Position numbers and translations under genes: made by a program
Notes under the pieces: generated by a model
What the model was told of the DNA's origin: nothing
Databases searched by the model: none
The model's input: the letters and a program-made list of their open reading frames with translations, nothing else
From: Leptotrichia sp. OH3620_COT-345
GTDB lineage: Bacteria > Fusobacteriota > Fusobacteriia > Fusobacteriales > Leptotrichiaceae
NCBI RefSeq assembly: GCF_003932895.1
Contig: NZ_RQYW01000011.1
Location: 1 to 64,000 of the forward strand
DNA length: 64,000 bases
Direction of reading: 5' to 3'
Part shown: piece after piece, positions 1 through 64,000 of the stretch
Layout of the letters: every line of letters starts with the position of its first letter
Numbering within the stretch: position 1 is the first letter of the stretch

Positions 1-33
1 TCCATTTACAATTTGTAATAAAAATTCTTTCAT
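1..33 (-). CDS. partial phage gene downstream of lysozyme
   Basis: An ATG at 31-33 on the minus strand follows a good ribosome binding site (AGGAGATGATTCAA upstream). The 11 visible codons read MKEFLLQIVNG before the window ends. Its place directly after the lysozyme gene suggests a lysis-cassette gene such as a holin, but too little is visible to assign a function. Confidence 0.5.
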   Translation of the reverse strand, partial: MKEFLLQIVNG

Positions 34-56
34 TTGAATCATCTCCTGTTTTTTAT

Positions 57-587
57 TTAAAAATTATTTTTTATAAATTTTTCTTTTCTATCAACCCTAT
101 TTAGCCAACCTTTAAGGAAAACTTTTTGTGTTGGTCTGCTTGATACAATGCTTCTGTAAAACTTTCTTTGTAAGTCGTGGTAAACTTGTAAAAACTTTTC
201 AGAATTTACGTTATTCAGGGCAAAAAGGGTGTTATTTCCTATTTTCCCGTCTGTAGCTAACACTTGTCTACCCTCTATTAAATTAATCGCCTGTTGTGCC
301 TTTTTTGCTCCCCAGTTGCCAGAATTTACAATCCAGTCGCATATAGATAAGGATATTTTGTCGTTTACCACTTCATTTAACCGATTTCCTAAAAAGTATT
401 TCTTTCTATAGATATCTTCAGCTATGGATATCGGCATATCTCTCATATGTCCCTTATAGCCGTATCTCCGAGCTTCAACTTCTATTATTCCATATTTTGT
501 TTTCCCCCCGCTGTCATATTTATCGTTACTGTATCCACCCTCTACTTTAAGTAGATACTCAAATATTTTTTTAAATCTTTGTTCCAT
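57..587 (-). CDS. phage lysozyme, GH108 family with peptidoglycan-binding C-terminus
   Basis: This 176-residue protein should cleave peptidoglycan during lysis. Residues 15-20 contain the EGGYS motif of glycoside hydrolase family 108, with E16 as the expected catalytic acid; the following DSGGKTKYGI stretch is also typical. The C-terminal half (DGKIGNNTLFALN) resembles the peptidoglycan-binding domain that follows GH108 in phage enzymes. There is no signal peptide, so a holin is needed for export. Its ATG overlaps the stop of the upstream gene by one base (TAATG), indicating coupled translation at the end of the tail operon. Confidence 0.9.
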   Translation of the reverse strand: MEQRFKKIFEYLLKVEGGYSNDKYDSGGKTKYGIIEVEARRYGYKGHMRDMPISIAEDIYRKKYFLGNRLNEVVNDKISLSICDWIVNSGNWGAKKAQQAINLIEGRQVLATDGKIGNNTLFALNNVNSEKFLQVYHDLQRKFYRSIVSSRPTQKVFLKGWLNRVDRKEKFIKNNF

Positions 588-1156
588 TACTCTTTCACCT
601 CCTTTTCCAATGTTTTTATTTCTTTACTTAATTTAGTTATTTCCTTTTTCAACAAATCCATTTCTGCATTTATTTCTATAATTCTTTCTTCTGTTTCAGA
701 AGTGTCAAACCCGAGCTCTTCAAATTCTGTTTTTTCCTTTTGTTTTTCTTCCAACTCATGTTTATATCTTAAATATTCTTGTTGTTTTTTATAACGTTCA
801 TCTTTTAAATATTGTAATTTTAAAACTTTATCTTCTTCCCATATAGTATTTTTCCATACGCTGTATGGATTAGGTTTTGGCACCGTTATAATGATTTTGC
901 TACTCTCATCTAAGTATTGCCCTTCTTTTAATGTTATTTTTCCTGCTTTTGCTTTTTCATATTCTGTCATTTCTCTCAATTCTCCATTTTTATCAATAAT
1001 TGGATTAATTAATAAAGTTTCAGAATATGCCATAGTTTCACTATTCCAATCGGGATAAAATTTTTCGGGACTTTCCTTAAATTCATTTACTGTTGTAATA
1101 ACGGGTTGTGCTATTAACTCTAAATCATCCTTTTTATAAATATACATTACATTCAT
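587..1156 (-). CDS. tail-fibre-associated coiled-coil protein
   Basis: The 189-residue protein has an N-terminal half of mixed character and a long charged C-terminal coiled coil (about residues 115-189, repeated E/K heptads). It sits between the tail fibre and the lysozyme, the usual place of a fibre chaperone or fibre-tip protein. The start at 1156 follows AGGAGG at suitable spacing. I do not recognise a specific family; the role is inferred from position. Confidence 0.7.
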   Translation of the reverse strand: MNVMYIYKKDDLELIAQPVITTVNEFKESPEKFYPDWNSETMAYSETLLINPIIDKNGELREMTEYEKAKAGKITLKEGQYLDESSKIIITVPKPNPYSVWKNTIWEEDKVLKLQYLKDERYKKQQEYLRYKHELEEKQKEKTEFEELGFDTSETEERIIEINAEMDLLKKEITKLSKEIKTLEKEVKE

Positions 1157-1177
1157 ATTTTTACCTCCTAATTTTTA

Positions 1178-2224
1178 TTAAATTCTTGCTACGGTTACTC
1201 CTTGTCCTGTCATTTGCAAGTTTCCGACATGACCATTTCTTATACTAGGATAAATACTTAAACTTCTTTCTGTGGCATTAAAGTAACATTCTGCAACTTC
1301 TCCGCCTGATCCGCCCGTTCCATTTGCGGCAGAAAAATTTAAAGTAACTGCATTTTTGCAAAACCAATCTGGGATATTTACAAATTTAGTTTCGTATTCA
1401 TTTTTTACGCCAAGATTGGAAAAACTAATTATTCTTAAACTCCCAACAGAAATAAGATTAAAAATTTGTTGTGTTAATCCATTTGCACTATTTAACCTTA
1501 CTTCCTCTTGCCTAAAACTATATAGGTTTTCTAATTTATCCGAAATTGGTTTGTTAGAAATAGGTTTAAATTTAGCAACATCTACATAAGTTAAATTATT
1601 ATTACTCACGCATTCAAAATAATGTTTTGTACCGGTATCATAATAGAATTTTCCTACTGTTTTTGTTCCTATATCTTGAATATTTCCTCCAAATTCCAGT
1701 CCAATTATTTCTGCCAGTCTTTTTCCCTCTAAAACTGTATCTGATTCTGTTCCATATTCAGTAATATTTATTATTACAAATTGATTTCCGTTGTATGTTA
1801 ATTCATATGACTTGTTAGGTTTAAAGTCTCCAGCCTCTATCTGCTTTAAAGTTCCGTTGTATTCTTTTAGCAACGTGTAATCAACATTATTTAGTCTTAA
1901 TTTTGTTGTTGTATTTGTGTTTTTAGTATCAACATTTATTCTTAATTTTAAGTCATTATTTACTCCAAATTCTGTTAACCCCTCCAAATTGCAGACATAA
2001 TAATCTATATTCAGATTTGTTGTTTTATTAGCCTGTAACGTATGCACGTTTCCAAGCTGCAATCCGTTATATATTTCTTCAGTCTCAGGAGTTCCGTTTT
2101 CTCTTATAGTTCCAAAAGCTGGAATTATATTTTTAATCTTAGTATCTCCTCTATTTGTATCTTCCACTTTATAATGAGATGGAAATTCAACTTGTTGTGC
2201 TTTAAATTTAGTTAATTTAGCCAT
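1178..2224 (-). CDS. tail fibre / receptor-binding protein
   Basis: The 348-residue protein is rich in Asn, Thr and Gly and in predicted beta structure. It lies directly after the baseplate genes, where contractile phages encode their fibre. Its C-terminal part (around GTGGSGGEVAECYF) resembles a receptor-binding head domain. No enzymatic motif is visible. The assignment rests mainly on position and composition. Confidence 0.75.
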   Translation of the reverse strand: MAKLTKFKAQQVEFPSHYKVEDTNRGDTKIKNIIPAFGTIRENGTPETEEIYNGLQLGNVHTLQANKTTNLNIDYYVCNLEGLTEFGVNNDLKLRINVDTKNTNTTTKLRLNNVDYTLLKEYNGTLKQIEAGDFKPNKSYELTYNGNQFVIINITEYGTESDTVLEGKRLAEIIGLEFGGNIQDIGTKTVGKFYYDTGTKHYFECVSNNNLTYVDVAKFKPISNKPISDKLENLYSFRQEEVRLNSANGLTQQIFNLISVGSLRIISFSNLGVKNEYETKFVNIPDWFCKNAVTLNFSAANGTGGSGGEVAECYFNATERSLSIYPSIRNGHVGNLQMTGQGVTVARI

Positions 2225-2233
2225 ATTACCTCC

Positions 2234-2881
2234 TTATTTTAAATTAATCATATTATCTTTTCCTAAATCAAATTGACCTAGCTTATTTCTCCCAAATCTT
2301 CCAAATGCTGAATAAGAAAAATTACAAACAGGATTTCTCTTAACTTCATTTTTAATTACATTTTGACCTAATGTTTTTCTTCCAAATCTCATTCCAACTA
2401 TGTAATTATCCAAACATTTTAAAGTATTTACTTTAACTCCACCGCCAACAATACTATTTAAGTCAAGTTCATCAATCAAAGAATAATCATAATCTCTGTC
2501 GCTTACAAATTTGACATCGTAAAGTGCATGTTCGTTATTAGTATTCAACTCTATGACTGGAGTTAATCCTGTGAACATTTCTCCGATATTGCTTATTGTT
2601 TCTAAATTCGGAATTAACTTATATTTCCTCATAGCCAGTTTGATTCTGTTTCTGTATCTGTCATCAGTTTGTCCGTTTCTGCTGACGTTAAATTTAATGC
2701 CTAAGTCGTCCAAAAACTCTCCTGTCGCATAATCTATTAAATGCTGTTTCTCCAGCAAATTATAAATGTTATCAATTTCATCAAAAAGTTTTGCTACAGC
2801 TTTATAAAATGCCTGTACATTTTCGTTTTTTTTAAGCCACCAGGGGCATTTAGACAGTAAATAATCATAATTATTCTGCAT
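2234..2881 (-). CDS. baseplate wedge protein, gpI/YmfQ-like
   Basis: The 215-residue protein has an N-terminal segment (residues 1-90) typical of P2 gpI / Mu gp48 / YmfQ proteins: an early WWL motif, then DYATGEFLDDLG and RNRIKLAMRKY. It follows the gpJ-like gene and overlaps it by 11 bases, the conserved order of baseplate wedge genes. The C-terminus has two near-copies of an RFGRxxLGQ motif (about residues 165-173 and 197-206) that may attach the fibre. Confidence 0.82.
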   Translation of the reverse strand: MQNNYDYLLSKCPWWLKKNENVQAFYKAVAKLFDEIDNIYNLLEKQHLIDYATGEFLDDLGIKFNVSRNGQTDDRYRNRIKLAMRKYKLIPNLETISNIGEMFTGLTPVIELNTNNEHALYDVKFVSDRDYDYSLIDELDLNSIVGGGVKVNTLKCLDNYIVGMRFGRKTLGQNVIKNEVKRNPVCNFSYSAFGRFGRNKLGQFDLGKDNMINLK

Positions 2882-3998
2882 ACTTCGCCACCTCGTTAAA
2901 ACCTAATTTCAATACTTTGACAAAATTGTTTCCTGATGTTTCTTTCAGCTTAAAAGAAACATCTATATTTAAAAGCTTTTCTGCAGAGTATACTGTTCTT
3001 ATAAATTCACTTTCACATTTATAACTTGTAATATATTCTCCTACTTTCACAGATTTAATATATTCCTTAACAATATCTCTTAAATTTTCTTCAAAAATAT
3101 TTACTCCATCAGCTTTTTGGAACTCGATTTTTACCTGTACTTCTCTTTTTTTCGGTCTATAAAATCTCACTTCTCTGTCTATTCCCTGATTATCCTTGAC
3201 AGTTACAATAGTATCTCCATTCATTTGAATAGCCTGATCCTTTTTTTTCCATATTGCTTTTGCTATATCCTCATTTCTTCCACCGTCTACTATTAATACA
3301 ATTGACTTCGGCTCTAGCCCTTTAGTGTCAACTGACATTGTCTTATTTTCGTCAGCATAGACAGATTTAACACCCTCTTGTTTTAGAATTTCAGCCCTTA
3401 TTCCATCCAAATTCCATTCACTTTCGTTTCTGCTTAGAAACCAACGCTCTATATAAGCGTTATCTGTTTCCTGTTCCTGTCCCCCTGCTGCAACTTCATT
3501 TTGTTTAAAGTCGTATACGCCATTAACAACTTTAACGAGCTTTATAATGCTACCCATTTCCTTGTTTCCTTGTTCTCCTGCAATATTACATTCAAATTTA
3601 AAAGTTGTCTTATTATTCAGTGTTCCATTTTCCGAAAGTGTATATCTTGTTCCGTCGTTTGCTTCAACGATTACATCTCCTATTTCAAGAGAAACATTAA
3701 GTCCTCCAATTAATTCAATATTTACCGTTGCCTTGCTTTCCTGTTTCCTTTTGAAAAAAAACGGACTATTTGAAAGATGTTCATCTATTTCTATTCCCTC
3801 ACAGTTCAGCAAATTCATTTTATCTGCCTGTATCTGCTGACGTTCCATCTTAACTCTCATAAGTCTAGCAACAGGGAACATAAGCATAAACCAGGCACTC
3901 CGTTTATCGTTAGAATGGTCATCTTTCAGTAATGATTTAAGTTCATTATTCAATATATTCATATTGTCCTGTACTGTGTTAACTGTTATTCTCGCCAA
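2871..3998 (-). CDS. baseplate J-like protein
   Basis: The 375-residue protein matches the Baseplate_J family (P2 gpJ, Mu gp47). It has an N-terminal helical region, a central beta domain (NVSLEIGDVIVEANDGTRYT) and the characteristic WNLDGIRAEILKQEGVKSV segment. It builds the outer baseplate wedge with the gp25-like and gpI-like neighbours; the start overlaps the gp25-like gene by 13 bases, so the three are probably translationally coupled. Confidence 0.9.
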   Translation of the reverse strand: MARITVNTVQDNMNILNNELKSLLKDDHSNDKRSAWFMLMFPVARLMRVKMERQQIQADKMNLLNCEGIEIDEHLSNSPFFFKRKQESKATVNIELIGGLNVSLEIGDVIVEANDGTRYTLSENGTLNNKTTFKFECNIAGEQGNKEMGSIIKLVKVVNGVYDFKQNEVAAGGQEQETDNAYIERWFLSRNESEWNLDGIRAEILKQEGVKSVYADENKTMSVDTKGLEPKSIVLIVDGGRNEDIAKAIWKKKDQAIQMNGDTIVTVKDNQGIDREVRFYRPKKREVQVKIEFQKADGVNIFEENLRDIVKEYIKSVKVGEYITSYKCESEFIRTVYSAEKLLNIDVSFKLKETSGNNFVKVLKLGFNEVAKYAE

Positions 3999-4363
3999 CC
4001 TATTCCAACTCCTTCCATTAGCATTTTTTCATCATCTGCAAATACAAGCCCTATTTTCAATTTCAATTTTCTTCTTTCAAACTCATAGACTTCAACAAAG
4101 CAGCTTTTCAAATAATCCTTAAAATTATTGTAGATTTTATTTCTTATATGTTCTATCACTTCATTTTCATTTCCATGTGTTCCAAAGAGCTTTTCAAAGT
4201 TCAAGCCATATTCTGTGTCATAGTCTAGCTCTCCCTCTCTTACATGCAACATCAATACTATTTGCTGAATAACTTCAAAATACTTTTCTCTGACTTGAAA
4301 AAACTGTACATCTCCATTTTCAACATATATTTCTCCTGTTGCATTGTTTAGTTTTATATCCAT
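3986..4363 (-). CDS. gp25-like baseplate wedge protein
   Basis: The 125-residue protein matches the gp25/gpW-like (DUF2634-type) baseplate family. It has a beta-rich start, then VIQQIVLMLHVREGELDYD and a conserved YGLNFEKLFG segment. These small proteins nucleate sheath assembly on the baseplate. It lies between the spike and gpJ-like genes, as in other contractile phages. Confidence 0.86.
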   Translation of the reverse strand: MDIKLNNATGEIYVENGDVQFFQVREKYFEVIQQIVLMLHVREGELDYDTEYGLNFEKLFGTHGNENEVIEHIRNKIYNNFKDYLKSCFVEVYEFERRKLKLKIGLVFADDEKMLMEGVGIGWRE

Positions 4364-4374
4364 AAATCACACTC

Positions 4375-4905
4375 CTACGGATGTATATAAGGAGTTCCGC
4401 CTTTGCTCACTCCACTATCAGTATCAATGCTTTCTGCTTTAATCGGTCCGCTTTCAATACTTCCAACTTTTAATTTTCCTGTTATTTCAGTATTTCCGTT
4501 TACAGTTAAATCGCCATTTAAAATAACATCTCCGTTTATCTCTATATTTTCAGGAATATCTACAGCAGTCAGATCAGTAGAAATCAAAATTGGCAAAGCA
4601 ATAGCGTTTGTCAGATTATGTCTTTTGTTAGTATTAACAATGCTAGTTTCTTTAGTAATGTATCCGCTTATATCTCGACTACATATAAGCAGCGGAACAA
4701 TATCTCCATCCTTAAAATTTAGCTTGATATTTATGTTTCTGTTTCCAATCTGACACATCGGAACATACAAAATAGGGGGCAAATTAACTTCCTTGTATTC
4801 AGCTACAGGCTCGACATCTACAAAGCCATTTGAATATACCTTTGTTATTTTAGCTATAATGGAGGTATCTATTCTTCCAATCATGGCTTTTAAATATTCT
4901 TCCAT
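4375..4905 (-). CDS. tail spike / puncturing protein (gpV-like)
   Basis: The 176-residue protein has an N-terminal OB-fold-like part (residues 15-100, AKITKVYSNGFVDVEPV) as in Gp138/P2 gpV spikes. A short triple-strand beta-helix repeat follows (INGDVILNGDLTVNGNTEI), and it ends in GGTPYIHP. The terminal His may bind metal at the tip, as in other spikes. Its start overlaps the stop of the hub fragment upstream by one base. Confidence 0.87.
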   Translation of the reverse strand: MEEYLKAMIGRIDTSIIAKITKVYSNGFVDVEPVAEYKEVNLPPILYVPMCQIGNRNINIKLNFKDGDIVPLLICSRDISGYITKETSIVNTNKRHNLTNAIALPILISTDLTAVDIPENIEINGDVILNGDLTVNGNTEITGKLKVGSIESGPIKAESIDTDSGVSKGGTPYIHP

Positions 4906-5285
4906 TATTTCTTTTTCCCCTTTCTTTTCGTCTGAACAGTTTTTCCTTTTTTGTTTTCAGACTTTTCGATTTGCTTTATTTCAGCATTGTTTTTCTTAAT
5001 ATCAGAAGAGTTATTAATTACTCTTACTTTTAAAGTCATTACAAAATCACTTATATCAGATATTTCAACAATCTGACATATTGTAGATATTTCATTGCTT
5101 ATAAGTTCAATTAGATCACCTTTTTTTAACTGATAAATTAGTAAGCATTTGACTTCATAATCATATTTAAGCTCTTCTTTTTTCTCTGTTTTTTTATCCT
5201 TTTTAGTTTCCTTAGCTTTTTTAGAATTCTTGTTTTTTTCTTCTTTTTTATTATTTTTTGCTTTTCCCTTTTCCTTTTTTGCCAT
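4905..5285 (-). CDS. C-terminal domain of the baseplate hub, separate frame
   Basis: After about 40 Lys-rich residues this reading frame encodes YDYEVKCLLIYQLKKGDLIE and further strands that look like the final domain of gpD/XkdQ-type tail hubs. The preceding frame (5251-6042) ends in a similar Lys-rich tail without that domain. The likely start is the ATG at 5283-5285 behind a GGGGG stretch, although the frame is open up to 5369. Either the hub is made as two proteins, or a frameshift in the A-rich overlap (5251-5369) joins them. Confidence 0.72.
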   Translation of the reverse strand: MAKKEKGKAKNNKKEEKNKNSKKAKETKKDKKTEKKEELKYDYEVKCLLIYQLKKGDLIELISNEISTICQIVEISDISDFVMTLKVRVINNSSDIKKNNAEIKQIEKSENKKGKTVQTKRKGKKK

Positions 5286-6042
5286 TTTTACCCCCTTTTT
5301 TTGAGGATTTCTTACTTCCTTTTTTAGATTTTCCAGACTTTGAAGTTTTTCCTTTGTTTTCTTTTTCAACTTTATAGCTTATTTCTTCAACATTTTGAGG
5401 CTTAGGTTCTTCCAGTAGCCCACTTTGATAGCTCAATTTAATGACTTTTTCAGTATCGACTTCATCATGATATATATAAATAAAATCATTTTTTGTTGTC
5501 ATCTGACTGTTACAATCCTTGACAATCTGACTTATTTCATATAAAGCACTGCCCAATATACTTTCGCCTATGCTGTATACCTTGTCAGTCTTTAATTCAC
5601 ATTGCTTTACAGTAAATCCGCATTTACTAGCCAAATCATTAATTATTGTACTTGCATTAGTTCCAGGAGCATATGCGGAACTTACAAGCTTTCTAAAATC
5701 AGCTGGAACTTCTCGGCATTTAAGCTTTAAAGTTCCTTTTTCAACTTCTTTTTTAGTAATTATTCCACTTGCTACCTCTCCAATATCTGTTCCATACCCT
5801 GCAACAAGTCTGATATCGTTTTTAAGCTTGATTTTAGCTATTGTAGTATTTGTCAAACCGTGTATTTCAATGTTAAATTCATTCGGCTCTTCATTAACGG
5901 ATTTATAGTTCCATTTTATTTCTACTCCGTTAATTATTTGCGGATCTGTTAAGTTGAAATCTTTTGGAAAAATGAAATTTAAATCTCCATCATCTGTTTC
6001 AATCTTTATTTCAGTTCTTTCTAAAAACAATTTATTCAACAT
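5251..6042 (-). CDS. baseplate hub protein, gpD/XkdQ-like N-terminal part
   Basis: About 263 residues match late-control gpD / XkdQ / Mu gp44-type hub proteins: a beta-rich N-terminus, a central VAGYGTDIGEVASGII segment and an ALYEISQIVKDCN helix. The protein then runs into a Lys/Gly/Ser-rich tail and stops, where homologues continue into a final beta domain. That domain lies in the next frame. The ATG at 6042 has the better-spaced SD; 6051 is an alternative. Confidence 0.82.
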   Translation of the reverse strand: MLNKLFLERTEIKIETDDGDLNFIFPKDFNLTDPQIINGVEIKWNYKSVNEEPNEFNIEIHGLTNTTIAKIKLKNDIRLVAGYGTDIGEVASGIITKKEVEKGTLKLKCREVPADFRKLVSSAYAPGTNASTIINDLASKCGFTVKQCELKTDKVYSIGESILGSALYEISQIVKDCNSQMTTKNDFIYIYHDEVDTEKVIKLSYQSGLLEEPKPQNVEEISYKVEKENKGKTSKSGKSKKGSKKSSKKGGKNGKKGKGKSKK

Positions 6043-6385
6043 CTTCTTCATCCTCTTCTATCTCAAAGTATTCAAGAAATACAGTTTCACAGAAGTTCTC
6101 AAAAGTGACTGGAATTTCTTTATTATCCTGTGCAAGTGGAACTATATAACAGTTAAGGAAGTCATTATTTATATTTTTATTGTCATCTTCCAGCATAAAC
6201 CAGCCCAATGGTCTTCCACAGATAAGTTTTTCATTTTCAAGTAATATTTCTCCGTCTTCGTCCATTATGTCAACGTAAATACGATCATTAGTCTTAAAAT
6301 GCTTTATTCTAAGTAAATAAATTTCACTACCGCTTTTAAATGTAAAGACATAAGGTATTTTGTTTTTATCTATTTCTATTCTCAT
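6032..6385 (-). CDS. phage baseplate-region protein, unknown
   Basis: About 117 residues, beginning MRIEIDKNKIPYVF at the ATG at 6385, which overlaps the upstream stop as ATGA. It is beta-rich with an acidic C-terminus (EIEEDEEDVE). Proteins of this size between the Dit-like and hub genes occur in many myoviruses of Firmicutes and Fusobacteria and are presumed baseplate parts. I recognise no named family with confidence. Confidence 0.75.
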   Translation of the reverse strand: MRIEIDKNKIPYVFTFKSGSEIYLLRIKHFKTNDRIYVDIMDEDGEILLENEKLICGRPLGWFMLEDDNKNINNDFLNCYIVPLAQDNKEIPVTFENFCETVFLEYFEIEEDEEDVE

Positions 6386-7059
6386 TTCAGAAACCCCCAA
6401 AAATCAAAGCCACTGTTTTTAGTCCCTGCTACTCCTGTTTTCTGTTCTTCTTTTAAAATAGTTTTTTCAGATTCAAGAACCTGACCTTTTTTCATCAGAT
6501 AAGCAAATTCAAGAACTTCAAAGTCTATTTCAAATTTTATAGCGGTCTGATGTTCATAGTTCCTTGAAACCTTAGTGATAACCATATCTTCTATTGTTTC
6601 ATTTGTTGAAATTGTACAGAGTTCCTTTTTTTGCCATAATTCCACTATTTCAGCATACACCGCTTCAGGATTTTCAGTTCCAATTTGAGTAAGGAGAACA
6701 GAAATATTGTATTTTCTGTTCCCATGCGATACATTACTGCTTATCAATGTGCTGTCCCTGTCCTCAAGCGAATGCGTCTTGACGCTGCTACTTCTATCAT
6801 CACTTGTTATATGTACCCATTCAAGTGGAATATCATTGATTTTACATCTGTCAGCGTCTTCAAAGAGTTTAAATCCAAATCTATTTTGAAAAAAATTATT
6901 TACTTGATCCGAATGAGCTAAAGCAACTCCATAAATTCCAGCTCCTGCTGTTCCTAAAAAACTGTTCAATCCTAAGCTAAATCCTTTTTCTTTAGCTTTG
7001 TTATATGCTATTTTACCTAATGAACTGTTTTTCATTGCGTTTAAATTGCTAAAATCCAT
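6382..7059 (-). CDS. baseplate protein, possibly Dit-like
   Basis: The 225-residue protein follows the tape measure gene. Its central part (GNRKYNISVLLTQIG ... AIKFEIDFEVLEFA) resembles distal-tail (Dit-like) or DUF6046-type baseplate proteins. The first 50 residues are Gly/Ala-rich. It probably connects tube and hub. Identification by position is firm; the family name is tentative. Confidence 0.72.
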   Translation of the reverse strand: MDFSNLNAMKNSSLGKIAYNKAKEKGFSLGLNSFLGTAGAGIYGVALAHSDQVNNFFQNRFGFKLFEDADRCKINDIPLEWVHITSDDRSSSVKTHSLEDRDSTLISSNVSHGNRKYNISVLLTQIGTENPEAVYAEIVELWQKKELCTISTNETIEDMVITKVSRNYEHQTAIKFEIDFEVLEFAYLMKKGQVLESEKTILKEEQKTGVAGTKNSGFDFWGFLK

Positions 7060-7063
7060 TACT

Positions 7064-9496
7064 CTAACCTCCCATCATTGCGAAACTGTCGTCAAAAAAT
7101 TCTCTCAAAATTTTCTTGACCTTTTTTTCTAGCTCATTGCCGTTTTCTCCTGTGTTTTCAATAACAATTGTCGGAGAAAATACATATTTATTGTTGTTGC
7201 CTTTATTCGTTGTTGAATTGTTAGTTGTTGAAGCCTTACCATTTGCACTAAATGTCTTTTTCATTCCACTCAGTCCATCTTCAAGTATTCCTCTCGTTGC
7301 CTCTGCTGTTGAAATTTCAGTACCTTGTGGTAAATTCATGAGCATTTCATGTCCTGCTAGGAACTGCTGACCGCCTGGAAGTTTAATCATTTCCGCACCT
7401 TTTTCAGCCACTGTAGTCAGTCCACCTCTCCAGGACTTAGCTCCAATATAACTTTTTCCTATTCCAAATCCTTTAAAAATATTGAATTTAGATACAGCAT
7501 TGGAAATTTTTCCGCCAAGCTCACCTATTTTTCCAAACAATCCATCAATAAATCCTTTAATGCCATTTATGGCACTCTGTGCCACGCTTTTTGCCTTGTT
7601 AAAAGCATTAGTAAAGAATATTGAAATTTGATTGATTACTCCACCTATGGCATTTATTACTCCTGAAACAACTCCTAAAATACCGCTCATTATACTTGCA
7701 ACAACCCCAATAATTGTTGAAAACACGCCAACTATCGTTGAAGACATTCCTATAAATATTCCTATTACTACCTGTACAACGGGAACTATTATTCCGAGCA
7801 ATACCGCTCCTATTTGAATTATTATTCCTATAATCGGCATTATTGCCGTTGCAACTTGAATAACATAATTAACTATCATTCCTATTGTCTGCATAATTGG
7901 TGCGAGTAAAGGTGTTATCATAGTTAATGCCTGCATTATTATATTAAATGTCATTCCAAATAGATTTCCTATGCTTCCAAAATCAATAGTCTGGAATAAT
8001 GTAGAAAAAGCATTTCCTATATTTCCTATTATCTGTCCTACTTGCTCAAAATTAATTCCTTGCAAAGCTCCGTTAATTACTCCTGCAACCGTTCCACCAA
8101 AAGCAATTAATCCGTTTAACGCTCCTGCAAATCCATCTGTCAGCCCTTTTCCACCGCTCATGGAGTTAAATATTCCCATAATTGTATTTCCGAGTGTTGC
8201 AAGTGGACCCATTAAAGGAGCAAAATTCAATTTAGAAAACAACTGTGTAACTACATCAAAGCCTTTACTTAAGTTTTCCACAAGCTGTATACCGAACTGC
8301 TGGACATAAGGTATCATTGCTGTTATTCCAGGAGCCAGCTTTCCACCAATTTGAATTGCAGCTTTTCCTATTTCTTCCTGCATATCACCCCATAAGTTTT
8401 TAGCCTGTTGAATTTTACCCTCAGGAGTATTTGCTAATGCTTCATTTACATTACCGACATTTCTTTCTAGTATCTGTTGCATCATCGCCGCCCTTTGAGC
8501 AGTATTTAAAGATTTGAATTGCTTTGCCTCATTATCTGTTAACGCAATTCCAACTTTTCTCAATGCGGCTAATTGTCCAGTACTCATTGCTTTTCCTATC
8601 ATGTTAGCTGTTCCATAAAAGTCCTCGGCAGTTCCATTCATTCCTTTTTGGTTAGCAACTATATCGGCGATTTTAGGCATTAGCATATTAATCTCTTTGT
8701 TAGTCAGCTGGAATGTTGACAACTGTGCCTGTCCAGCCATTACAAGTTCGTCGCCATACACGCCTTTACTTTGTATTCTGCTTGCTTCTCCTTTAAATTC
8801 CTCAAATACTTTGTTCATAGTATTAGGATTTTTCTTATAAGCTCCTACTATCTGAATATTTGACTGTAGTTTCTGTTCACTTTGTGACTGTAGTTGATAA
8901 GCGCTAACGGATTCCTTAACAAAGTTAACTGCCGCACCTAAAGAAATTACAATTCCTATCATTCCAGCTAATTTTGCTATATTACTTTTTAAAAAATTGA
9001 ATTTTCCAGCTAAACTTTTAACTCCACTTCCGACTTTTTTCATAGCTCCTGTAAACTTACTAAGAATTCCAGATTTAAAAGCATTCTGTACTGCCTTTCC
9101 AACTGCCTTGAAAGAGTTAGCAAGCGGATTTGCTGAAAAAATAATTCTATTAATTTTGTCTCTTGTTTTGTCAAAAACTCCTGAAATCTTTTTCCCTACA
9201 AAAGGAATTCTATCCAGTCTATTAATTAGATTGTTGACACCATTAGCATTTATTTTATTTCCAAGCCTTGAAATAACTCCATTTACCTTGCCAACTGTTG
9301 GCAGGACGCTTACCATCTTACTTCTAAGTTTCTGTATTCCACTACCATGTATATTATTTCCAATGTTTCCAACTTTCTTTTCAACATTGTCGGCAACAGG
9401 TAAAATACTTCTCATTTTTCCTCTAATCTTATTTATTGCACTGTCTACATTTGATTTTGCATTAATTAAAATCTCTAATTTATTTTTACCTGCCAT
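7064..9496 (-). CDS. tail tape measure protein
   Basis: This 810-residue protein is the longest virion gene and sets tail length. The N-terminal 150 residues carry repeated basic segments of the form NKI-NxxxNLINRLDRIP. The middle has the FVKESVSAYQLQSQSEQKL and FYGTANMIGKAMSTGQLAAL motifs of TMP/phage-minor-tail domains. Residues about 430-640 are extremely hydrophobic, with many membrane-like stretches. It follows the frameshifted tail chaperone, the usual order. The SD AAAAAGGAG overlaps the end of the frameshift extension. Confidence 0.95.
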   Translation of the reverse strand: MAGKNKLEILINAKSNVDSAINKIRGKMRSILPVADNVEKKVGNIGNNIHGSGIQKLRSKMVSVLPTVGKVNGVISRLGNKINANGVNNLINRLDRIPFVGKKISGVFDKTRDKINRIIFSANPLANSFKAVGKAVQNAFKSGILSKFTGAMKKVGSGVKSLAGKFNFLKSNIAKLAGMIGIVISLGAAVNFVKESVSAYQLQSQSEQKLQSNIQIVGAYKKNPNTMNKVFEEFKGEASRIQSKGVYGDELVMAGQAQLSTFQLTNKEINMLMPKIADIVANQKGMNGTAEDFYGTANMIGKAMSTGQLAALRKVGIALTDNEAKQFKSLNTAQRAAMMQQILERNVGNVNEALANTPEGKIQQAKNLWGDMQEEIGKAAIQIGGKLAPGITAMIPYVQQFGIQLVENLSKGFDVVTQLFSKLNFAPLMGPLATLGNTIMGIFNSMSGGKGLTDGFAGALNGLIAFGGTVAGVINGALQGINFEQVGQIIGNIGNAFSTLFQTIDFGSIGNLFGMTFNIIMQALTMITPLLAPIMQTIGMIVNYVIQVATAIMPIIGIIIQIGAVLLGIIVPVVQVVIGIFIGMSSTIVGVFSTIIGVVASIMSGILGVVSGVINAIGGVINQISIFFTNAFNKAKSVAQSAINGIKGFIDGLFGKIGELGGKISNAVSKFNIFKGFGIGKSYIGAKSWRGGLTTVAEKGAEMIKLPGGQQFLAGHEMLMNLPQGTEISTAEATRGILEDGLSGMKKTFSANGKASTTNNSTTNKGNNNKYVFSPTIVIENTGENGNELEKKVKKILREFFDDSFAMMGG

Positions 9497-9503
9497 GTTA
9501 ATT

Positions 9504-10040
9504 ACTCCTTTTTACCAAAATCATTGATAGCCTGTATCCATTGAAAGAACCTAACATTGCTCATATCAAGAACAACGTTAGGGTCTTTAATTTTATTCCT
9601 GACTATAAATTCCCATTTTGCTTTGATTAATGGGTTTTCATAGTCATCTCCTGCTATTTCAATTTCATGTTTAATTTTCTTTTCTTCTTCTCTTTCGACT
9701 TTCCCATGTAGTCAACTATAACCTCACATATCTCAACAAGAGCTTCAGTATCATGTTCGAAAAAGTCTACTTTTCTTGCTTCAACTGGTTTTTCAACCAT
9801 TTTTGGCAATAATATTCCAGCGAAAGTTAAATAATCATATTTTGCAACTAAATCTAAATATGCTTTCTGATACATCTGTGTATTTTGTGGTTTAGTTAGC
9901 CTGAAATCTACTTCTTTTGTATCTCCGTCCTCATTGATGTATATTTCCTGACCTTTTATATTAAGTCTTCCCATTTCATCAATAAATACGTTATTTTGTT
10001 CTTTTGTTTCCTCAATTGTTTCTGTTCTTTTATCTTCCAT
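9504..10040 (-). CDS. tail assembly chaperone, -1 frameshift fusion product
   Basis: Shifting -1 at 9699-9705 continues into a frame reading MGKVEREEEKKIKHEIEIAG and ending at the TAA at 9504-9506, just before the tape measure start. The slippery sequence sits in the codons ATG GGA AAG, exactly the lambda gpG/gpGT heptamer G GGA AAG. The extension has no start codon of its own and contains well-formed sequence (WEFIVRNKIKDP), so it is real coding sequence reached only by frameshifting. Confidence 0.82.
9654..10040 (-). CDS. tail assembly chaperone, zero-frame product
   Basis: The 128-residue acidic protein lies between tube and tape measure genes, the constant position of tail assembly chaperones. 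It ends in a Lys-rich tail. A lambda-type slippery heptamer (G GGA AAG, plus-strand 9699-9705) lies 17 codons before its stop, and the -1 frame continues for about 65 codons. It probably coats the tape measure protein before tube polymerisation. Confidence 0.85.
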   Translation of the reverse strand: MEDKRTETIEETKEQNNVFIDEMGRLNIKGQEIYINEDGDTKEVDFRLTKPQNTQMYQKAYLDLVAKYDYLTFAGILLPKMVEKPVEARKVDFFEHDTEALVEICEVIVDYMGKSKEKKKRKLNMKLK

Positions 10041-10053
10041 TTTTTATATCCTC

Positions 10054-10485
10054 CTATACCTGTTCTTCATATTTTGCAGCCTGTACTGTAAATTCAATCT
10101 CGATATCTTTAGTATTATTCTTTCTTTCTCCACCTTTTTGTACAGATACCCCTGAACCTATTCCAACTACCTTGTTCATTCCTGTATTATCTATATATGT
10201 TAATGTTCCTAATTTCCCATCAGGATTTTTATTACATTTAGTTAAAAAGATGTCATCATCTGATCCTTTTACTGTTGTAACTTTAATTTCCCTTTTTGTT
10301 ACTCTTGTCTGAATTGTCGGAACATTCCCTTTGATGTCAGGGTCTCCCATTGTGTGCGAATCTTCAGTTGGATTATTATTAATCTCTTTAGCTTCTTTTA
10401 TCATATAAGTTCCTATTCCCGGGAAAGTTATAATTAAATCCACTTTACTTAAATCAACTGATTTTTCTAAAAAATTATTACCCAT
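10054..10485 (-). CDS. tail tube protein
   Basis: The 143-residue beta-rich protein lies directly after the sheath gene and resembles short tail-tube proteins of contractile phages. Its ITFPGIGTYMIKEAKEI and TVKGSDDDIFLTKC segments fit a beta-barrel tube subunit. Hexamers of it would form the inner tube inside the sheath. Confidence 0.83.
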   Translation of the reverse strand: MGNNFLEKSVDLSKVDLIITFPGIGTYMIKEAKEINNNPTEDSHTMGDPDIKGNVPTIQTRVTKREIKVTTVKGSDDDIFLTKCNKNPDGKLGTLTYIDNTGMNKVVGIGSGVSVQKGGERKNNTKDIEIEFTVQAAKYEEQV

Positions 10486-10495
10486 TTTCTACCTC

Positions 10496-11536
10496 CTATA
10501 TTGTTATTGGCTCATCGTGCCATACCAGCTCAACTTCAATTTCTTCAATTTCTGTTGAAAGTGTAAAATTTATTTTTACATTTCTTAACACTCTATTTAT
10601 ATAGTCATCTACAGTCAGTCCTGTAGTTGCTGATGTATCTTCTATATTTGGAACGGTAACTTTAAATAAGTATTCTCCATTGTTACTCTTCGCAAATGCT
10701 CCCTGCTTTCCTAATTCTGTCATAGCTCTAATTAACATGTCCTCAATACTTGGAATTCCGTCTGAATCCATTGTTGTATTTTTACGCATTATTAAGAGCC
10801 TGTTTAAATTAGTATCAATAGCATGAGTTATTGCATCTATTTTAATAGTCTGGTCTGCGTGTGTAATTCCATCAGCACACCATGAGCCACTCGTAACAGC
10901 ATTAAATCCAACTCTGCTTTCTGTGTAGTTTATAAATAGTTCGTCTAGCTTTGCTGACTTAGTTGTGTCATTACAGCTAGGCTCTACACCTAAAATTCTT
11001 CTGTCAGACCAACGCCCGTTTATACCTTGAACGAATGTCCATGCTGGCAGTCCAAAAATGTCGAGGTTATCTTTTCCCTCTGTTCCGAACATGTAATATA
11101 TTCTCTTACTTTCCCTTATATTTTCAGGGGTCTTATCTCCATCTGTATTAAGAACTACTCCAAACTTTCCAGTTCTAGTCAGATATTTCGATAGTAACGC
11201 TATAAATGCCTTGTCATAGAATGCCACAACCACTCCATAAAATTCACCCTCAGGCAATCCGTTTAAGAATGCCTCATTAGGTGTTGTTTTACCTACACAA
11301 AACCATTGTTCAGGCTGTAATCTATTGCCATCAAAATCCTCTTGCGAAAGGAATGTATTTATTCCTTTATACATTAATGAAGTATTTCCAAAATCCGTTT
11401 CAACTTCCTTTAAAGTTGTGTATCTTTTATAGTCCTTGTCTGCCTCTTTAGTGATAAATAAAATTTTACTAAAATCTCCCATTACTAAAGGTTTTCTAGG
11501 TCTATTTACTACTACTTTTACTTTTTTTCTAGCCAT
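10496..11536 (-). CDS. tail sheath protein (DUF3383-like)
   Basis: The 346-residue protein resembles DUF3383-type sheath subunits. It has a basic N-terminus (ARKKVKVVVNRPRKPLV), a RIYYMFGTEGKDNLDIFGLP segment and a C-terminal beta strand pair (VKINFTLSTEIEEIEVELVW) that could interlock neighbouring subunits. It lies immediately upstream of the tube gene and defines the phage as contractile. Confidence 0.87.
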   Translation of the reverse strand: MARKKVKVVVNRPRKPLVMGDFSKILFITKEADKDYKRYTTLKEVETDFGNTSLMYKGINTFLSQEDFDGNRLQPEQWFCVGKTTPNEAFLNGLPEGEFYGVVVAFYDKAFIALLSKYLTRTGKFGVVLNTDGDKTPENIRESKRIYYMFGTEGKDNLDIFGLPAWTFVQGINGRWSDRRILGVEPSCNDTTKSAKLDELFINYTESRVGFNAVTSGSWCADGITHADQTIKIDAITHAIDTNLNRLLIMRKNTTMDSDGIPSIEDMLIRAMTELGKQGAFAKSNNGEYLFKVTVPNIEDTSATTGLTVDDYINRVLRNVKINFTLSTEIEEIEVELVWHDEPITI

Positions 11537-12005
11537 TTTCTACCTCCACTTTTACATCTTTTATTAACTGTCTTACTCTTTCGCTTGTTTCTCGCCAGTT
11601 TATTTCTACATCAAAGCTGAATCTGTAAATATATTGGCTACCCTCAAGGAAAGTTAAGTCCTTTATTTCTATTTCATCTTCACTTAATCCAAAACCACTT
11701 CTGACAAGTTCGTGCCTTTTTTTAAATACTATTACTTCAAGCAATTCACTTGCCATTTCTTCTGCCCTTGCCTGCGTTGGAGCATAGAAATCAATTTGAA
11801 AATAAGCATAAACAAGCCTTGTTGCCTGTTCCTTAATGCTTTCTTCTGTTGTTTCTACAGTCCTGTATGCACTATAAGCTGATTTTGTCAGACTTACTGT
11901 GTGCATTACAGCACATTCTTGCGGTTTTTTAGCTATATAATCGTCACGTATAATCTGAAAGTCTACAAAACTAGCCAATAATTTTCTTAATTTCTCATTT
12001 TTCAT
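11529..12005 (-). CDS. neck/tail terminator protein (gp12-like)
   Basis: The 158-residue protein is in the tail-terminator position just before the sheath gene and overlaps it by 8 bases. The sequence (YFQIDFYAPTQARAEEMAS ... YRFSFDVEINWRE) resembles LIC_12616-type neck terminator proteins. It probably caps the tail and joins it to the head completion ring. Confidence 0.78.
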   Translation of the reverse strand: MKNEKLRKLLASFVDFQIIRDDYIAKKPQECAVMHTVSLTKSAYSAYRTVETTEESIKEQATRLVYAYFQIDFYAPTQARAEEMASELLEVIVFKKRHELVRSGFGLSEDEIEIKDLTFLEGSQYIYRFSFDVEINWRETSERVRQLIKDVKVEVENG

Positions 12006-12334
12006 TCCTGTACCCTCTCAATGTAATAAACTCTAAGCTTATCATGTTTCATATAATTTCTAGCAGTTGTTACAATGTAGCTGTTGCCCTCAAATTCAAT
12101 GGTTTGTTTTGGCTCAATATCTATGTAACAGTATATTTTTTTACTATCTAGTGTAACCTGTATTCCCTGGTCAGATAGCATTTTTATATCCTGTCTACCT
12201 AAATTTAATACAGCTCCCTCGAACTCCTTGCTTTCATCAACTTCAACCAGCTCTGAATTAATCCACTCGCTAGTTTTCTTTGATATCTTACACTTGCTAA
12301 AAAAACGCTTTGGAATAAATGTCTTATGTGCCAT
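12002..12334 (-). CDS. head closure / head-tail joining protein, putative
   Basis: About 110 residues, beta-rich, in the head-closure position between the gp10-like and terminator proteins. The start at 12334 (MAHKTF) is preferred because AGGTG lies at good spacing; a GTG at 12343 is also possible. It contains SYIVTTARNYMKHDKLRVYY, a pattern seen in phage head-closure proteins, but similarity is weak. Confidence 0.65.
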   Translation of the reverse strand: MAHKTFIPKRFFSKCKISKKTSEWINSELVEVDESKEFEGAVLNLGRQDIKMLSDQGIQVTLDSKKIYCYIDIEPKQTIEFEGNSYIVTTARNYMKHDKLRVYYIERVQE

Positions 12335-12335
12335 T

Positions 12336-12788
12336 CTATACACCTACAATCTCATAAGAAATTGAATTGATTAGCGAGCGGGTATCTATAAGTGGTCTAC
12401 TATGTCTTTTCCTCTTTATAGTTTTTGGATTAAGCGGTGCAAAATCTCCGTTCATTATCGTCTTCTTTATTTTCTGAACAACAAATGAACCCAGTTTCTC
12501 ATATGCCTCTTGTCCTGAAATTTCTCCCTGTATAATCATTTCAATCTGCATGTTCATATATTCTTTAATTCTATTCTGTGCATTTTCAGTCCCAACAGAT
12601 AATCTGAAAAATGGTCTTTTTGGAATATGGCTTGTTCCATATTCGTTAAATATCGCATAGTCCTGTACAGAAACTCCATCAGCACTGCCATTTCCTAATA
12701 CTCCAACTTTTACAGCATGTGTCTGTAAATACTCCAGTTCCTTTTGCAGCTTTTCCAAATCTCCTAACTCTTCAACTATACTAGCCAT
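12336..12788 (-). CDS. HK97 gp10-like / virion morphogenesis protein
   Basis: The 150-residue protein shows the hallmarks of gp10-like tail completion proteins: VKVGVLGNG, then YAIFNEYGTSHIPKRPFFR, then a C-terminal RPLIDTRSLINSISYEI segment. It lies after the connector gene and acts at the head-tail interface. Confidence 0.86.
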   Translation of the reverse strand: MASIVEELGDLEKLQKELEYLQTHAVKVGVLGNGSADGVSVQDYAIFNEYGTSHIPKRPFFRLSVGTENAQNRIKEYMNMQIEMIIQGEISGQEAYEKLGSFVVQKIKKTIMNGDFAPLNPKTIKRKRHSRPLIDTRSLINSISYEIVGV

Positions 12789-13323
12789 ATATCAACCTCG
12801 CTATGTTATTCAGCTTATCGTTCCTAGTTGTCAGCATATCTCTCATTGAATAAGCTATGTCATCTATCTTGTAGCTTGTATATTTGCTTATTTCTTCGTC
12901 AAAGCTATTTATAAAGTCATCTACAAGTCCGACTATTTCAAATTTAAGCCAGTCTGGGAGTTCTTTGTATCCTGCTGTATAAGTTATTTCTACTTCTTTT
13001 TCTTGCCTGTAACAACACGGACATTCTCTGTATTTTATAAGAGTTATAAAATTTGAACTTTTGCCATACCTAAAATTACGCATTTCTTTGTCACTTTCTC
13101 CTGATATAAAAACATTTGTGACTTTTATGACTGGTCTATGATTTAAATATATATTTTTCATATAAGGATAAAATTCAACAATTTCATGTTCTTCAAGCTC
13201 GTATCCAAGTATATTTTCAATGTGACCGACAACTGCCATTAACAAAGTTTCAACCTTAGCCAATTCTTCATCAGCTAAGGTCTTACCCGTTATTTTTTTA
13301 TAGTCTTCTATTGTGATTAACAT
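12781..13323 (-). CDS. head-tail connector protein (gp6-like)
   Basis: The 180-residue helical protein follows the capsid gene as gp6-like connectors do. Its start resembles the family (MLITIEDYKKITGKTL, then helices). An unusual CPCC cluster (about residues 100-103) could bind metal. It probably forms the ring below the portal. Confidence 0.78.
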   Translation of the reverse strand: MLITIEDYKKITGKTLADEELAKVETLLMAVVGHIENILGYELEEHEIVEFYPYMKNIYLNHRPVIKVTNVFISGESDKEMRNFRYGKSSNFITLIKYRECPCCYRQEKEVEITYTAGYKELPDWLKFEIVGLVDDFINSFDEEISKYTSYKIDDIAYSMRDMLTTRNDKLNNIARLIYG

Positions 13324-13334
13324 TCAAATCACTC

Positions 13335-14990
13335 CTATTTTACTTTCAGTACAGAGAACGCCTTAGGTCTTATTACTCCTCCACCTATTCTAATTCTTGT
13401 GTAATATTCTGTTGTTCTTTCGTTCACGTTTCTGTGCAGTTCCTGCTCAAATCCTTTTTTCAAGTAATAAGCATAACCTTTTTTAAAGTCACAAAATACA
13501 GCTGGATATTTCCCAGTGTCTATGTCTTCAAGGAACTCTTCAACATATACTGGGTATCCATTGAATTTCATTGTTGCTCCCTCTATGATGTTAGCCCACA
13601 AAAATCTTCCATCAGCGTCTTTCCACAACTTCATTTCTTCGTAAAGTTTAGGCGAAACAAAGTAAGCTGCCCCTTGTCTGTAACTTGCTTTCATTCCTGT
13701 TTCCAGTTTTACTAAGTCATCAGCTGTTACTTTTTTAGTTGTTGCTGACGTAATAGCTGCACCTGTTATAGCTGTATTTGTTAAAAATCCCTCAATGTAC
13801 TGTTCTGTAGAAGCATTATATGTCCCTTTTACTGTTAAATCAGATAATGTTTGTCCGAATTCTTCTGATATTGCCTCTTTAAGTTCTCCTACCATATCAA
13901 AAGCACTATCTTGCACCAACTCATCAGTAATTGGATATCTAACCTGTCTATATCCTGCTCTTAATTCTTTATGAGTGTACGCCAAAGCTCCGTCTTGCGT
14001 ATTCCCTTGTCCCTCTTTGACAATTTGGTTAGCTGGCGTTATATCATTTCTGACAGGTATTTTTATATAGTCACCACTACCTTGATAAACCTTCCCTTGC
14101 ATTAGGAAATTTGAAACTTCTTTAGTTTCTTTCAGTATTTCATGTGATAATATAGTTGGAATTAATACTGTTGCCTGTCCTGTTCCTATTGCAGCTTTTT
14201 CTAATCCCTCAATGCTTTTATCTCCTGTTCTTAAATATTTTTCAAAAGCTTCATTCTGTGCCTTATTTACTGTTTCAGGATTTTCCATTCCTTTTCTCAT
14301 TACTTCATCTAATGCTCCAGCCATTTTTTCCATTTCTTCACTTGATTTATTAAGTTTTTCTTCTAATTCAGCTATTTTATTAGCTTTTTCTTCTAATTCT
14401 GTTAATTTTTGTCCCGCTTTTTCAATTTCTTCTGTGTTTTTGTTAATCCCTTTTTCTAAATTTTCTAAATTCATATTTTCATCTCCTTTGTCATTTTTAA
14501 CTGTTGTTACTGTTGCGTCAGGCACTGCTCCTTTTAATACAACACTCCCCTCAACAACATCAATTTCTTTTATTATTCTTGCGTCAACTTCGCCTTTATC
14601 AGTCTGTATCTTTCCCCATTCCCTTTGTTTCAGAAATCCACCGACCGACATTTCGTAATTTGCTCCGCTTTTCATCATCGAATAAACTTTTTGTGCGTCC
14701 TTATTTATCGCATTTCCATTTTCATCAGTAGACAAATCAAGTTTAGCTGTAAATTTAAGATTTCCTTTTTCGTCCTGATATACCTTTAATGTTCCAAGTT
14801 CTTTGCTCCATTCGTGCATATGCAGTAAAAAATAAGTTTTATCTTTATTTACTTTATCCAATGCTTGTTTATCGAAATAATCTCCGTAACTATCAATAAC
14901 ACTGTGAGTTATTAACTGTCCTTCGATTATTCCTTTTTCTTCTGTGTCTTTTTTTAATACCATTTCGACACTTTTATTAAATTTTTCCAT
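13335..14990 (-). CDS. prohead protease fused to major capsid protein
   Basis: This 551-residue polypeptide joins an HK97-family prohead protease (residues 1-150; catalytic candidates H in LLHMHEW and S in YEMSVGG) to a coiled-coil scaffold-like delta region (about 175-245) and an HK97-fold capsid protein (about 265-551: VLIPTILSHEILKE, KIPVRNDITPANQIVKEG, YFVSPKLYEEMK, GYPVYVEEF). An internal ATG at 14472-14474 has its own strong SD (AAAGGAGATGAAAAT), so a separate 379-residue capsid product is likely as well. Confidence 0.92.
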   Translation of the reverse strand: MEKFNKSVEMVLKKDTEEKGIIEGQLITHSVIDSYGDYFDKQALDKVNKDKTYFLLHMHEWSKELGTLKVYQDEKGNLKFTAKLDLSTDENGNAINKDAQKVYSMMKSGANYEMSVGGFLKQREWGKIQTDKGEVDARIIKEIDVVEGSVVLKGAVPDATVTTVKNDKGDENMNLENLEKGINKNTEEIEKAGQKLTELEEKANKIAELEEKLNKSSEEMEKMAGALDEVMRKGMENPETVNKAQNEAFEKYLRTGDKSIEGLEKAAIGTGQATVLIPTILSHEILKETKEVSNFLMQGKVYQGSGDYIKIPVRNDITPANQIVKEGQGNTQDGALAYTHKELRAGYRQVRYPITDELVQDSAFDMVGELKEAISEEFGQTLSDLTVKGTYNASTEQYIEGFLTNTAITGAAITSATTKKVTADDLVKLETGMKASYRQGAAYFVSPKLYEEMKLWKDADGRFLWANIIEGATMKFNGYPVYVEEFLEDIDTGKYPAVFCDFKKGYAYYLKKGFEQELHRNVNERTTEYYTRIRIGGGVIRPKAFSVLKVK

Positions 14991-15000
14991 ATTCCCTCCT

Positions 15001-15741
15001 TTACACTAATTCACAATGACAACGTATCAATTCACTTACGTCTGCATTTAAATCATGAGGGCACATCATTCCATTAGAAAATGGTTCACTAGCGTCCTCA
15101 ATTGTTACATTATCAAGAGCTAAATGAGTTGGTCTGTCAGTTTTGCCTCCTCCAACGTGACGCCATGTTTTTGGCAAACCCGCCTTTATAAGTCCCTCTA
15201 AATATGTTGTCGTTGATGTCGTTGCTGTTTCAGTTCTAGCTATTACCATTGCCCTTGTTTTTTCCATTCCTTTAACTTTTTCAGTTATTTCCTTTGCTAT
15301 TTCTTTAATATTTGTTCCGCTTGCTTGTCCTTTTACAATTATTTTGTTAATTGTATTTTTAGTAGTTTGAGTTACATTTGTTACCTTTTGAGCCATTACC
15401 TTTTCGCTAAACTTCTTCAAAGTGTCGTTTTTAATAGCAGGAATAAGCTCTTTACTGACATTTCTATGAGTTACTAGAAAACTTGTTGTTTCATTGACTG
15501 TTTCAAGCATTCCTTTTTTTAGCTGATTGTATAACTGTGTGCTAAATGTTTCCCATGCTAACTCACTTATAAATAATTGTTCATCAGGATCTATTTCGCC
15601 TCTTAACTGTTTAAAGACAGTCCTTAATCTTCCAAACTGTCTTAAAATAAGCCTGTTTCTCATTTTCAGCTGCCTTTTTGCAATTATTTTTTTCTGTGAA
15701 TTAGTCAGCTTAATTTTCTTCGTTTTCTGCTTTTTCGCCAT
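15001..15741 (-). CDS. Mu gpF-like / SPP1 gp7-like head morphogenesis protein
   Basis: About 246 residues. The C-terminal half has the signature of phage Mu F / SPP1 gp7 minor head proteins: RAMVIARTETATT, then TWRHVGGGKTDRPTHLALD and MMCPHDLNADVSELIRCHCELV, a possible metal site. The N-terminus is very basic. It overlaps the portal gene by 32 bases. The ATG at 15741, 6 bases from GAGGAGG, is the likely start; ATGATG at 15744 is equivalent. Confidence 0.88.
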   Translation of the reverse strand: MAKKQKTKKIKLTNSQKKIIAKRQLKMRNRLILRQFGRLRTVFKQLRGEIDPDEQLFISELAWETFSTQLYNQLKKGMLETVNETTSFLVTHRNVSKELIPAIKNDTLKKFSEKVMAQKVTNVTQTTKNTINKIIVKGQASGTNIKEIAKEITEKVKGMEKTRAMVIARTETATTSTTTYLEGLIKAGLPKTWRHVGGGKTDRPTHLALDNVTIEDASEPFSNGMMCPHDLNADVSELIRCHCELV

Positions 15742-16963
15742 CATCTTCCTCCTCAACTGGCTTTACATCTCCATAAATTTCTTTTAATGATGTCGTTCCT
15801 GTATTTATTAAAATATCATCGCCATTTTCGACAGGAGGATATTCCAGCTCTGCTCTTTTCTCATTTATGGTTAAATAGCTGATATTGTTCAGCCTTTCCA
15901 TTTTTGTATTCCTGTCTTCTTTTAAAACCTCAATCTTTGAAGTATCAAAATCAATACGTTCGTTCGGTCCGAGCTTATCCTTAAATATTTCGTTCAGATG
16001 TTCGGCAATCTGTTCAGCCATTGGAATTATGTTTTCGGTATATAAATCCTTTTTAGCCTCTTTGTAGTTGTTGAATTTACTGTTCGTCCTATCTCCTATA
16101 AGAATACTAGGAACATTCAGAACACTGGCTGTAATGTTCCTTATTTCATCTAATGCTGTTAAAAAGTCAAAATCTCTCGGTGTAAAATCTCCGTTCCTTA
16201 TGTCAATATCTGTTCCATCTAATATAAGAGGAACTCCTGTATTCTTTGCACCTGATTTTTCTTTTATATCTTCCATAAGTTCCTGTTTCTTTTTAGGACT
16301 AAGAAACTGTTTAACCAGTGCTATTATTTCCCTTTTACCACCATTCTTCAATATTCCAACGTTCCAGGCTGTAATATAACAATAATATGCATGTAGCATT
16401 GTTAATGACTTGACTTTGCTTATTCCGTGCCCTGCACCAGCAACATTGTCATATATATTAATGCTTTTAATATATGTGAACTGTTCCAGCTGTTTTCCTG
16501 TGTATTCTTTCATTCCTATTCTTATTCTTTTTATTCCATTCAGAACGTTTTGGTCGTCATATTCAACTGTATACGTTCCTTTTTTTAAAAGAATAATTTC
16601 AGATTTTGTGAATAAATCTTGCCTTAACACAAGTAATTCGCCATATATTATGTAGTAGAGCGAAAAATAATTAATCAGCTGATCCGTATTTAATATTTTT
16701 GACGGACTTCTTATTGTCCTGTTGACATAACTATCTTTAACTTCTGTTATATTATCGTTGTGTCCTTTCTTGTAAGTACTCCACACAAGATTGTTGATAG
16801 CCTCGTTAATCCTAGTTATTGCACTTGATGTAAAAGGATTGTCATATAATTCATTCAAAAACTTCTCACTGTCCTGCTTATAAAATCCGTCAAATATTCT
16901 CCCAAACTCATTTATAGAAATTATTTGCTGTTTATTTTTTCTTAAAAAATTTAAACCAAACAA
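15710..16963 (-). CDS. portal protein, HK97 type
   Basis: The 417-residue protein belongs to the HK97-type portal family. Typical segments are NPFTSSAITRINEAINNLVW, YFSLYYIIYGELLVL, IRNITASVLNVPSILIGDRT and NYKEAKKDLYTENIIPMAEQ. Twelve copies form the DNA channel at the capsid vertex. It lies between large terminase and the gpF-like gene, as expected, and ends in an acidic tail. Confidence 0.93.
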   Translation of the reverse strand: MFGLNFLRKNKQQIISINEFGRIFDGFYKQDSEKFLNELYDNPFTSSAITRINEAINNLVWSTYKKGHNDNITEVKDSYVNRTIRSPSKILNTDQLINYFSLYYIIYGELLVLRQDLFTKSEIILLKKGTYTVEYDDQNVLNGIKRIRIGMKEYTGKQLEQFTYIKSINIYDNVAGAGHGISKVKSLTMLHAYYCYITAWNVGILKNGGKREIIALVKQFLSPKKKQELMEDIKEKSGAKNTGVPLILDGTDIDIRNGDFTPRDFDFLTALDEIRNITASVLNVPSILIGDRTNSKFNNYKEAKKDLYTENIIPMAEQIAEHLNEIFKDKLGPNERIDFDTSKIEVLKEDRNTKMERLNNISYLTINEKRAELEYPPVENGDDILINTGTTSLKEIYGDVKPVEEEDDGEKAENEEN

Positions 16964-16964
16964 T

Positions 16965-18296
16965 TTATTCCTCCTTTCTTTTATAGTAGTCTTTATTTAA
17001 AATGTACGGAGTGTATTCACTTATTCCGTATTTGATAGCGTCAAACGTGTGTGGGTCAATGTTAAATGGTTTTTGTGTCTTCGGATTTTTAGAAATAAGT
17101 CCGTTTTTATCCAAATACCATTTCATTTCTGTTAATTCTCTGTATGTATTCGGACACACATTTTTATCAATAAATATATTTCTGAAAGACTGTATTTTCT
17201 TAACTCCTGACTTGCTTACATCGGCTGTCTTTTTAACAGCATTAATCAAAAGACCATTCACGTTGTAGAAAGCTATCGCTTTAGGCTCTGCACTGTCCGC
17301 ATATATAACTTCGCTCTCTTCAATCATTTTTTGTATTATTTCCGTTTCTAACATTTCAGGATCTGTTAACTTATTCTGATAAAATTCCTCATAAATGTAC
17401 AGGTCATTCAATTCTTCATCAATTACCATTCTTACAATCGCGTTATAAGAATGCTCAAATCCAAAATCAAAGCCTGTGTACCTGTTCCATTTATCAGCAA
17501 TTATTTTTTCTATTCTCTGCTGATCCATATGTCTGATGTTTCTAAAAATGTTCTGCCCTGAACTTCCAAATCTTCCCAGTGTCTTTATCGCCCGTTGGAA
17601 ATCATCTGTTTCGTTTTCCAGCAATGCTATAAAGTCATCAGGAAGAAATTTATTGTCGCTGTATACTGAATGATGTAGATATATATTTTCACTGTATACT
17701 TTCCCACTTTTTAATTTTGTTTCTTCAACTATATTTATAATTCTTTCGTTGTATAAATCCAGTTCAGTCTTTCCAGCTTTATCGAGTATTGACATAAGGT
17801 ATTTATATGTCCACACTCCATACTCATTTGGATTAGTAGTGAGTATAATTACGTTCCTGTTTCTTACTGAACGCAATCTCGCTTTAAGTTCCTTAAATGA
17901 TTTGAAATCAATCTCGTCTGACTCTTCTATCCAGATTGTGTCAATATCTTTGATTGACTTTATCTTCCTTACATCATCTAATCCTCTAAAAATAAATTCA
18001 CTGCCTGTTATCGTGCATTTAATGCTTAAAGGACTTGTTGTTCTATAGAAGTAGTTATTTAATTCTAACGTTTCAATACTACTTTCCAAGTCTGCAAAAC
18101 AACTCCCTCTTAAATTCTCTTTTACCTGTCTGACTACTAATATCTTTCTTTTTTCCATAGCAGACATTATTATCAATTTAAGCGCAGCGTTATATGACTT
18201 ACCGCTTCCATAGCCACCTAGTAAAAAATAAACGCTCTTCTCATTATCTTTGATAAATTCCTTAAAGTGCTTATTGATTTCAGTTTTTATTCTCAT
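16965..18296 (-). CDS. terminase large subunit (PBSX family)
   Basis: The 443-residue DNA packaging motor has a Walker A motif GGYGSGKS (residues 27-34), Walker B IWIEE (121-125) and an RNase-H-like nuclease domain beginning TGFDFGFEHSYN (D277) with a further acidic site VIYADSAEPK. Length and motifs fit Terminase_3/XtmB-type enzymes. Its start overlaps the small terminase stop by 4 bases. Confidence 0.95.
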   Translation of the reverse strand: MRIKTEINKHFKEFIKDNEKSVYFLLGGYGSGKSYNAALKLIIMSAMEKRKILVVRQVKENLRGSCFADLESSIETLELNNYFYRTTSPLSIKCTITGSEFIFRGLDDVRKIKSIKDIDTIWIEESDEIDFKSFKELKARLRSVRNRNVIILTTNPNEYGVWTYKYLMSILDKAGKTELDLYNERIINIVEETKLKSGKVYSENIYLHHSVYSDNKFLPDDFIALLENETDDFQRAIKTLGRFGSSGQNIFRNIRHMDQQRIEKIIADKWNRYTGFDFGFEHSYNAIVRMVIDEELNDLYIYEEFYQNKLTDPEMLETEIIQKMIEESEVIYADSAEPKAIAFYNVNGLLINAVKKTADVSKSGVKKIQSFRNIFIDKNVCPNTYRELTEMKWYLDKNGLISKNPKTQKPFNIDPHTFDAIKYGISEYTPYILNKDYYKRKEE

Positions 18297-18985
18297 ACTT
18301 CAATCAACTCAATTTCTATTTTCGTATCTTCATTGTTGATTTTATTCTTACTCTTTTCAACTTCTATTTTCTCCAGCTGTAGCTCCTCATTTGAAAGTTG
18401 CTGGTCTATTTCCAGAAGCTCGAATGAAGTCAAAAGTTTCCCTGTTCTTATTAAATCGTTTCCCATTGATTTAATATTGTCATATATCTTTTTTATATCA
18501 TTAATTTTTTTAACATCTGTTTCCCCTTTTATTTCCTTTAAAGCATTTATAAGTATGTTCCTTTTACTTATTTCAATATTCTTTAACAAGTTTTCTAAAT
18601 CGGGATACACTTCATCTATTATCTTATCAAGATACTTTTCGGTGCGTTCCAGTCTTAGACATCTTGCATTCTTAGACTTTCTATAATAAGTAGTGTGTGA
18701 AATACCGTTTTCTTTCATTATTTCTTCTTTATTTTTACCGTCTAAGACATCTTGAATTATTTTTATTTCTTTTTCATTTGCACCCTTTATCTTTTGGGGT
18801 GCATTTTTTCTCTTAGGGGGTGCATTAGTTGAGGGTGCATTCTTTTGTTTTTTTTTCCAGTTACCCCTTTTTCTCCAACTCTTAATCGTATTTATGCTTA
18901 TGTTGTATTTTTGGGATAACTCTGTTACTCCTGCACCGTTCTCGTATTCCTTCCTTAATAGATCTCTTAAGTCCTGTTTATCCAT
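18293..18985 (-). CDS. terminase small subunit with helix-turn-helix domains
   Basis: The 230-residue protein has an N-terminal HTH (GVTELSQKYNISINTIKSWR, residues 18-37) followed by a Lys/Asn/Ala/Pro-rich linker and a second HTH (NKEEIMKENGISHTTYYR), then a long helical region. It precedes the large terminase with a short overlap. It recognises the packaging site and recruits the motor. Confidence 0.85.
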   Translation of the reverse strand: MDKQDLRDLLRKEYENGAGVTELSQKYNISINTIKSWRKRGNWKKKQKNAPSTNAPPKRKNAPQKIKGANEKEIKIIQDVLDGKNKEEIMKENGISHTTYYRKSKNARCLRLERTEKYLDKIIDEVYPDLENLLKNIEISKRNILINALKEIKGETDVKKINDIKKIYDNIKSMGNDLIRTGKLLTSFELLEIDQQLSNEELQLEKIEVEKSKNKINNEDTKIEIELIEV

Positions 18986-19442
18986 TTTTATATTCTTCCC
19001 AATTTACAGTTTTTCCGTTTATTTTTACTTCTTCCTCTCCTGTAAATCTTAAGTATCTTTCTATTATTACTTGCACCCACTTAGGTTCTAATTCCATTAA
19101 ATATGCTTTTCTATTTAGTTGCTCACAGGCTAATAATGTACTCCCACTACCACCGAACAAATCCAACACTATCTCATTTTCTTTTGTCGTGCTTTCAATG
19201 GCGATCGCTGATAACTTAACAGGCTTTTGAGTCGGGTGAACATAATTTATTGAAGCGTCTTTGCTCACTGTCCATACACTGCCTATCCTTTTTTCAGTTA
19301 AATCAGTGTGCTTTATTACCTGCACATTCTCATAACCTAATTTTTTCAATGCTAAGTATCGCCCGTGTCCTGCAAGTATCATATTGTTTTCATCAATTAT
19401 GATAGGGCTTATGTCATTTATATTTATTTTTTCTATTTTCAT
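18978..19442 (-). CDS. internally deleted ParB-DNA methyltransferase
   Basis: The 154-residue protein begins with a ParB/Srx-type fold (IIDENNMILAGHGRYLALKK). After TDLTEKR it jumps directly to the C-terminal part of an N4/N6 DNA methyltransferase: YVHPTQKPVKLSAIAIE, then the SAM-binding VLDLFGGSGSTLLACEQ. Intact phage ParB-methylases carry a DPPY catalytic motif between these parts, which is absent here. An in-frame deletion of a few hundred codons is the simplest explanation. It could still bind SAM but should not methylate. The start at 19442 follows GGAGG. Confidence 0.8.
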   Translation of the reverse strand: MKIEKININDISPIIIDENNMILAGHGRYLALKKLGYENVQVIKHTDLTEKRIGSVWTVSKDASINYVHPTQKPVKLSAIAIESTTKENEIVLDLFGGSGSTLLACEQLNRKAYLMELEPKWVQVIIERYLRFTGEEEVKINGKTVNWEEYKNG

Positions 19443-19540
19443 TTTTCCTCCAAATTTAAACTTTCCCACCAACCACAACCGTTTATTTTTTTATTACTTC
19501 TTAAACTCTTTATATTAATTCAGGAAGGAACTAAATAAAA

Positions 19541-19594
19541 ATGACCGTAATTATAAAATCAAGGTTTTACCCTTAACTCTATAAATACGGTCAT
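19541..19594. repeat. inverted repeat in the gap before the packaging genes
   Basis: ATGACCGTA (19541-19549) is repeated inverted as TACGGTCAT (19586-19594), with a smaller TAAAA/TTTTA hairpin inside. The gap 19443-19652 contains no gene. The structure could be a terminator-like hairpin for the upstream operon or a packaging-site element. There is no adjacent T-run, so a simple terminator is unlikely. Confidence 0.5.
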
Positions 19595-19652
19595 CTTAAT
19601 ATTCATGTACTCAATATTTATAATTTATTCAATTGTTTTGGAATATCCACAA

Positions 19653-19811
19653 TTAGGTTGCCTTATTATTCGCATACTCTTTCTTATATTGTGCCGTTTC
19701 CGTCTTCTGTATTGTTACTGTTCCATTTGGTTTTCTTTCAATAATAACACTTCCAACTTTATTACTTTTTAAAAACTCTTCTATTTCCTTGAATTCTTTG
19801 TTTATACTCAT
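19653..19811 (-). CDS. small phage protein, unknown
   Basis: A 52-residue protein starting MSINKEFKEIEEF, with an excellent SD (AAGGAGG) before the ATG at 19811; the frame is open further upstream but without a good SD. It has an amphipathic helix then a beta hairpin (VGSVIIERKPNGTVTIQKTE). Function unknown. Confidence 0.7.
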   Translation of the reverse strand: MSINKEFKEIEEFLKSNKVGSVIIERKPNGTVTIQKTETAQYKKEYANNKAT

Positions 19812-19887
19812 TTTTACCTCCTTATTATACCCTATTTTTTGTGTTTTTTCAATACTTTTGATTAATTTTGCAAACAAAAATACCCGT

Positions 19888-21588
19888 TTACTTGGTCTTT
19901 TCCTCACTTAATTCTTTTATCTTTTTTTGTATAAATTCCAAAAATTTTTCTTCTCTTTTGGTAATTTCTCTATCACAAACTCTTTCTTTAGATGTCAGGT
20001 CTATAATATTATTGTATTTATTTTTCAATATTATATTTGCTTTTTCGGTATATCCAAATATAATTTGATTTTTCAATGTAAAAACATTTTCCTCTATCAA
20101 TTTGCTTATATTTTTTTTATTTGATATATCCATTTCATCTTTTATTATTGTATCTAATACAAATGGTACTTTCACAATAGAACTTTCATCTAATAATTTC
20201 CAATAAACAAAATAAATTGACATGTAATATAAATTTTTAGCCGCCCCAGTATCAGGCATTTTTGAAAAGTCTAAAAATTTATCTTTCATTTGTCCCAAAT
20301 CTATTTTTTCAAACAATAAATTTATTTCATCTAGCAATATATTAAATTTATTTTTATATTCTGCAGTTAAACTTTTCGTTTTATTTTTTTCTTCTCTGAT
20401 TTTTTTGCTCAATTCATTTATTTCAATTTGAATTGAGCTGTTTTCTTTTTTAAAATTATTTAAAAACTCATTTATTTTTTTTGTTCCTTCTATTTTACTT
20501 TTACTTTCTATCACTTCCTTTAAAGATATATTTTCTTTTTTAGTTTTTAAAATTCCCTCAATTTTAAAGAGTTCTTTTTTTATATTTTCATTTTCCTGCG
20601 TGTACTTTTTCAATTTTTTTGTTAATTCTTCTTTTTCTTTTATTTGTAATTCGTATATTGAAAAAATAGAATACATATTTTTTTCTATATCATATTTTTT
20701 TAAAAACATTTCTTGATTTATTTTTGAATTGCAAGTTTTACAAACAAATTTTTCAGTTTTTTTATTTTTTTCTTTCAAATCTGAATAAATTACTTCCAAT
20801 TCCCTGATATCTAAATCAATATCCTGTATCTTTTTAGTTGTATCAAATATTTTATATTTAACTATATTTTCTTCTTTATAAATCTTTTTCAAATTTTTTT
20901 CCAGCTCTTTAATTTCAAATTCAAAATCATTAATGTCTAATGATATTTTATTTTCTTCATTATAATTTAAAATTTTTTGGCTGTATTCTAATTTTTCTAT
21001 ATTCTGCTTTAAGCTATCAGATTTTCTTTTTAAATCACTCTCTTTTAAAATCAATTCATTGATAAAATCATTGCTTATTCCCAAATAATATGAAAGTATT
21101 TTTTCTAATTCTTTTTTTGCATACATGTTATAATTTTTATGATTATTGTAAAAAATTTTACCATCCCATGAAGAATCTTGATCTAAATAGTTATACATCA
21201 AAATATCTGTAGGATATGGAATCACTTCACTATTTGCTTTAGATAAACTCAATTTCAATTTTATGTTTAAACACTTTAATATTTTTTCTCTATATTCTGA
21301 TAACTTCATTATTTTATTATTTAAAATAAAATATTCTCTAAATCTCTTTAATGAATATTCTTTCCCATTTATAGTAATACTTAATTCAAATATCATCCCA
21401 TTCACTTTGAAATTAGTAGACCAGTTTTTTATTTCATATCCTAAACAATACATTATAGATTTTATTAAACTTGATTTTCCAGAACCGTTTCCTCCATTTA
21501 TAATATTTACACCTTCTGAAAAAAAATATTCCCCAAATTTTTTGCTCTCTAACTCTATAATTTTTATTCTCTTAATTTTTATTTCCAT
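19888..21588 (-). CDS. SMC/Rad50-like ATPase, LmuB-like, of a two-gene defence pair
   Basis: The 566-residue protein has an N-terminal Walker A (GGNGSGKSS, about residues 33-41), long coiled coils, a central zinc-hook CxxC (VCKTCNSK, about residue 280) and a C-terminal ATPase half (PDTGAAKNLYY signature-like region; VPFVLDTIIKDEMD Walker B-like). This is the plan of Rad50/SMC ATPases in Lamassu and ABC-three-component systems. It overlaps the upstream nuclease frame by 10 bases. It is probably a DNA-end or replication-structure sensor that activates the nuclease. Lamassu-like is the closest match by architecture; a database search was not possible. Confidence 0.8.
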   Translation of the reverse strand: MEIKIKRIKIIELESKKFGEYFFSEGVNIINGGNGSGKSSLIKSIMYCLGYEIKNWSTNFKVNGMIFELSITINGKEYSLKRFREYFILNNKIMKLSEYREKILKCLNIKLKLSLSKANSEVIPYPTDILMYNYLDQDSSWDGKIFYNNHKNYNMYAKKELEKILSYYLGISNDFINELILKESDLKRKSDSLKQNIEKLEYSQKILNYNEENKISLDINDFEFEIKELEKNLKKIYKEENIVKYKIFDTTKKIQDIDLDIRELEVIYSDLKEKNKKTEKFVCKTCNSKINQEMFLKKYDIEKNMYSIFSIYELQIKEKEELTKKLKKYTQENENIKKELFKIEGILKTKKENISLKEVIESKSKIEGTKKINEFLNNFKKENSSIQIEINELSKKIREEKNKTKSLTAEYKNKFNILLDEINLLFEKIDLGQMKDKFLDFSKMPDTGAAKNLYYMSIYFVYWKLLDESSIVKVPFVLDTIIKDEMDISNKKNISKLIEENVFTLKNQIIFGYTEKANIILKNKYNNIIDLTSKERVCDREITKREEKFLEFIQKKIKELSEEKTK

Positions 21589-22531
21589 ACTTCAGTCACC
21601 TTTTCCGAATATTTTAAAATTATGTATGCTCCTATAAAATACTTATCTTTTTTTATTGTCAACTCTATTCTTTTGATTTCATCTTCTAAATAATTATAAA
21701 ATCTTTTTTCTCCAATTTCTAATAATTCAATATTTTCAAATTCCTTTTCATAAATTTCTTTTCTTGTTCTGATTTCAATTATAGACTTATAATATTTATT
21801 TTTTACAATACTATTTGTTTTATTTTCTATAATCTCTAAATTCTTTTCTATCTCTTTTTGAAGTAAATTCTGCTTTTCTATTTTTTTAAAATATGTATTA
21901 TCAAGATATTGATTTATATCATTTTCAATAGCGGAGTACTGGTAAATTACACCAACAAGGCTATCGAAACTTTCGCTATCAAATTCAATTTTTTTATATC
22001 TGACTTTACTAATCCCAATATATATTTTTTTGCATTATCATGTTTTTCAGAAAAAGGAAGTTCTTGTAATATTATTTTTTTTATATCTATCTCTTTCTCT
22101 TTCAATGACTTTAAAACTTCCTTATTCTTTTCTATATGCCTGCATTCTTCTCCTATTCCTAGATCTATACATTTTTCTAAGTTTTCAAAATTTGAAAATG
22201 CTTTAATCGGAAAACAAATCTTATAACAGTCATACGTTTTATCCGATATCAATTTTTGAAATATTGATAATTTTTCTTTATCAGATGTTTTTAATATTTT
22301 ATTTAATGTTAATCCTTTTTTAGAGCTTTTGACTTGTATTTTATACCTAATACTATCTAGCAAATGTATTTCTATATCATCATTCTTTTCAAATCCTATT
22401 TTAAATGATTTATCATTCTTATATAAAACTAACATATAATATATTCCAGCATAGCTTTGAAAATTATATCCTTTAATAGCATTTTTTCCTCCATCTTCAT
22501 ATTTCAGATAATCTTTTTCCAAATCACTCAT
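21579..22531 (-). CDS. DUF4297/Cap4-like nuclease, LmuA-like, with -1 frameshift
   Basis: The zero frame (194 codons, ending at 21947) begins with a dsDNA nuclease domain of Cap4/DUF4297 type: GGKNAIKGYNFQSYAGIYYM, then the active-site region DDIEIHLLDS..YKIQVKSSKKG (D, E and QVK). Near 22020-22030 the coding strand reads GC A AAA AAA TAT, a perfect -1 slippery heptamer. Shifting -1 there opens a frame of about 145 more codons (GISKVRYKKIEFDSESFDSL onward) that reaches the ATPase start. The full product, about 317 residues, has the length expected of an LmuA protein. The break may be programmed frameshifting, a natural A8-to-A7 deletion or an assembly error. Confidence 0.75.
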
Positions 22532-22566
22532 AATTCACCTCGGCTGTATAACAATTATTATTTTAT

Positions 22567-22594
22567 ATTATACCCCAAAATGTTTCTTTTTAAA
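22567..22594 (-). promoter_or_regulatory. putative promoter of the LmuA/LmuB-like pair
   Basis: On the minus strand a perfect TATAAT (22567-22572) lies 16 bases after a weak TTTAAA -35 (22589-22594), about 40 bases upstream of the nuclease start. An own promoter in the middle of a phage operon suggests expression in the lysogen. Confidence 0.5.
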
Positions 22595-22629
22595 ACAAAA
22601 AATATTCAATTCCCATTGTCCTATTTTAT

Positions 22630-23385
22630 TTATTTTTTCACTATTAACCCATCGTAGTAGCCCTCTTTGAGCCGTTTCCTAAATAATTTAAAGTGATTCG
22701 GATATACAGGAAGTAGTTCATATACTAATTGGGGATTAAGCCATACTCCTGATAAATACCATTTATTCTCAAAATCTTTTTCAGAAATCGAATGTCTCTC
22801 AGAATGATGTTCTCTACACAAAGTCATAAATCTTGTCTGTAAACCATCATCAAACTCATAACCGCCTATTGTATTTACATTATCGTAATGCTCAAGGTCA
22901 ACTGTATTATATTCATCATGTTTTTTACCACATATACAACAGGTACGTTTTCTTAAACAAGCTATAATGTATCTTTCAGTCATTTTATCAATTTCCAAAA
23001 TATGCCTGTATCTTTTGTCCTGTTTCCCAAGAATATATAAATTAATTCCTAAGTCCAAAGCCTGCTCTATAATGAAAGATATAAATTCATTTGCCGTTTC
23101 CATATCACAACAGGAAGTAGAAAAATTTAACTGATCCGTTGAAATAGAAAACTGTTCTTTCATAACTTCTTTTATTTCAATTAATGTATATCCTAATTCA
23201 TCTCCAAACTGTTTTAAAAGTACATGTATAAGTCCGTTTTGTGCAGCAGATAATTTTTTTATCGGGAGTACTTTAATAGGCAAATTATTAAAATACTCCT
23301 CTATTTCTTGCTTTAATCCTGGATATACTTTTTCAACAGGTAAAGTTATTATTATCTCATTATTTAGGATTTCAGCATTCGCCAT
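22630..23385 (-). CDS. putative phage HNHc nuclease
   Basis: About 251 residues. The C-terminal half has a zinc-binding HNH-like region: CCICGKKHDEYNTVDLEHYD, then RFMTLCREHHSERH. It resembles the putative HNHc nucleases of phage replication modules. The start at 23385 (MANAEILNN) has an AGGAG SD; the frame extends to 23412. It is probably a recombination or replication nuclease. Confidence 0.82.
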   Translation of the reverse strand: MANAEILNNEIIITLPVEKVYPGLKQEIEEYFNNLPIKVLPIKKLSAAQNGLIHVLLKQFGDELGYTLIEIKEVMKEQFSISTDQLNFSTSCCDMETANEFISFIIEQALDLGINLYILGKQDKRYRHILEIDKMTERYIIACLRKRTCCICGKKHDEYNTVDLEHYDNVNTIGGYEFDDGLQTRFMTLCREHHSERHSISEKDFENKWYLSGVWLNPQLVYELLPVYPNHFKLFRKRLKEGYYDGLIVKK

Positions 23386-23408
23386 TTTTTCACTCCTATT
23401 TTTGCAAA

Positions 23409-24173
23409 TCACGCTACTTTTCTAATATTTTCTATAATTTCGCTCATATCTGTTTCATACAGTTTTAAAGCTATTTTATACAATTTATCTATATGACCAA
23501 ATTTTTCAGCATATTCAACTACACTTTTACATTTATCCTTATTTCTCAGTGTGGCGTTATATCCCTCCATTCTGGCTTTTAAATCTATGTGGTATGTTTC
23601 CCTGAAACATTTGTATAGTTCGTTCCAACGTTCTCTGAAATTAGCACCTTTATGTTTTACTACTCTTCCTAATATTTCTCTTTTTTGGTACAAGTCTATA
23701 TTTTCAGTAACACCTGCTATAATCTCTTTCTTGTGTTCCAATTCCTTTTCAATAGCTTCAACCTTATATGTCAATTCTTTTATCTCTTTTTCTCGTTGCT
23801 CAATAAGATTATTAGCAAAAACTACAGATTGAGAAAGTTGAAAATAAGGATCATTTATTCTTTTTTCTAATCCATTTATCCACTTTATAACAGCTTTCCT
23901 TACAAATTTGCTTTCTCTAACTAATAATTGTCTTGCCTGCGATAAATTTAGAATATAAAGTGGTCTGCTCTGATTATTTTTATCCTTATATGAGCCGAGG
24001 GAAATTTTTCCTTCGGCTATTTCATCTTCAAATTCATCTCTTATTATTTTTAACAAATCGCTGTGACTCTGTTCTTTTTTATTTTCCTGCTTCCTAAAAA
24101 CATTAATTTGCTCCAATAATTCTAAACTTGTTATTTCATTTATTTTCTTTTCTATCTTTATTAATTCAGTCAT
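23409..24173 (-). CDS. Rha-like / antirepressor-type regulatory protein
   Basis: The 254-residue protein has an N-terminal Rha/KilA-like DNA-binding region (ITSLELLEQINVFR, then PLYILNLSQARQLLVRESKF), a coiled coil (about residues 115-160) and a C-terminal domain (KHKGANFRERWNELYKCFRE) seen in phage antirepressors. The N-terminus is clearly related to the protein at 35418-36110. It probably modulates repression or host genes after induction. Confidence 0.75.
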   Translation of the reverse strand: MTELIKIEKKINEITSLELLEQINVFRKQENKKEQSHSDLLKIIRDEFEDEIAEGKISLGSYKDKNNQSRPLYILNLSQARQLLVRESKFVRKAVIKWINGLEKRINDPYFQLSQSVVFANNLIEQREKEIKELTYKVEAIEKELEHKKEIIAGVTENIDLYQKREILGRVVKHKGANFRERWNELYKCFRETYHIDLKARMEGYNATLRNKDKCKSVVEYAEKFGHIDKLYKIALKLYETDMSEIIENIRKVA

Positions 24174-24183
24174 TTTAGTTCTC

Positions 24184-24555
24184 CTAAAATAATGTCATTT
24201 TTTCTTCGCTAATCTCATCTATAAATATTTCAACTTTATCAAATCCACAATTTATTTTCTTCACAAGAAATAATTCATCAATTTGGCTGTCGTCTTCATA
24301 AATAAATCCTGTCATTGCGTCCAGTACTCCCTTATTGTAGTTGTCTATATCTCTTTTCCTATTATCCTTGAAAAAAAGTTTTATTTTTACTTTTAGCTTT
24401 CCTCTTAAGGGCTTTCCCAAATACTGAATAGCTATTTCTTGTTTTGCCCTTTTATCAAATTCACGACCTTTTACAGATTTAAATCTTCCTTTCGGCTTAT
24501 TTATCCATATCGTATTTACACTTGGCGGTGCCATTGGTAATTCAAGTTTAATCAT
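24184..24555 (-). CDS. RusA-family Holliday junction resolvase
   Basis: About 123 residues from the ATG at 24555 (MIKLELPMAPPSVNTIW). RusA features are the N-terminal P-P-S-x-N motif, the acidic cluster in KRDIDNYNKGVLDAMTG (the catalytic Asp residues) and YEDDSQIDELF. It resolves branched DNA during phage replication. A longer frame to 24606 overlaps the upstream gene and lacks a better SD. Confidence 0.92.
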   Translation of the reverse strand: MIKLELPMAPPSVNTIWINKPKGRFKSVKGREFDKRAKQEIAIQYLGKPLRGKLKVKIKLFFKDNRKRDIDNYNKGVLDAMTGFIYEDDSQIDELFLVKKINCGFDKVEIFIDEISEEKMTLF

Positions 24556-24919
24556 ACTTACCGCCTTTATTTTTCTTAAATAACTTCTCACTATTAACAT
24601 CTTCAATTATTTCATATACCAAAGAATTTAGCTTTTCTTCGGTTTCCACATCATTTAATTCTAAATGATCATTCAGACGTGCTTTAAATTCTCCGGCAGT
24701 TATATTTTCAGTTTCAGCTTCATTTAAAAAATTATTGTAAATTATATCTGATATATCTTCATTTCCAAATTCAACCTGTAATTTAAGCCCCCCCTTTTTT
24801 TCAAACTTAAATTTAACTTTGTTATCTGCTACAGTTTTTTCTTTTAAAATTGCATTCTCCAAATTATAAGTTTTTCTACATTTTTCTATCATAAAATTTA
24901 CTACTACATCTGCTAACAT
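24548..24919 (-). CDS. phage replication-region protein, unknown
   Basis: The 123-residue acidic protein overlaps the RusA start by 8 bases, so the two are coupled. It begins MLADVVVNFMIEKC and contains a Lys-rich beta segment followed by predicted helices. No family recognised. Confidence 0.65.
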   Translation of the reverse strand: MLADVVVNFMIEKCRKTYNLENAILKEKTVADNKVKFKFEKKGGLKLQVEFGNEDISDIIYNNFLNEAETENITAGEFKARLNDHLELNDVETEEKLNSLVYEIIEDVNSEKLFKKNKGGKYD

Positions 24920-24944
24920 AATTTTCTCCTCCTGAATTTTATTT

Positions 24945-25424
24945 TTATTTTCTTGAATTTAAATATCTGAACATGGATAATCTCCATATTTCCGCTATCT
25001 CTCTTTCAGACATAGCCCTTGCTTTTTTATTTTTTTTACAAGTTCTGTACTTTTTTATTCCTATTTCCGTTGCAAGTAATATTCCGCACGTTAAGGGAAT
25101 TATAGGCAAAGCTTTTTCAAGCAAGTTTTCAGGAACACAGTAGTAAAAGTTTTTAATTACTTCCGATTTATGATTATGCTCTTTTTTGAAGTCCGCTTTT
25201 AAATCAGATATTGAGATTTTAATTTCAACTTCTGTCGCATATCCTGCTTCTGAAACTGCTAAAATATCACATTCGTGAAAGATAACAGGCTGTATTCTCA
25301 TAAGAGTGCCGTTTATTTCTTGTATGCCGTTTACGTGTAATCCTTTTATTTTATCAATAACAGCTATGCTCTTATGGAAATATTTAAAAAGCTTATTTTC
25401 AATTTCTTTCGTAGTCACTACCAC
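24945..25424 (-). CDS. PD-(D/E)XK-like phage nuclease
   Basis: The 159-residue protein carries an apparent PD-(D/E)XK core: an Asp in FHECDILAVSE followed by ATEVEIKISISDLKADFKK (ExK). Such small nucleases, often annotated as MmcB-like, are common in phage replication modules. A basic Cys/Lys patch (YRTCKKNKKARAMS) precedes the C-terminus. The ATG follows GGAGG. The function is probably DNA processing. Confidence 0.72.
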   Translation of the reverse strand: MVVTTKEIENKLFKYFHKSIAVIDKIKGLHVNGIQEINGTLMRIQPVIFHECDILAVSEAGYATEVEIKISISDLKADFKKEHNHKSEVIKNFYYCVPENLLEKALPIIPLTCGILLATEIGIKKYRTCKKNKKARAMSEREIAEIWRLSMFRYLNSRK

Positions 25425-25429
25425 TCCTC

Positions 25430-25627
25430 CTATTTAAAACAATGTTCTGTTTTTATTTCCTTTAATTTTTCCTTTGTAACTAACTTCCTACCTTTATGTA
25501 TTCCTGCAACCTTGCCTTTATGTCTTTTTTGAAATTTAAATATTTCTTCGTAATTTAAGGATTTTATCTGATGTTTCTGACCGTTTAAATCAGTAATTTC
25601 CATAAAATAAACTTTTATTTTTTGCAT
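25430..25627 (-). CDS. small phage protein, unknown
   Basis: About 65 residues (MQKIKVYFMEITDL...), basic, with a beta-rich N-terminus. An upstream in-frame ATG at 25639 is possible, but neither start has a strong SD. Function unknown. Confidence 0.55.
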   Translation of the reverse strand: MQKIKVYFMEITDLNGQKHQIKSLNYEEIFKFQKRHKGKVAGIHKGRKLVTKEKLKEIKTEHCFK

Positions 25628-25776
25628 ATTCTTTCCCATTTCTGTATTAATTCGATGTTTTTATTAATTTTCTTGAATAACTCCCTGTCCTCTTTCTCCA
25701 ATTGCTCTCTTCTTAGGCTCATAGCCTTATTTTCCAATTTAGATTTTTTCACATCTTCTTCTGTTATTGTTTTCAT
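25615..25776 (-). CDS. small coiled-coil phage protein
   Basis: A 53-residue frame starting MKTITEEDVKKSK at 25774-25776. Its ATG overlaps the stop of the DnaC-like gene (ATGA), and it runs into the start of the next gene, so it fits the operon tightly. The composition is a charged helix. Function unknown. Confidence 0.55.
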   Translation of the reverse strand: MKTITEEDVKKSKLENKAMSLRREQLEKEDRELFKKINKNIELIQKWERICKK

Positions 25777-26519
25777 CCGAATATCTCCTTTTTGATTTCT
25801 TCTTTAATCGTTTTACGTCTACTTTCCCAGTCAAATTTTAAGCTTCTACAGTTTTCGGTCACCCTATCAAATACATCATCACTTCCATTAATACTTAAAT
25901 ACTCTTTCATCTGTTCCATATCTAAAGTCGTTGATATTATCAAACATTTTTCTGCTTCATAAAGCTTGTTAAAAATATAAAACAGTTTCTCTTTTCCCCA
26001 ACTTTCGCTCAGATATTCCTTTCCTAAATCATCTAAAATTATGAGATCCGCATTCAGTAAATCATTAATAATTCCATGTTCCGTTGTATTTTTGTCCTGA
26101 AAAGAACTTTTTATCTTGTTATTTATTTCCATCAAGCTTGTACGATAAACCCTGTATCTGATTGATAATTCATTAAAAATACACAGACTGTAAAATGTTT
26201 TTCCTGTTCCTCTTTTTCCATAGAGATATAATCCTATCCCATGTTTTAAAGCTTTTTCAAAATTTTCACAGTATTTTTCAAGCTTAGATTTTATTTCCAG
26301 TTCCTTTTCGCTCTTCACAACCGATTTTTCAAATGTACATTCTGAAATTTTTCTGGGTAATGTCGAAATATTTTTATAATAATTTATCAACTTTTTATTT
26401 CTTTCATTATCGAATATCCCAAAACTCACAGTTTCTACCATATTAGAAGTCTGCTTCGATATTGTAGTCGGGTTTTCTTGTTTGTTTTTTACCATTTCCG
26501 ACATTGTTACTATTCCCAT
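25773..26519 (-). CDS. DnaC-like helicase loader ATPase
   Basis: The 248-residue AAA+ protein has Walker A (YGKRGTGKTF, about residues 100-109) and Walker B (LIILDDLGKE, about 160-169), with sensor-like STTLDMEQ later. It is in the DnaC/IstB-like group that loads replicative helicase at the phage origin. The start at 26519 follows GAGGAGG and overlaps the initiator gene by 77 bases. Confidence 0.9.
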   Translation of the reverse strand: MGIVTMSEMVKNKQENPTTISKQTSNMVETVSFGIFDNERNKKLINYYKNISTLPRKISECTFEKSVVKSEKELEIKSKLEKYCENFEKALKHGIGLYLYGKRGTGKTFYSLCIFNELSIRYRVYRTSLMEINNKIKSSFQDKNTTEHGIINDLLNADLIILDDLGKEYLSESWGKEKLFYIFNKLYEAEKCLIISTTLDMEQMKEYLSINGSDDVFDRVTENCRSLKFDWESRRKTIKEEIKKEIFG

Positions 26520-27225
26520 TCTTGCCTCCTCGTTTTTTATTTTCTATCCATTCAGGCTCTGCCGTCTTCCAGTTATATAAGTCCATGTATTCCAAAGCTT
26601 CTTTTAAAGCAACTTCATCACTAAAATTTTTTAACAACAATTTAATAGGACCCGTTGTTTTTACACTATCTTTTATTTTCCTCCTATATCGGACGAATTC
26701 AAACAGAAGATTTTTATATTCTTCAGTTTTATCTTGTGAATTTATAAAATCCTCAATTTCTTTTTTGGTATTTTTTTCTTTAGTATATTCAATATTTAGT
26801 ATTATTCTTTCTTTAGTAGTATTCTTTCTTTTATATACATCGGGATTTTCCCGATTTGGGTTTTCCCGATTTGGGTTTTCCCGATTTGGGTTTTCCCGAT
26901 TTGGGTTTTGACTTTCTTTTTTAGAAAAATCAATTACATCATTTTCTTCTATATCTTCAAAAACAAAATAATCTACCGTTCCGTCAGAATGCCGTATTCT
27001 GCTTATATATCCCGCTTCTATTAACTCTTTTATCCCCGAATACACAGAATCTAACCCGTCTTTTGAATTTTTTGCTATCTCTTTAGGATTATAATTCCAA
27101 TCTTCAGGCTTTGATAACATATAAAGCATTATTCCTTTAGCTTTTAAAGATATGTTATCATCATTTATTAATTTGTTATGTATGGTTGTAAAATTTGTTT
27201 TTTTATTTACTGTTTTTTTAGCCAC
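26443..27225 (-). CDS. replication initiator with N-terminal winged helix and iteron-coded repeat
   Basis: About 260 residues. The N-terminus (KTNFTTIHNKLINDDNISLK, AKGIMLYMLSKPEDWNYNP, SVYSGIKELIEAGYI) is the winged-helix domain of phage replisome organisers/O-like initiators. A repeat of NPNRE (about residues 107-126) is encoded by four exact 15-bp units. The C-terminal half (LLKNFSDEVALKEALEYMDLYNW) would contact the loader. The GTG at 27225 is preferred because AAGAGG lies upstream. Confidence 0.87.
   Translation of the reverse strand: MAKKTVNKKTNFTTIHNKLINDDNISLKAKGIMLYMLSKPEDWNYNPKEIAKNSKDGLDSVYSGIKELIEAGYISRIRHSDGTVDYFVFEDIEENDVIDFSKKESQNPNRENPNRENPNRENPNRENPDVYKRKNTTKERIILNIEYTKEKNTKKEIEDFINSQDKTEEYKNLLFEFVRYRRKIKDSVKTTGPIKLLLKNFSDEVALKEALEYMDLYNWKTAEPEWIENKKRGGKNGNSNNVGNGKKQTRKPDYNIEADF
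26846..26905. repeat. four exact 15-bp iterons inside the initiator gene
   Basis: The unit TTTTCCCGATTTGGG is repeated four times without change (26846-26860, 26861-26875, 26876-26890, 26891-26905) and followed by a partial unit. Each unit contains a CCC-GATTT-GGG near-dyad. Lambdoid phages carry their origin as iterons inside the O gene, so this is a good candidate for the prophage replication origin. Confidence 0.75.
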
Positions 27226-27237
27226 TTTTTTCACCTC

Positions 27238-27266
27238 TTGAATTACAGGAGCAATAATGTTATAAT
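27238..27266 (+). promoter_or_regulatory. plus-strand promoter opposing the initiator operon
   Basis: TTGAAT (27238-27243), 17 bases, then a perfect TATAAT (27261-27266). It points against the initiator operon; the expected start is near 27273. Confidence 0.6.
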
Positions 27267-27347
27267 TGCCCTATAATAGTATTTTATTTGCACCTTCGGG
27301 TGCTTTTTTTGTATTATTTTTTCGTTTTCAACTGATAATTCTTTCAT
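27243..27347 (-). CDS. 34-codon leader ORF before the initiator
   Basis: An ATG at 27345-27347 with a strong SD (GGAGGTGAAAAT) opens 34 codons (MKELSVENEKIIQKKHP...), ending in a hydrophobic stretch just before the initiator. It overlaps the hairpin at 27290-27304 and the opposing short RNA. It may be a regulatory leader peptide rather than a stable protein. Confidence 0.45.
   Translation of the reverse strand: MKELSVENEKIIQKKHPKVQIKYYYRAIITLLLL
27273..27312 (+). ncRNA. putative short antisense RNA with UUCG terminator
   Basis: From the predicted start near 27273 the transcript would be about 40 nt and end at GCACC-TTCG-GGTGC plus a T-run (27290-27312), a textbook intrinsic terminator. It is antisense to the leader of the initiator mRNA. 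No protein is encoded. The arrangement recalls lambda OOP RNA. Confidence 0.5.
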
Positions 27348-27424
27348 ATTTTCACCTCCTATTTCTCCCTCCTTTCTTGATTTTCTTTAGCCTTAATGTA
27401 CACTTATAAAAAGGAGTGGTCTCA

Positions 27425-27493
27425 ATGGCTAAGAATAACGACGAAAAATTAAAAGAAATTATTGATCTATTGAAAACTATTTTGAAAAAATAA
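27425..27493 (+). CDS. 22-residue microprotein in its own transcription unit
   Basis: ATG at 27425 after AAAAAGGAG encodes MAKNNDEKLKEIIDLLKTIL plus KK: a charged start and a single amphipathic helix. A weak promoter (TTGATT-16-TACACT) lies upstream and a strong terminator follows directly. It runs opposite to the surrounding operon. Function unknown. Confidence 0.5.
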   Translation: MAKNNDEKLKEIIDLLKTILKK

Positions 27494-27500
27494 TTTTATT

Positions 27501-27531
27501 AAAGCTCCTTAATAAATTTAGGAGCTTTTTT
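27501..27531 (+). terminator. terminator after the 22-residue ORF
   Basis: AAAGCTCCT (27501-27509) pairs with AGGAGCTTT (27520-27528), followed by a T-run on the plus strand. It may also slow leftward transcription from the Cro-like gene into the replication genes. Confidence 0.8.
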
Positions 27532-27548
27532 AACTTAATTTAAGTTAA
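27530..27548. promoter_or_regulatory. perfect 19-bp palindrome, operator-like
   Basis: TTAACTTAATTTAAGTTAA is a perfect palindrome placed between the terminator and the Cro-like gene stop. Its TTAACTT/AAGTTAA half-sites are those of the two promoter operators at 27.8 and 33.2 kb. It may be a third repressor site, for example an upstream silencing or looping operator. Confidence 0.5.
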
Positions 27549-27549
27549 A

Positions 27550-27774
27550 TTATTGTTTAAAAAAATTTTTCATAGAAATATTCAATACTTTTGAAAATTT
27601 CACTAAAGTTTTAGTATTTATAGTATTTCCATTTTTTAATTTATTTAGAATGTACGATACATTCGAACTTTCAGTACCTAATTTTTTTGCAATTTCTTTT
27701 TTACTTAATCCAGATTTTACAATTTCATTTTCCAAATTGACATATATATTTCTATGAAATTCTTTTGTATCCAT
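27550..27774 (-). CDS. XRE-family Cro-like regulator
   Basis: The 74-residue protein is almost only a helix-turn-helix (GLSKKEIAKKLGTESSNVSYIL, about residues 20-42). It begins at the ATG at 27774 behind GAGGTGAT. It is the first gene of the leftward operon, under a promoter that carries the same operator as the rightward early promoter. It therefore fits a Cro-like or early leftward regulator role. Confidence 0.82.
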   Translation of the reverse strand: MDTKEFHRNIYVNLENEIVKSGLSKKEIAKKLGTESSNVSYILNKLKNGNTINTKTLVKFSKVLNISMKNFFKQ

Positions 27775-27791
27775 TTTTATCACCTCAATTT

Positions 27792-27820
27792 ATTTTAACT
27801 TATTTTTTGTTAAAAATCAA
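27792..27820 (-). promoter_or_regulatory. leftward early promoter with embedded operator
   Basis: On the minus strand TTGATT (27815-27820), 17 bases, TAAAAT (27792-27797). Between the boxes lies TTAAC-AAAAA-ATAAGTTAA, the same layout as the rightward promoter at 33174-33202. Confidence 0.75.
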
Positions 27821-27842
27821 GCGAAATTATAAAATGTTGTAT

Positions 27843-27870
27843 AAAAAAATAAAGACCCCTAAGAGCCTTT
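27843..27870 (-). terminator. terminator of hicAB
   Basis: Minus-strand RNA forms a GC/GU stem (27851-27870) with a 3-base loop followed by a U-rich run (27843-27850), directly after the hicB stop. Confidence 0.65.
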
Positions 27871-27871
27871 A

Positions 27872-28300
27872 TTAATCTATACCTAATTCTTGTTTTAATG
27901 CTTCCTGAAGCACATTTGAAAAATTTATATTACTTCTTTTAGCCATTTCATTTAACCAGCTCGGAATTGAAACATTCTTTCTTACTGTCTGGCTTTTGCA
28001 TTCATTAACATATCTTTTCATATTTAAGTTTACTAAAGAAGTAAAACTCTCATTTTCCCTATAATATTCCTTTTCTTCTTCTTCCAAATTTATTTTTATA
28101 TCTTCTATACTACTCGCTTTCGGCAATTCATTTCCATTCAAAAAATCATCATATAAATAAGTTCCAATATAATCCTGTGCCATTTCTATAGCTTCTTCAA
28201 GTGTTTCTCCTTGTGTAGCACCATTATTTAAATCGGGGAATATTACTACATAACCTCCTTCAACCGCTTTATGAAAAATTGCAGGATAAACTATAACCAT
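27872..28300 (-). CDS. hicB: HicB-family antitoxin
   Basis: The 142-residue antitoxin has the partly degraded RNase-H-like HicB fold (MVIVYPAIFHKAVEGGYVVI, then FPDLNNGATQGETLEEAIEMA) and a C-terminal ribbon-helix-helix/CopG-like DNA-binding part (RKNVSIPSWLNEMAKRSNIN). It binds HicA and probably represses its own promoter, which contains a matching inverted repeat. Confidence 0.93.
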   Translation of the reverse strand: MVIVYPAIFHKAVEGGYVVIFPDLNNGATQGETLEEAIEMAQDYIGTYLYDDFLNGNELPKASSIEDIKINLEEEEKEYYRENESFTSLVNLNMKRYVNECKSQTVRKNVSIPSWLNEMAKRSNINFSNVLQEALKQELGID

Positions 28301-28336
28301 TATATTACCTCCTATTTTTGAGAAGTAACAGGAGGA

Positions 28337-28531
28337 CTATTTTTTTAGTCCTGCCTGTTTTAAAATAACTTGTTCCATACCCTTTTTCAATTCCTTTGAG
28401 TGATACGGAACTATCGTTATTTTACCAGTACTATGATTAATAAATTTCCTATGAGAACCTTTGCCACCTTGTATTTCAACAAAGCCATTCTTTTTTAGAA
28501 ATTTAATCATTTCCTTTGACGTCATCGGCAT
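28337..28531 (-). CDS. hicA: HicA-family toxin (mRNA interferase)
   Basis: The 64-residue protein has the double-stranded-RNA-binding-like HicA fold: TSKEMIKFLKKNGFVEIQGG, then KGSHRKFINH with the expected catalytic His. It is encoded first in the operon, before hicB, the usual order for this type. Its role is translation inhibition if HicB is lost, stabilising the prophage. Confidence 0.93.
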   Translation of the reverse strand: MPMTSKEMIKFLKKNGFVEIQGGKGSHRKFINHSTGKITIVPYHSKELKKGMEQVILKQAGLKK

Positions 28532-28542
28532 AGTACCACCTC

Positions 28543-28578
28543 AATATTATTATACTTAATATTGTGTAATAAAGTCAA
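28543..28578 (-). promoter_or_regulatory. hicAB promoter and operator
   Basis: On the minus strand TTGACT (28573-28578), 18 bases, perfect TATAAT (28549-28554). An AATATT inverted repeat (28543-28548 and 28558-28563) brackets the -10 box and suits HicB autoregulation. Confidence 0.72.
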
Positions 28579-28602
28579 GTTTGTTTTTATAATTATTTCA
28601 CA

Positions 28603-28628
28603 AAAAAGAAAAGAGCCATTAGGCTCTT
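28603..28628 (-). terminator. terminator of the ABC-3C operon
   Basis: AAGAGCC-TAAT-GGCTCTT followed by a T-rich run on the minus strand; it overlaps the ATPase stop codon. Confidence 0.85.
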
Positions 28629-30402
28629 AAAATTGAAATCCAAACAACGTACCTTTTCCATTATCTTCATCTGTTAATTTGGCAATTATATTTTCTTTAT
28701 CAAGAAGTTTTTTTACTTCATTGTCATTAATTTCGTCTTCAATAGCAGTAGTAATATATTGTAAATCATATTCTACACAAAGTTCTTTTATCAATTCTAT
28801 GAGAAGCTTTTTCTTCCGATTATCTCCGCCTTCTAACATACCATCTTGAAATAAAAATTTGTGATAATTAAATCGAGAATAATAACTAGCTATTGACAAG
28901 CAAAAACAAGCCATTAGAATACCCTTATATGTTCCGCCATCATCTTCAGATGTTCTGTTTTCAAGTTTATCTTCTAAATATAAATCAAATTCGGGGTTAT
29001 TTTCTTTGTTCAAATTTATTATTATTCTTCCATTTCTTTCTGGAAAAATTTTTTTTGTTATCTTTTGAAATATTTTTTTTATATCATTATAAGTTTCATT
29101 ATCTCTTGATACTTCTATTTTTAATTTACTAACAATAGTATTGTGTTTATTTTCTATTTCTGTTTTTTCAGTAATGTTTTCTAGTTTTTTTTCTAGTTCT
29201 TCTAATTCAATTTTTAATTTTTCCAATTTCTCTTTTTGAATTTCTAATTCAATTATTTCTTTGGCTTTCTTTTTATAAAACTCATTTTCATTTAAAATTT
29301 TTATATTTTTTTCTCTCTGTTTATTTAAAAATTCCAACTTTTGATTTACTTCATTGGATTCATTAGATAATTTTGATAATTTATTTTTTAAGGCTTTTTC
29401 TCTCTCTACAAAAATTATTTTATTAAATTCTATCAATTCTTTATAATTCTTTTTCAATTGTTCAGGAAAGTATAAATTAACTTCCTTAAATACATTTTCT
29501 AATTGATCCAAATCAATAGCGTTTATTTCTTCTTCCAATGCTGTGCTTATTTTTTCTATATCAATAGAAAGATTATATCTTTTTTGGTTATATTTAGAAA
29601 TCTCACTGGAAATATTTTTAACAGTTTCTTCTGTTACATTTTTGTCAAAAGAATAATCATTATGAACATCTATATTTTTTTCAAGTTCTGAGATATTGTC
29701 TTCAAATTCAAGAATTTCAGTTCTCTTTTTATCTATCATTGTGGTAATATTTTTGGGGCTTTCCTTTTTTAGAACCTTTAACTTTTCCTCTAACTCTTTT
29801 TTCTCTTCAAAAATATGATTATCAAAGCCAAATAAATACAATAATTTATTTTTCCATTCAAAGTCTGAACCTTTATATGGATTTTTCATTTTTTTAGAAA
29901 AAGAATCTTTATCTTTAAGAAAAATCATCCTTAAATATGTTCTATAATCATATTTTTTTAAGACATTAAAATCTAAATAAACATTATTCAATAATTTTTT
30001 GGCTTTTTCATAAGGTAAGTCTACATGTTCCCACACAATTTTTTCTTCGTCTAGTTCTTTTAATTTTGATTCTAATAAAGCAAAAGATATCTTCGAGTTT
30101 TTTTCCACACTACGTTTAATTAAAAGATATTTTCCACTATCAAGTAATAGTTCCAAATAAAAAATATGTTCTTTAAATAAATTAAAATGTCTTTTAAAAA
30201 TACTTTCTTCATTAATCCGCTTTAATAGTAAAAAATCAATTAAATTTACTAATGATGTTTTTCCTAAATTATGGCTGTCTTTTTTTTTGTTATTTTCATC
30301 ATTTGTTTCTCTTGTTTTTTTTCCAACTATTATATTAAAATGTTCATTGAATTCTATTTCTTTAAATTCTTTTTTATTAGAAAAAATTTTAACTAATTTC
30401 AT
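28627..30402 (-). CDS. DUF2326 ATPase of an ABC-three-component system
   Basis: The 591-residue SMC-like ATPase has the extended DUF2326 P-loop: VGKKTRETND..., ending in DSHNLGKTSLVNLIDFLLLK, with about 20 residues inserted before NLGKTS. Long coiled coils fill residues 200-460. The C-terminal ATPase part has KGILMACFCLSIASYYSRF and FLFQDGMLEGGDNRK. These features define the ABC-3C ATPase. It overlaps the middle-component gene by 14 bases. It likely senses phage or DNA structures and licenses the effector. Confidence 0.88.
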   Translation of the reverse strand: MKLVKIFSNKKEFKEIEFNEHFNIIVGKKTRETNDENNKKKDSHNLGKTSLVNLIDFLLLKRINEESIFKRHFNLFKEHIFYLELLLDSGKYLLIKRSVEKNSKISFALLESKLKELDEEKIVWEHVDLPYEKAKKLLNNVYLDFNVLKKYDYRTYLRMIFLKDKDSFSKKMKNPYKGSDFEWKNKLLYLFGFDNHIFEEKKELEEKLKVLKKESPKNITTMIDKKRTEILEFEDNISELEKNIDVHNDYSFDKNVTEETVKNISSEISKYNQKRYNLSIDIEKISTALEEEINAIDLDQLENVFKEVNLYFPEQLKKNYKELIEFNKIIFVEREKALKNKLSKLSNESNEVNQKLEFLNKQREKNIKILNENEFYKKKAKEIIELEIQKEKLEKLKIELEELEKKLENITEKTEIENKHNTIVSKLKIEVSRDNETYNDIKKIFQKITKKIFPERNGRIIINLNKENNPEFDLYLEDKLENRTSEDDGGTYKGILMACFCLSIASYYSRFNYHKFLFQDGMLEGGDNRKKKLLIELIKELCVEYDLQYITTAIEDEINDNEVKKLLDKENIIAKLTDEDNGKGTLFGFQF

Positions 30403-30640
30403 TTTTTAATCTCACCTCATCTTTTGAAAGAGAGTATTCTATTTTATCTAGCAAAAATAAAAAATTAAGAGCAGGAGGGAAATTATATTCTGTATCTTCT
30501 TTATATTTCTCGTAAAAAAAATTATACAAATCTGAATATTTTATTCTTTTATTTTTGTTTTTTAAAATTTGTTTTATAATTTCTCCTGATACAAATAACA
30601 CAGATGTTTTTAAATCCATAAATTTATCTGGTCTTATCAT
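30389..30640 (-). CDS. ABC-3C middle component, MC6-like
   Basis: The 83-residue protein begins MIRPDKFMDLKTSVLFVSG and contains YNFPPALNFLFLLDKIEYSL, the pattern of ABC-three-component middle component 6, a small winged-helix-like adaptor. It lies between effector and ATPase genes and couples them physically. Confidence 0.85.
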   Translation of the reverse strand: MIRPDKFMDLKTSVLFVSGEIIKQILKNKNKRIKYSDLYNFFYEKYKEDTEYNFPPALNFLFLLDKIEYSLSKDEVRLKNEIS

Positions 30641-30658
30641 AATATCCTCCTTTCTTTT

Positions 30659-31207
30659 TTATTTTATTCCATAATCACATTCTTGATACATATAATGTAA
30701 AAATATTATAATATATTTTTCAACTTCCATACTATCATTTTTTCCTATTCTTTGCAATAGTTCACCCTTAATTTTACTCATATGTTCTATTATATTATAA
30801 TTTTTATCTTTTTGTTTTTTCGAAAAAAAATCTCTTGTTAAGTCCTTAGCTACAATTTCATAATTTTTTTTATACAGCAAATTTCTCTTATTTTTAAAAA
30901 ATGCGTCAATCTCTGAGAAATATTCTATATCACCACCCAATATTACTTGATCATAATACTCTGGACTCATATTATTTTTTTTATGTTTTTCTGCTTGATT
31001 TCTTTTGAAATTTTGATACTTATCTTTATCTTCTTCAATAATTTCGTCCTTATTTTCTAAAAATAACTCTATTGTATTTTTAAATCTTTCTTCATTAAAT
31101 TCAATTGTATTATACGGTTGATAATAATTATTGGTTTGATTTACTGTAATATCACTATTTTTATTCTTTGAAATATTTATTTCTTGCTGAATTTTATCTT
31201 TTTTCAT
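30659..31207 (-). CDS. ABC-3C component with C-terminal domain
   Basis: The 182-residue protein ends in IIIFLHYMYQECDYGIK, which matches the YMYxxCxxG end of ABC-3C C-terminal domains. It lacks a fused nuclease or membrane domain. Instead its first 40 residues hold a short Asn/Gln motif (SDITVNQTNNYYQ). The neighbouring 54-residue gene has related motifs. The lack of an effector domain suggests that the effector is separate. Confidence 0.8.
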   Translation of the reverse strand: MKKDKIQQEINISKNKNSDITVNQTNNYYQPYNTIEFNEERFKNTIELFLENKDEIIEEDKDKYQNFKRNQAEKHKKNNMSPEYYDQVILGGDIEYFSEIDAFFKNKRNLLYKKNYEIVAKDLTRDFFSKKQKDKNYNIIEHMSKIKGELLQRIGKNDSMEVEKYIIIFLHYMYQECDYGIK

Positions 31208-31358
31208 TATTTTTTCCCTTTTCGTTATTTATTTGATTGATATTTACAATGCTATCTTTATTTTTTTTTACTTTATTTATTTGAGTAATATTGTTTTCAT
31301 TATTTATTTCTGCTCCGCCAAAAATTCCTTTTAAAAAATTCCAAATATTTTCCAACAT
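31194..31358 (-). CDS. 54-residue amphipathic protein, first gene of the ABC-3C operon
   Basis: ATG at 31358, behind AAAAGGAG, encodes an N-terminal amphipathic helix (MLENIWNFLKGIFGG) followed by two Asn/Gln motifs (NNITQINK and SIVNINQINN). It overlaps the next gene by 14 bases. The helix resembles membrane-active peptides; the motifs resemble the N-terminal motif of the downstream ABC-3C protein. It may be the missing effector. No family recognised. Confidence 0.6.
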   Translation of the reverse strand: MLENIWNFLKGIFGGAEINNENNITQINKVKKNKDSIVNINQINNEKGKNNEKR

Positions 31359-31378
31359 ACTATACAACTCCTTTTATT

Positions 31379-31470
31379 TTATAATTCATCTATCTTCACT
31401 TTTACTTCCTTGATTAAATCCTCTATCTCATTATATTTATTGTTTTTCCTAATTTCCTATTCCTAAAATC
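31379..31470 (-). pseudogene. remnant of a second repressor C-terminus
   Basis: An open segment without start reads GKNNKYNEIEDLIKEVKVKI before its stop at 31379-31381. It aligns with the end of the resident repressor (NGKYEEVKELIELTKEKI). The bases just downstream are also shared (CTCCTTTTATTTTA at both 31369 and 32629). It marks a recombination scar beside the HsdR-N-like gene. Confidence 0.6.
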
Positions 31471-31512
31471 ACAAAAATGTTAGCGGAAATTTCTCAGAAA
31501 TATTGTGATTTT
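31465..31512. repeat. inverted repeat after the HsdR-N-like gene
   Basis: AAAATCACAA (31465-31474) and TTGTGATTTT (31503-31512) are perfect inverted copies around a 28-base loop. There is no strong T-run. It may act as an mRNA 3' hairpin or mark the inserted gene's end. Confidence 0.6.
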
Positions 31513-31526
31513 GTAATTTGTTCTTC

Positions 31527-32618
31527 CTACTTCTCTTCAATATATTTATTCAATATCTCAACCAGTTTTTCTTCAAATTTGTATAATTCTTTTAAAGAAT
31601 CCATCTGGGTTCTTTCTTCTACTACAGCACCACCATCACGTCTTTCATCTGTTGGAAAACTTATGACTATTTTTTCAACCCCTGTAAATATTCTACAAAT
31701 CCATTTTCTTGTGTTATTTTGAAATAATATACTGAAATAACTTCTTGTATCTTTAAAAGTTATATTATCTAAGTCTGTATATTTTCCTAAAATTGATTTT
31801 ATTATAAAATAACTTTCCATTTCTGTTTCAGTTGTAACTATTTTATCTTCAGGATTTTCTTCAATTTCTTCTGTCATTTCTTCTACTACTTCAATATTTT
31901 CCTTAGTGCTATTTTCTAATACTCTTTCAAACTTTCTTCTCGCATAATCATTAATAAATGTTTTAAAAGTATCTTTGAAAATAACTTTAAAACCTTCTAT
32001 TTTACTTTGCATTAACCTTCCATCATAAACTTCTTTTGCAATTATTTTTATAAAATCGTCATCGGGATTTTCAAGTTGTCTACTCAAATAATTCTTCATT
32101 CCATTTGAATATTTAAGTATTTCAGCATTATTTAAAATTTGTTCCGGGTTATAATTACTTTTAGAAAATTTTCTTATTTCGGGTATTTTGTCTTCTGTCA
32201 AATCTAAAAAATTTACTGATAAAAATGGTTTATTATCCATTATATTTTTTTCTTCTAAATCCGTAAAAAATTTATATATTACTCCATTTGTTAGTATTCC
32301 TATTTTAGCCTTTGTAACATGGAAATATCTTTTAAGCTGAATATCATGATTGCTTAAATCGTCTGCCATAGGTTTCGTTTCAATTAAAATTTCAATTTCT
32401 CCATTTACTTTTAAAGCATAGTCTACTTTTTCACCTTTTTTCTCTCCTATATCTGCTACAAATTCAGCTATAACATCATCAGGATTAAACACATTATATC
32501 CCAATAAATTTAAAAATGGTGCTATCAAGTACATTTTCGTCTGCTCTTCCTTAAAATCTTCGTTCTGATACTTTCTAATAACCTTTACATGCTCTTCAAT
32601 TTTGTCCTTAAATTCCAT
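31527..32618 (-). CDS. HsdR N-terminal-like restriction nuclease
   Basis: The 363-residue protein contains a type I HsdR-like N-terminal nuclease fold (PD-(D/E)XK): EEQTKMYLIAPFLNLLGYN, EKVDYALKVNGEIEILIETK (D..ExK) and IGILTNGVIYKFFTDLEEK. It has no helicase domain. Such stand-alone proteins often lie next to phage repressors. The start at 32618 follows GGAG. It probably acts in superinfection exclusion or host defence. Confidence 0.78.
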   Translation of the reverse strand: MEFKDKIEEHVKVIRKYQNEDFKEEQTKMYLIAPFLNLLGYNVFNPDDVIAEFVADIGEKKGEKVDYALKVNGEIEILIETKPMADDLSNHDIQLKRYFHVTKAKIGILTNGVIYKFFTDLEEKNIMDNKPFLSVNFLDLTEDKIPEIRKFSKSNYNPEQILNNAEILKYSNGMKNYLSRQLENPDDDFIKIIAKEVYDGRLMQSKIEGFKVIFKDTFKTFINDYARRKFERVLENSTKENIEVVEEMTEEIEENPEDKIVTTETEMESYFIIKSILGKYTDLDNITFKDTRSYFSILFQNNTRKWICRIFTGVEKIVISFPTDERRDGGAVVEERTQMDSLKELYKFEEKLVEILNKYIEEK

Positions 32619-32633
32619 AAGCAATCACTCCTT

Positions 32634-33098
32634 TTATTTTAGATTATTTATTTTTTCTTTTGTTAATTCTATCAATTCTTTTACTTCTTCATACTTCCCA
32701 TTCTTAAAAGTTAATAATTCTACTTCTTTGATTAAGGTATTTAAAACTTCCTTTTGTTCTTCATTATCCAATATATTTAACAAATTTGTTAATTCATCGC
32801 TACTCTTTTCTTCTATATCTTTTATCCCTAATATTTTTTTTCTGCTCTTTTCAATTTTTAACAATTTTTCTTTTAATTTGTCTTCTTCTAACAATAACAG
32901 TAGCTCTTCTTCTCTTTTTTTTAGATAAGGATAATTACTTACCAGTTTCATAATAAATTTTTTAGAAGCTGTTCTTTCACTATTTTTGATATAGGATATA
33001 TAAGCATTACTTATATCCAGCTTTTGAGATAACTCTGAAACATTTATCTCTTTTCCATTTAAAAATTCATTTAAAAAAATTGCTATTTTATATTCCAT
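32634..33098 (-). CDS. phage repressor, XRE-type
   Basis: The 154-residue protein has an N-terminal helix-turn-helix (NVSELSQKLDISNAYISYIK, about residues 19-38) and a long helical C-terminal part for oligomerisation. It has no peptidase domain, so it is not a LexA-like self-cleaving repressor. It lies divergent from the early operon, next to an operator region. The start follows GGGAG. Confidence 0.87.
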   Translation of the reverse strand: MEYKIAIFLNEFLNGKEINVSELSQKLDISNAYISYIKNSERTASKKFIMKLVSNYPYLKKREEELLLLLEEDKLKEKLLKIEKSRKKILGIKDIEEKSSDELTNLLNILDNEEQKEVLNTLIKEVELLTFKNGKYEEVKELIELTKEKINNLK

Positions 33099-33173
33099 TT
33101 TATTTCTCCCAATATATTTTACTATAATTTTACCATATTTTACGAAAAAAACTAAATTTTTTTACAAAAAGAC

Positions 33174-33262
33174 TTGACTTTTAACTTTTTATAAGTTAAA
33201 ATAAGTTAAGAAAATAGATATAACTTATTTTTTTAAATTTATGTTTAACTAAAATAAGTTAA
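33174..33262 (+). promoter_or_regulatory. rightward early promoter and operators
   Basis: TTGACT (33174-33179), 17 bases, TAAAAT (33197-33202). A dyad TTAACTT-TTTAT-AAGTTAA (33181-33199) lies between the boxes. A second dyad, TTAACT-AAAAT-AAGTTAA, lies at 33245-33262, and single half-sites lie between. It controls the early genes and presumably the divergent repressor. Confidence 0.8.
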
Positions 33263-33280
33263 ATAAATAAGGAGCCTGAT

Positions 33281-33601
33281 ATGAACAAAAAAGAACTGGA
33301 AAGATTAACAGAAGAGATAATACTTGAAATGGTAAACAATGGAGAGCTACAGCTAAACGACGAATACGAGATTGAATACACTCAATCTTGGCTTAATAAC
33401 TGGCTAATGGAGTGGATAAATGACGGATATACGACTGAAGAAGCAATGATTGTACTTGAAACTTTTGAAACATTTGAGTACGAAAAAGAAGCCGTTGTAA
33501 GCACAATAACGGGTATACACACTTATGATAACGGAAATCAAGAGTACATCACGGAAGATGAAATCGTTGATGTATTGGTAACTATGAAGAAGGTGGCTTA
33601 A
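33281..33601 (+). CDS. first rightward early protein, unknown
   Basis: The 106-residue acidic protein follows the operator region with an AAGGAG SD. It is helical at the start (EIEYTQSWLNNWLMEWINDG) and acidic throughout. No family recognised. As the first early gene it may counter host functions or regulate the switch; this is inferred from position only. Confidence 0.75.
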   Translation: MNKKELERLTEEIILEMVNNGELQLNDEYEIEYTQSWLNNWLMEWINDGYTTEEAMIVLETFETFEYEKEAVVSTITGIHTYDNGNQEYITEDEIVDVLVTMKKVA

Positions 33602-33602
33602 A

Positions 33603-33749
33603 ATGACAAAAAAAGAAAAGGAAGAATTACAAAAAATATGGGACAAAGTTACTTTTGTGGTAGAACCTAAAAAGTCTACCATAATAAGTAATAGGGAAAC
33701 TGAAGAACGTAAAAAAAATAGAAAAAAAATATATAAGAAAGGGAGATAA
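33603..33749 (+). CDS. small basic early protein
   Basis: A 48-residue frame (MTKKEKEELQKIWDKVTFVV, basic C-terminus) begins 1 base after the previous stop and ends 4 bases before the next start. Function unknown. Confidence 0.6.
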   Translation: MTKKEKEELQKIWDKVTFVVEPKKSTIISNRETEERKKNRKKIYKKGR

Positions 33750-33753
33750 AAAT

Positions 33754-34017
33754 ATGAAAACACTGAAAAGAAGAATTAAGAGGGAAGTATTTGAGTTAAG
33801 AAGTGATGATACTTCTGAACTCACAAGAAAGGTAAGAGGAATTGTAAATAAACATATAAAAGTCGGAGAAACAATAACTAACGACGGAAGAATAAGTGTT
33901 AAAACTCCTATAGGCACATTGTATTTCTTTATAGCTTACAGCAAAAATAAAATAGGAGAGAAAACTTACCGCATTAAGAGATATGCTGGTATGGATTTAA
34001 GCGGAAAATTTGTATAA
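33754..34017 (+). CDS. small early phage protein, unknown
   Basis: An 87-residue basic protein with a beta-rich C-terminal half (TPIGTLYFFIAYSKNKIGEK). It follows GGGAG. No family recognised. The stretch to 34127 contains a GGGGG-AGCAAT-CCCCC hairpin (34040-34055) and only very short frames. Confidence 0.65.
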   Translation: MKTLKRRIKREVFELRSDDTSELTRKVRGIVNKHIKVGETITNDGRISVKTPIGTLYFFIAYSKNKIGEKTYRIKRYAGMDLSGKFV

Positions 34018-34127
34018 TCCAAAAGTTTTAATATATATAGGGGGAGCAATCCCCCGCATAGGAGTCACTAATGATGATATTTAAACTGTAAAAAGGCGAT
34101 AAAATGATTATAGATTGGAGATAAAAA

Positions 34128-34361
34128 ATGAACGATTATTTTAAAGATGAAATTTCTAAGTATATATTTTATTTGGTGGAGCTTAAAGGAAAATTACAAC
34201 TTGATTTTTTAGGAGTAAATATTACTCATTACAGCAACAAAAAAGTTGCTGAAAGATGGTATAAGGAAATTGTAAAACTTATTCACCCTGATAAATGTAA
34301 TCATCCAAAAGCAACTGAAGCAATGCAGGCATTGGAAAAGTTGTATAGCGGCATGAAATAA
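34128..34361 (+). CDS. stand-alone J-like protein
   Basis: The 77-residue protein contains IHPDKC within a helix pair (KEIVKLIHPDKCNHPKATEA), an HPD motif as in J domains that stimulate DnaK. It is very similar to the C-terminal part of the protein at 55819-56382. The phage version has only this domain. It may recruit host DnaK or interfere with the island protein. Confidence 0.75.
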   Translation: MNDYFKDEISKYIFYLVELKGKLQLDFLGVNITHYSNKKVAERWYKEIVKLIHPDKCNHPKATEAMQALEKLYSGMK

Positions 34362-34425
34362 AAAATACTAATAATTGATAACCAGTAAGGATCTAAAAAA
34401 TAAAAGAAATAAAGGAGTGATGAAA

Positions 34426-34674
34426 ATGATAACAAAAAGATTTATATGGGAAAGTTTAGCCTTAGTAACATTCTTAGCTGCAATAAATATAATTCTTATA
34501 TTTGTAATTAAAAAGCAAGACCCCCCTAAGGGGTACAAAATAAGGATAAAAGAGGTGATTTATTATGTAGATACTTATATAATGGACGGGGAATATTTAA
34601 TATTCCAAGATGAATTTGGACGAGAAGTGGAAGTCCACAAAAACTTCGTCAGCATAGAGGAGATTAAGGAATAA
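34426..34674 (+). CDS. small membrane-anchored early protein
   Basis: From the ATG at 34426 (8 bases after GGAG) the 82-residue protein has one transmembrane helix near the start (ALVTFLAAINIILIFVI) and a beta-rich outer domain. Function unknown. The next gene starts within its stop (TAATG). Confidence 0.65.
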   Translation: MITKRFIWESLALVTFLAAINIILIFVIKKQDPPKGYKIRIKEVIYYVDTYIMDGEYLIFQDEFGREVEVHKNFVSIEEIKE

Positions 34675-34802
34675 TGTTTAATAAATATTTAGAAAATCAA
34701 AAAAAAGAAATAGAATATTTAAAGATCATAGCTAAAAGATTAGAATCTATGAATAAAGAACTGAAAGAAGAAAATGATAGATGGAAAGGAAAAAGACAAT
34801 GA
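34674..34802 (+). CDS. small coiled-coil early protein
   Basis: A 42-residue charged helix (MFNKYLENQKKEIEYLKIIA...), joined to its neighbours by overlapping stop and start codons on both sides. It is probably a real operon gene; function unknown. Confidence 0.6.
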   Translation: MFNKYLENQKKEIEYLKIIAKRLESMNKELKEENDRWKGKRQ

Positions 34803-35404
34803 ATATATACGAAAAATTACAGAAAGCAAGGGTTGAATTGCAGGAAATGGGACTTAAAAAAAGCGGATATAATAAATTTGCTAATTTTGATTACTTCGAA
34901 TTAAAAGATTTTTTGCCTAAAGTAAATGAAATATTTTTAAAACTAAAACTTTTTTCTAAATTTGATTTATTAGAAAATGAAGGGATTTTAACCATAATAA
35001 ATTCAGAAAATACAGAAGAAAAAGAAACTTTCACAACTCCTAAAATAGTTGTAGAAATGAAAGGACAGAATGGATTACAGCAGATTGGTTCTACTCATAC
35101 ATATCTAAAAAGATATTGTTATTACAATGCTCTTGAGATAATCATAAATGACGAGACAGAAGCAACTATCGATAAGGATAAAAACAAAGAACAGACTAAA
35201 ACACAAAAACAGAAAAATGAAAAAACTGAAAAAGAAAGAAAAGAAAACGCTATAAAAGCTATAATAGACAACATTTCTAATTTAACAGATACAGAACAGA
35301 TTGAAGTGTTAAATGGAAAAGAATTAATTGATTTAGACAATATGAATTTAAATGAATTAAAAATAATATATAAAAAAATAGAAGAAAAAAAGAAAAGTGA
35401 ATAA
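34799..35404 (+). CDS. ERF-family single-strand annealing protein
   Basis: From the ATG at 34799 (ATGA overlap) the 201-residue protein matches ERF recombinases: LKKSGYNKFANFDYFELKDF, then STHTYLKRYCYYNALEI. A Lys/Glu linker leads to a C-terminal helical part. It anneals complementary single strands in phage recombination. The earlier in-frame start at 34781 lacks an SD. Confidence 0.92.
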   Translation: MNIYEKLQKARVELQEMGLKKSGYNKFANFDYFELKDFLPKVNEIFLKLKLFSKFDLLENEGILTIINSENTEEKETFTTPKIVVEMKGQNGLQQIGSTHTYLKRYCYYNALEIIINDETEATIDKDKNKEQTKTQKQKNEKTEKERKENAIKAIIDNISNLTDTEQIEVLNGKELIDLDNMNLNELKIIYKKIEEKKKSE

Positions 35405-35417
35405 GGAGTGAATGAAA

Positions 35418-36110
35418 ATGAATGAATTGATAATAAAATCAAAAGAAACTATAACAAGCTTAGAGCTTGTAGATTTGATAAATAGATTGAGAAAGGAAGA
35501 AGGAAATTATACAGAATTAAGTCATAATACTTTGTTAAGGAATATAAGGGAAGAAATAGGACTGAAATTTATAGTACAGTCCTCATACATAAATTCCCAA
35601 AATAAAAAACAACCTATGTATATATTGACTTTGAAACAAGCATTAAGGCTTTTAACTAAAGAAAGTAGATATGTAAGAGGAAAAGTATTTGAATATATTG
35701 AAAAGCTTGAAAAACAGAATGAACAATTAAAATTAATGTTACTGAACAGAAGTAACAGTGAATGGCTACTAACAAGGCAACAAGGAAAACTCACAAGAAG
35801 AAGCGAAACTGATAGGATAGCCGAACTTATACCGTATGCAAGGTCACAAGGAAGTAAAAATGCTGATAAATTATATATAGTCTATTCAAAATTGACAAAT
35901 AAACTTGTCGGAATAGAAAGCGGTATGAGAGAAACAATAGATGTCGAAACTCTGCTATATATTAGAAAATTAGAAGATTTATTTTCTAAAATAATGATTG
36001 AAAGTATGAAAAATAAAATGTACTACAAAGACATCTATAAAGAATGTAAAAAGTTAGGTTCTCAATTATTAAAGTATCTTACATTAGATATTAAAGCTTT
36101 AAGGGCATAG
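35418..36110 (+). CDS. Rha-like regulatory protein
   Basis: About 230 residues. The N-terminus (ITSLELVDLINRLRKEEGNY, PMYILTLKQALRLLTKESRY) is related to the protein at 23409-24173. The C-terminal half (RRSETDRIAELIPYARSQGS) resembles a domain common behind Rha-like regulators. The ATG at 35418 lies 9 bases after AAGGAG. It is probably an early transcriptional regulator. Confidence 0.72.
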   Translation: MNELIIKSKETITSLELVDLINRLRKEEGNYTELSHNTLLRNIREEIGLKFIVQSSYINSQNKKQPMYILTLKQALRLLTKESRYVRGKVFEYIEKLEKQNEQLKLMLLNRSNSEWLLTRQQGKLTRRSETDRIAELIPYARSQGSKNADKLYIVYSKLTNKLVGIESGMRETIDVETLLYIRKLEDLFSKIMIESMKNKMYYKDIYKECKKLGSQLLKYLTLDIKALRA

Positions 36111-36118
36111 GAGAAAAA

Positions 36119-36409
36119 ATGAAACAAAAAGAAAAAGATAAAATAGATATTCTTTTCAATGATAAAGATAAAATTGAAAGAAATCTAAACAGAAAAAAAA
36201 ATACAGGAATTACTTCACCTACCCAAATTATCATAAGAGTAGGAGAAAAACATGAAGATAGATATATATGTGATGATTTTACATTCAAAGATAAAAAATC
36301 AATAAATTTAATATTTGATTTACTAAATGCTTTATTATTGGGAGAAGAAAAAGAATTACAAAGAATAAAAGAAGAAATTGAAAAAATAAAAATAGAATTC
36401 TCTGAATAA
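36119..36409 (+). CDS. early phage protein, unknown
   Basis: A 96-residue charged protein with Lys/Asp-rich N-terminus and a helical end (LLGEEKELQRIKEEIEKIKI). The ATG follows AGGAG. No family recognised. Confidence 0.65.
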   Translation: MKQKEKDKIDILFNDKDKIERNLNRKKNTGITSPTQIIIRVGEKHEDRYICDDFTFKDKKSINLIFDLLNALLLGEEKELQRIKEEIEKIKIEFSE

Positions 36410-36441
36410 AAATAGGGGGGTGATTGAAGAATGGAGTAAAA

Positions 36442-36642
36442 ATGAGTTGGAAATGCAAAAATTGCGGGGGTTGTCTATTTTCACAACCCACTAAGGGAAA
36501 TTTAAATTTAACAAAAATTGACAAGCAAGGAACAGTAATCGAATGTGAGGAAACTACATTATATTACGGTTATATTACTTGTGATAAGTGCAAAAAAAGA
36601 GGAATTAAAATACAAAATATAGCAGAATGGGAGAAAGAATAA
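36442..36642 (+). CDS. small zinc-ribbon protein
   Basis: 66 residues from the ATG at 36442 after GGAG. Two Cys pairs (CKNC and CDKC) suggest a zinc ribbon. An upstream TTG at 36424 after GGGGGG is an alternative start. It may bind DNA or protein; function unknown. Confidence 0.65.
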   Translation: MSWKCKNCGGCLFSQPTKGNLNLTKIDKQGTVIECEETTLYYGYITCDKCKKRGIKIQNIAEWEKE

Positions 36643-36797
36643 TGAAAACAGAAAAGGAAATAAAAGAAGAAATAAAACAGGTAGAGAAAGACCTGTTAAA
36701 TTATTCAAAGTGTGGTTTGTATCTGATGGCTTATATAAAAGAAGTAGAGCTAAAAACTCTAAAATCTGTACTGGAGGAAGAAGATGAGAGAAATTAA
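36642..36797 (+). CDS. small helical early protein
   Basis: A 51-residue frame (MKTEKEIKEEIKQVEKDLLN...) begins at the previous stop (TAATG) and overlaps the YopX start by 14 bases, whose SD lies in its last codons (CTGGAGGAAGAAG). Function unknown. Confidence 0.58.
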   Translation: MKTEKEIKEEIKQVEKDLLNYSKCGLYLMAYIKEVELKTLKSVLEEEDERN

Positions 36798-37191
36798 ATT
36801 TAAGATATGGGATAAACAGGGTAATAAGTTTTTAGAAAGTTATGATGACGGATATGTGAAAATAGAGTACGTCTTGAATACCAAAGGGGAATTATTTGAA
36901 TGGATCGAAAGTTCTGAAGGTGGCGGAGATTTTATGAATGAACTGGAACAAAAAAATTTTATAATAACGCAGTACACAGGCGTTAAAGACAAAAGAGGGA
37001 AAGAAATTTATGAAGGGGATATTGTGATACTTAACGACTCCGAAGAAGAATACAAATGTGTTGTTAAATACAAATACGGCAGCTATATATTAGAAAATAG
37101 ATATTTTACAGAACAGTTATCCAACTGCGAAGAAAGATTTTTAGAAGTAATCGGGAATATTTACGAAAATAGAGAATTACTGGAGGAGTAA
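36784..37191 (+). CDS. YopX-family protein
   Basis: The 135-residue protein has the YopX pattern: MREIKFKIWDKQGNKFLESY at the start, QYTGVKDKRGKEIYEGDIV in the middle and LEVIGNIYENRELL at the end. YopX proteins are widespread in phages of low-GC bacteria; their exact function is unknown. Confidence 0.93.
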   Translation: MREIKFKIWDKQGNKFLESYDDGYVKIEYVLNTKGELFEWIESSEGGGDFMNELEQKNFIITQYTGVKDKRGKEIYEGDIVILNDSEEEYKCVVKYKYGSYILENRYFTEQLSNCEERFLEVIGNIYENRELLEE

Positions 37192-37194
37192 AAT

Positions 37195-37395
37195 ATGAAT
37201 GCAGATAAATTAAAAGGGAAAATAAAAGAAAAAAGGTTTAACTATAAGACCTTAGCTAACAAAATCGGAATAGGTGAAACATCTATGACGCAGAAACTTA
37301 ACAAGAAACAGCCATTACTTTTAAGAGAAGTGAAAAGGTTGAGAAAAATCTTAAATTTAGATGATAAAGAAACAATTGAAATATTCTTCAACTAA
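37195..37395 (+). CDS. small HTH regulator (Cro-like)
   Basis: The 66-residue protein is an HTH domain (NYKTLANKIGIGETSMTQKL) typical of phage regulators upstream of integrase. It could control integrase expression. Confidence 0.75.
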   Translation: MNADKLKGKIKEKRFNYKTLANKIGIGETSMTQKLNKKQPLLLREVKRLRKILNLDDKETIEIFFN

Positions 37396-37407
37396 GATAA
37401 AATAAAA

Positions 37408-37440
37408 AGACACTCTGGCAAAGTGTCTATAAAATTAATC
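37408..37440 (+). terminator. hairpin between the HTH gene and integrase
   Basis: AGACACT (37408-37414) pairs with AGTGTCT (37422-37428). The following sequence is only moderately T-rich, so it may terminate partially. Confidence 0.5.
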
Positions 37441-37486
37441 TTTTAAATTATTTTATCATATTTTAAAAATAAAGGAAAGTGATAAA

Positions 37487-38554
37487 GTGACAATAAAAAA
37501 TAAGAATGGTAGCGGAAGTATCATAAAAATTAAAAATAAAAAGTTAAGAAAACCTTATCTTGTAAGGGTAACTGTAGGATTTGATAAAAATGGAAAACAA
37601 GACAGAAAAAGTTTAGGTTATTATGAAACAAAAAAAGAAGCTATAAAAGTTCTGGAAGAATATTTATTTAATCCTTATGACATTGACGGCTCTAATGTAA
37701 CATTTCAGGAATTATTCGAGTATTTTCTGAAAATGAAAAAAGGGAGTGTATCAGATAAAACTTACAATAGTTACTATTTTAAATTTAATCATTGTAAACC
37801 CCTGCATTATTTATTAATAAAAGATATAAGAACTCCTCAATTACAAGAGTTAGTTAATAAAATTAATTTATCGAGTGGAAGTAAAATTGAAATAAAAAGA
37901 TTTTTAGTTATGGTATTTGAATATGCTGTTCAAATGGAGTATATCCCCTTAAATAGAGCTAAACCTATTAAAATAGGTACCCATAAACCTGTAAAACAAA
38001 AATCTATATTTACTATAGAAGAAATAAAAAGATTATGGGAAAATAGTGATTTATATAATTCTAAAATGGTATTATTTATGATATATACAGGTTTAAGAAT
38101 AGGAGAAATGGCAAACCTTAAAAAAAGAAATGTAGATTTGATTAATGGAGTAATAAAAAATATGGGAAATAAAACTGAAAAATCCAAAAATAGAATTATT
38201 CCATTACACAACGACATACTAAAAATAACAAAAGAAATACTGGAGCAATCAAGCAACGATTATTTTATATGCATAAAACATAAAAGACCTACAGAAAAAC
38301 ACAAAAATACTCCTAATAGCGTACAAACAATAAGAGTACATTTTTTAAAATTAATGGAAAGTTTAGGGATGAGTCATGTCCCCCACGACACAAGAGGAAC
38401 ATTAGCGAGTATATTAGAAAAAAATAATATAAGTGAAACTATTATTACTGACTTAATGGGACATACCGATATAAAAACAACACAAGATTATTATATACAA
38501 AATGATATTGAAACTATAAAAAACAGTATAAATAAGATAAAAATATTTAACTAA
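37487..38554 (+). CDS. int: tyrosine-type integrase
   Basis: The 355-residue recombinase starts at GTG 37487 behind AAAGGAAAG. Domains: N-terminal arm-binding AP2-like region (residues 1-60), core-binding helices (about 70-160) and the catalytic domain. Visible catalytic residues are R204 (TGLRIGE), H300 and R303 (HDTR), H326 (GHTD) and Y336 (QDYY). It inserts and excises the prophage. A terminator follows at once. Confidence 0.96.
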   Translation: MTIKNKNGSGSIIKIKNKKLRKPYLVRVTVGFDKNGKQDRKSLGYYETKKEAIKVLEEYLFNPYDIDGSNVTFQELFEYFLKMKKGSVSDKTYNSYYFKFNHCKPLHYLLIKDIRTPQLQELVNKINLSSGSKIEIKRFLVMVFEYAVQMEYIPLNRAKPIKIGTHKPVKQKSIFTIEEIKRLWENSDLYNSKMVLFMIYTGLRIGEMANLKKRNVDLINGVIKNMGNKTEKSKNRIIPLHNDILKITKEILEQSSNDYFICIKHKRPTEKHKNTPNSVQTIRVHFLKLMESLGMSHVPHDTRGTLASILEKNNISETIITDLMGHTDIKTTQDYYIQNDIETIKNSINKIKIFN

Positions 38555-38555
38555 G

Positions 38556-38579
38556 GCACTTTAAAAAAAGTGCTTTTTT
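38556..38579 (+). terminator. integrase terminator
   Basis: GCACTTT (38556-38562) pairs with AAAGTGC (38567-38573), followed by six T. Confidence 0.88.
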
Positions 38580-38633
38580 GTTATTTATAAAAACCTGCTT
38601 TTTAAAAAAATACTTTTCAAAACATATGACTTC

Positions 38634-38714
38634 AAAATATTGAAGTTATTATCTTATAAAGTATTCTCAAAGTGTACCTACGGTATACCTACCCGACTTA
38701 AAAATATTGAAGTT
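38634..38714. repeat. 14-bp direct repeats, candidate integrase arm sites
   Basis: AAAATATTGAAGTT occurs at 38634-38647 and again, exact, at 38701-38714. The first copy also lies in a small dyad (ACTTCA...TTGAAGT). Between them is TACCTAC repeated around GGTATACC. Their place right after the integrase fits an attachment-site arm. The core cannot be defined without the other end. The stretch to 39024 holds no gene. Confidence 0.45.
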
Positions 38715-39024
38715 TTATGTTATTTATTTGAATTTTCGGTAAAAATAAACCATTCTGACATCAACATAAAAATCCTCTAAACCCCTTAAAATCTATATAC
38801 GCAAAAAAGCCGACGCTGTGGATACGCCGACTTATTTGCTTTTTGGAGAGAAAATCAACTCGTGAAAATTGATTTATTTTAGTTATATATAAATATAGCT
38901 AAAACCACATTTAATGTGTTTCCCGTCTTTTTATTAGACTTATTTTTATTTATAAAAATATCTTAATTATCTTGTATTTATAAGTATTTTAAATTTTTAA
39001 AATACTTATCTTCCCCATTTTCTG

Positions 39025-39384
39025 TCAAATCTTATCTTTAAACTTTAAGTACCTTTTTGTTTGCTTTAACGGATCATAACCCAATAAAATGCCTAATATA
39101 AAATCTTCTTCAGGAGTATATTTATTAAGAGCTTTGTTATTGAACATTTTTATTGTTTCCACACACTCTTTTTCTCCGAAAAATAAATTTATTTTATCAC
39201 CATTTATTTCTTGTATGTGATAAGTAACATCGTTTTTTTCCAGTTTTCTTACCATATCATTAACAGCTTCAATAGGTGCTGTATGTAATACTAAATGTCT
39301 TAGTCCTTTTTCCAACTCGTATAAATGATGGGCAAAAAGTTCATAATTATACTTTATAAAACTTTTTTTAACTCCGTCGTCCAT
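39025..39384 (-). CDS. DUF2023 protein, flavodoxin partner
   Basis: The 119-residue protein matches the DUF2023 family, which is almost always encoded beside a flavodoxin: HHLYELEKGLRHLVLHT, then APIEAVNDMVRKLEKN and FILGILLGYDPLKQTKRYLK. It overlaps the flavodoxin gene by 31 bases and has an AAAGGA SD. Its biochemical role is not established. Confidence 0.88.
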   Translation of the reverse strand: MDDGVKKSFIKYNYELFAHHLYELEKGLRHLVLHTAPIEAVNDMVRKLEKNDVTYHIQEINGDKINLFFGEKECVETIKMFNNKALNKYTPEEDFILGILLGYDPLKQTKRYLKFKDKI

Positions 39385-39848
39385 GCTTCTATCCTTTCAT
39401 CAGTTAAATCCGATTGGTTTACTTCATCAATAGCTAAACCTAAAAATTTGGAATTTTTAACTGCTCTGGACTCACCAAAATCATATCCGTCTATATCAGT
39501 TTCTCCTACTAATGTCACTCCGGAATTTTGAATTTCTTCATGTATAATTGCTATTCCGTCTATGAATGTATCAGCAAAAGTCACTTGATCTCCCGTTCCG
39601 AAATATGCTACTTTCTTACCGTTTAAATCAAGACTGGATAATGAATCTAATGCCGTCTGCCAATCATCCTGTAAATCTCCGAATCCCCAAGTCGAAGTTC
39701 CTAAGATTAAAACATCATAATCTCCCAGTTTATCTTCATTACCTGAAATATTATATACTTCAACTCCATCGAGTTTTTCAGCTATTCTGTTAGCAATATC
39801 TTCTGTAACTCCTGTTGTTGAACCATAAAAAATACCAATTTTTGACAT
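39354..39848 (-). CDS. fld: flavodoxin
   Basis: The 164-residue protein has the flavodoxin fold: FMN phosphate loop GIFYGSTTGVTEDIA (residues 4-18), LGTSTWGFGDLQDDW (aromatic FMN contact) and YFGTGDQVTFADTF. Length fits long-chain flavodoxins. It shuttles electrons to low-potential enzymes. It has a strong promoter just upstream. Confidence 0.96.
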   Translation of the reverse strand: MSKIGIFYGSTTGVTEDIANRIAEKLDGVEVYNISGNEDKLGDYDVLILGTSTWGFGDLQDDWQTALDSLSSLDLNGKKVAYFGTGDQVTFADTFIDGIAIIHEEIQNSGVTLVGETDIDGYDFGESRAVKNSKFLGLAIDEVNQSDLTDERIEAWTTELKKVL

Positions 39849-39888
39849 GTCTCTTTCCTCCCATTATATAAGTTTACACTCTTATATA

Positions 39889-39917
39889 AATATACCACAT
39901 TTTATTTTGATTGTCAA
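39889..39917 (-). promoter_or_regulatory. flavodoxin promoter
   Basis: Minus strand: TTGACA (39912-39917), 17 bases, TATATT (39889-39894). Confidence 0.8.
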
Positions 39918-39973
39918 ACTTTTCGTGTGACAAATTTTATTTTTTTATATCTTTTTTATCTGTGCTTATTTTT

Positions 39974-40591
39974 TTATTTAATCTTTTTTATGCTCTTGTA
40001 AACTCTATATCCTCCATCTATTTTCTCTGTTTCACAATTTCCAAAAATTTGTTCCATTTTTTTTTGAGTACTTTTTGCACCATGTTTTGTTCTTATTACA
40101 CAGTAAAATTCTCCGTTTAGATTTAAATGTTCATAAGCACCTTCATATATACTGAAAATTATTTCTTTTCCGGCTCTTATAGGAGGATTTGACAGAATTA
40201 TATCAAAATTTCCTGATATATTATCAAAAACGGAAGATTTTATTATTTCATACCCTTTTATATTGTGATTTTTTAAATTTTCCTCACTTAACTTCAATGC
40301 CCGTTCATTTACATCTGATAATGTCATATGCAAAAATGGATAAAAAGACTTCAATATCACTGAAACCGTTCCATATCCACAACCTATATCCAAAACATTC
40401 ATTTTTTCTTTTTTTTTAAATTTCTTATCCTTTATGAAAGTTTTTAGCATAAGATCAGTCCCTGAATCAACTTTTCCTTTGGAAAAAACCCCATTATCAG
40501 TGATAAATTCAAATGTTTTATTTTCTATCGTATACTTTATTTTTTTTCTTTCAGATTTTGTGTTCGGATTTTCTGAAAAATAATGTTCCAT
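39974..40591 (-). CDS. RsmC-like class I methyltransferase
   Basis: The 205-residue protein has SAM-binding motif I (VLDIGCGYGTVS), an acidic motif II (LSDVNERAL) and the substrate-side ILSNPPIRAGKE motif (NPP[IFY]) typical of RsmC/RlmG N2-guanine rRNA methyltransferases. It is a single-domain version. It likely methylates 16S rRNA. Confidence 0.88.
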   Translation of the reverse strand: MEHYFSENPNTKSERKKIKYTIENKTFEFITDNGVFSKGKVDSGTDLMLKTFIKDKKFKKKEKMNVLDIGCGYGTVSVILKSFYPFLHMTLSDVNERALKLSEENLKNHNIKGYEIIKSSVFDNISGNFDIILSNPPIRAGKEIIFSIYEGAYEHLNLNGEFYCVIRTKHGAKSTQKKMEQIFGNCETEKIDGGYRVYKSIKKIK

Positions 40592-40662
40592 AACTATTCA
40601 TATCCTTTCGATTTATATTTATTTAATATTATATATTTTATACAGTAAATTGTAAATATAAA

Positions 40663-40691
40663 TTGACACTGAAATCTATTTTTGATAACAT
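40663..40691 (+). promoter_or_regulatory. promoter of the HMA gene
   Basis: TTGACA (40663-40668), 17 bases, TAACAT (40686-40691), about 50 bases upstream of the start. Confidence 0.6.
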
Positions 40692-40742
40692 ATAAGTGTA
40701 TAAATAATAAAATTTAATATAATCTTAAGGAGAATAGAAAAT

Positions 40743-40961
40743 ATGAAAAAAATTATAGAAATTGAGGGAATACACTGCTTCAATTGTGCAGAAAAAATTG
40801 AAAATGCCTTATATGGACTACCTGAAGTGGAAGAAGTAAAAGTAGACTATAACGGCAAAAATGCTGAAGTTTTACTTTCTTCAAATATTGATGATGAACT
40901 TCTTTCAAATTTAATTCAGACAGCAGGTCATTTTTCAGTTAAAAACATAAAAGAAATATAA
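40743..40961 (+). CDS. heavy-metal-associated (CopZ-like) chaperone
   Basis: The 72-residue protein is one HMA domain with the metal site IHCFNCAEKIE (CxxC). It probably binds Cu(I). It stands alone with its own promoter and terminator, without a nearby copper ATPase. Confidence 0.88.
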   Translation: MKKIIEIEGIHCFNCAEKIENALYGLPEVEEVKVDYNGKNAEVLLSSNIDDELLSNLIQTAGHFSVKNIKEI

Positions 40962-40967
40962 TTTAAA

Positions 40968-41014
40968 AAACTGTAAATAAATGTAAAATCAAATACATTA
41001 AATTACAGTTTTTT
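40968..41014 (+). terminator. terminator after the HMA gene
   Basis: AAACTGTAA (40968-40976) pairs with TTACAGTTT (41003-41011), with further imperfect pairing inside, followed by a T-run. Confidence 0.82.
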
Positions 41015-41124
41015 ATTTCAAATTAAACGTCAAGATTATGAATGAAAAAATTACTTGGAAATAAAATTTAGATACATCTCATGTTCATTTTCAATGCTCG
41101 TCAAATAATCATTCCATTAATAAT

Positions 41125-41290
41125 TTAAAATTGTCAAGACCACCCTTCAAAAGTGTGGCTTGTTCTACGGCTATAAGCCGTCGGGTCTCCTACTTCGCCT
41201 AAAGACGACACCTGACCTTTGTTCAAGCTACTATTGTATTTGACTCGTTGCTACCCTTAAAAGGGTCTTCATATTCCTTTACACTTAATT
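41125..41290 (-). other. structured GC-rich end of the IS200 element
   Basis: A compact block of hairpins, richer in GC than its surroundings, lies downstream of tnpA. It includes a perfect 6-bp stem (ACGGCT/AGCCGT). It is most simply the right end recognised by TnpA. It could also be a relic of an RNA from a tnpB-bearing relative, but no tnpB is present. Confidence 0.45.
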
Positions 41291-41706
41291 TATCCATTGC
41301 TATATCATGTTTTTCCTGTTCTGATATATATTTTTTTATTGTCGCTTCATTTTAAGCCTACTGTACTCACATAATATCCTTCTGACCAGAAATACCTGTT
41401 TCCAAATTTATATTTTAAATTTGCATGCTTGTCAAACATCATCGTTGCACTTTTTCCCTTCAAATATCCCATAAAACTTGATACACTTATTTTCGGCGGT
41501 ATGTTTACCAGCATATGTACGTGATCTTTCATCAGATGTCCTTCTATTATTTCAACTCCTTTGTATTCATATAATCTTCTTAGAATTTCTCCCACACTTT
41601 TTCTGTATTGACTATATATGATTTTTCGTCTATACTTAGGTGTAAATACTATATGATACTTACATATCCATTTAGTATGAGACAGGCTATTAGTTTTATT
41701 AGCTAT
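41223..41706 (-). pseudogene. tnpA: IS200-type Y1 transposase TnpA, broken
   Basis: The open part (41347-41595) holds the HUH motif (KDHVHMLVNIPP) and the catalytic Tyr region (WSEGYYVSTVG). Upstream the frame continues with NKTNSLSHTKWICKYHIVF, but the expected start codon is ATA. After VGL, one extra A (four instead of three) shifts the frame to a stop; removing it restores NEATIKKYISEQEKHDIA and an end near 41223. It is therefore a pseudogene unless these are sequencing errors. Confidence 0.85.
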
Positions 41707-41842
41707 ATAAACACCTTCCTTTCATTAATAGCAGCTTGAACAACTCTATTATATCGGAAGGTGTATTTTGTTGCAAACTTAAGTTTCCGGACCCGCATAG
41801 CGGATGGTTTTATGTTTCGTATGCTTTGCGTACTCAACTAAC

Positions 41843-42345
41843 TTAAGTCAATAATAAAGAAATATTTTTGTTTTCTCCGACAGTTGCTTCAATATCTCTC
41901 GGTACTGCCAAATCAAGAAAAAGTCTTTTTTTACCGTCATTTTCTATATTCCCCATTTTTTCCTTTAAAATTACAGGATGAGGTGCAGAGGTTGCACTTA
42001 TTACAATGTCACTTTCTTTTATAATATCATATTTCTGACTAAATTCAGCAGTTTCAATATCAGTAAATATTTTCTGCAATTACACTGACTTTCTCAAGTT
42101 TCTATTTGTCATTGTAAGTTTACAGTTACTTATTTTATGTAAAATTGCCAAAATGGATTGACTTAAATCTCCTACTCCGATTACAAATATTTTTTTATTT
42201 TCAAGAGTATCACATTTCGTTTTTATAAACTTTACAGCTATAGAATCAAGGGATACATTTTTTTCATTTATTTTGCTTTTGCTTCGAAATTTTTTTCTGT
42301 TTGATATAATTATAGCTTCTGAGCTGTTTTTATAAGTATCTACTA
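41843..42345 (-). pseudogene. hemA: glutamyl-tRNA reductase remnant
   Basis: The middle of HemA is readable: SLDSIAVKFIKTKCD, the NADP-binding IFVIGVGDLSQSIL, then MTNRNLRK, an in-frame TAA near 42087, then IVISATSAPHPV and LFLDLAVPRDIEATVGENKN. The N-terminus is missing and the C-terminus ends at the IS element. It would have made glutamate-1-semialdehyde for tetrapyrroles. Confidence 0.88.
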
Positions 42346-42349
42346 TATT

Positions 42350-42591
42350 TTCCGACGATAATTCTTACCACTGCTCCTGTTGCAGCAATAAATACACGCA
42401 AATTTTTTGTCAAGTAATTCAGGTATTCTTTCATTTATTTTAAACATATTTTTTCTATTTTCATTCTAAAGATTGAGCATCTCATATATCCTTCCTGAAA
42501 CGTACATATGTGCATTTCTGTAAACTTTTTCCGTTATATTTAAAGTTACTCTGTAACCATTTTTACTTACACAATAAATTGTCGTTTTCAT
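42350..42591 (-). pseudogene. cbiG: cobalt-precorrin-5A hydrolase remnant
   Basis: The start MKTTIYCVSKNGYRVTLNIT is followed by a stop after about 40 codons. FKINERIPELLDKKFA and, in another frame, VFIAATGAVVRII follow. These match the N-terminal half of CbiG. The rest is lost and the sequence runs into the hemA remnant. Confidence 0.75.
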
Positions 42592-42768
42592 TTTTCTCCC
42601 TTAGTTTTTATCTATTTTTAATTTGTTTCTTTTTTTCCTTTAAGCATTTTCTCTTTATATTCTATACTCCTTCAATTTTTTATTAAAATATGAATTTAGC
42701 TGTCAGATGAAAAATCTCTCCGAACTTTCCTCCATTATTTTATAATTTTCCTTTTTAGAAAAGAAATT

Positions 42769-43335
42769 TTACCATTTTTCATTTATTTTTTTATTTTCCA
42801 AATATTTGTCCAATGTCATAACTTTAGCAAACATATTATTTAAAGATGACATATAGACTTCCTGTACTATTTCAGCAGATACGGTCTTTCCATTCCACTC
42901 TAAGTCCTTTGTGGTACATCCGTCCTCAATTAAAATTATATTATATCCTAAATCCTTTCCTGCTCTTACCGTCGTATCCACACACATATGAGTCATCATT
43001 CCACAAATAACCAGTTCATTTATGGAATCTTTCTGTAATTCCTGATGTAATTCCGTATGAAGAAAACTGTTAGGAAAATGTTTCACAATAATTTTTTCAT
43101 TTTCTAACGGTTTAATTTTTTCGTGTATTTCCACACCTTGAGTATCAGGCAAGAAAAAAATCGCTCCTTCTCTTGTTGAAATATGCTTTATATAGTATAC
43201 AGGAAGCTCGTTTTTCCTAAAATATCCCAATACTTTTTGGATTTTTTCAAGTGCTTCCTCGCTTTGAAATAACTCAAACTTTCCATTGGGAAAGTAATCA
43301 TTTTGTACATCAATAATTATAAGTGCCTTTTTCAT
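42769..43335 (-). CDS. isochorismatase-family cysteine hydrolase
   Basis: The 188-residue protein has the family pattern: Asp in ALIIDVQNDYFPNG, a Lys in IIVKHFPNSF, and the catalytic Cys region VICGMMTHMCVDTTVRAG. Substrate unknown; homologues hydrolyse nicotinamide or related amides. It lies next to an HxlR regulator, which may control it. Confidence 0.9.
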   Translation of the reverse strand: MKKALIIIDVQNDYFPNGKFELFQSEEALEKIQKVLGYFRKNELPVYYIKHISTREGAIFFLPDTQGVEIHEKIKPLENEKIIVKHFPNSFLHTELHQELQKDSINELVICGMMTHMCVDTTVRAGKDLGYNIILIEDGCTTKDLEWNGKTVSAEIVQEVYMSSLNNMFAKVMTLDKYLENKKINEKW

Positions 43336-43400
43336 TTTATCAAATCCTTTCTGAAATTAGTTTTTAATAAAATGATATATTATAACTGACAATTTGTAAA

Positions 43401-43790
43401 TTACTTACTTTTTTGTATACATGTATTTTTACTGTATTTTATACCTTTTTCATTTAAAATCTTTTCCATTCCGTTGTCAATCATATATTCTATGCCCACA
43501 TTCTGCATAATTTTGACCGCATTTAATACTTTTTTTCCCCTTTCAGTTAAAAAATATTCAACTTTTAGAGGATATTTTTTATAAGAATGCTTATCTATAA
43601 GTCCGAATTCTTTTAATTCCTGTAATTGTTCCAATAACATTTTTTCAGAAATTCCATTTATAGAATGCAGTAATTGTGAAAATGAATTCTCTCCATTTCT
43701 TAGCTGAAAAATAATAATAGTTTTCCATTTTCCTCTTATAATGTCATGTATAATTTCCAACAGACATGTATAATTCTTTCTTAATTTCAT
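43401..43790 (-). CDS. HxlR-family transcriptional regulator
   Basis: The 129-residue winged-helix protein has the HxlR signature: IIRGKWKTIIIFQLRNGENS, then ISEKMLLEQLQELKEFGLID and YFLTERGKKVLNAV. Cys9 near the N-terminus may be redox-sensitive, as in relatives. It probably regulates the adjacent hydrolase. The 300-base gap to 44103 holds no gene. Confidence 0.9.
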   Translation of the reverse strand: MKLRKNYTCLLEIIHDIIRGKWKTIIIFQLRNGENSFSQLLHSINGISEKMLLEQLQELKEFGLIDKHSYKKYPLKVEYFLTERGKKVLNAVKIMQNVGIEYMIDNGMEKILNEKGIKYSKNTCIQKSK

Positions 43791-44103
43791 TGATATTCTC
43801 CGAATTTAATATTTATATTAGACATTAAGTTCTACAATATTTGTATATTCAAATTTTAAGGTTCTATCTTTTTATATAGTACTTTTGTAGTAAATTCACA
43901 AAAACACCAAGGTGTGTCTGAAAACTGTCAAAATAAAAGATTTTAACGGATATTTTAAAAATTGTAAATAATAGAATACGAGTTTTATCATAATTCTGTT
44001 AATTTAAAAAATATAAAAAAGATTAAAATATTGTACATTGTAAATTTTTAGACATATCCAAATTAAAAGACCTTTTTCAATTTACAGTTTATTTAATTAA
44101 TTT

Positions 44104-44862
44104 TTATTCTAAACCTTTTCTATACTCATAAGTAAACCTTTTATCATATAGTTTAGATTTCCCGTACTTATTTCCTAAAAAATCTCCGACTAAAATTTAT
44201 GCAGTTTTAGTTATATTTTCTTTTTTTACTTTTTTTTCTATCGTTTCTAAAGTACCTATTACTATTTTCTGGTCAAACCATGTTGCTCTCTGAATTACCG
44301 CTACAGGAGTGGTCATAGGATAATGAACGGACAGAGACTTTACAACTTTGTCTATCATCTGTACCGACAGAAATATCGCCATAGAAGCTCTATGCTGTGT
44401 AAGACTTTCGAGACTTTCCTTTTCAGGTACGGGAGTTCCTCCTTCCATTCTTGTACAAATAACTGTCTGGGAAATATCAGGCAGCGTAAATTCTTTTTTT
44501 ATTATTGCGGCAGAAGCCAAAAATGAGCTTACTCCGGGAATTACTTCATATTCTATTCCATGCTCATCAAGTATGTCCATTTATTCCCTATGCACTCCAT
44601 AAATAGCAAAGTCTCCCGTATGTACTCTCGCAACTTTCTTTCCGGATTTTATTGCAGTAACAGTTACGTCGATCACTTCGTCTAAGGACATTCCCGCAGA
44701 ATTATATATCTCGTCTTCTTCTTTATGACATTCTATAACTTCTTTCGGAACAAGAGAACCTGTATATATTATGACATCCGCTTCTTTTACTATTCTTTGT
44801 CCTTTTATTGTAATGAGTTCCGGATCTCCCGGTCCCGCTCCTGTAAAATACACTTTTCCCAT
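44104..44862 (-). pseudogene. cobM: cobalt-precorrin-4 C11-methyltransferase, two nonsense codons
   Basis: The frame from the ATG at 44862 reads VYFTGAGPGDPELITIKGQR and continues through GSLVPKEVI to YGVHRE, then TAA, where homologues have Gln, then MDILDEHGIEYEVIPGVSSF in the same frame. A second TAA follows NITKTA, after which LVGDFLGNKYGKSKLYDKRF continues. Both are clean in-frame stops, so this is a recent pseudogene. It would have acted in anaerobic cobalamin synthesis (CbiF). Confidence 0.92.
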
Positions 44863-45023
44863 TTTTTCCAAATCCTTTCTGTTATTTTCAGCTTCGTTTT
44901 TTATTGTTTTAATTATTTCAAGCATTATAAAATCTATTATATTACTTTATATAAAAATATTATGTTCGTGGAAAAGGCTTTTGTAAATTTCTGTCTATTT
45001 TATTATATTCCGTTCTCTGTCAT

Positions 45024-45740
45024 TCACAATTTTTTCCATTTTCCAAATCCTGATTTTTTTAAAATTAATGTTGAAAATATGGCACTTCCTGAATTTCTTC
45101 AATATTTGTATAAATCTTTTCATTTTTTTCCGCAATCGGATACAACTACTATATTATTTTTATTTCTCGTTTCTATAAGTACTCTTTTTATTTTATCAAA
45201 GCTTCTGCTTATTTTCATCAAGACAAGATTATCATTATTTTCTATTTCTTTAGAAAAATCCGTTTTTTTATTTACAGATATTATTTTCAAATCTTCATCG
45301 CTTATTATTAAAGGAATGTTCAGCCTGGCAGCTATACTGTTAAATGAACTTATTCCGGCAATAGTTTCCACTTCCACATCATTTTCTATATGCTCAAGAA
45401 TATAAGTATATGTACTATAAGTCATAGGATCTCATATTGTTAGAAAAGCTACATTTTTACCTTCAGAGAGTAATTTATTTATTATGTCCGCATTATTTTT
45501 TCTTGATATTTTCCTTGCTTCCAAGTCTTTTACCATTGGAAATTCAAGAAATATTCGTTCCACATCTTCCTTTACATAATCCATCACTATACTAAAAACC
45601 GTACTTCCCTCTCCACTTTTAGCTTCAGGAAGAATTATCACATCTATGTCATTAAGCTTTTTAAATGCTTTTATCGTCATATTTTCGGGATCTCCGATTC
45701 CTGCCCCTATACCATAAAATTTCCCTTTCTTACTTCTCAT
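45024..45740 (-). pseudogene. cobI: precorrin-2 C20-methyltransferase, nonsense and frameshift
   Basis: The N-terminal half (KFYGIGAGIGDPENMTIKAF) ends at TGA after AFLTI, where homologues have GGA (Gly of GDP). The frame then continues PMTYSTYTYILEHI through IAGISSFNSIAARLNIPL. After VVVSDCGK an extra-base shift in a run of A produces a stop; the other frame continues EKIYTNIEEIQEVPYFSTLI. At least two lesions inactivate it (CbiL/CobI). Confidence 0.9.
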
Positions 45741-45841
45741 TTTTCACCTTTTATGATGATGTCTAAATTATTTTATTTTTTATAAATTTTATTCGTAATA
45801 TATATATGCTGTTTTAAAGATTATTTTCTAATTTTTCCTAT

Positions 45842-45930
45842 TTACTGCTTTTTATAAATATATATTCTCCGAATGTTTCATTCAGTTGTAAATCAGAATT
45901 TTCTTTATTTTCCTTTTCCAAAATCTGTTT
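45842..45930 (-). other. possible C-terminal remnant of a lost gene
   Basis: In the gap 45741-46053 a short open end reads LQLNETFGEYIFIKSSK before a stop. It looks like the tail of a former gene of the cobalamin cluster, but it is too short to name. Confidence 0.3.
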
Positions 45931-45995
45931 TTAAAAATATCAAATTTTGAAATATAAGTTTCATTTAGGTAACTATAAAACAAATTTGTGCCTAC

Positions 45996-46024
45996 TTTAC
46001 AATAATTTTTATTTTCATTATAAT
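45996..46024 (+). promoter_or_regulatory. promoter of the PNPOx-like gene
   Basis: TTTACA (45996-46001), 17 bases, TATAAT (46019-46024). TAGGTA/TGCCTA inverted hexamers lie just upstream (about 45966-45994) and may bind a regulator. Confidence 0.62.
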
Positions 46025-46053
46025 TAATTAAATATTATAAGGAGGTATTTCCG

Positions 46054-46461
46054 ATGATTGATTTTAATAAATTTTTGAAAAACAATTTATACGGTGTTAT
46101 GGCTACTCTTGATGAAAACAGACCTAAAACAAGGGTGCTTCAATACCTTTTTTCTGACGGAAATAAAATTTATATAGGGACTACAAATTATAAGGAAGTT
46201 TATAAACAGCTGAAAGCCTGTCCTTACGCTTCTTTCTGTTCTCACGATAAAGAGTATTCTTTTATACTTTCCGTAAACGGAAAAGTTACTTTCATTGACG
46301 ATCTTTCCCTAAAAACTAAGGCCATGGAAGAATATCCCGCTATTAAAGCTATTTATAAAACTCCTGACAATCCTGTCTTTGAGATTTTCTATATTGATGT
46401 CGAGGAAGTCAAGACCTTTGATTTTTCAACGGGTGTCAGTGAAAAATACGTAATACAATAG
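46054..46461 (+). CDS. pyridoxamine 5'-phosphate oxidase-like flavoprotein
   Basis: The 135-residue protein has the split-barrel fold of PNPOx-like proteins (YGVMATLDENRPKTRVLQYL, KIYIGTTNYKEVYKQLKA). These bind FMN or F420-like cofactors; its substrate is unknown. The SD is AAGGAGG. Confidence 0.85.
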   Translation: MIDFNKFLKNNLYGVMATLDENRPKTRVLQYLFSDGNKIYIGTTNYKEVYKQLKACPYASFCSHDKEYSFILSVNGKVTFIDDLSLKTKAMEEYPAIKAIYKTPDNPVFEIFYIDVEEVKTFDFSTGVSEKYVIQ

Positions 46462-46480
46462 TATTTTCCCCTATTTTTTT

Positions 46481-46534
46481 GAAGAGAAGTAAGCCCATTA
46501 TATTTTCTGTGTTTTGTCAGACTTGCTTCTCTTC
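46481..46534. repeat. 13-bp inverted repeat after the PNPOx-like gene
   Basis: GAAGAGAAGTAAG (46481-46493) and CTTGCTTCTCTTC (46522-46534) are inverted copies with one mismatch around a 28-base loop. It could be a terminator-like hairpin or a small mobile-element end. Confidence 0.55.
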
Positions 46535-46631
46535 AGTATTGTCCCGTATTTTTCCAATCCATTATCATTCAAAGTTTTTATTATTACATTTAAAAATGTT
46601 CAAATAAATAATTTTATTTTTATTTCCTATT

Positions 46632-46960
46632 TTACTGAAATAAAATCGGATTTGCTTCTCTTATGAGGTTTAGATATTCTTTTTTCAGTTCAAAAAAATC
46701 TTTTTCTACTTTGTCGGGAATATCCACATGAACAACGTAGTTTTCCCTTTAGGCCCGTAACCTTTTTCATCATCTCCAAATCTCGGTATTTCTCCCATGA
46801 GTAAGTTTATATATCTTTCCATATTCCACATTCCTGAAATGTTTTCTTTAAAAGACAGCTCACCTTTTTCAACTACTATAACTAAATATAGCATATAATT
46901 TATTATTTCGGCATCGATTGTATATTTTTTGAACCCTGTTTCGATACGATGTTACATTAT
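46632..46960 (-). pseudogene. remnant of an unidentified gene
   Basis: One frame reads ETGFKKYTIDAEIINYMLYL and on to EIPRFGDDEKGYGPKGK; a one-base shift then continues as NYVVHVDIPDKVEKDFFELK to a stop at 46632. The N-terminus is not recoverable. I do not recognise the family. From 46961 to 47408 the sequence is AT-rich and I see no gene. Confidence 0.5.
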
Positions 46961-47408
46961 AGCATCCTTTACTAATATAAATTAGATTTATAGTCGATGT
47001 TCCTTTCTTCCCGAAATTATATTTTTAGGATATATTTTAGTTATTTCAATCTTTCAGAAAAAATACATCTGTAGTTGTATTTTTTAATTCTTCCATTATA
47101 AAATTTAACATTATTCATTTCTCTTTTCTTATAAGACCAGTTAAAATCTTTATAATATTTTTATTGATAAAACGAATAATTTTTTATATATTTAGCTCTT
47201 ATCAATTAGAATTTATAAAAAATTTAAATTTAATGTTTTTATCATTTACAACTTATAGAATTTATAAAAACTAAGATTTATTCTTTAATAACATTAAGAT
47301 TTATTCCCATTTAAGTTTATTTTAAGATTTTTATCTGTTCTAGCCTTAATTAATTTCAATATATGCACTTCAGTCATTTATAAAATTTTAATAACTTAAA
47401 TATTATAA

Positions 47409-50400
47409 TTAAATGCCAACAAAAATTTCCACAATATTCCTTATTTTCTCTAACACTGTTTCTTTTTTCTTTTCTCGTGCACCATGTCTACGTGATGTTG
47501 CAGGAATTATACTGTCTAACTCATCTCCCGCATACTCCACATATCCTTTTCCAATTGCTTTTTCTATAAAACGTTTTGAATTTTCTTTTAATTTTTCTTC
47601 TTCTACCAAATAATTAATTTTATTCATTTTTTCCTTTTTTGCAAAACTATAAAATGTCTCAAGAATATCATCAGTAGTTTTTAATTCCGATAATCTTGTT
47701 TTATTAATAAAATCTATAATTAATTCTTCTTTTGCTCTGGTTCCAAGGCTTGTTCTAATAACTCTACGAACTTCAGCTTTCAAACTGTCCATATCATCAT
47801 TTTCTTTAGATTTTTCAAGAATTAAAGCTAAAATATAGTCCAAATTTATTTCATCTGTTTTTAGCAAATCAATTTGAAATTCAACATCAGAAAAATCAAT
47901 ATTTTCTCCATCTGTTACTTCATTTCGTTTTGAATTTAGAATATTTTCTCTGATATCAACATATACACTTTTCATATCTTGCATTTGTCTGTCAGAAATA
48001 ATTTTTTCAAAATTTTCAAATTCATCAAAATTTCTAAGTATATTTTCTGCTTTTAATACTTCACCAAAAAGCTCTACAAATTCTTTTTTATCTGCTTCAA
48101 GCTCTATTTCAGTCGGTTCCGGAAATTTAGCAATAATTTCATTACATATATCTACATATCCTTTAATTGTTTTCCCGGTTTCTTCATCAGTAAAACCATG
48201 AATATATTCTTCATAACTTTTTTCCAAAATTATATTTACACTGTTTTCATCACCAAAAGTTTTAATTGCATTTTGTGTCGCTTTTTCCAAATCCCTGAAA
48301 CAAACAATATTACCAAAAGTTTTAACCTTATTCAATATACGATTAGTCCTTGAAAAAGCTTGAATAAGACCGTGAAATCTTAAATTTTTATCAACAAATA
48401 AAGTATTTAATGTAGGTGCATCAAAACCGGTTAAAAACATGCCGACAACAATAAGTAAATCAACTTCTTTGTTTTTTACTTTCAATGATAAATTTTTATA
48501 ATAATTTTGAAATTCATTACCATTGATTGAAAAATTTGTTTTAAAGTAATTATTATAATCTTTAATTACCTTAGTTAAAAATTCTTTTGCAGTAGAATCC
48601 ATAGCAGATACATCAAAATTTTCTTCTGATATTTCTCCAATAATTGACTGTTCTTCATTTGCAGTAAAACTGTATATAGTAGCAATTTTTAATCTTTTTT
48701 CTTCTGGCAAGGATTCCTGTTGTTTCTGAAACTCTTCATAATATAGTTTTGCCGCCTCAACACTTTGTACTGCAAACATAGCATTAAAGCCGTTTAATCT
48801 TCTATGCTTTAAATCGTAAAACTCATTTCTATGTGTCTTAGTATCAAAAACTTTTAAAATGTGCTTTGTAATTTCAGTTATACGTTCAGGATGTAAAAGC
48901 ATTTTGCTTTCTAATTTAGCTAATTTTTTTTCATCATCTTCTTTTTCTGCTGACTTAAATTTAGGAGTAATATTATTGTAATCCACCTTAAATTTTAAAA
49001 CTTTTCCATCACGAATAGCATCTGTTATTACATAACTGTGAAGCTGTGCTCCGAATATTCCTGATGTAGTTTCTCCACCAAGAGAGTTTTCCGGGAAAAT
49101 TGGTGTTCCTGTAAAACCAAATTGATAATATTTTTTAAAAGATTTTCTGATATTTTTTTGTGCATCTCCAAATTGTGAACGATGGCATTCATCAAAAATA
49201 AGTACACAATGCTTGTCATAAATTTCATGATTGGAATTTTTCTTTATAAACTCATTCAATTTTTGAATAGTTGTAACTACAATTCTGTTATCATCTTTTT
49301 CAATACATCTTTTAAGTTCTTTTGTATCTTTACTTCCATTCACACTGTCCGGCTGAAATCTTTGATATTCTTTCATAGTTTGATAGTCTAAATCTTTTCT
49401 ATCTACCACAAAAAATACTTTATCTATAAAATTAAGCTCTGTTGCTAATCTTGCAGCTTTAAATGAAGTAAGTGTTTTTCCTGAACCTGTTGTATGCCAA
49501 ATAAAACCACCTGCTTCTGTTTTTCCTGCTTTTTTTGCTTCATAGCTTGAGTTTATCTTCCATAAAATTCTTTCTGTTGCTGCTATTTGATAAGGTCTCA
49601 TAATAAGCAGTATATTATTTACATCAAAAACACAGTATTTTGTAAGTACTTCAAGAATAACACGCTTTTCAAAAAATGTCTTTGTAAAATCTTCTAAATC
49701 ATGAATAACCTTATTTTTAGCATCCGCCCATTCACAAGTAAATTCATAATTATTTTTATTTTGTGCTGTTGTATTTGCAAAATATCTTGTATAAGTGCCA
49801 TTGGAAATAACAAAAATCTGCACATACTTATATAGAGAATTTTCACTATTGAAGCTCTCTTTACTATATCTATGAATTTGATTAAAAGCCTCATGAAGAT
49901 TTACACCTCGTTTTTTTAATTCAATATGAACTAATGGCAATCCATTAACTAAAATTGTTACATCATAGCGATTGTAACTGCTTCCTTTCTGACTAACTTG
50001 ATTTATAACTTGTAAAGAATTATTATGAATATTTTTCTTATCAATAATTTTTATGTTTTTTAAATGTCCGTCATCAAAAATAAAATCATAGATATGATTC
50101 TCTTGGATTTTTCGTGTTTTTTCAATCATACCATCATTTGGAGTATCTAAATATTCCAATAAAAATCTATTCCATTCTTCGGCTGAAAAAGAAATTCCAT
50201 TTAACTTTTCAATTTGTGTCTTTAAATTTGTATATAAATCATCATTAGATTTTACAATAAGTCTCTCATATCCTTGAGAAATTAAATTATCAATCATATT
50301 TCTTTCAAGTTCGGCTTCACTTTGATAAGATGCTTCTCTAATACTGTTGTTTTTTTCAAAGTTTGCTAAAATAATTCCATTGGTCATTTCAGCTATTGTA

Positions 50401-50432
50401 GATGTGGTGTACTGTATTCTTTCTTCTGACAT
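47409..50432 (-). CDS. hsdR: type I restriction enzyme, R subunit
   Basis: The 1007-residue protein has an N-terminal nuclease region (VTILVNGLPLVHIELKKRG, E-x-K), Walker A (WHTTGSGKTLTS), DEAD-box type VLIFDECHRSQFG, and helicase motif regions (YQFGFTGTP, MFLTGFDAPTLNTLFVDK, QAFSRTNRI). It translocates DNA and cuts unmodified targets with HsdM and HsdS. It is the last gene of the operon. Confidence 0.96.
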   Translation of the reverse strand: MSEERIQYTTSTIAEMTNGIILANFEKNNSIREASYQSEAELERNMIDNLISQGYERLIVKSNDDLYTNLKTQIEKLNGISFSAEEWNRFLLEYLDTPNDGMIEKTRKIQENHIYDFIFDDGHLKNIKIIDKKNIHNNSLQVINQVSQKGSSYNRYDVTILVNGLPLVHIELKKRGVNLHEAFNQIHRYSKESFNSENSLYKYVQIFVISNGTYTRYFANTTAQNKNNYEFTCEWADAKNKVIHDLEDFTKTFFEKRVILEVLTKYCVFDVNNILLIMRPYQIAATERILWKINSSYEAKKAGKTEAGGFIWHTTGSGKTLTSFKAARLATELNFIDKVFFVVDRKDLDYQTMKEYQRFQPDSVNGSKDTKELKRCIEKDDNRIVVTTIQKLNEFIKKNSNHEIYDKHCVLIFDECHRSQFGDAQKNIRKSFKKYYQFGFTGTPIFPENSLGGETTSGIFGAQLHSYVITDAIRDGKVLKFKVDYNNITPKFKSAEKEDDEKKLAKLESKMLLHPERITEITKHILKVFDTKTHRNEFYDLKHRRLNGFNAMFAVQSVEAAKLYYEEFQKQQESLPEEKRLKIATIYSFTANEEQSIIGEISEENFDVSAMDSTAKEFLTKVIKDYNNYFKTNFSINGNEFQNYYKNLSLKVKNKEVDLLIVVGMFLTGFDAPTLNTLFVDKNLRFHGLIQAFSRTNRILNKVKTFGNIVCFRDLEKATQNAIKTFGDENSVNIILEKSYEEYIHGFTDEETGKTIKGYVDICNEIIAKFPEPTEIELEADKKEFVELFGEVLKAENILRNFDEFENFEKIISDRQMQDMKSVYVDIRENILNSKRNEVTDGENIDFSDVEFQIDLLKTDEINLDYILALILEKSKENDDMDSLKAEVRRVIRTSLGTRAKEELIIDFINKTRLSELKTTDDILETFYSFAKKEKMNKINYLVEEEKLKENSKRFIEKAIGKGYVEYAGDELDSIIPATSRRHGAREKKKETVLEKIRNIVEIFVGI

Positions 50433-50497
50433 TTAAGTTACTCCTTCCATTTAATATTTTGCATATATTTTAAATTTTTTACAATTTTTCTTATATA

Positions 50498-52342
50498 TTA
50501 ATTATTTTTAGAAAAATCTAATAACTTTTCTCTATAATATTCATATTGTTTTTCTCTTAATTCTATTTCTTTTGGTAACCCCTTTGTTAAATCATTGATT
50601 AAAATATCAAATTTATCTAAGATTTTAGAAACATATTTTTGCACTTCTTTTGAAATAATAGGTACAGGTAAAGATTTTATAATATTTGTGTTAAGATTGC
50701 TAACAGACGAACTATTTATTTTATTTCTCCAGTATTTTTCCACTTTTGAAGAAACTAAATAATAGTATAAAAAATCACTATCTAAAGTATTTTCATAATT
50801 ACTAATTGATGCCCAACCATCATGAATAGCCCCTATTATATCCAAAATATACGGACGACCATAACTCATTGAGTTTGACATTACAAAGTCTCCCTTTTTC
50901 AAAATTCTTGATTTTTTTGCACCCTCTTGAGTTATTTTTTGTTCTGTTTGCTTTATATACTTAGAATTTTTAGAAACATCACCTATTTTTATCCAAGGTA
51001 TCCCTTCATGACTATCAGTTAAATATTTATTTATAGGTCTTGGAGAGGCTCCTCTTGTAATTATTGATACTTCTCCCAATGTTTTCCATTCAACTTTATT
51101 AAATAATTCAACCTCCACAATCGCCGCAGCCTCTTTTAAAATACTAAAGAACTTAGTATCTATTATAAGGCAGGCAGGCAGGCAGGCAGGCAGGCTACCA
51201 TATTTTTCATCAAATGTCAAGAGTTTTTCTCTATAAAATTCATATTGTTTTTGTCTTTGTTCAATTTCTTGTGGCAATAAACCTTGTGTATCAGAAAGCA
51301 AAGATTGGAATTTATCTAAAATTTCTACAACTTTATTTTGAATTAAAATTGGTGGCAAATATAATTTTATATTTTTAACCATATCAGTTGTCAATGATGG
51401 TATACCAGTATGTATATGATTAATTTTGCTATTTTGCAAAAAATAATATAAATATTTAATGGCAATATCTTGTTTAGGTAATAGACAAAGCAATCTGACA
51501 ATTGGATAGTATGGTTCTTCTCTCAAGCATACATAACCTATTGTACCTCTTGCTGAAACTGTTACACTTGGCTTATCTACCCTAATTTGATTTGTGTATC
51601 CATATAATGCCTTTTCAGCGATACCATTGCTATAAATAGGAATAGAGAACTCTTTTGTTTTTGTCTTAGAAAAATTATTCTTAGGTACATCTCCCCCCAC
51701 CATTATATCTACTATTTCTCCAAGTGTAACTATCCTTAATTCATATTTTTTATCTTCCAATCTATCTAATTTTTTACTCAATTTATTTAAATTTTCTTCA
51801 CTCAAAAGCATATCTCTATAATAAGAATACTGTTTAGTACGAGCTTGTAATTCAGCTTGTAATTCAGTAACATAATTTGTAAATTTGTCAAGTATTTTTA
51901 CAATTTTTTCTTGAGTTTCTATGCTAGGGATTGGAATTTCCAAACTTTCTAAAGTTGTTTTTGAAATACTTGGAATCCCTGCTCCCTCTTTTTTATCTTG
52001 AAGTTTTTCTTGATTCATTTTCAAAAAATGATAAATGTATCTATTCAAAACTGTATCTTTAGGATTTATAGCAAATGCATGTGCCCCTAACCAAAATTTA
52101 TTTTCTATAAAATTTATAAACCCCGCTGAAGCTCCCCCCTGTGAAATAGTTATAGTATTGGCACTTTGATTATACACTTCTACATATCCAGAAGGAGTAA
52201 TTCCTCCATTTATAACAGGATATTTACCATCTTCCAACATATCCCTTTTGTTAAATTGTTTTCCTTTAACAATATCACAAACTTCCCCCAACTTTTTCCA
52301 CTCAACTTTTTCATTTTTTATCATATCCATTATTTTAGACAT
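50498..52342 (-). CDS. hsdS: type I specificity subunit with three target domains
   Basis: From the ATG at 52342 (GGAG upstream) about 614 residues. Three target-recognition domains begin at WKKLGEVCDIVKGKQF, LRIVTLGEIVDIMVGG and VEWKTLGEVSIITRG. Each is followed by a conserved helical spacer (LQARTKQYSYYRD, EQRQKQYEFYREKLL, ELREKQYEYYREKLL). Normal HsdS has two. The tract coding LPACLPACL lies between the second and third. The protein reads through in the present state. Start 52414 is unlikely because it overlaps rhuM. Confidence 0.92.
   Translation of the reverse strand: MSKIMDMIKNEKVEWKKLGEVCDIVKGKQFNKRDMLEDGKYPVINGGITPSGYVEVYNQSANTITISQGGASAGFINFIENKFWLGAHAFAINPKDTVLNRYIYHFLKMNQEKLQDKKEGAGIPSISKTTLESLEIPIPSIETQEKIVKILDKFTNYVTELQAELQARTKQYSYYRDMLLSEENLNKLSKKLDRLEDKKYELRIVTLGEIVDIMVGGDVPKNNFSKTKTKEFSIPIYSNGIAEKALYGYTNQIRVDKPSVTVSARGTIGYVCLREEPYYPIVRLLCLLPKQDIAIKYLYYFLQNSKINHIHTGIPSLTTDMVKNIKLYLPPILIQNKVVEILDKFQSLLSDTQGLLPQEIEQRQKQYEFYREKLLTFDEKYGSLPACLPACLIIDTKFFSILKEAAAIVEVELFNKVEWKTLGEVSIITRGASPRPINKYLTDSHEGIPWIKIGDVSKNSKYIKQTEQKITQEGAKKSRILKKGDFVMSNSMSYGRPYILDIIGAIHDGWASISNYENTLDSDFLYYYLVSSKVEKYWRNKINSSSVSNLNTNIIKSLPVPIISKEVQKYVSKILDKFDILINDLTKGLPKEIELREKQYEYYREKLLDFSKNN
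51169..51195. repeat. GGCA tetranucleotide tract in hsdS
   Basis: Six full GGCA units plus GGC (27 bases) lie in an AT-rich gene. Because the unit is not a multiple of three, slipped-strand changes alter the reading frame after the second target domain. Confidence 0.93.
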
Positions 52343-52376
52343 TCTTATTTGCTCCTTTAATTTTTGATTAAAGTTT

Positions 52377-53387
52377 TTATTTTTTCTTACTATTTTCTTT
52401 TGCAATTCTTTCAATATTTTTAATTTCTTCTAAATAATCTCTTTCTACTTGGGTTAAATTTTTTTCTCTGAATTTTTTATATTCACTTTTAACTTTTTCT
52501 GACATCTCTTGATTTGTAATTTTACCATTCCCTTGTAAAATATCTTCTCCAACAGCTTTTAAGATTTTATCAACATGTTCTACCCAATCTTTCATGTACA
52601 TAACAATTTCTTTTTCTGCTTGTCTTTCCGCAAATTCTAAATAACCAGAAACTAAATTATTTAAACTTTTTAATTCTTTTTCATTTAAATAGTTTTTTGC
52701 TATTTTTGCTTCTTTTAAAGTTGGAAGCTCTCCTTTAAAAGTTTTAAGCCCCATAAAATCCTTTTCACTATTTACACGATTATATACAAGTTCACTTGCA
52801 GTATTATGATGAATTGCATAGTGCATTTTATTTTGCACAGTTGCAAAAAAATATTTTGCTTCATCACTATTTTTATTATAATCTATACTTGTTGCAAATA
52901 AATCTAAAACCTGTCTATAAAAAACTTTTTCACTTGAACGAATATCACGAATACGCTCTAGTAATTCTTTAAAATACTTTCCTCCACCATTTTCTTTTAA
53001 TCTTTCATCATCCATAGCAAAGCCTTTTATTAAGTATTCTTTTAAAACTGTGCTTGCATAATTTCTAAATTGCATTCCTCTTGGTGAACGAACACGATAA
53101 CCTATTGCTAATATCATATCTAAGTTATAAAATTTTATTTTATTAGTTTGTGTTTTCCCCATTATTGCACCATGTTGAGTGGTATGCAACTGATAGTTGC
53201 ATACCACTTTTTCTTCTAATTCTCCATCTTCAAGTATTGTTTTTATATGCTTAGTTATATTTTGTCTTGTTGTTTGAAAAAGTTCTGCTATTTCCAATTG
53301 ACTAAGCCAAATTGTTCCATCAAGTAAATGAAGTTCTACTCTGCTATTTCCATCTTCTGTATTATATATAATAATATCATTTTTCAT
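52377..53387 (-). CDS. RhuM-family protein
   Basis: The 336-residue protein matches the RhuM family: IWLSQLEIAELFQTTRQNIT (HTH), FYNLDMILAIGYRVRSPRG, FRNYASTVLKEYLIKGFAMD. RhuM genes are commonly embedded in type I restriction loci; their function is unclear, but DNA binding is likely. It touches hsdM (one-base overlap). Confidence 0.93.
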   Translation of the reverse strand: MKNDIIIYNTEDGNSRVELHLLDGTIWLSQLEIAELFQTTRQNITKHIKTILEDGELEEKVVCNYQLHTTQHGAIMGKTQTNKIKFYNLDMILAIGYRVRSPRGMQFRNYASTVLKEYLIKGFAMDDERLKENGGGKYFKELLERIRDIRSSEKVFYRQVLDLFATSIDYNKNSDEAKYFFATVQNKMHYAIHHNTASELVYNRVNSEKDFMGLKTFKGELPTLKEAKIAKNYLNEKELKSLNNLVSGYLEFAERQAEKEIVMYMKDWVEHVDKILKAVGEDILQGNGKITNQEMSEKVKSEYKKFREKNLTQVERDYLEEIKNIERIAKENSKKK

Positions 53388-54961
53388 CAGCTTAACTCCT
53401 TTACTATCTCATTAATAGAAGCTCTTAGTTCATTAATTCTTAAAACAGTTTCTTCAATCTCCTTATTTAATTTTACTATATCAATTATTTCCCTTGTATC
53501 TTCTTTTTCTACATAAGTTGATACGGATAAGTTATAATCATTCTCTTCAATTTCTGATTTATCTACATATCTTGAGAAGTATTCTTTATCAGTTCTATTT
53601 CTAAATTCCTCAACTATTGCATTTATATTTTTTTCTTCTAAGATATTATTATTTGTTTCTTTCTTAAACTCCTTACTTGCATCTATAAATAAAACTTTAT
53701 TTTCTGTTTTATTCTTTGCCATTACTAAAATACAAGTTGCTATTGATGTTCCAAAAAATAAATTCTCTGGTAACTGAATAACACAATCAACAAAGTTATT
53801 TTCAACTAAATATTTACGAATCGTTTGTTCTGCTCCCTTACGATAAAAAATTCCAGGAAAACATACAATTGCTGCTCTCCCTTTGCTTGATAAATAACTA
53901 AGTGAGTGCATTATAAAAGCATAATCAGCATAAGATTTAGGGGCTAATTTTCCTGCCGGAGCAAATCTTTCATCATTAATAAGAGTTGGATCAGCATCTC
54001 CTACCCATTTTATTGAGTACGGAGGATTAGAAACAATTGCATCAAAAGGCTTTTCATCTTTGTGTAATGGATTAATTAAAGTATCTCCTCTTTTAATTGA
54101 AAAATTATTATAATTTACATTGTGTAAGAACATATTCATACGAGCTAAGTTAAAGTTGGTCATATTAATTTCTTGTCCAAAAAAACCTTCATCTATAATA
54201 TGTTCATCAAATTGTTTTTTCATTTGTAGGAGCAAAGAACCACTTCCACATGTAGGGTCATATACTTTGTTAATACTTGTTTTTCCATCCATAACAAGCC
54301 TTGCCAAAAGCTTTGATACAGTTTGTGGAGTAAAAAATTCTCCTCCTGATTTACCTGCATTACTTGCATAATTTGAAATCAAATATTCGTAAGCATCACC
54401 GAAAGCATCAATATCATTATTCTTAAAATTTCCAAAGTTGATTTCCGCTATTCCTGTTAATATATCAGTTAGTCTTCTGTTCTTTTCTGCTACTGTTGCA
54501 CCTAAACGATTACTGGTTGTATCGATATCTTCAAATAAACCTTTTATATCATCTTCAGAAGCAAAACCGATAGCACTTCCCTCAATTGCTTTAAATATAT
54601 TTGCCAAATCAGTATTTAGATTCTCATTTTCCTTGGCATCTTTTACAACTCTCTCAAAAAGTTGACTTGGCAAAATGAAAAAACCTTTCTCTTCCACTGT
54701 ACTTGATCTGAAATCTATTTCAGCTTCTTCATCAGAAATTTTTGCATAATCAAAGTCTGTATATCCTGCTTCATGTTCAGCAGAATTAAAAAATTCAGTC
54801 ATATTTTCTGATATAAATCTATAAAAAAGAATTCCTAATATGTACTGTTTGAAATCCCATCCATCAACTGCTCCACGAACATCATCGGCAATTGCCCAAA
54901 TTTTTCTATGGAGCTCTGCTCTTTGATTTATTCCATTATTTTCTTTCAAGTTGTCAGCCAT
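53387..54961 (-). CDS. hsdM: type I DNA methyltransferase, M subunit
   Basis: The 524-residue N6-adenine methyltransferase has an N-terminal helical domain ([20 protein letters not shown]), SAM motif [13 protein letters not shown], and catalytic [13 protein letters not shown] (NPPY). [14 protein letters not shown] precedes the SAM domain. It forms the modification complex with HsdS. It is the first gene of the operon. Confidence 0.96.
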
Positions 54962-55110
54962 TTTTTCCTCACTTTATAAATTTTTATTAAGTCTTTAATA
55001 TTTCTTATTTTCATTTTTTCTAGATATTATCTAAAATATCATAGTTAAAAAATATTTGATAAAGTTAATTTCTTTTTTATTGTAACAATAAAGATGAAAT
55101 TAAAATATTT

Positions 55111-55818
55111 TTATATTTCATAAAAAATTTGTTTATAAAAATTATACCAATTCGTGTTCCAATTTTTTTCTAAACATAAATTATATAAGTCTTCTTCATT
55201 TTGTATACCCTTTTCTGTTATTAACTCATGAGTCTTTTTATTAATAATAAGTCCATTGTCAAGCTCAAGTTGTAAGTCCGGATACAAAGCTACACTTCTT
55301 ATATGAGAAAATTCGGCAGTTTGAATTTTTAAATTCATACCTGTTAATTCATCAGTCACAATACTATATTTTTTTATTCTTTGATTTTTTAACTTATTTC
55401 TTTTATAAGTAAGATCTTCAAAGTATCTCGCTCTCATTACTTCAGCCTTATCAGAGTCTCTTATTAAAAGATACAGTTTTTCAGAATACCTTATATAGTC
55501 TCTTCTACGAAAAGTTGTAGCTGAATCAAAAATAATAGAAAGTAAAGAAATAAATTCTGCTCCAGTAATATATTCAGTACCAGTTCTATTAATTGTAGCA
55601 AGATAATATTTAACTAAATCTTTTTTTACGCGTAACAAAGTATGCAAATATTTATTACTAATCCATATAATACCTTGTCCGTCAAGTTTTGTTCCATTAA
55701 TCCAAGCATTTTGTATAGCAGTAGCCCAATTATCATTTAGTTCTCCATAGTCAGTTCCTCTTATATCTCCCTGCAAATCCTTAATTGAAATTAAATTTTT
55801 AGAAAGTGCATATTTCAT
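55111..55818 (-). CDS. HNH-like nuclease of a two-gene module
   Basis: The 235-residue protein ends in an HNH-like region: IVTDELTGMNLKIQTAEFSH, then LELDNGLIINKKTHELIT (H...N...H). The usual zinc Cys pairs are missing. The N-terminal 150 residues are helical and include a TRTGTEYI/FDSATTFRRRDYIRY region I do not recognise. It begins directly after the stop of the J-like gene, so they form one operon. A restriction-like or defence role is inferred from the island position. Confidence 0.68.
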   Translation of the reverse strand: MKYALSKNLISIKDLQGDIRGTDYGELNDNWATAIQNAWINGTKLDGQGIIWISNKYLHTLLRVKKDLVKYYLATINRTGTEYITGAEFISLLSIIFDSATTFRRRDYIRYSEKLYLLIRDSDKAEVMRARYFEDLTYKRNKLKNQRIKKYSIVTDELTGMNLKIQTAEFSHIRSVALYPDLQLELDNGLIINKKTHELITEKGIQNEEDLYNLCLEKNWNTNWYNFYKQIFYEI

Positions 55819-56382
55819 CTAAATCATCCCTTTATACAACTTTTCCAATGCTTGCATAGCTTCAGTTGCTTTTGAATGCTTACATCTATCAGGATGAATA
55901 AGTTTTACCATTTCTTTACGCCATTTTTCCGCTATTTTTTTATCACGATAGTAATCATAAGTTATTCCTAAAAAATCAAGTTGTAATTTCCCTTCAAGCT
56001 CCACTAAATAAAATATATACTTAGAAATTTCATCTTTAAAATACAGATCTTCTTGTTTATTCAATAAATTTTTATTAGTAATATATTTATCAAATAAGTT
56101 TTGCCATGAATTAGCAGTAACTTTTTTATTTAAAATTTCAGATAATTTTTCTTTTGCTTCTTTTAAAGTTGAAAAACTATTTTTCAATTTTTCAACAGAA
56201 TCAATCATATTAATATCTGTTATTTCTTCTTTTATTAATATGTACTTATCGTATAAAACTTGCCATGAATTAGCAGTAACTTTTTTATTTAAAATTTTAG
56301 CTATTTCCTCTTTAGCATTTTTTAAACTTTTAAAAGTAATTTTTAAAAGCTCAACAGAATTAATTTTAGTAATATCTAACAT
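55819..56382 (-). CDS. J-like protein with duplicated N-terminal motif
   Basis: About 187 residues from the ATG at 56382. The first part has two copies of a helical unit ending NKKVTANSWQxLxDKYI. The last 75 residues are a J-like domain (FLGITYDYYRDKKIAEKWRK, LIHPDRCKHSKATEAMQALE) with the HPD motif. It is very similar to the prophage protein at 34128-34361. It may recruit DnaK to the HNH-like partner. Confidence 0.75.
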   Translation of the reverse strand: MLDITKINSVELLKITFKSLKNAKEEIAKILNKKVTANSWQVLYDKYILIKEEITDINMIDSVEKLKNSFSTLKEAKEKLSEILNKKVTANSWQNLFDKYITNKNLLNKQEDLYFKDEISKYIFYLVELEGKLQLDFLGITYDYYRDKKIAEKWRKEMVKLIHPDRCKHSKATEAMQALEKLYKGMI

Positions 56383-56499
56383 ATACATTCCTTTCAAATA
56401 ATATAATTTATTTTTTATTTCCTTTATATTCATGTGTAAAATTTTTATCGTATAATCTTAACTTTTCATATTCATTTATCCAAAATCTCCAACTAGGAT

Positions 56500-56830
56500 T
56501 TAGGCTGTTTTATTAATTCCCACTTTTTTTACTTTTTATTCAATATTTTCAAGAATTACTAAAACTATTTTTTGACCTTCTTAACTTACTTTTTATACGA
56601 CTATCACAAGTTTTAACATGAGTAAGATAAGAAGTTGAAAGTGTTTTCACAAACTTGTCTATCATATATACAGGTAGAAATATTATCATTGAGGTTTTAC
56701 TAAACTTTCTTTGGAACCAATGAACCTGCATAGATAATAACATCAGCTTCCTTTGATATTTTTTGTACCTTTATTATAATTAATTCACGGTCTTCGGGAT
56801 CTGATCATATAAAATTTTTCTCTTCCAAAT
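56500..56830 (-). pseudogene. second, heavily decayed cobM copy
   Basis: Fragments align with cobM: EADVIIYAGSLVPK and, after a deletion, TSMIIFLPVYMIDKFVKTLS (intact copy: SMAIFLSVQMIDKVVKSLS). Many stops and shifts occur. It lies between the J/HNH module and a VOC gene. Confidence 0.72.
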
Positions 56831-56863
56831 CTTACTTAAATATCAAGTACTTAAACAAATAAT

Positions 56864-57256
56864 TTAAATATTTTCATAAAAAACTATTTCCACTTTTATC
56901 CTGTCAGGATCCTCAAAATACAAAGCATAATGCTCCGGTCCCCCTGCAAAGGGATATTTATTATCATAGAGAAGCCTAACGTTCTCTTTTTTTAGAAACT
57001 CTCTCAAATTGTCTATTTCTTCCTTTGAACCGCATTTATACGCAATGTGATTCAATCCTATATTACAACGATTGTATCCATTTTTTATATATTTGTTTTT
57101 TGTCTGGACAAAAACAATATAGGAATTTCTATCCCTGTAACTGAAGCCTTCCGGCCATTCCTGATATATGACATATCCCAATCGAGGCAACAGAATATCA
57201 TAAAATTTTCTTGTCTTTACTATATCGCTTACATATATTTCAATATGACTTATCAT
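56864..57256 (-). CDS. VOC-superfamily protein
   Basis: The 130-residue protein has the glyoxalase/dioxygenase fold: HIEIYVSDIVKTRKFYDILL, NIGLNHIAYKCGSKEEID and HYALYFEDPDRIKVEIVF, with metal-ligand candidates H4, H73-like and E at the end. Substrate unknown. Confidence 0.88.
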   Translation of the reverse strand: MISHIEIYVSDIVKTRKFYDILLPRLGYVIYQEWPEGFSYRDRNSYIVFVQTKNKYIKNGYNRCNIGLNHIAYKCGSKEEIDNLREFLKKENVRLLYDNKYPFAGGPEHYALYFEDPDRIKVEIVFYENI

Positions 57257-57456
57257 AATCTGAATCTCCCTCAGCTTTATTTTTTAACGTCCTAATATTT
57301 TTAAATCCGATACACTATTATTTTTTCTTAATCTGTTTTTTCCATTTTACGTTCTTTTCTCTTATTTATATTCTTTCATTTTTATTTAAAATAGATTTTT
57401 CAAACAATGGAAAAATACTCATCTGACATCTGAAACCAGACCTTTTCATTACATTA

Positions 57457-57882
57457 TTATTTTATAATTTCTCCTGTCCATGAATTTATACCACCAAAAT
57501 CAATAACATTCGTATATCCCTTTTTAATAAGCTTTAATACCGCCTGTCTGCTTCTGCTGCCGCTACGACAATAAACCATTATTAACTGATTTTTATCAGG
57601 AAGCTCTCTAATTTCACTATCTCCTATTGTATTCAAAGGAATAGAAACAGCATTTGGAATATGCCCTTCCATATATTCGTTTTGCGTTCTTACATCAACA
57701 ATAATATAGTTTTTTTCATTTGCCATTATCTGTGCCGCTTCTTCCGAAGTTATTTTTCTATATATTTCAGTCGACGAATTTTCTTCGGAAATTTTTACGC
57801 TTTTCTTTTTTATAACTGAAAATAACACTACTGTAGTTAACATAAGTATTAATATAGTTATAAACATTATATTTTTTTTCAT
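57457..57882 (-). CDS. membrane-anchored rhodanese-like protein
   Basis: The 141-residue protein has an N-terminal membrane anchor (FITILILMLTTVVLFSVI) and one rhodanese domain: YIIVDVRTQNEYMEGHIPNA and the active-site loop YCRSGSRSR (C105). It acts outside the membrane, perhaps in sulfur transfer or redox repair. Confidence 0.9.
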   Translation of the reverse strand: MKKNIMFITILILMLTTVVLFSVIKKKSVKISEENSSTEIYRKITSEEAAQIMANEKNYIIVDVRTQNEYMEGHIPNAVSIPLNTIGDSEIRELPDKNQLIMVYCRSGSRSRQAVLKLIKKGYTNVIDFGGINSWTGEIIK

Positions 57883-57927
57883 TTATACTACCTCCTTATA
57901 AAACAATCGTAATATTAAGATTTCTTT

Positions 57928-58494
57928 TTATTTTCTTGCAGAGATTACATAAATGGGATTTTCAGCCGTCATCATATTGAAATCTTTCATTTTTCTATTT
58001 TTTGCAATCATTACTTGAGTTATATCCAAATCCCTAAATTCAATTTTTTTTTATACATTCTAACGCCTCAAATGTATTCTCAAGAACTATAAAATTCAGG
58101 ACTATAATTCTGTTATTTTTTAAATTATTATAAGAATATTTTATAATTTCTTCCAAATTTCCTCCCGAACCTCCGACAAAAATTCTGTCAAACATTATTC
58201 CATTAGGTAAATCATAAGGTGCTTTTCCTGAAATTACAGTCATATTTTTTATACCGAATTTTTTCATATTCTGTTTAATAAGGTCGACAGCCTCATTTTT
58301 TGTTCTACCGTATAAATATGACCATTTTTTGCAAACCTTGACATTTCTATACTGACGGAACCTGTGCCACCTCCTATATCAAGACATATATCCGTATCCT
58401 TTATTTCCATTTTAGAAATACTTATCGCCCTTATTTCTTCTTTTGTCATAGGTACTTTAGTCCTTATAAATTCCTCATCTTTTATATGGTACAT
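57928..58494 (-). pseudogene. cbiT: cobalt-precorrin decarboxylase, two frameshifts
   Basis: MYHIKDEEFIRTKVPMTKEE, then SAM motif ICLDIGGGTGSVSIEMSRF, are followed by a shift in a run of A (six where seven would restore the frame) and then MKKFGIKNMTVISGKAPYDL and FDRIFVGGSGGNLEEII. A second shift in nine A leads to IEFRDLDITQVMIAKNRK and an end at 57928. It is CbiT of cobalamin synthesis. Confidence 0.88.
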
Positions 58495-58552
58495 TCCGCC
58501 CCTAATTTTTTCTTTTAAAATAATCTGTTTGACAGGATTTTTTACCTTCAAA

Positions 58553-59074
58553 CTAAAGTTCCGTATTTTCATTTTTTATATTTTCCAATATGTTTTTCAT
58601 TTCCTTATAACTTTTTATAAATACAGTTTTTTCCTCATAATTTTTAACTATACTTTTTATATCCTCAAAATTTTCCTTCTGAAATTTATCTGTCCATTTT
58701 AAAAGTTCCTTTAAAGATTTTAAAGTTTCCTTTTTCCCTTTTTCCATTTTGAATTTTCTTTTTATAAAACGTTTTATAATATTGAACCTGTATATTTTCC
58801 GAGGAAGTTCCAAAATATAAATTATATCTGCCTGCTTAAAACTTTCCATACACCATTTATAATAAACCCCCTCCATTATCCAGATCTTTTCTTTTAAAAT
58901 TTCCTGAAACAGAGTGTTTCTCTTTTCAGTATTTCTTTTTACTCCGTAAATATCGGAACTGTTTTCCCATTGAAGGTTGTCTAACTCAAAATATTTTATT
59001 TTCAGTTTATCCGAAAGCTTTCGGGCAAAATATGTTTTTCCTGTTCCACTTACTCCGATTATACGTATTTTCAT
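58553..59074 (-). CDS. P-loop kinase-like protein (topology-modulation type)
   Basis: The 173-residue protein has Walker A IIGVSGTGKTYFARKLS and a shikimate-kinase-like lid (FNIIKRFIKRKFKMEKGKKE). The pattern DNLQWENSSDIYGVKR is typical of FlaR/AAA topology-modulation proteins, better regarded as small-molecule kinases. Substrate unknown. Confidence 0.82.
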   Translation of the reverse strand: MKIRIIGVSGTGKTYFARKLSDKLKIKYFELDNLQWENSSDIYGVKRNTEKRNTLFQEILKEKIWIMEGVYYKWCMESFKQADIIYILELPRKIYRFNIIKRFIKRKFKMEKGKKETLKSLKELLKWTDKFQKENFEDIKSIVKNYEEKTVFIKSYKEMKNILENIKNENTEL

Positions 59075-59188
59075 TCAAAATCTCCAATTTTCAAAAAATT
59101 TCTTATATTCAGGTATGTTATAAAAACTGTTTTATTTCTTTTTTACTCCTTATGAGGATATATTAAACCTATTATAATTTTTTCAGAG

Positions 59189-59718
59189 CTATTCTTTTAC
59201 TTTCATAAAGAACACTAAACAGATATATATCGTCTTTTCAGGATAACCGTCATATTCAGGATAATATATAAATCCCAGTTTTTGTGCCAGTTTGAAAGAA
59301 GGCATATTATTTCTCTTTGTTAGCACCATTATAGGAATATCGGTAAAAACTTTTTCCGCTTCTTCGATTATTGCACCACACGCTTCAAAAACAAATCCTT
59401 TTCTCTGGAATTCGGAACTAATTCTATATGCCAGATTTAATACTTGTATATTATTAAATTTCCTTATAGACAAACCTCCGTAACCTATAAAGAACCTGAA
59501 GATAATTCACGAATTATATAATATTCCGTCTCTTTCTCCTTCCAGTCCTTTTTTATCCGGTATTGAAGAGTTTCTTCAGTTTCTTCTATACATTTATCAG
59601 GTCCGTGAGGATTAAAAAGATTGACTTCAGGTTTTGAGGTGAGCTCATACAGTTCCTTTAAATCACCCAAAGAGGGTTTGCTTAATTCAAGTCTCGAAGT
59701 TTTTATATTTTTCTTCAT
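59189..59718 (-). pseudogene. GNAT acetyltransferase with one frameshift
   Basis: The N-terminal part (KTSRLELSKPSLGDLKELYE) ends at GSL; adding one T restores the frame and gives FIGYGGLSIRKFNN, then AYRISSEFQRKGFVFEACGA and FKLAQKLGF. It is a RimJ/RimL-type GNAT broken by one base, or an assembly error. Confidence 0.85.
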
Positions 59719-60142
59719 TTTTTCCTTTATATCCCAATTCTTTCTGAAACCTTAACAGGTATCCGTCAGGATCCTGGCAAAGAAACTGCTTTACTCCTAT
59801 ATACCCTTCATTTTGTCTATACCATTTTTCTTCCATTTCCAAATAAAGATTGTCAGTATTTTTTATTTTTTCATAAATAAAATCAATATCGAATAAATTT
59901 ATTTCAAAATTAATTCCTCTACCGAAAGGATACCCCAAATTTCCCGTAACCCAATTTTTTGAAATACCTGTTTCTTCAAGCATTATTTCAGCAGCTTCAT
60001 TTCTTATATATGCAAATTTTTCTTCTTTTCTCTCATAAACTATCTCAAAGCCACATATATCTACATAAAATCTCAAACTTTTTTCTATATCCGAAACCAA
60101 AAGCTCAGGTACTAAAGCAGGTTGAAATATTTTTTTACTCAT
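59687..60142 (-). CDS. VOC-superfamily (bleomycin-resistance-like) protein
   Basis: The 151-residue protein has PALVPELLVSDIEKSLRFYV, then RGINFEINLFDIDFIYEKI and FLCQDPDGYLLRFQ, typical of bleomycin-resistance-type VOC proteins. It overlaps the broken GNAT gene by 32 bases. Function unknown. Confidence 0.87.
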   Translation of the reverse strand: MSKKIFQPALVPELLVSDIEKSLRFYVDICGFEIVYERKEEKFAYIRNEAAEIMLEETGISKNWVTGNLGYPFGRGINFEINLFDIDFIYEKIKNTDNLYLEMEEKWYRQNEGYIGVKQFLCQDPDGYLLRFQKELGYKGKNEEKYKNFET

Positions 60143-60327
60143 AATTCACCTTTCTTTTCCGATTTTTTTAATATTTTTTCTATTGAGGCCGTACTAAATT
60201 ATTTTATCCCTTTCCTTTCGGGATACCTTTCCTAAATACAGTTTATTACTTATTCCTCTATTTTCTTATATGAGCTTTGTATTTTTCTTTCATTTTTTAA
60301 TTTCAATAAGATTTACAGTAAAGACTG

Positions 60328-61059
60328 TTAAATTTTTTTGTAAATTTTTTCAAAAGGCACACGGAAACGTTCTCCCCATACTCCTGTTTCTTCATCTCTT
60401 ATACCGCAAGCTATTATCATATTGATTTCAGTATTAAAGGGAAGTTGCAAAATTTTTTTTACACGTCTGCTGTCAAATCCTTCCATAGGACAGGTATCAT
60501 AATTCTGTTCCGCCATTGCCAGCATAAATGTTTGAGCTGCAAGAGCACAGCTTTTATGTACTGTTACCCTTATATCATTTTCAGATACTTCCCTCATCAT
60601 AGGACGGAAAATTCCTGTTGATAGTGCAATAAACTTTCTTAACAGTCCTAACATACCGAAAAATCTTCCATAGATTAAAGGTATTATTTTTCCATAATAA
60701 ATTTCCCAATTTTTAATATGTTTTTCATATTTTTCAGGAGAACCGTTTCTTTTTACATTTTCCCTCTCAAATGCCAGTGCATCTTTTGCCCTTTCTATGT
60801 ACAAATCTTGTCTAGTAACAAAAACAACCATTTCCTGGGCAGTTTTTGCAGCACTCTGATTCAGACAGGCTATTGATAAGTTTTTCAGAACTTCTCTATC
60901 TGTAATATGTAAGCATTCCCACAATTGCATATTTGAGCTTGTAGGAGCGAGCAAAGCCAGTTCCAGACATTGACGTACTTTTTCACTGTCTATTCTTCTA
61001 TTACTGTCGTAAGTTCTGACAGAACGTCTATATTCCAATATTTCTTTCAATCCCTTCAT
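60328..61059 (-). CDS. nitroreductase-family oxidoreductase
   Basis: The 243-residue FMN enzyme has LEYRRSVRTYDSNRRI, LLAPTSSNMQLWECLHITD and CPMEGFDSRRVKKILQLP, the nitroreductase pattern. The insertion around residues 100-150 is longer than in NfsB. Substrate unknown. Confidence 0.9.
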   Translation of the reverse strand: MKGLKEILEYRRSVRTYDSNRRIDSEKVRQCLELALLAPTSSNMQLWECLHITDREVLKNLSIACLNQSAAKTAQEMVVFVTRQDLYIERAKDALAFERENVKRNGSPEKYEKHIKNWEIYYGKIIPLIYGRFFGMLGLLRKFIALSTGIFRPMMREVSENDIRVTVHKSCALAAQTFMLAMAEQNYDTCPMEGFDSRRVKKILQLPFNTEINMIIACGIRDEETGVWGERFRVPFEKIYKKI

Positions 61060-61282
61060 TCTGTTTCCTCCCTGAACTGTTTTATATTGTTTTCTTCTGT
61101 TTACAAAATTGATTTCTATATAAAGGTTTAATAATCCGACTATTAAATCATATATAGATTATGTTTATTTTCTTTAAAGCGGAATAGTTTTCTTCCCTTC
61201 TTTTTTTCAGTTCAAATCAGTTCAAATTTTCATATTAAAATATAATATTTTTTAACTGAAATCAGTATAAATCCGGAGTTTT

Positions 61283-62659
61283 CTATAATTTTTCCGCTTC
61301 CTTTTTCACCGTATTTTCAAGAGTTTTTAAATCTTTTTTTGCTTTTTCCACATCATATGTCTTTATTTTCTTATTTTCCATAATTATTTTTCCGTTTATA
61401 ATAGTTGTTTTTACATCTCCCGGAAGCATTGAATAAACAATTGCCGAATAATAATCATATATAGGTTGCATATTTAAAGACTTCGTATCAATTATTATTA
61501 TATCCGCCAATTTTCCTTCTTCAAGAGAACCTATTACGTCTTCCATATGAAGAGCTTTCGCTCCTCCTATTGTCGCCATTTCCACTACTTTGTAAGGAGG
61601 CATTGCCGCTCTGTTCTTGCTGTTAAGCTTATGAACTTTGGCAACATAGCCTAATTGACTTACAAGATCGAGAGTATTTCCACTCATAGGACCGTCCGTT
61701 CCTAAGCCTACTCTTAATCCTTCATCAAACATTTTTAATGCAGGAGATACCCCTTTTGCCGATTTTATATTAGCAACCATATTGTGAGCAATTCCCACAT
61801 TTCTTTCTTTCAATATTTTTATATCACTGTCATTTACAAATATTACATGTCCGGCCACTACCTTATCAGTTAAAAATCCTATGGAATCAAGATATTCTAT
61901 GACCGTTTTATTATATTTCTCCTTTATCTGCTTAACTTCATTTTCGGTTTCGGCAATATGCATTAATACTGGCACATTATATTTTTTAGAAAGTTCCGTA
62001 ACTTTTTTCAGATATTCCTCCTCAACTGTATAAGGAGCATGAGGAGCAAATGCAGGTGTTACGAGCTGACTATTTTTATACTGCTTTATAAACTTTTCAG
62101 CATATTCTATTCCTCCATAAGGTTCTTTTGCATCCGCAACCGGATTTTTTATTACCGTTTCCCCAAGTACTCCACGCATTCCTATAAGCTCGGCAGCTTT
62201 TGCCACTTCATCTTCAAAATAATACATATCCGCAAAAGTTGTCGTTCCTGTACTTATCATTTCCAATATTCCGTATATTGCCCCTTTATACACAAGTTCT
62301 CTACTTACAAGTTTATTTTCAAGAGGGAAAATGTATCTTCTGAGTCTGTCAGGCACATCATCTGCCAATGATCTGAAAGGAACCATTGAAACATGAGTAT
62401 GCGTATTTATAAAACCGGGCATTACTATATCTTTAGCAGCATCTATCACTTTCTTCCCTTTATATTTTGAAAGTAACTTTTCATTTCCTATAGCTTTAAT
62501 TTTACTGTTTTTTATAACTATAACTCCATTTTCTATAACTTCTTTCTTTTCATTCATAGTCAGAATCGTGGCATTTTTAATAAGAATATCCACATTTTCT
62601 CCGAAAACTGTAATTCCCATCACTAAACTCAAAATCAGTAAAATAAACATTTTTTTCAT
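61283..62659 (-). CDS. exported amidohydrolase (MtaD/SsnA-like deaminase family)
   Basis: About 458 residues from the ATG at 62659. A signal peptide (MKKMFILLILSLVMGITVFG) precedes a metal-dependent amidohydrolase: MPGFINTHTHVSM, FAPHAPYTVEEEYL, VLMHIAETENEV, GHVIFVNDSDI and VGLGTDGPMSGNTLD. These are the metal ligands of MtaD/TrzA-type deaminases, normally cytosolic. Its export is unusual. It may deaminate nucleoside-like compounds in the periplasm. Confidence 0.9.
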   Translation of the reverse strand: MKKMFILLILSLVMGITVFGENVDILIKNATILTMNEKKEVIENGVIVIKNSKIKAIGNEKLLSKYKGKKVIDAAKDIVMPGFINTHTHVSMVPFRSLADDVPDRLRRYIFPLENKLVSRELVYKGAIYGILEMISTGTTTFADMYYFEDEVAKAAELIGMRGVLGETVIKNPVADAKEPYGGIEYAEKFIKQYKNSQLVTPAFAPHAPYTVEEEYLKKVTELSKKYNVPVLMHIAETENEVKQIKEKYNKTVIEYLDSIGFLTDKVVAGHVIFVNDSDIKILKERNVGIAHNMVANIKSAKGVSPALKMFDEGLRVGLGTDGPMSGNTLDLVSQLGYVAKVHKLNSKNRAAMPPYKVVEMATIGGAKALHMEDVIGSLEEGKLADIIIIDTKSLNMQPIYDYYSAIVYSMLPGDVKTTIINGKIIMENKKIKTYDVEKAKKDLKTLENTVKKEAEKL

Positions 62660-62817
62660 AAAAATCATCCTCTCCGTTATATTATTTTTTATTTCTGTTA
62701 TTTAACTTCCGAAATTTTGTTCCGATTCCGATAAAATAAAAATTTTCTTTTATTTCCTGTTTCCTTTCCACATGATCTCCTACAATCTTTTCCTTCCGCT
62801 ATTTTCCAAATATTTAA

Positions 62818-63141
62818 TTATATTTTTCTTCTTTTCGGTTCAGGTAATTTTTCATACATATCTTCAAATAATTTTATTAAAAGTTTCTCATCTCCGATAT
62901 TGTCAAAATCAATAAGCAACATTTTATTTGCCCCTTCATAAGGTATTTCATAAATTGCGTCAGGCATATGCTTTAAAATTGCTTTAACAGACTTTATAAG
63001 AAACCTGTTATCATAAATCCCACCTATAACTTTTTCCCGATAATAAATAATATACTCTCCCATCATTTTCCTATATGAGATTTCTTCAACTCCTGAAAGT
63101 TTTTCTAAAATATGATTCAGATATTCTTTACTTGATGCCAT
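62818..63141 (-). CDS. TfoX N-terminal domain protein
   Basis: The 107-residue protein resembles the TfoX/Sxy N-terminal domain: YRKMMGEYIIYYREKVIGGI and YEIPYEGANKMLLIDFDNI. It lacks the C-terminal helical domain of full TfoX. Function in this lineage is unknown. Confidence 0.86.
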   Translation of the reverse strand: MASSKEYLNHILEKLSGVEEISYRKMMGEYIIYYREKVIGGIYDNRFLIKSVKAILKHMPDAIYEIPYEGANKMLLIDFDNIGDEKLLIKLFEDMYEKLPEPKRRKI

Positions 63142-63227
63142 TAAAATATCTCCTCCTATTTTTAATGCTCTAATGCTTTTTCATCACACTTAAAAAATGT
63201 ATGTTTCATTCCGATAATTAATATTAA

Positions 63228-63998
63228 TCAACGTCCTGTCGAAATAAATTCAATATTATTCTCGAAACACCATTTCATTATACTGTCATATAATAAATCA
63301 TAATCTTCATATACGGTTGACGGACGTAAAAGTGGGAACTCTTTCAAATAGGGAGGAAGATTACCCAAAATAAACATATATTTTTCCTCCTTACTGTGAA
63401 TTATCATTTTTCTATCATTGAACAAACTGTAAAGAGTTGCTTCTTTCCGTGTCATTTCTATCCTGTTTACATCATATTTGGAAAAATTCGTATTGTCTAC
63501 ACTTATATCTTTGCTTTTTACAATAATGTATTCAGGTGTATATTTTTCTATTCTCTTTTTTAGAAAAAATAAAAAGACGATCACAGGAACAAATATTCCT
63601 ATTATAAAATATCCGAATATTATTAAAAAGAAATATAGGATTAAAAAGAAATATGGGCGAAATGCCTCAAATATCATAAAAATCATTATTAATGAAACGG
63701 CAAGTATACCAAAGACAAATATTATAGTTATAATCCATACTTTTTTTATACGTTGGGAAACCATTTTCTGTCCGCCGACAAAAAATTTTCCTGAAGTTTT
63801 TTCAGTATCAAATATTTCTCCGTTTTTAAAATCATCATTTTTTGAACTTATATATTTGTACTTTTCCATTGCTACTGTAAGTCCATTACACTGATCTGCA
63901 GACAGCCAGTTACATTTAATATTTTTCTTTATTCCGTTTTCTTTAAAATAAAGGTTTCTTTTAAGGTAATAACCTTTCCGTGTCTTTTTCGGCTTCAT
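63228..63998 (-). CDS. membrane protein, unknown, at window edge
   Basis: At least 256 residues, beginning at an ATG 2 bases from the window end, so the true start may lie outside. It has two transmembrane segments in the middle (ITIIFVFGILAVSLIMIFMI and LILYFFLIIFGYFIIGIFVP) flanked by soluble parts. No family recognised. Confidence 0.72.
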   Translation of the reverse strand: MKPKKTRKGYYLKRNLYFKENGIKKNIKCNWLSADQCNGLTVAMEKYKYISSKNDDFKNGEIFDTEKTSGKFFVGGQKMVSQRIKKVWIITIIFVFGILAVSLIMIFMIFEAFRPYFFLILYFFLIIFGYFIIGIFVPVIVFLFFLKKRIEKYTPEYIIVKSKDISVDNTNFSKYDVNRIEMTRKEATLYSLFNDRKMIIHSKEEKYMFILGNLPPYLKEFPLLRPSTVYEDYDLLYDSIMKWCFENNIEFISTGR

Positions 63999-64000
63999 TT

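Follow-up and report, generated by a model that had tools for sequence, protein, structure and literature searches.

A small open reading frame beside a nuclease-less CTD12 protein in a prophage-borne ABC-three-component operon: a candidate separate membrane effector

An ABC-three-component (ABC-3C) operon whose CTD protein carries no effector domain raises the question of what the effector might be. PMC10586767 describes ABC-3C effectors as N-terminal domains of the CTD protein, i.e., nucleases, a peptidase, TIR, SIR2 and others. The window analysed here, 64,000 nucleotides of Leptotrichia sp. OH3620_COT-345, contains such an operon, and an earlier note, made from the letters and their open reading frames, had proposed a tiny upstream gene as the effector.

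The operon and its components

The region 31358-28627 on the minus strand is a four-gene ABC-3C (Lamassu-superfamily) operon inside a prophage, in the order 54-aa ORF, nuclease-less CTD12 protein, MC8 and DUF2326 ATPase (Table 1). The assignment to ABC-3C by the earlier note was confirmed, as DUF2326 (66.9 bits, cut-off 28.7), MC8 and CTD12 all exceeded their Pfam cut-offs; in PADLOC, the ATPase matched PDC-M68B (E = 2e-41) and LmuB (E = 7e-10). The middle component, which had been called an MC6-like adaptor, had to be reassigned to MC8 (39.4 bits, cut-off 25), because MC7 and MC6 remained under their own cut-offs in this protein. Promoter-like sites in the operon region were no more frequent than expected by chance (26 versus 25.3 in shuffled sequences).

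Table 1. Features of the operon within the window.
Feature	Position	Strand	Evidence
Terminator-like hairpin at operon end	28611..28628	-	1 hairpin, against a mean of 0.2 (sd 0.5) in shuffles
DUF2326 SMC/Rad50-like ABC ATPase, 591 aa, presumed sensor component	28627..30402	-	Pfam DUF2326, PADLOC
ABC-3C middle component 8 (MC8), 83 aa	30389..30640	-	Pfam MC8
Nuclease-less CTD12 protein, 182 aa	30659..31207	-	Pfam CTD12 28.1 bits, cut-off 25
N-terminal motif of CTD12 protein, residues 14-27 (KNKNSDITVNQTNN)	31127..31168	-	Local alignment
Small protein, 54 aa, proposed membrane effector	31194..31358	-	N-terminal amphipathic helix MLENIWNFLKGIFGG; Asn/Gln-rich tail
Motif region of small protein, residues 19-45 (NNENNITQINK... 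and ...KNKDSIVNINQINN)	31224..31304	-	Local alignment
Shine-Dalgarno-like AAAAGGAG, 9 nt before small-ORF ATG	31368..31375	-	Read from sequence

The ATPase, middle component and CTD12 protein have the same order as in the CTD12-MC8-DUF2326 branch of ABC-3C/Lamassu (PDC-M68B candidate). The window operon departs from the described members in lacking an N-terminal effector domain and in having, as a gene of its own, a membrane-type mini-protein with a motif in common with the CTD protein. Pfam showed no domain ahead of CTD12, in agreement with the earlier statement that the CTD protein carries no fused nuclease or membrane domain. It also recognised no further effector domain in the operon, which besides the small ORF consists of CTD12, MC8 and the ATPase, and no NLR domain, the ABC-3C families being matched instead. 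Since the other three components are present, the missing effector domain was taken as a variant.

In the AF2 model of the CTD12 protein (mean pLDDT 83.8), residues 39-182 are all-helical and the residues before 39 mostly have a pLDDT below 50, i.e., this tail is predicted to be largely disordered. The model resembles residues 337-473 of the 481-residue chain 9a6c_B (Z 8.9, next row 4.4), which is YydB of Bacillus subtilis from the YydD-YydB model; the likeness is confined to that part of the chain. For a C-terminal-domain fold as in LmuA, the comparison of this model with LmuA (9nxx_D) gave Z 4.4 over 112 residues, the same level as unrelated rows and by itself too little to establish a likeness; Foldseek returned no match at E ≤ 0.001, with LmuA at rank 47. 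Nothing relevant was obtained for the ATPase, the CTD12 protein or one nuclease-type protein when searched against the sequences of solved structures.

The 54-aa ORF overlaps the CTD12 ORF by 14 nt. The claim that a 54-codon gene starts the operon is supported by the ORF itself, by its Shine-Dalgarno-like sequence and by its recurrent position in relatives. The amphipathic helix is likewise reflected in an Eisenberg moment of 0.49 for residues 2-15; the best 19-residue Kyte-Doolittle mean is 0.36. AF2 predicted, with low confidence, a helix for residues 2-14 and no beta structure, and the tail holds two copies of the motif. No match to this ORF was obtained in Pfam, PADLOC or NCBIfam at E ≤ 1.

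The small ORF in related loci

Most related CTD proteins examined have an N-terminal Mrr-like nuclease. For the comparison, 108 loci were used, which are not a census: 80 of the 144 relatives with one N-terminal pattern were kept, and some rows are near copies, e.g., in Gilliamella. A nuclease was called when a QAKH-like motif was found by regular expression in a CTD protein ending where expected; the first expression missed some nucleases and was widened for the comparison. Mrr_cat was below the Pfam cut-off in four of six nuclease-type proteins scanned and absent in the other two. Several loci were set aside, namely L028, whose nuclease is truncated at the start of the contig, L025, L104 and L108 (no CTD ORF called) and L014/L015, which are copies of the window and of L005; L027 was left out of the 108-locus comparison, and L051, in which the nuclease frame starts late, was counted under other effectors. 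Scoring was restricted to small ORFs of at least 30 codons whose ends lie between -60 and +40 nt relative to the CTD start.

The earlier note had named its own refuting test, i.e., that homologous loci do not conserve the small ORF. A small ORF lies directly upstream of the CTD gene in all 14 intact nuclease-less loci found (window, L018, L026, L034, L035, L038, L054, L056, L060, L102, L106, L157, L177, L188; L035 nearly duplicates L034, and L157 nearly duplicates L056), and its tail shares a motif with the CTD protein; in the 108-locus comparison, no such ORF was found in 85 nuclease-bearing and nine other-effector loci. Named examples of the four-gene locus are those of Alteromonas macleodii pKD01 and Jeotgalibacillus salarius. 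The prediction survived in the sense that an ORF of this kind recurs in this position, and the only close homologue of the window ORF found is identical to it; the contig of L005, which has an 86%-identical ATPase, ends upstream of MC8, so that no close homologue of the window small ORF is available for comparison. In three close pairs of relatives, dN/dS of the small ORF was 0.31, about 0.05 and 0.30; thus, the ORF is under purifying selection in the relatives.

All 13 relatives measured contain a transmembrane-like segment (19-residue Kyte-Doolittle mean 1.64-3.26). The window protein does not and is an outlier in this respect. The CTD12 cut-off was exceeded by ten of the 13 nuclease-less CTD proteins scanned, i.e., those of the window and of all relatives but L157; L026 (18.9 bits) remained below it, and L034 and L035 gave no CTD12 match, so that these three are divergent. 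A programmed frameshift joining the small and the CTD ORF was also considered. The overlaps vary from 1 to 17 nt with two reading-frame relations, and short gaps are present in L177 and L188, all of which argues against a frameshift.

Motif pairing between the small protein and its CTD protein

In each of the 14 loci, a short Asn/Gln/Gly-rich motif occurs both in the C-terminal tail of the upstream ORF and at the N-terminus of the CTD protein encoded next to it. The motif flavours, among them AGRDIN, SPIQ and NNSV, vary between loci and agree within a locus. In a permutation test of 12 loci, from which the near copies L035 and L157 were kept out, none of 100,000 permutations was as good as the observed pairing; for nine non-redundant loci, the own partner was best in 9/9 cases and 1 of 100,000 permutations was as good. 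Pairwise motif scores, which do not depend on the small-protein profile, were 38-106 in ten intact short loci and ≤ 32 in the nuclease loci. A profile of the small proteins matched the CTD12 N-terminus of L018 with E = 2.5e-4; further matches to CTD12 N-termini were weak (E = 0.0097 and 0.08), with similar E values in other frames, and a profile test over the 108 loci is circular, since the same loci had served to build the profile.

For the window, the local alignment of the motif region with the CTD12 N-terminus scored 53 (shuffle p = 0.020/0.021), a modest likeness and by itself unconvincing. Of the shared motifs claimed earlier, the pairing across relatives was established, and the window pair alone reaches only p ~0.02; the motif case is strong because of the relatives. 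N/Q-rich tails are alike by composition, which counts against the motif claim. In L026, the two motif sides are identical in 20/20 residues and also in DNA, so part of the pairing is duplication. AGRDVN is present, too, upstream of the nuclease-type locus L138, in a phage protein; thus, the motif is not exclusive to the nuclease-less setting. The RHIM core [IVL]Q[IVLC]G was found in 0 of 14 pairs (small proteins plus the first 45 CTD residues).

Proposed function, known systems and distribution

From the gene order, the small ORF that replaces the nuclease, the within-locus pairing, the membrane-like segments in relatives and the purifying selection, we infer an operon with a split-off effector, i.e., sensor, CTD12 relay and small membrane effector connected by an amyloid-signalling-like shared motif, to which we assign a probability of roughly 60%. 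The DUF2326 ATPase and MC8 would form the sensor. CTD12 would be the relay, with its Asn/Gln/Gly motif at the N-terminus, where most relatives have the nuclease, and the small protein the effector, combining a membrane-binding helix with the same motif. After an invader has been sensed, CTD12 may be released or clustered and its motifs could serve as a template for stacking by those of the small protein, the most likely form being a beta assembly of the amyloid-signalling type. Helices clustered in this way would damage the inner membrane and the infected cell would die, which is how putative toxicity and defence would arise. Against this reading count the low-confidence helical model of the small protein, the lack of a transmembrane segment in that of the window, the divergence of three CTD proteins and the missing RHIM core.

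A small overlapping upstream gene with a membrane-like helix could also encode a toxin held by docking rather than by amyloid: tail and N-terminal motif would pair one-to-one, and CTD12 would act like an antitoxin that frees the membrane toxin upon activation. The low number of motif copies, one or two in each protein, is compatible with this, and locus-specific matching is equally consistent with heterodimer specificity; the Asn/Gln/Gly-rich make-up and the near-identical sides (as in L026) favour homotypic stacking instead, and we regard docking as unlikely. Still less probable is a membrane anchor, by which the small protein would merely tether the sensor complex to the membrane while the toxic activity resides elsewhere. 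Most of the small proteins indeed consist of a single hydrophobic segment and little else (L188 has two), but the window operon offers no other recognised effector domain as the seat of such an activity. That the small ORF is spurious or a leader and the motif likeness compositional is very improbable. AT-rich DNA, the window motif p value and the missing family match would agree with it; the recurrent position and length, the absence from nuclease-bearing loci, the purifying selection (measured in relatives, not on the window ORF) and the locus-specific motif matching speak against it.

The split-off-effector reading has a close parallel in the bacterial amyloid signalling sequences (BASS) of NLR-BELL pairs, for which PMC7889193 and PMC8086366 describe adjacent or overlapping genes, several motif families and motif sites at the C-terminus of the membrane-type effector and the N-terminus of the sensor side. 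Matching motifs at these termini in adjacent genes are also present here, and the analogy to amyloid-signalling pairs drawn by the earlier note is supported in this sense. Unlike in BASS systems, the sensor would be an SMC-like ABC-3C complex and not an NLR, and the effector candidates (~54-89 aa, one or two hydrophobic segments) differ from the BELL helical bundle. Against Pfam profiles, as opposed to a dedicated BELL or BASS profile, eleven small proteins gave only scattered weak matches, none convincing. In the fungal HET-S/NWD2 and HELLP/PNT1 systems and the RHIM necrosome, a sensor-side motif templates that of a membrane-damaging effector (PMC7885112); HET-S has a pair of repeats (r1 and r2), against a single one (r0) in the NLR that cooperates with it (PMC8086366). 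The two motif copies in the window small protein and the one in CTD12 resemble this arrangement; the likeness to all three systems is one of logic, and, as stated, no RHIM core was found.

No description of a motif-paired separate-effector arrangement, and nothing on Lamassu with amyloid, was found in the open-licence literature searched, in line with the earlier suggestion of a new effector arrangement. A large defence superfamily, in which effectors have been described as domains fused to the CTD protein, would thereby gain a two-protein effector layout, the seemingly effectorless nuclease-less CTD12 operons would be explained, and attention is drawn to small ORFs that gene callers possibly skip. 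The data also suggest that a quite different class of sensor may use amyloid-like signalling, which in bacteria is described with NLRs. Tentatively, and with less confidence than in the operon model itself, amyloid-type templating could be a general plug-in of bacterial immunity and not an NLR trait, such that an SMC/Rad50-like DNA sensor acts on a ~60-residue membrane mini-protein by way of a prion-like motif, each locus having its own, possibly mutually insulated flavour. Since the motifs vary and are matched within a locus, exchanging tails would be a direct test of signal specificity.

The window ATPase, the 54-aa protein, the window CTD12, the L034 CTD protein and the L102 ATPase had no match in phage records; in viral contigs, the 54-aa protein and its CTD12 were each found only in a contig identical to the window. 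Few of the genomes near that of the window have the system: the ATPase was present in 1 of 60, namely the window's own, CTD12 could be aligned in 2 of 100 (that of the window and one with a weak, partial match), and PF20279 exceeded its cut-off in 1 of 291. In a Bacillota-centred set, the small-protein profile matched 4 of 398 genomes at E ≤ 0.001, i.e., the centre, G682 (which carries L157) and two in which the match lies in longer frames elsewhere.

Operon structure and component assignment

The four closely packed genes of the operon (31358-28627, minus strand) are listed in the table together with neighbouring features. A good Shine-Dalgarno sequence precedes the small ORF, which overlaps the CTD12 gene by 14 nt; profile scans including Pfam returned no family match for its product. 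The earlier note had described the middle component as an MC6-like protein of an ABC-three-component (ABC-3C) system. Family membership was upheld, as the Pfam cut-off is passed, but the subtype had to be changed to MC8, which scores above MC6. The operon ends in a terminator-like hairpin, and promoter-like sites at the operon showed no excess over chance.

Features of the operon and its neighbourhood in the window
Feature	Position	Strand	Remark
Small ORF, 54 aa	31358-31194	minus	without Pfam match
CTD12 protein, 182 aa	31207-30659	minus	above Pfam cut-off
MC8 protein, 83 aa	30640-30389	minus	above Pfam cut-off
DUF2326 ATPase, 591 aa	30402-28627	minus	above Pfam cut-off
HicA toxin gene	28337-28531		directly downstream of operon
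HicB-like antitoxin gene	27872-28300		directly downstream of operon
HSDR_N-type endonuclease-like protein	31527-32624		upstream of operon, behind small HTH gene; phrog_4225, E 3e-115
Predicted protein	26443-27234		NPNRE repeat run mid-protein

The model of the window CTD12 protein (mean pLDDT 83.8) consists entirely of helices from residue 39 onwards, with pLDDT below 50 at residues 6-14 and 19-31. Structurally, it comes closest to YydB (9a6c_B), whose C-terminal part aligns at Z 8.9 with 17% identity, against 4.4 for the next row. This likeness is taken as a lead, since for helical models even a Z of 8.9 can mean a common arrangement. The C-terminal region of LmuA ranked third (Z 4.4), which could likewise reflect a mere common helical arrangement.

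Nuclease-type relatives and nuclease-less loci

The same ATPase-MC8-CTD12 trio is found on Agrobacterium, Citrobacter and Arthrobacter plasmids with a CTD12 protein of ~320 aa, whose N-terminal domain contains GRDGGRD and QAKH motifs and is on that basis read as a putative Mrr-like nuclease. This reading depends on the motifs because Pfam Mrr_cat was below cut-off in four and absent in two of six nuclease-type proteins scanned. A set of 108 loci, located through either the ATPase or the CTD protein, came from viral contigs and from genomes (for the latter, the best 80 of 144 relatives); the N-terminus carried the nuclease motif in 85, was of another type in 9, short in 11 and uncallable in 3. 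The other types comprise SMEK in three loci (Pfam-confirmed in both scanned, L082 and L105; L113 by eye), HNH in five (Pfam-confirmed in both scanned, L094 and L132; L133-L135 by eye) and one nuclease frame starting late. A SMEK-annotated protein also precedes the DUF2326 gene in a further locus, L187. One short locus, L028, is a nuclease truncated by the contig start; the ten intact ones, the window and three loci found by other routes (L157, L177, L188) give 14 nuclease-less loci, including two near copies (L035 of L034, L157 of L056).

In every nuclease-less locus examined (14/14) the CTD gene is immediately preceded by a small ORF (about 54 to 89 codons), and in all of them the C-terminal tail encoded by this ORF has a motif in common with the N-terminus of its own CTD protein. 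For the window, KNKDSIVNINQINN in the small protein compares with KNKNSDITVNQTNN in CTD12; in L026, NNNIINNSGNIAGGNQVINN is identical in both. Further pairs (small protein vs CTD protein) are GRDNKTAGNDI vs GRDNKSAGRDI (L054), NSPIFSNTGDV vs NSPIFANQGDV (L060), GDESPIQKN vs GDYSPIQNN (L177) and KNNSVSIINN vs NNNSVAAVNN (L188). A scan of 13 nuclease-less CTD proteins, among them that of the window, put 10 over the CTD12 cut-off. The remaining three are a divergent group, as L026 scores below the cut-off at 18.9 bits and neither L034 nor L035 matches CTD12; they were placed by gene order and their own ATPase.

Within the 108-locus set, a motif-sharing upstream ORF was found in 0/85 nuclease loci and 0/9 other-effector loci. 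In 26/85 nuclease loci some ORF with at least 30 codons stopped close to the start of the CTD gene; the best motif score among nuclease loci was 32 vs 38-106 in the ten intact short loci. Searching upstream of nuclease loci with the small-protein profile gave nothing comparable; the best match (E 0.0066, L138) was to a phage protein. In L138 and L136 this protein (about 1925-2287) lies upstream of a nuclease-type CTD12 locus and has an N-terminal AGRDVN motif (GDNNTVAGRDVN in L138); the motif is therefore also present outside paired loci.

On a quick phylogeny of 67 ATPases, 4 state changes are required to account for the short form, at least two of them forced by well-supported branches and each either a gain or a loss; shuffled labels require a mean of 10.5. 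Thus, effector type switched more than once. The window ATPase falls near nuclease-bearing loci, on a branch so long (1.68) that its placing is unsure.

Motif pairing, selection and the predicted effector

Shared composition could in principle produce the motif match. Against shuffled CTD12 N-termini, the window pair alone barely exceeds composition (p 0.020 and 0.021); across loci the excess is clear. When partners were permuted over 12 loci, the observed total was reached in 0/100,000 trials, the own CTD protein ranking first for 9 small proteins, second for 2 and third for 1. For a stricter 9-locus set, 1/100,000 was as good and the own partner scored best in 9/9; an earlier permutation of 10 loci gave 1/20,000. 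Small ORFs are under purifying selection in three close pairs (dN/dS 0.31 for L102/L106, about 0.05 with few changes for L034/L035, 0.30 for L056/L157), the window ORF being without a close relative for comparison. Some loci may renew their match by duplication or gene conversion, since the two motif copies of L026 are identical over 62 bases and those of L034 have diverged.

In Lamassu/ABC-3C systems as described in PMC10586767, the effector is joined to the CTD protein and is activated by LmuB together with LmuC, the presumed sensor; abortive infection is the presumed outcome. The window operon has the three components without the fused effector and is therefore called a variant ABC-3C system with an unfused candidate effector, new as an arrangement; no description of it was found in the open-licence papers searched. 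As the effector domain is missing from CTD12, the small protein is the sole remaining effector candidate and is likely a membrane effector (probability roughly 0.7). A transmembrane-like segment occurs in 13/13 relatives (best 19-residue Kyte-Doolittle mean 1.64-3.26), with two in L188. The window protein is without such a segment (best mean 0.36); its residues 2-15 form an amphipathic stretch with a moment of 0.49. AlphaFold predicts helices at 2-14 and 21-50; this low-confidence monomer model (mean pLDDT 59) has no beta structure in the tail.

CTD12, once released or clustered, would template the tails of the small protein, whose clustered helices could then breach the membrane. The system would work like an amyloid signalosome. 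The arrangement itself is regarded as secure. According to PMC7889193, NLR-BELL amyloid pairs have the same layout of adjacent or overlapping genes with several motif families, the motif lying at the effector C-terminus and the sensor-side N-terminus. BASS3-type peptides (bacterial amyloid signalling sequences), shown to aggregate, are similar in make-up to the present motifs (PMC8086366). Having no NLR, the window system falls outside the NLR-BELL class. Amyloid-type stacking and simple docking are given about even chances.

Mobile surroundings

The surroundings of the window operon are a prophage, with an Erf-like annealing protein and an anti-repressor on one flank and a DnaC-like loader and a RusA-like resolvase on the other. 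The HSDR_N-type gene possibly belongs to the same accessory region as the operon. L188 is located on Alteromonas macleodii plasmid pKD01 (1-5192), where a 'hypothetical protein' is annotated beside an 'ABC-three component system protein'; the paired system adjoins tnsD and tnsE of a Tn7-like element, as if it were cargo.

Follow-up and report, generated by a model that had tools for sequence, protein, structure and literature searches.

A frame-shifting tetranucleotide tract between the second and third target domains of a Type I specificity subunit in Leptotrichia sp. OH3620_COT-345

In the stretch of Leptotrichia sp. OH3620_COT-345 DNA analyzed here, 64,000 nucleotides in all and called the window below, we noticed a Type I operon on the minus strand with the gene order hsdM, RhuM-family gene, hsdS, and hsdR. 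The genes for all three subunits, HsdM, HsdS, and HsdR, are present, as in EcoR124-like Type I restriction-modification systems. The RhuM-family gene belongs to a PADLOC candidate defence group (PDC-S05); it is found in some of the switch-bearing relatives described below and is missing from others. The features of the operon, in the direction of transcription, are as follows.

53387 to 54961, minus strand: hsdM, methyltransferase subunit (N6_Mtase, TIGR00497 hsdM)
52377 to 53387, minus strand: RhuM-family gene between hsdM and hsdS (PF13310, PADLOC PDC-S05)
50498 to 52342, minus strand: hsdS, an ORF with an ATG start at 52342, 614 aa in the present state
51196 to 52342, minus strand: halves one and two of HsdS, about 382 codons, last residues before the tract ...YREKLLTFDEKYG
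51842 to 52312, minus strand: Methylase_S match 1, TRD1 and the start of CR1
51257 to 51733, minus strand: Methylase_S match 2, TRD2 and CR2
51168 to 51195, minus strand: (GCCT)x7 in the sense direction, (AGGC)x7 on the plus strand, 28 nt, the proposed slippage switch
50498 to 51167, minus strand: linker helix (IIDTKFFSILKEAA...) and third half (TRD3 and a CR2-like coil)
50561 to 51091, minus strand: Methylase_S match 3, TRD3
47409 to 50432, minus strand: hsdR, restriction subunit, downstream of hsdS (HSDR_N, EcoR124_C, TIGR00348)

In its present state, HsdS has the layout TRD1-CR1-TRD2-CR2-(tract)-linker-TRD3-CR3, with TRD standing for a target recognition domain and CR for a coil. The first two halves, with two TRDs and a central and a C-terminal coil, have the form of an EcoR124-like HsdS, and the present frame adds a third half; EcoR124 HsdS (7BST) is also the nearest solved relative. 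A sequence-only reading of this DNA had placed a phase-variable repeat between target domains two and three, and the three Pfam Methylase_S matches along the 614-aa ORF flank the tract accordingly. The same reading gave the run as GGCA x6 plus GGC at 51169-51195; the run exists, but those limits fall one base short of 51168-51195. CR1 contains a 12-bp in-frame repeat of its own (51842 to 51867, minus strand), which encodes TELQ/AELQ units and varies from about one to three copies across relatives. Because comparable units set the spacer length in EcoR124, the window hsdS may hold a second adjustable element.

With our script's cut-offs, the (GCCT)7 tract located between halves two and three is the sole short tandem repeat with a unit longer than 1 bp in the 64-kb window, and no other run of (GCCT)4 or more occurs in the 2.5-Mb genome. 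It has 24 matched bases, versus a maximum of 12 for comparable runs across 30 simulated windows. A repeat that shifts the frame inside a coding sequence is one mark of an SSR phase-variable gene, or contingency locus, and the tract is of this kind. We translated the gene conceptually with 0 to 11 units and obtained the three-domain frame at n = 1, 4, 7, and 10; only at such lengths is the third half in frame. The products have 614 aa at n = 7, 610 aa at n = 4, and 618 aa at n = 10, so the present frame does run through all three domains, as had been claimed. Loss or gain of one unit was expected to shift the frame and leave a two-domain HsdS, and this is what translation gave (391 aa at n = 6 and 397 aa at n = 8, with 393 aa at n = 5 and 395 aa at n = 9). 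All lengths from 2 to 11 outside the three-domain frame yield 387 to 401 aa, with a stop at most 4 codons past the tract in both shifted frames. The short product consists of the two halves up to ...YREKLLTFDEKYG plus the repeat peptide, and its end point matches that of an ordinary two-domain HsdS.

Other repeats and damaged genes were noticed elsewhere in the window. At 26846-26909, a perfect 15-bp tandem array (TTTTCCCGATTTGGG x4.3) adjoins a degenerate 17-bp array; the frame would be kept if the 15-bp array is coding. The ORF at 55819-56433, whose match to a DnaJ domain is weak and falls below the Pfam cut-off, carries two 138-nt direct repeats that lie 159 nt apart, are 79% identical, and encode KVTANSWQ... 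units. Cobalamin-synthesis-like genes at 44197-44925, 45120-45740, and 58264-58572 are apparently broken, two methyltransferase genes by in-frame stops and a cbiT-like gene by a frameshift, as a result of either pathway decay or sequence errors. A search for inverted repeats over 47300-56500 returned three pairs, all of 19 to 21 nt, AT-rich, and 3.8 to 8 kb apart. None lies within hsdS, and a switch by inversion or recombination of the SpnIII type was rejected for lack of such a pair.

To see how widely this arrangement occurs, we searched 60 related genomes at the protein level and then scanned named genomes, with each species represented by one genome. In several Leptotrichiaceae and Fusobacteriales among the 60 genomes, a third half comes after an HsdS with two TRDs. 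In total, 33 distinct loci share the layout of hsdM, two-domain hsdS, third half, and hsdR, namely, the window, 10 other Fusobacteriota loci, and 22 loci from the named-genome scan. The last group is mostly from Firmicutes, including several species of Peptoniphilus as well as Gemella, Eggerthia, Helcococcus, Lachnoanaerobaculum, Gemmiger, and Faecalicatena, with one Saccharibacteria metagenome-assembled genome (MAG) in addition.

The loci were chosen by protein similarity, regardless of the presence of a repeat, and a repeat was then defined as a unit of 2 to 9 bp with at least 10 matched bases no more than 150 nt past the coil. Such a repeat follows the second coil in 29 of the 33 loci, with the tract starting 4 to 38 nt past the conserved coil. 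The same test was positive in 0 of 30 cases after the first coil, 0 of 33 after the third coil, and 1 of 40 at the ends of two-domain hsdS genes. A Fisher test of second-coil junctions versus control positions gives p of about 4e-24, a value that calls for caution, as some of the loci have common ancestry. The sole positive two-domain gene is that of Faecalibacterium longum (locus L108), with GAACG x15 at the hsdS end (6196-6270) and a contig break inside the tract, so that a third half may follow here too; such tracts may break short-read assemblies and thereby hide third halves. The four loci outside the pattern have short remnants or no tract, and in one of them (G004) the third half is also broken.

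The units at the junction are diverse (GCCT, AC, AG, AGAC, AGCAC, AGAAC, ACACG, TAACA, GCACGCC, and others), and their length is 2, 4, 5, or 7 bp in all 29 loci and a multiple of 3 bp in none. In Fusobacteriota alone, we found (AC)12 in the window's own genus and (AGCAC)8, (AGAAC)17, (AGCAC)28, an interrupted AGCAC tract, (ACACG)9, (TAACA)5, and GCCT with n = 6 in others. In 28 of the 29 loci, a stop lies no more than 8 codons from the tract in each of the two shifted frames, versus 37% of background positions. Twelve of the repeat-bearing loci are fused and 17 unfused, which is compatible with one third being fused (p = 0.43). The GCCT tract with n = 6 belongs to G071, a member of Fusobacteriales from a family other than that of the window. 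Its protein ends in SLPACLPAL*, exactly as predicted for a window tract of n = 6, so the GCCT tract occurs in natural length variants across related genomes (n = 7 in the window and n = 6 in G071). The claim that the tract toggles between two and three target domains is thus strongly supported by the junction repeats in 29 of 33 comparable loci. The anatomy of the gene, its frames, and the occurrence of both states among relatives are direct observations on these sequences.

The third half resembles a second half. CR2 and CR3 are 63% identical, compared with 39% for CR1 and CR2 and 40% for CR1 and CR3, and the best Protein Data Bank match of the third half is to residues 200 to 398 of EcoR124 HsdS, that is, to its second half. 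TRD3 sequences recur as TRD1 or TRD2 in ordinary HsdS proteins: the window TRD3 aligns over 147 aa, at 70% identity, with TRD2 of a Neopusillimonas maritima HsdS that has two domains, and between two Leptotrichia the TRD3 of one and the TRD1 of the other show 81% identity. From the likeness of the coils, the EcoR124 match, and the exchange of TRDs, the third half appears to be a C-terminal-type half whose recognition domain works and can be exchanged. An AlphaFold model has three TRD-like domains with long helices after each, a disordered repeat peptide, and a short helix leading to TRD3. Its local fold is good and Foldseek matched it to HsdS structures, but at a pTM of 0.42 the overall packing is uncertain and the model gives no conclusion on the pairing of the halves. 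Type I gene matches were also found in phage and plasmid collections, where the plasmid ones among the matches listed were mostly HsdS of two-domain length.

Taken together, we propose that this is an EcoR124-like Type I operon with a slippage-driven specificity switch built into hsdS, using TRD1 and TRD2 when unfused and adding or substituting TRD3 pairings when fused, and we give this reading a probability of about 0.78. Slippage in the (GCCT)n tract would set the end point of HsdS. In two of three frames, translation would stop within a few codons of half two and give a normal HsdS with TRD1 and TRD2; in the third frame, which is the present state, it would continue across the SLPACLPACL repeat peptide, then a short helix, and on through the third half to give a three-TRD HsdS. 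Because coil three resembles coil two, half three probably either vies with half two for pairing to half one or forms a pair with half two. In the fused state, methylation and restriction would accordingly occur at TRD1/TRD3 sites, TRD2/TRD3 sites, or both, in addition to the TRD1/TRD2 site or in its place. The precedents of NgoAV and JHP1422, discussed below, make a changed motif in the fused state likely, by addition or replacement, and in this way the bacterium can probably change at random which DNA sites are methylated and defended. We infer slippage in vivo, the changed motif, and any effects on phage resistance or gene expression from this arrangement.

The third half could also hinder the enzyme instead of changing it. 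The tract would then switch activity and not specificity, on with two domains and off with three because the third half blocks HsdS assembly or function. The M2S complex accommodates only two TRDs, and many phase-variable systems of Types I and III are plain on/off switches, as with hsdM in Haemophilus influenzae. We nevertheless consider this unlikely, since turning the enzyme off does not require an intact third TRD, but the reading frame of the third half has stayed open in 17 of 17 unfused repeat-bearing loci; moreover, TRD3 is exchanged with working TRDs, the third coil is conserved, and the three-TRD JHP1422 is active. A little less probable still is that the unfused third half is translated from an internal start as a separate subunit that dimerizes or swaps with the main HsdS, with the tract tuning fused versus separate forms. 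Half subunits can act as dimers (the NgoAV short form and H. pylori TRD3 alone), and the window has a GTG 16 codons past the tract with a 4-nt Shine-Dalgarno-like match. However, a start with a ribosome-site match of at least 4 nt in the first 50 codons was found in only 3 of 34 loci, at differing positions, and several loci lack any start codon in that region. As a general rule, independent translation of the third half was rejected because starts with ribosome-site matches are not conserved.

The position of hsdR invites another explanation, in which the early stop would leave about 730 nt untranslated ahead of hsdR and lower HsdR by polarity, so that the tract tunes restriction versus modification. 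In the window, the third half is immediately followed by hsdR, which is downstream on the same strand in all related loci. We regard an effect of this kind as improbable, because it leaves the retention of a complete, exchangeable TRD and coil unexplained and because hsdR lies at least 1 kb further on in several relatives. Least credible is a neutral relic or an assembly error, that is, a fused duplicate half plus a chance repeat. The broken cobalamin genes elsewhere in the window would fit such an account; against it stand repeats of many different units at one specific position in 29 of 33 loci, never a multiple of 3 bp, and their presence in complete genomes, such as that of Leptotrichia hongkongensis. 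As a general account, it was refuted by the comparative test.

Returning to the specificity switch, its spread appears to involve horizontal transfer. The window HsdM is 84 to 91% identical to the HsdM of several Firmicutes, with 87 to 91% for Peptoniphilus, Gemella, and Eggerthia (loci L052, L053, L055, L058, L060, L090, and L093), which suggests that the whole operon recently moved between phyla. Not every locus counts as an independent case, since many of them carry one and the same operon spread by horizontal transfer, but the differences between their repeat units suggest that the tract arose more than once. The junction unit varies from case to case within this operon, so the tract is replaced faster than its surroundings, and strong selection for the design is indicated by the unrelated units that recur at one spot across Fusobacteriota, Firmicutes, and one Saccharibacteria MAG. 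We tentatively suggest, at somewhat less than even odds, that these loci form a horizontally spread Type I class in host-associated anaerobes, with a third-half switch whose unit is replaced repeatedly at a fixed spot. Operons of this class would go from one motif to further or different ones (TRD1/TRD3 and TRD2/TRD3), and back, with no recombination and with the base enzyme kept. Phase-variable methylation usually works on/off or by allele shuffling; here, the default enzyme seems to be retained in every state, with slippage adding or dropping a third target domain. If so, the methylation motifs of strains of Leptotrichia, Peptoniphilus, Gemella, and others should vary with the length of one tract, with consequences for how these bacteria resist phages and take up DNA.

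Both hsdS genes switched by repeats and HsdS proteins with three TRDs are already known. A REBASE survey (Atack et al. 2020, FASEB J 34:1038) found, as cited in later papers, that 7.9% of hsdS genes have frame-shifting repeats, and the window hsdS is like those genes in having a repeat able to shift the frame. One later paper cites the same survey for three-TRD HsdS, so the survey may already list a two/three-domain junction. Our literature search, which covered papers citing this survey but not the survey itself, found none that describes switching between two and three domains at a junction conserved in several phyla. A report on BlihIA of Bacillus licheniformis and a Staphylococcus xylosus system (PMC12429846), as read here, describes operons with a full HsdS plus an extra half-like HsdS, similar to the layout here, but as separate full-length and truncated subunits, not joined by a repeat. 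EcoR124I/II, the closest solved HsdS, share the subunit set and likewise have a central coil with short spacer repeats that keep the frame; unlike the window HsdS, they have two TRDs only and are without a frame-shifting tract.

The two closest precedents each share one side of the proposed switch. In H. pylori, JHP1422/JHP1423 (M.Hpy99XV) has a three-TRD HsdS and methylates two motifs, with the TRD1/TRD3 and TRD2/TRD3 pairs each functional (PMC3936762, PMC3077401). Like it, the window has one HsdS with three TRDs; however, TRD2 of JHP1422 equals TRD3, from repeat-mediated duplication, whereas the three window TRDs differ, and no frame-shifting tract has been described between TRD2 and TRD3 of JHP1422, where the window's third TRD is switched. 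In NgoAV of Neisseria gonorrhoeae, fusion of hsdS1 and hsdS2 at a polyG tract changes the motif from GCAN8TGC to GCAN7STCA (PMC9577141). As in NgoAV, a slippage tract ending an upstream hsdS part decides whether that part is fused to a second, TRD-bearing part downstream. NgoAV, however, alternates between one and two TRDs by a G run and the window between two and three by a tetranucleotide repeat, and the short form of the window is not a single-TRD protein but a complete HsdS with two TRDs.
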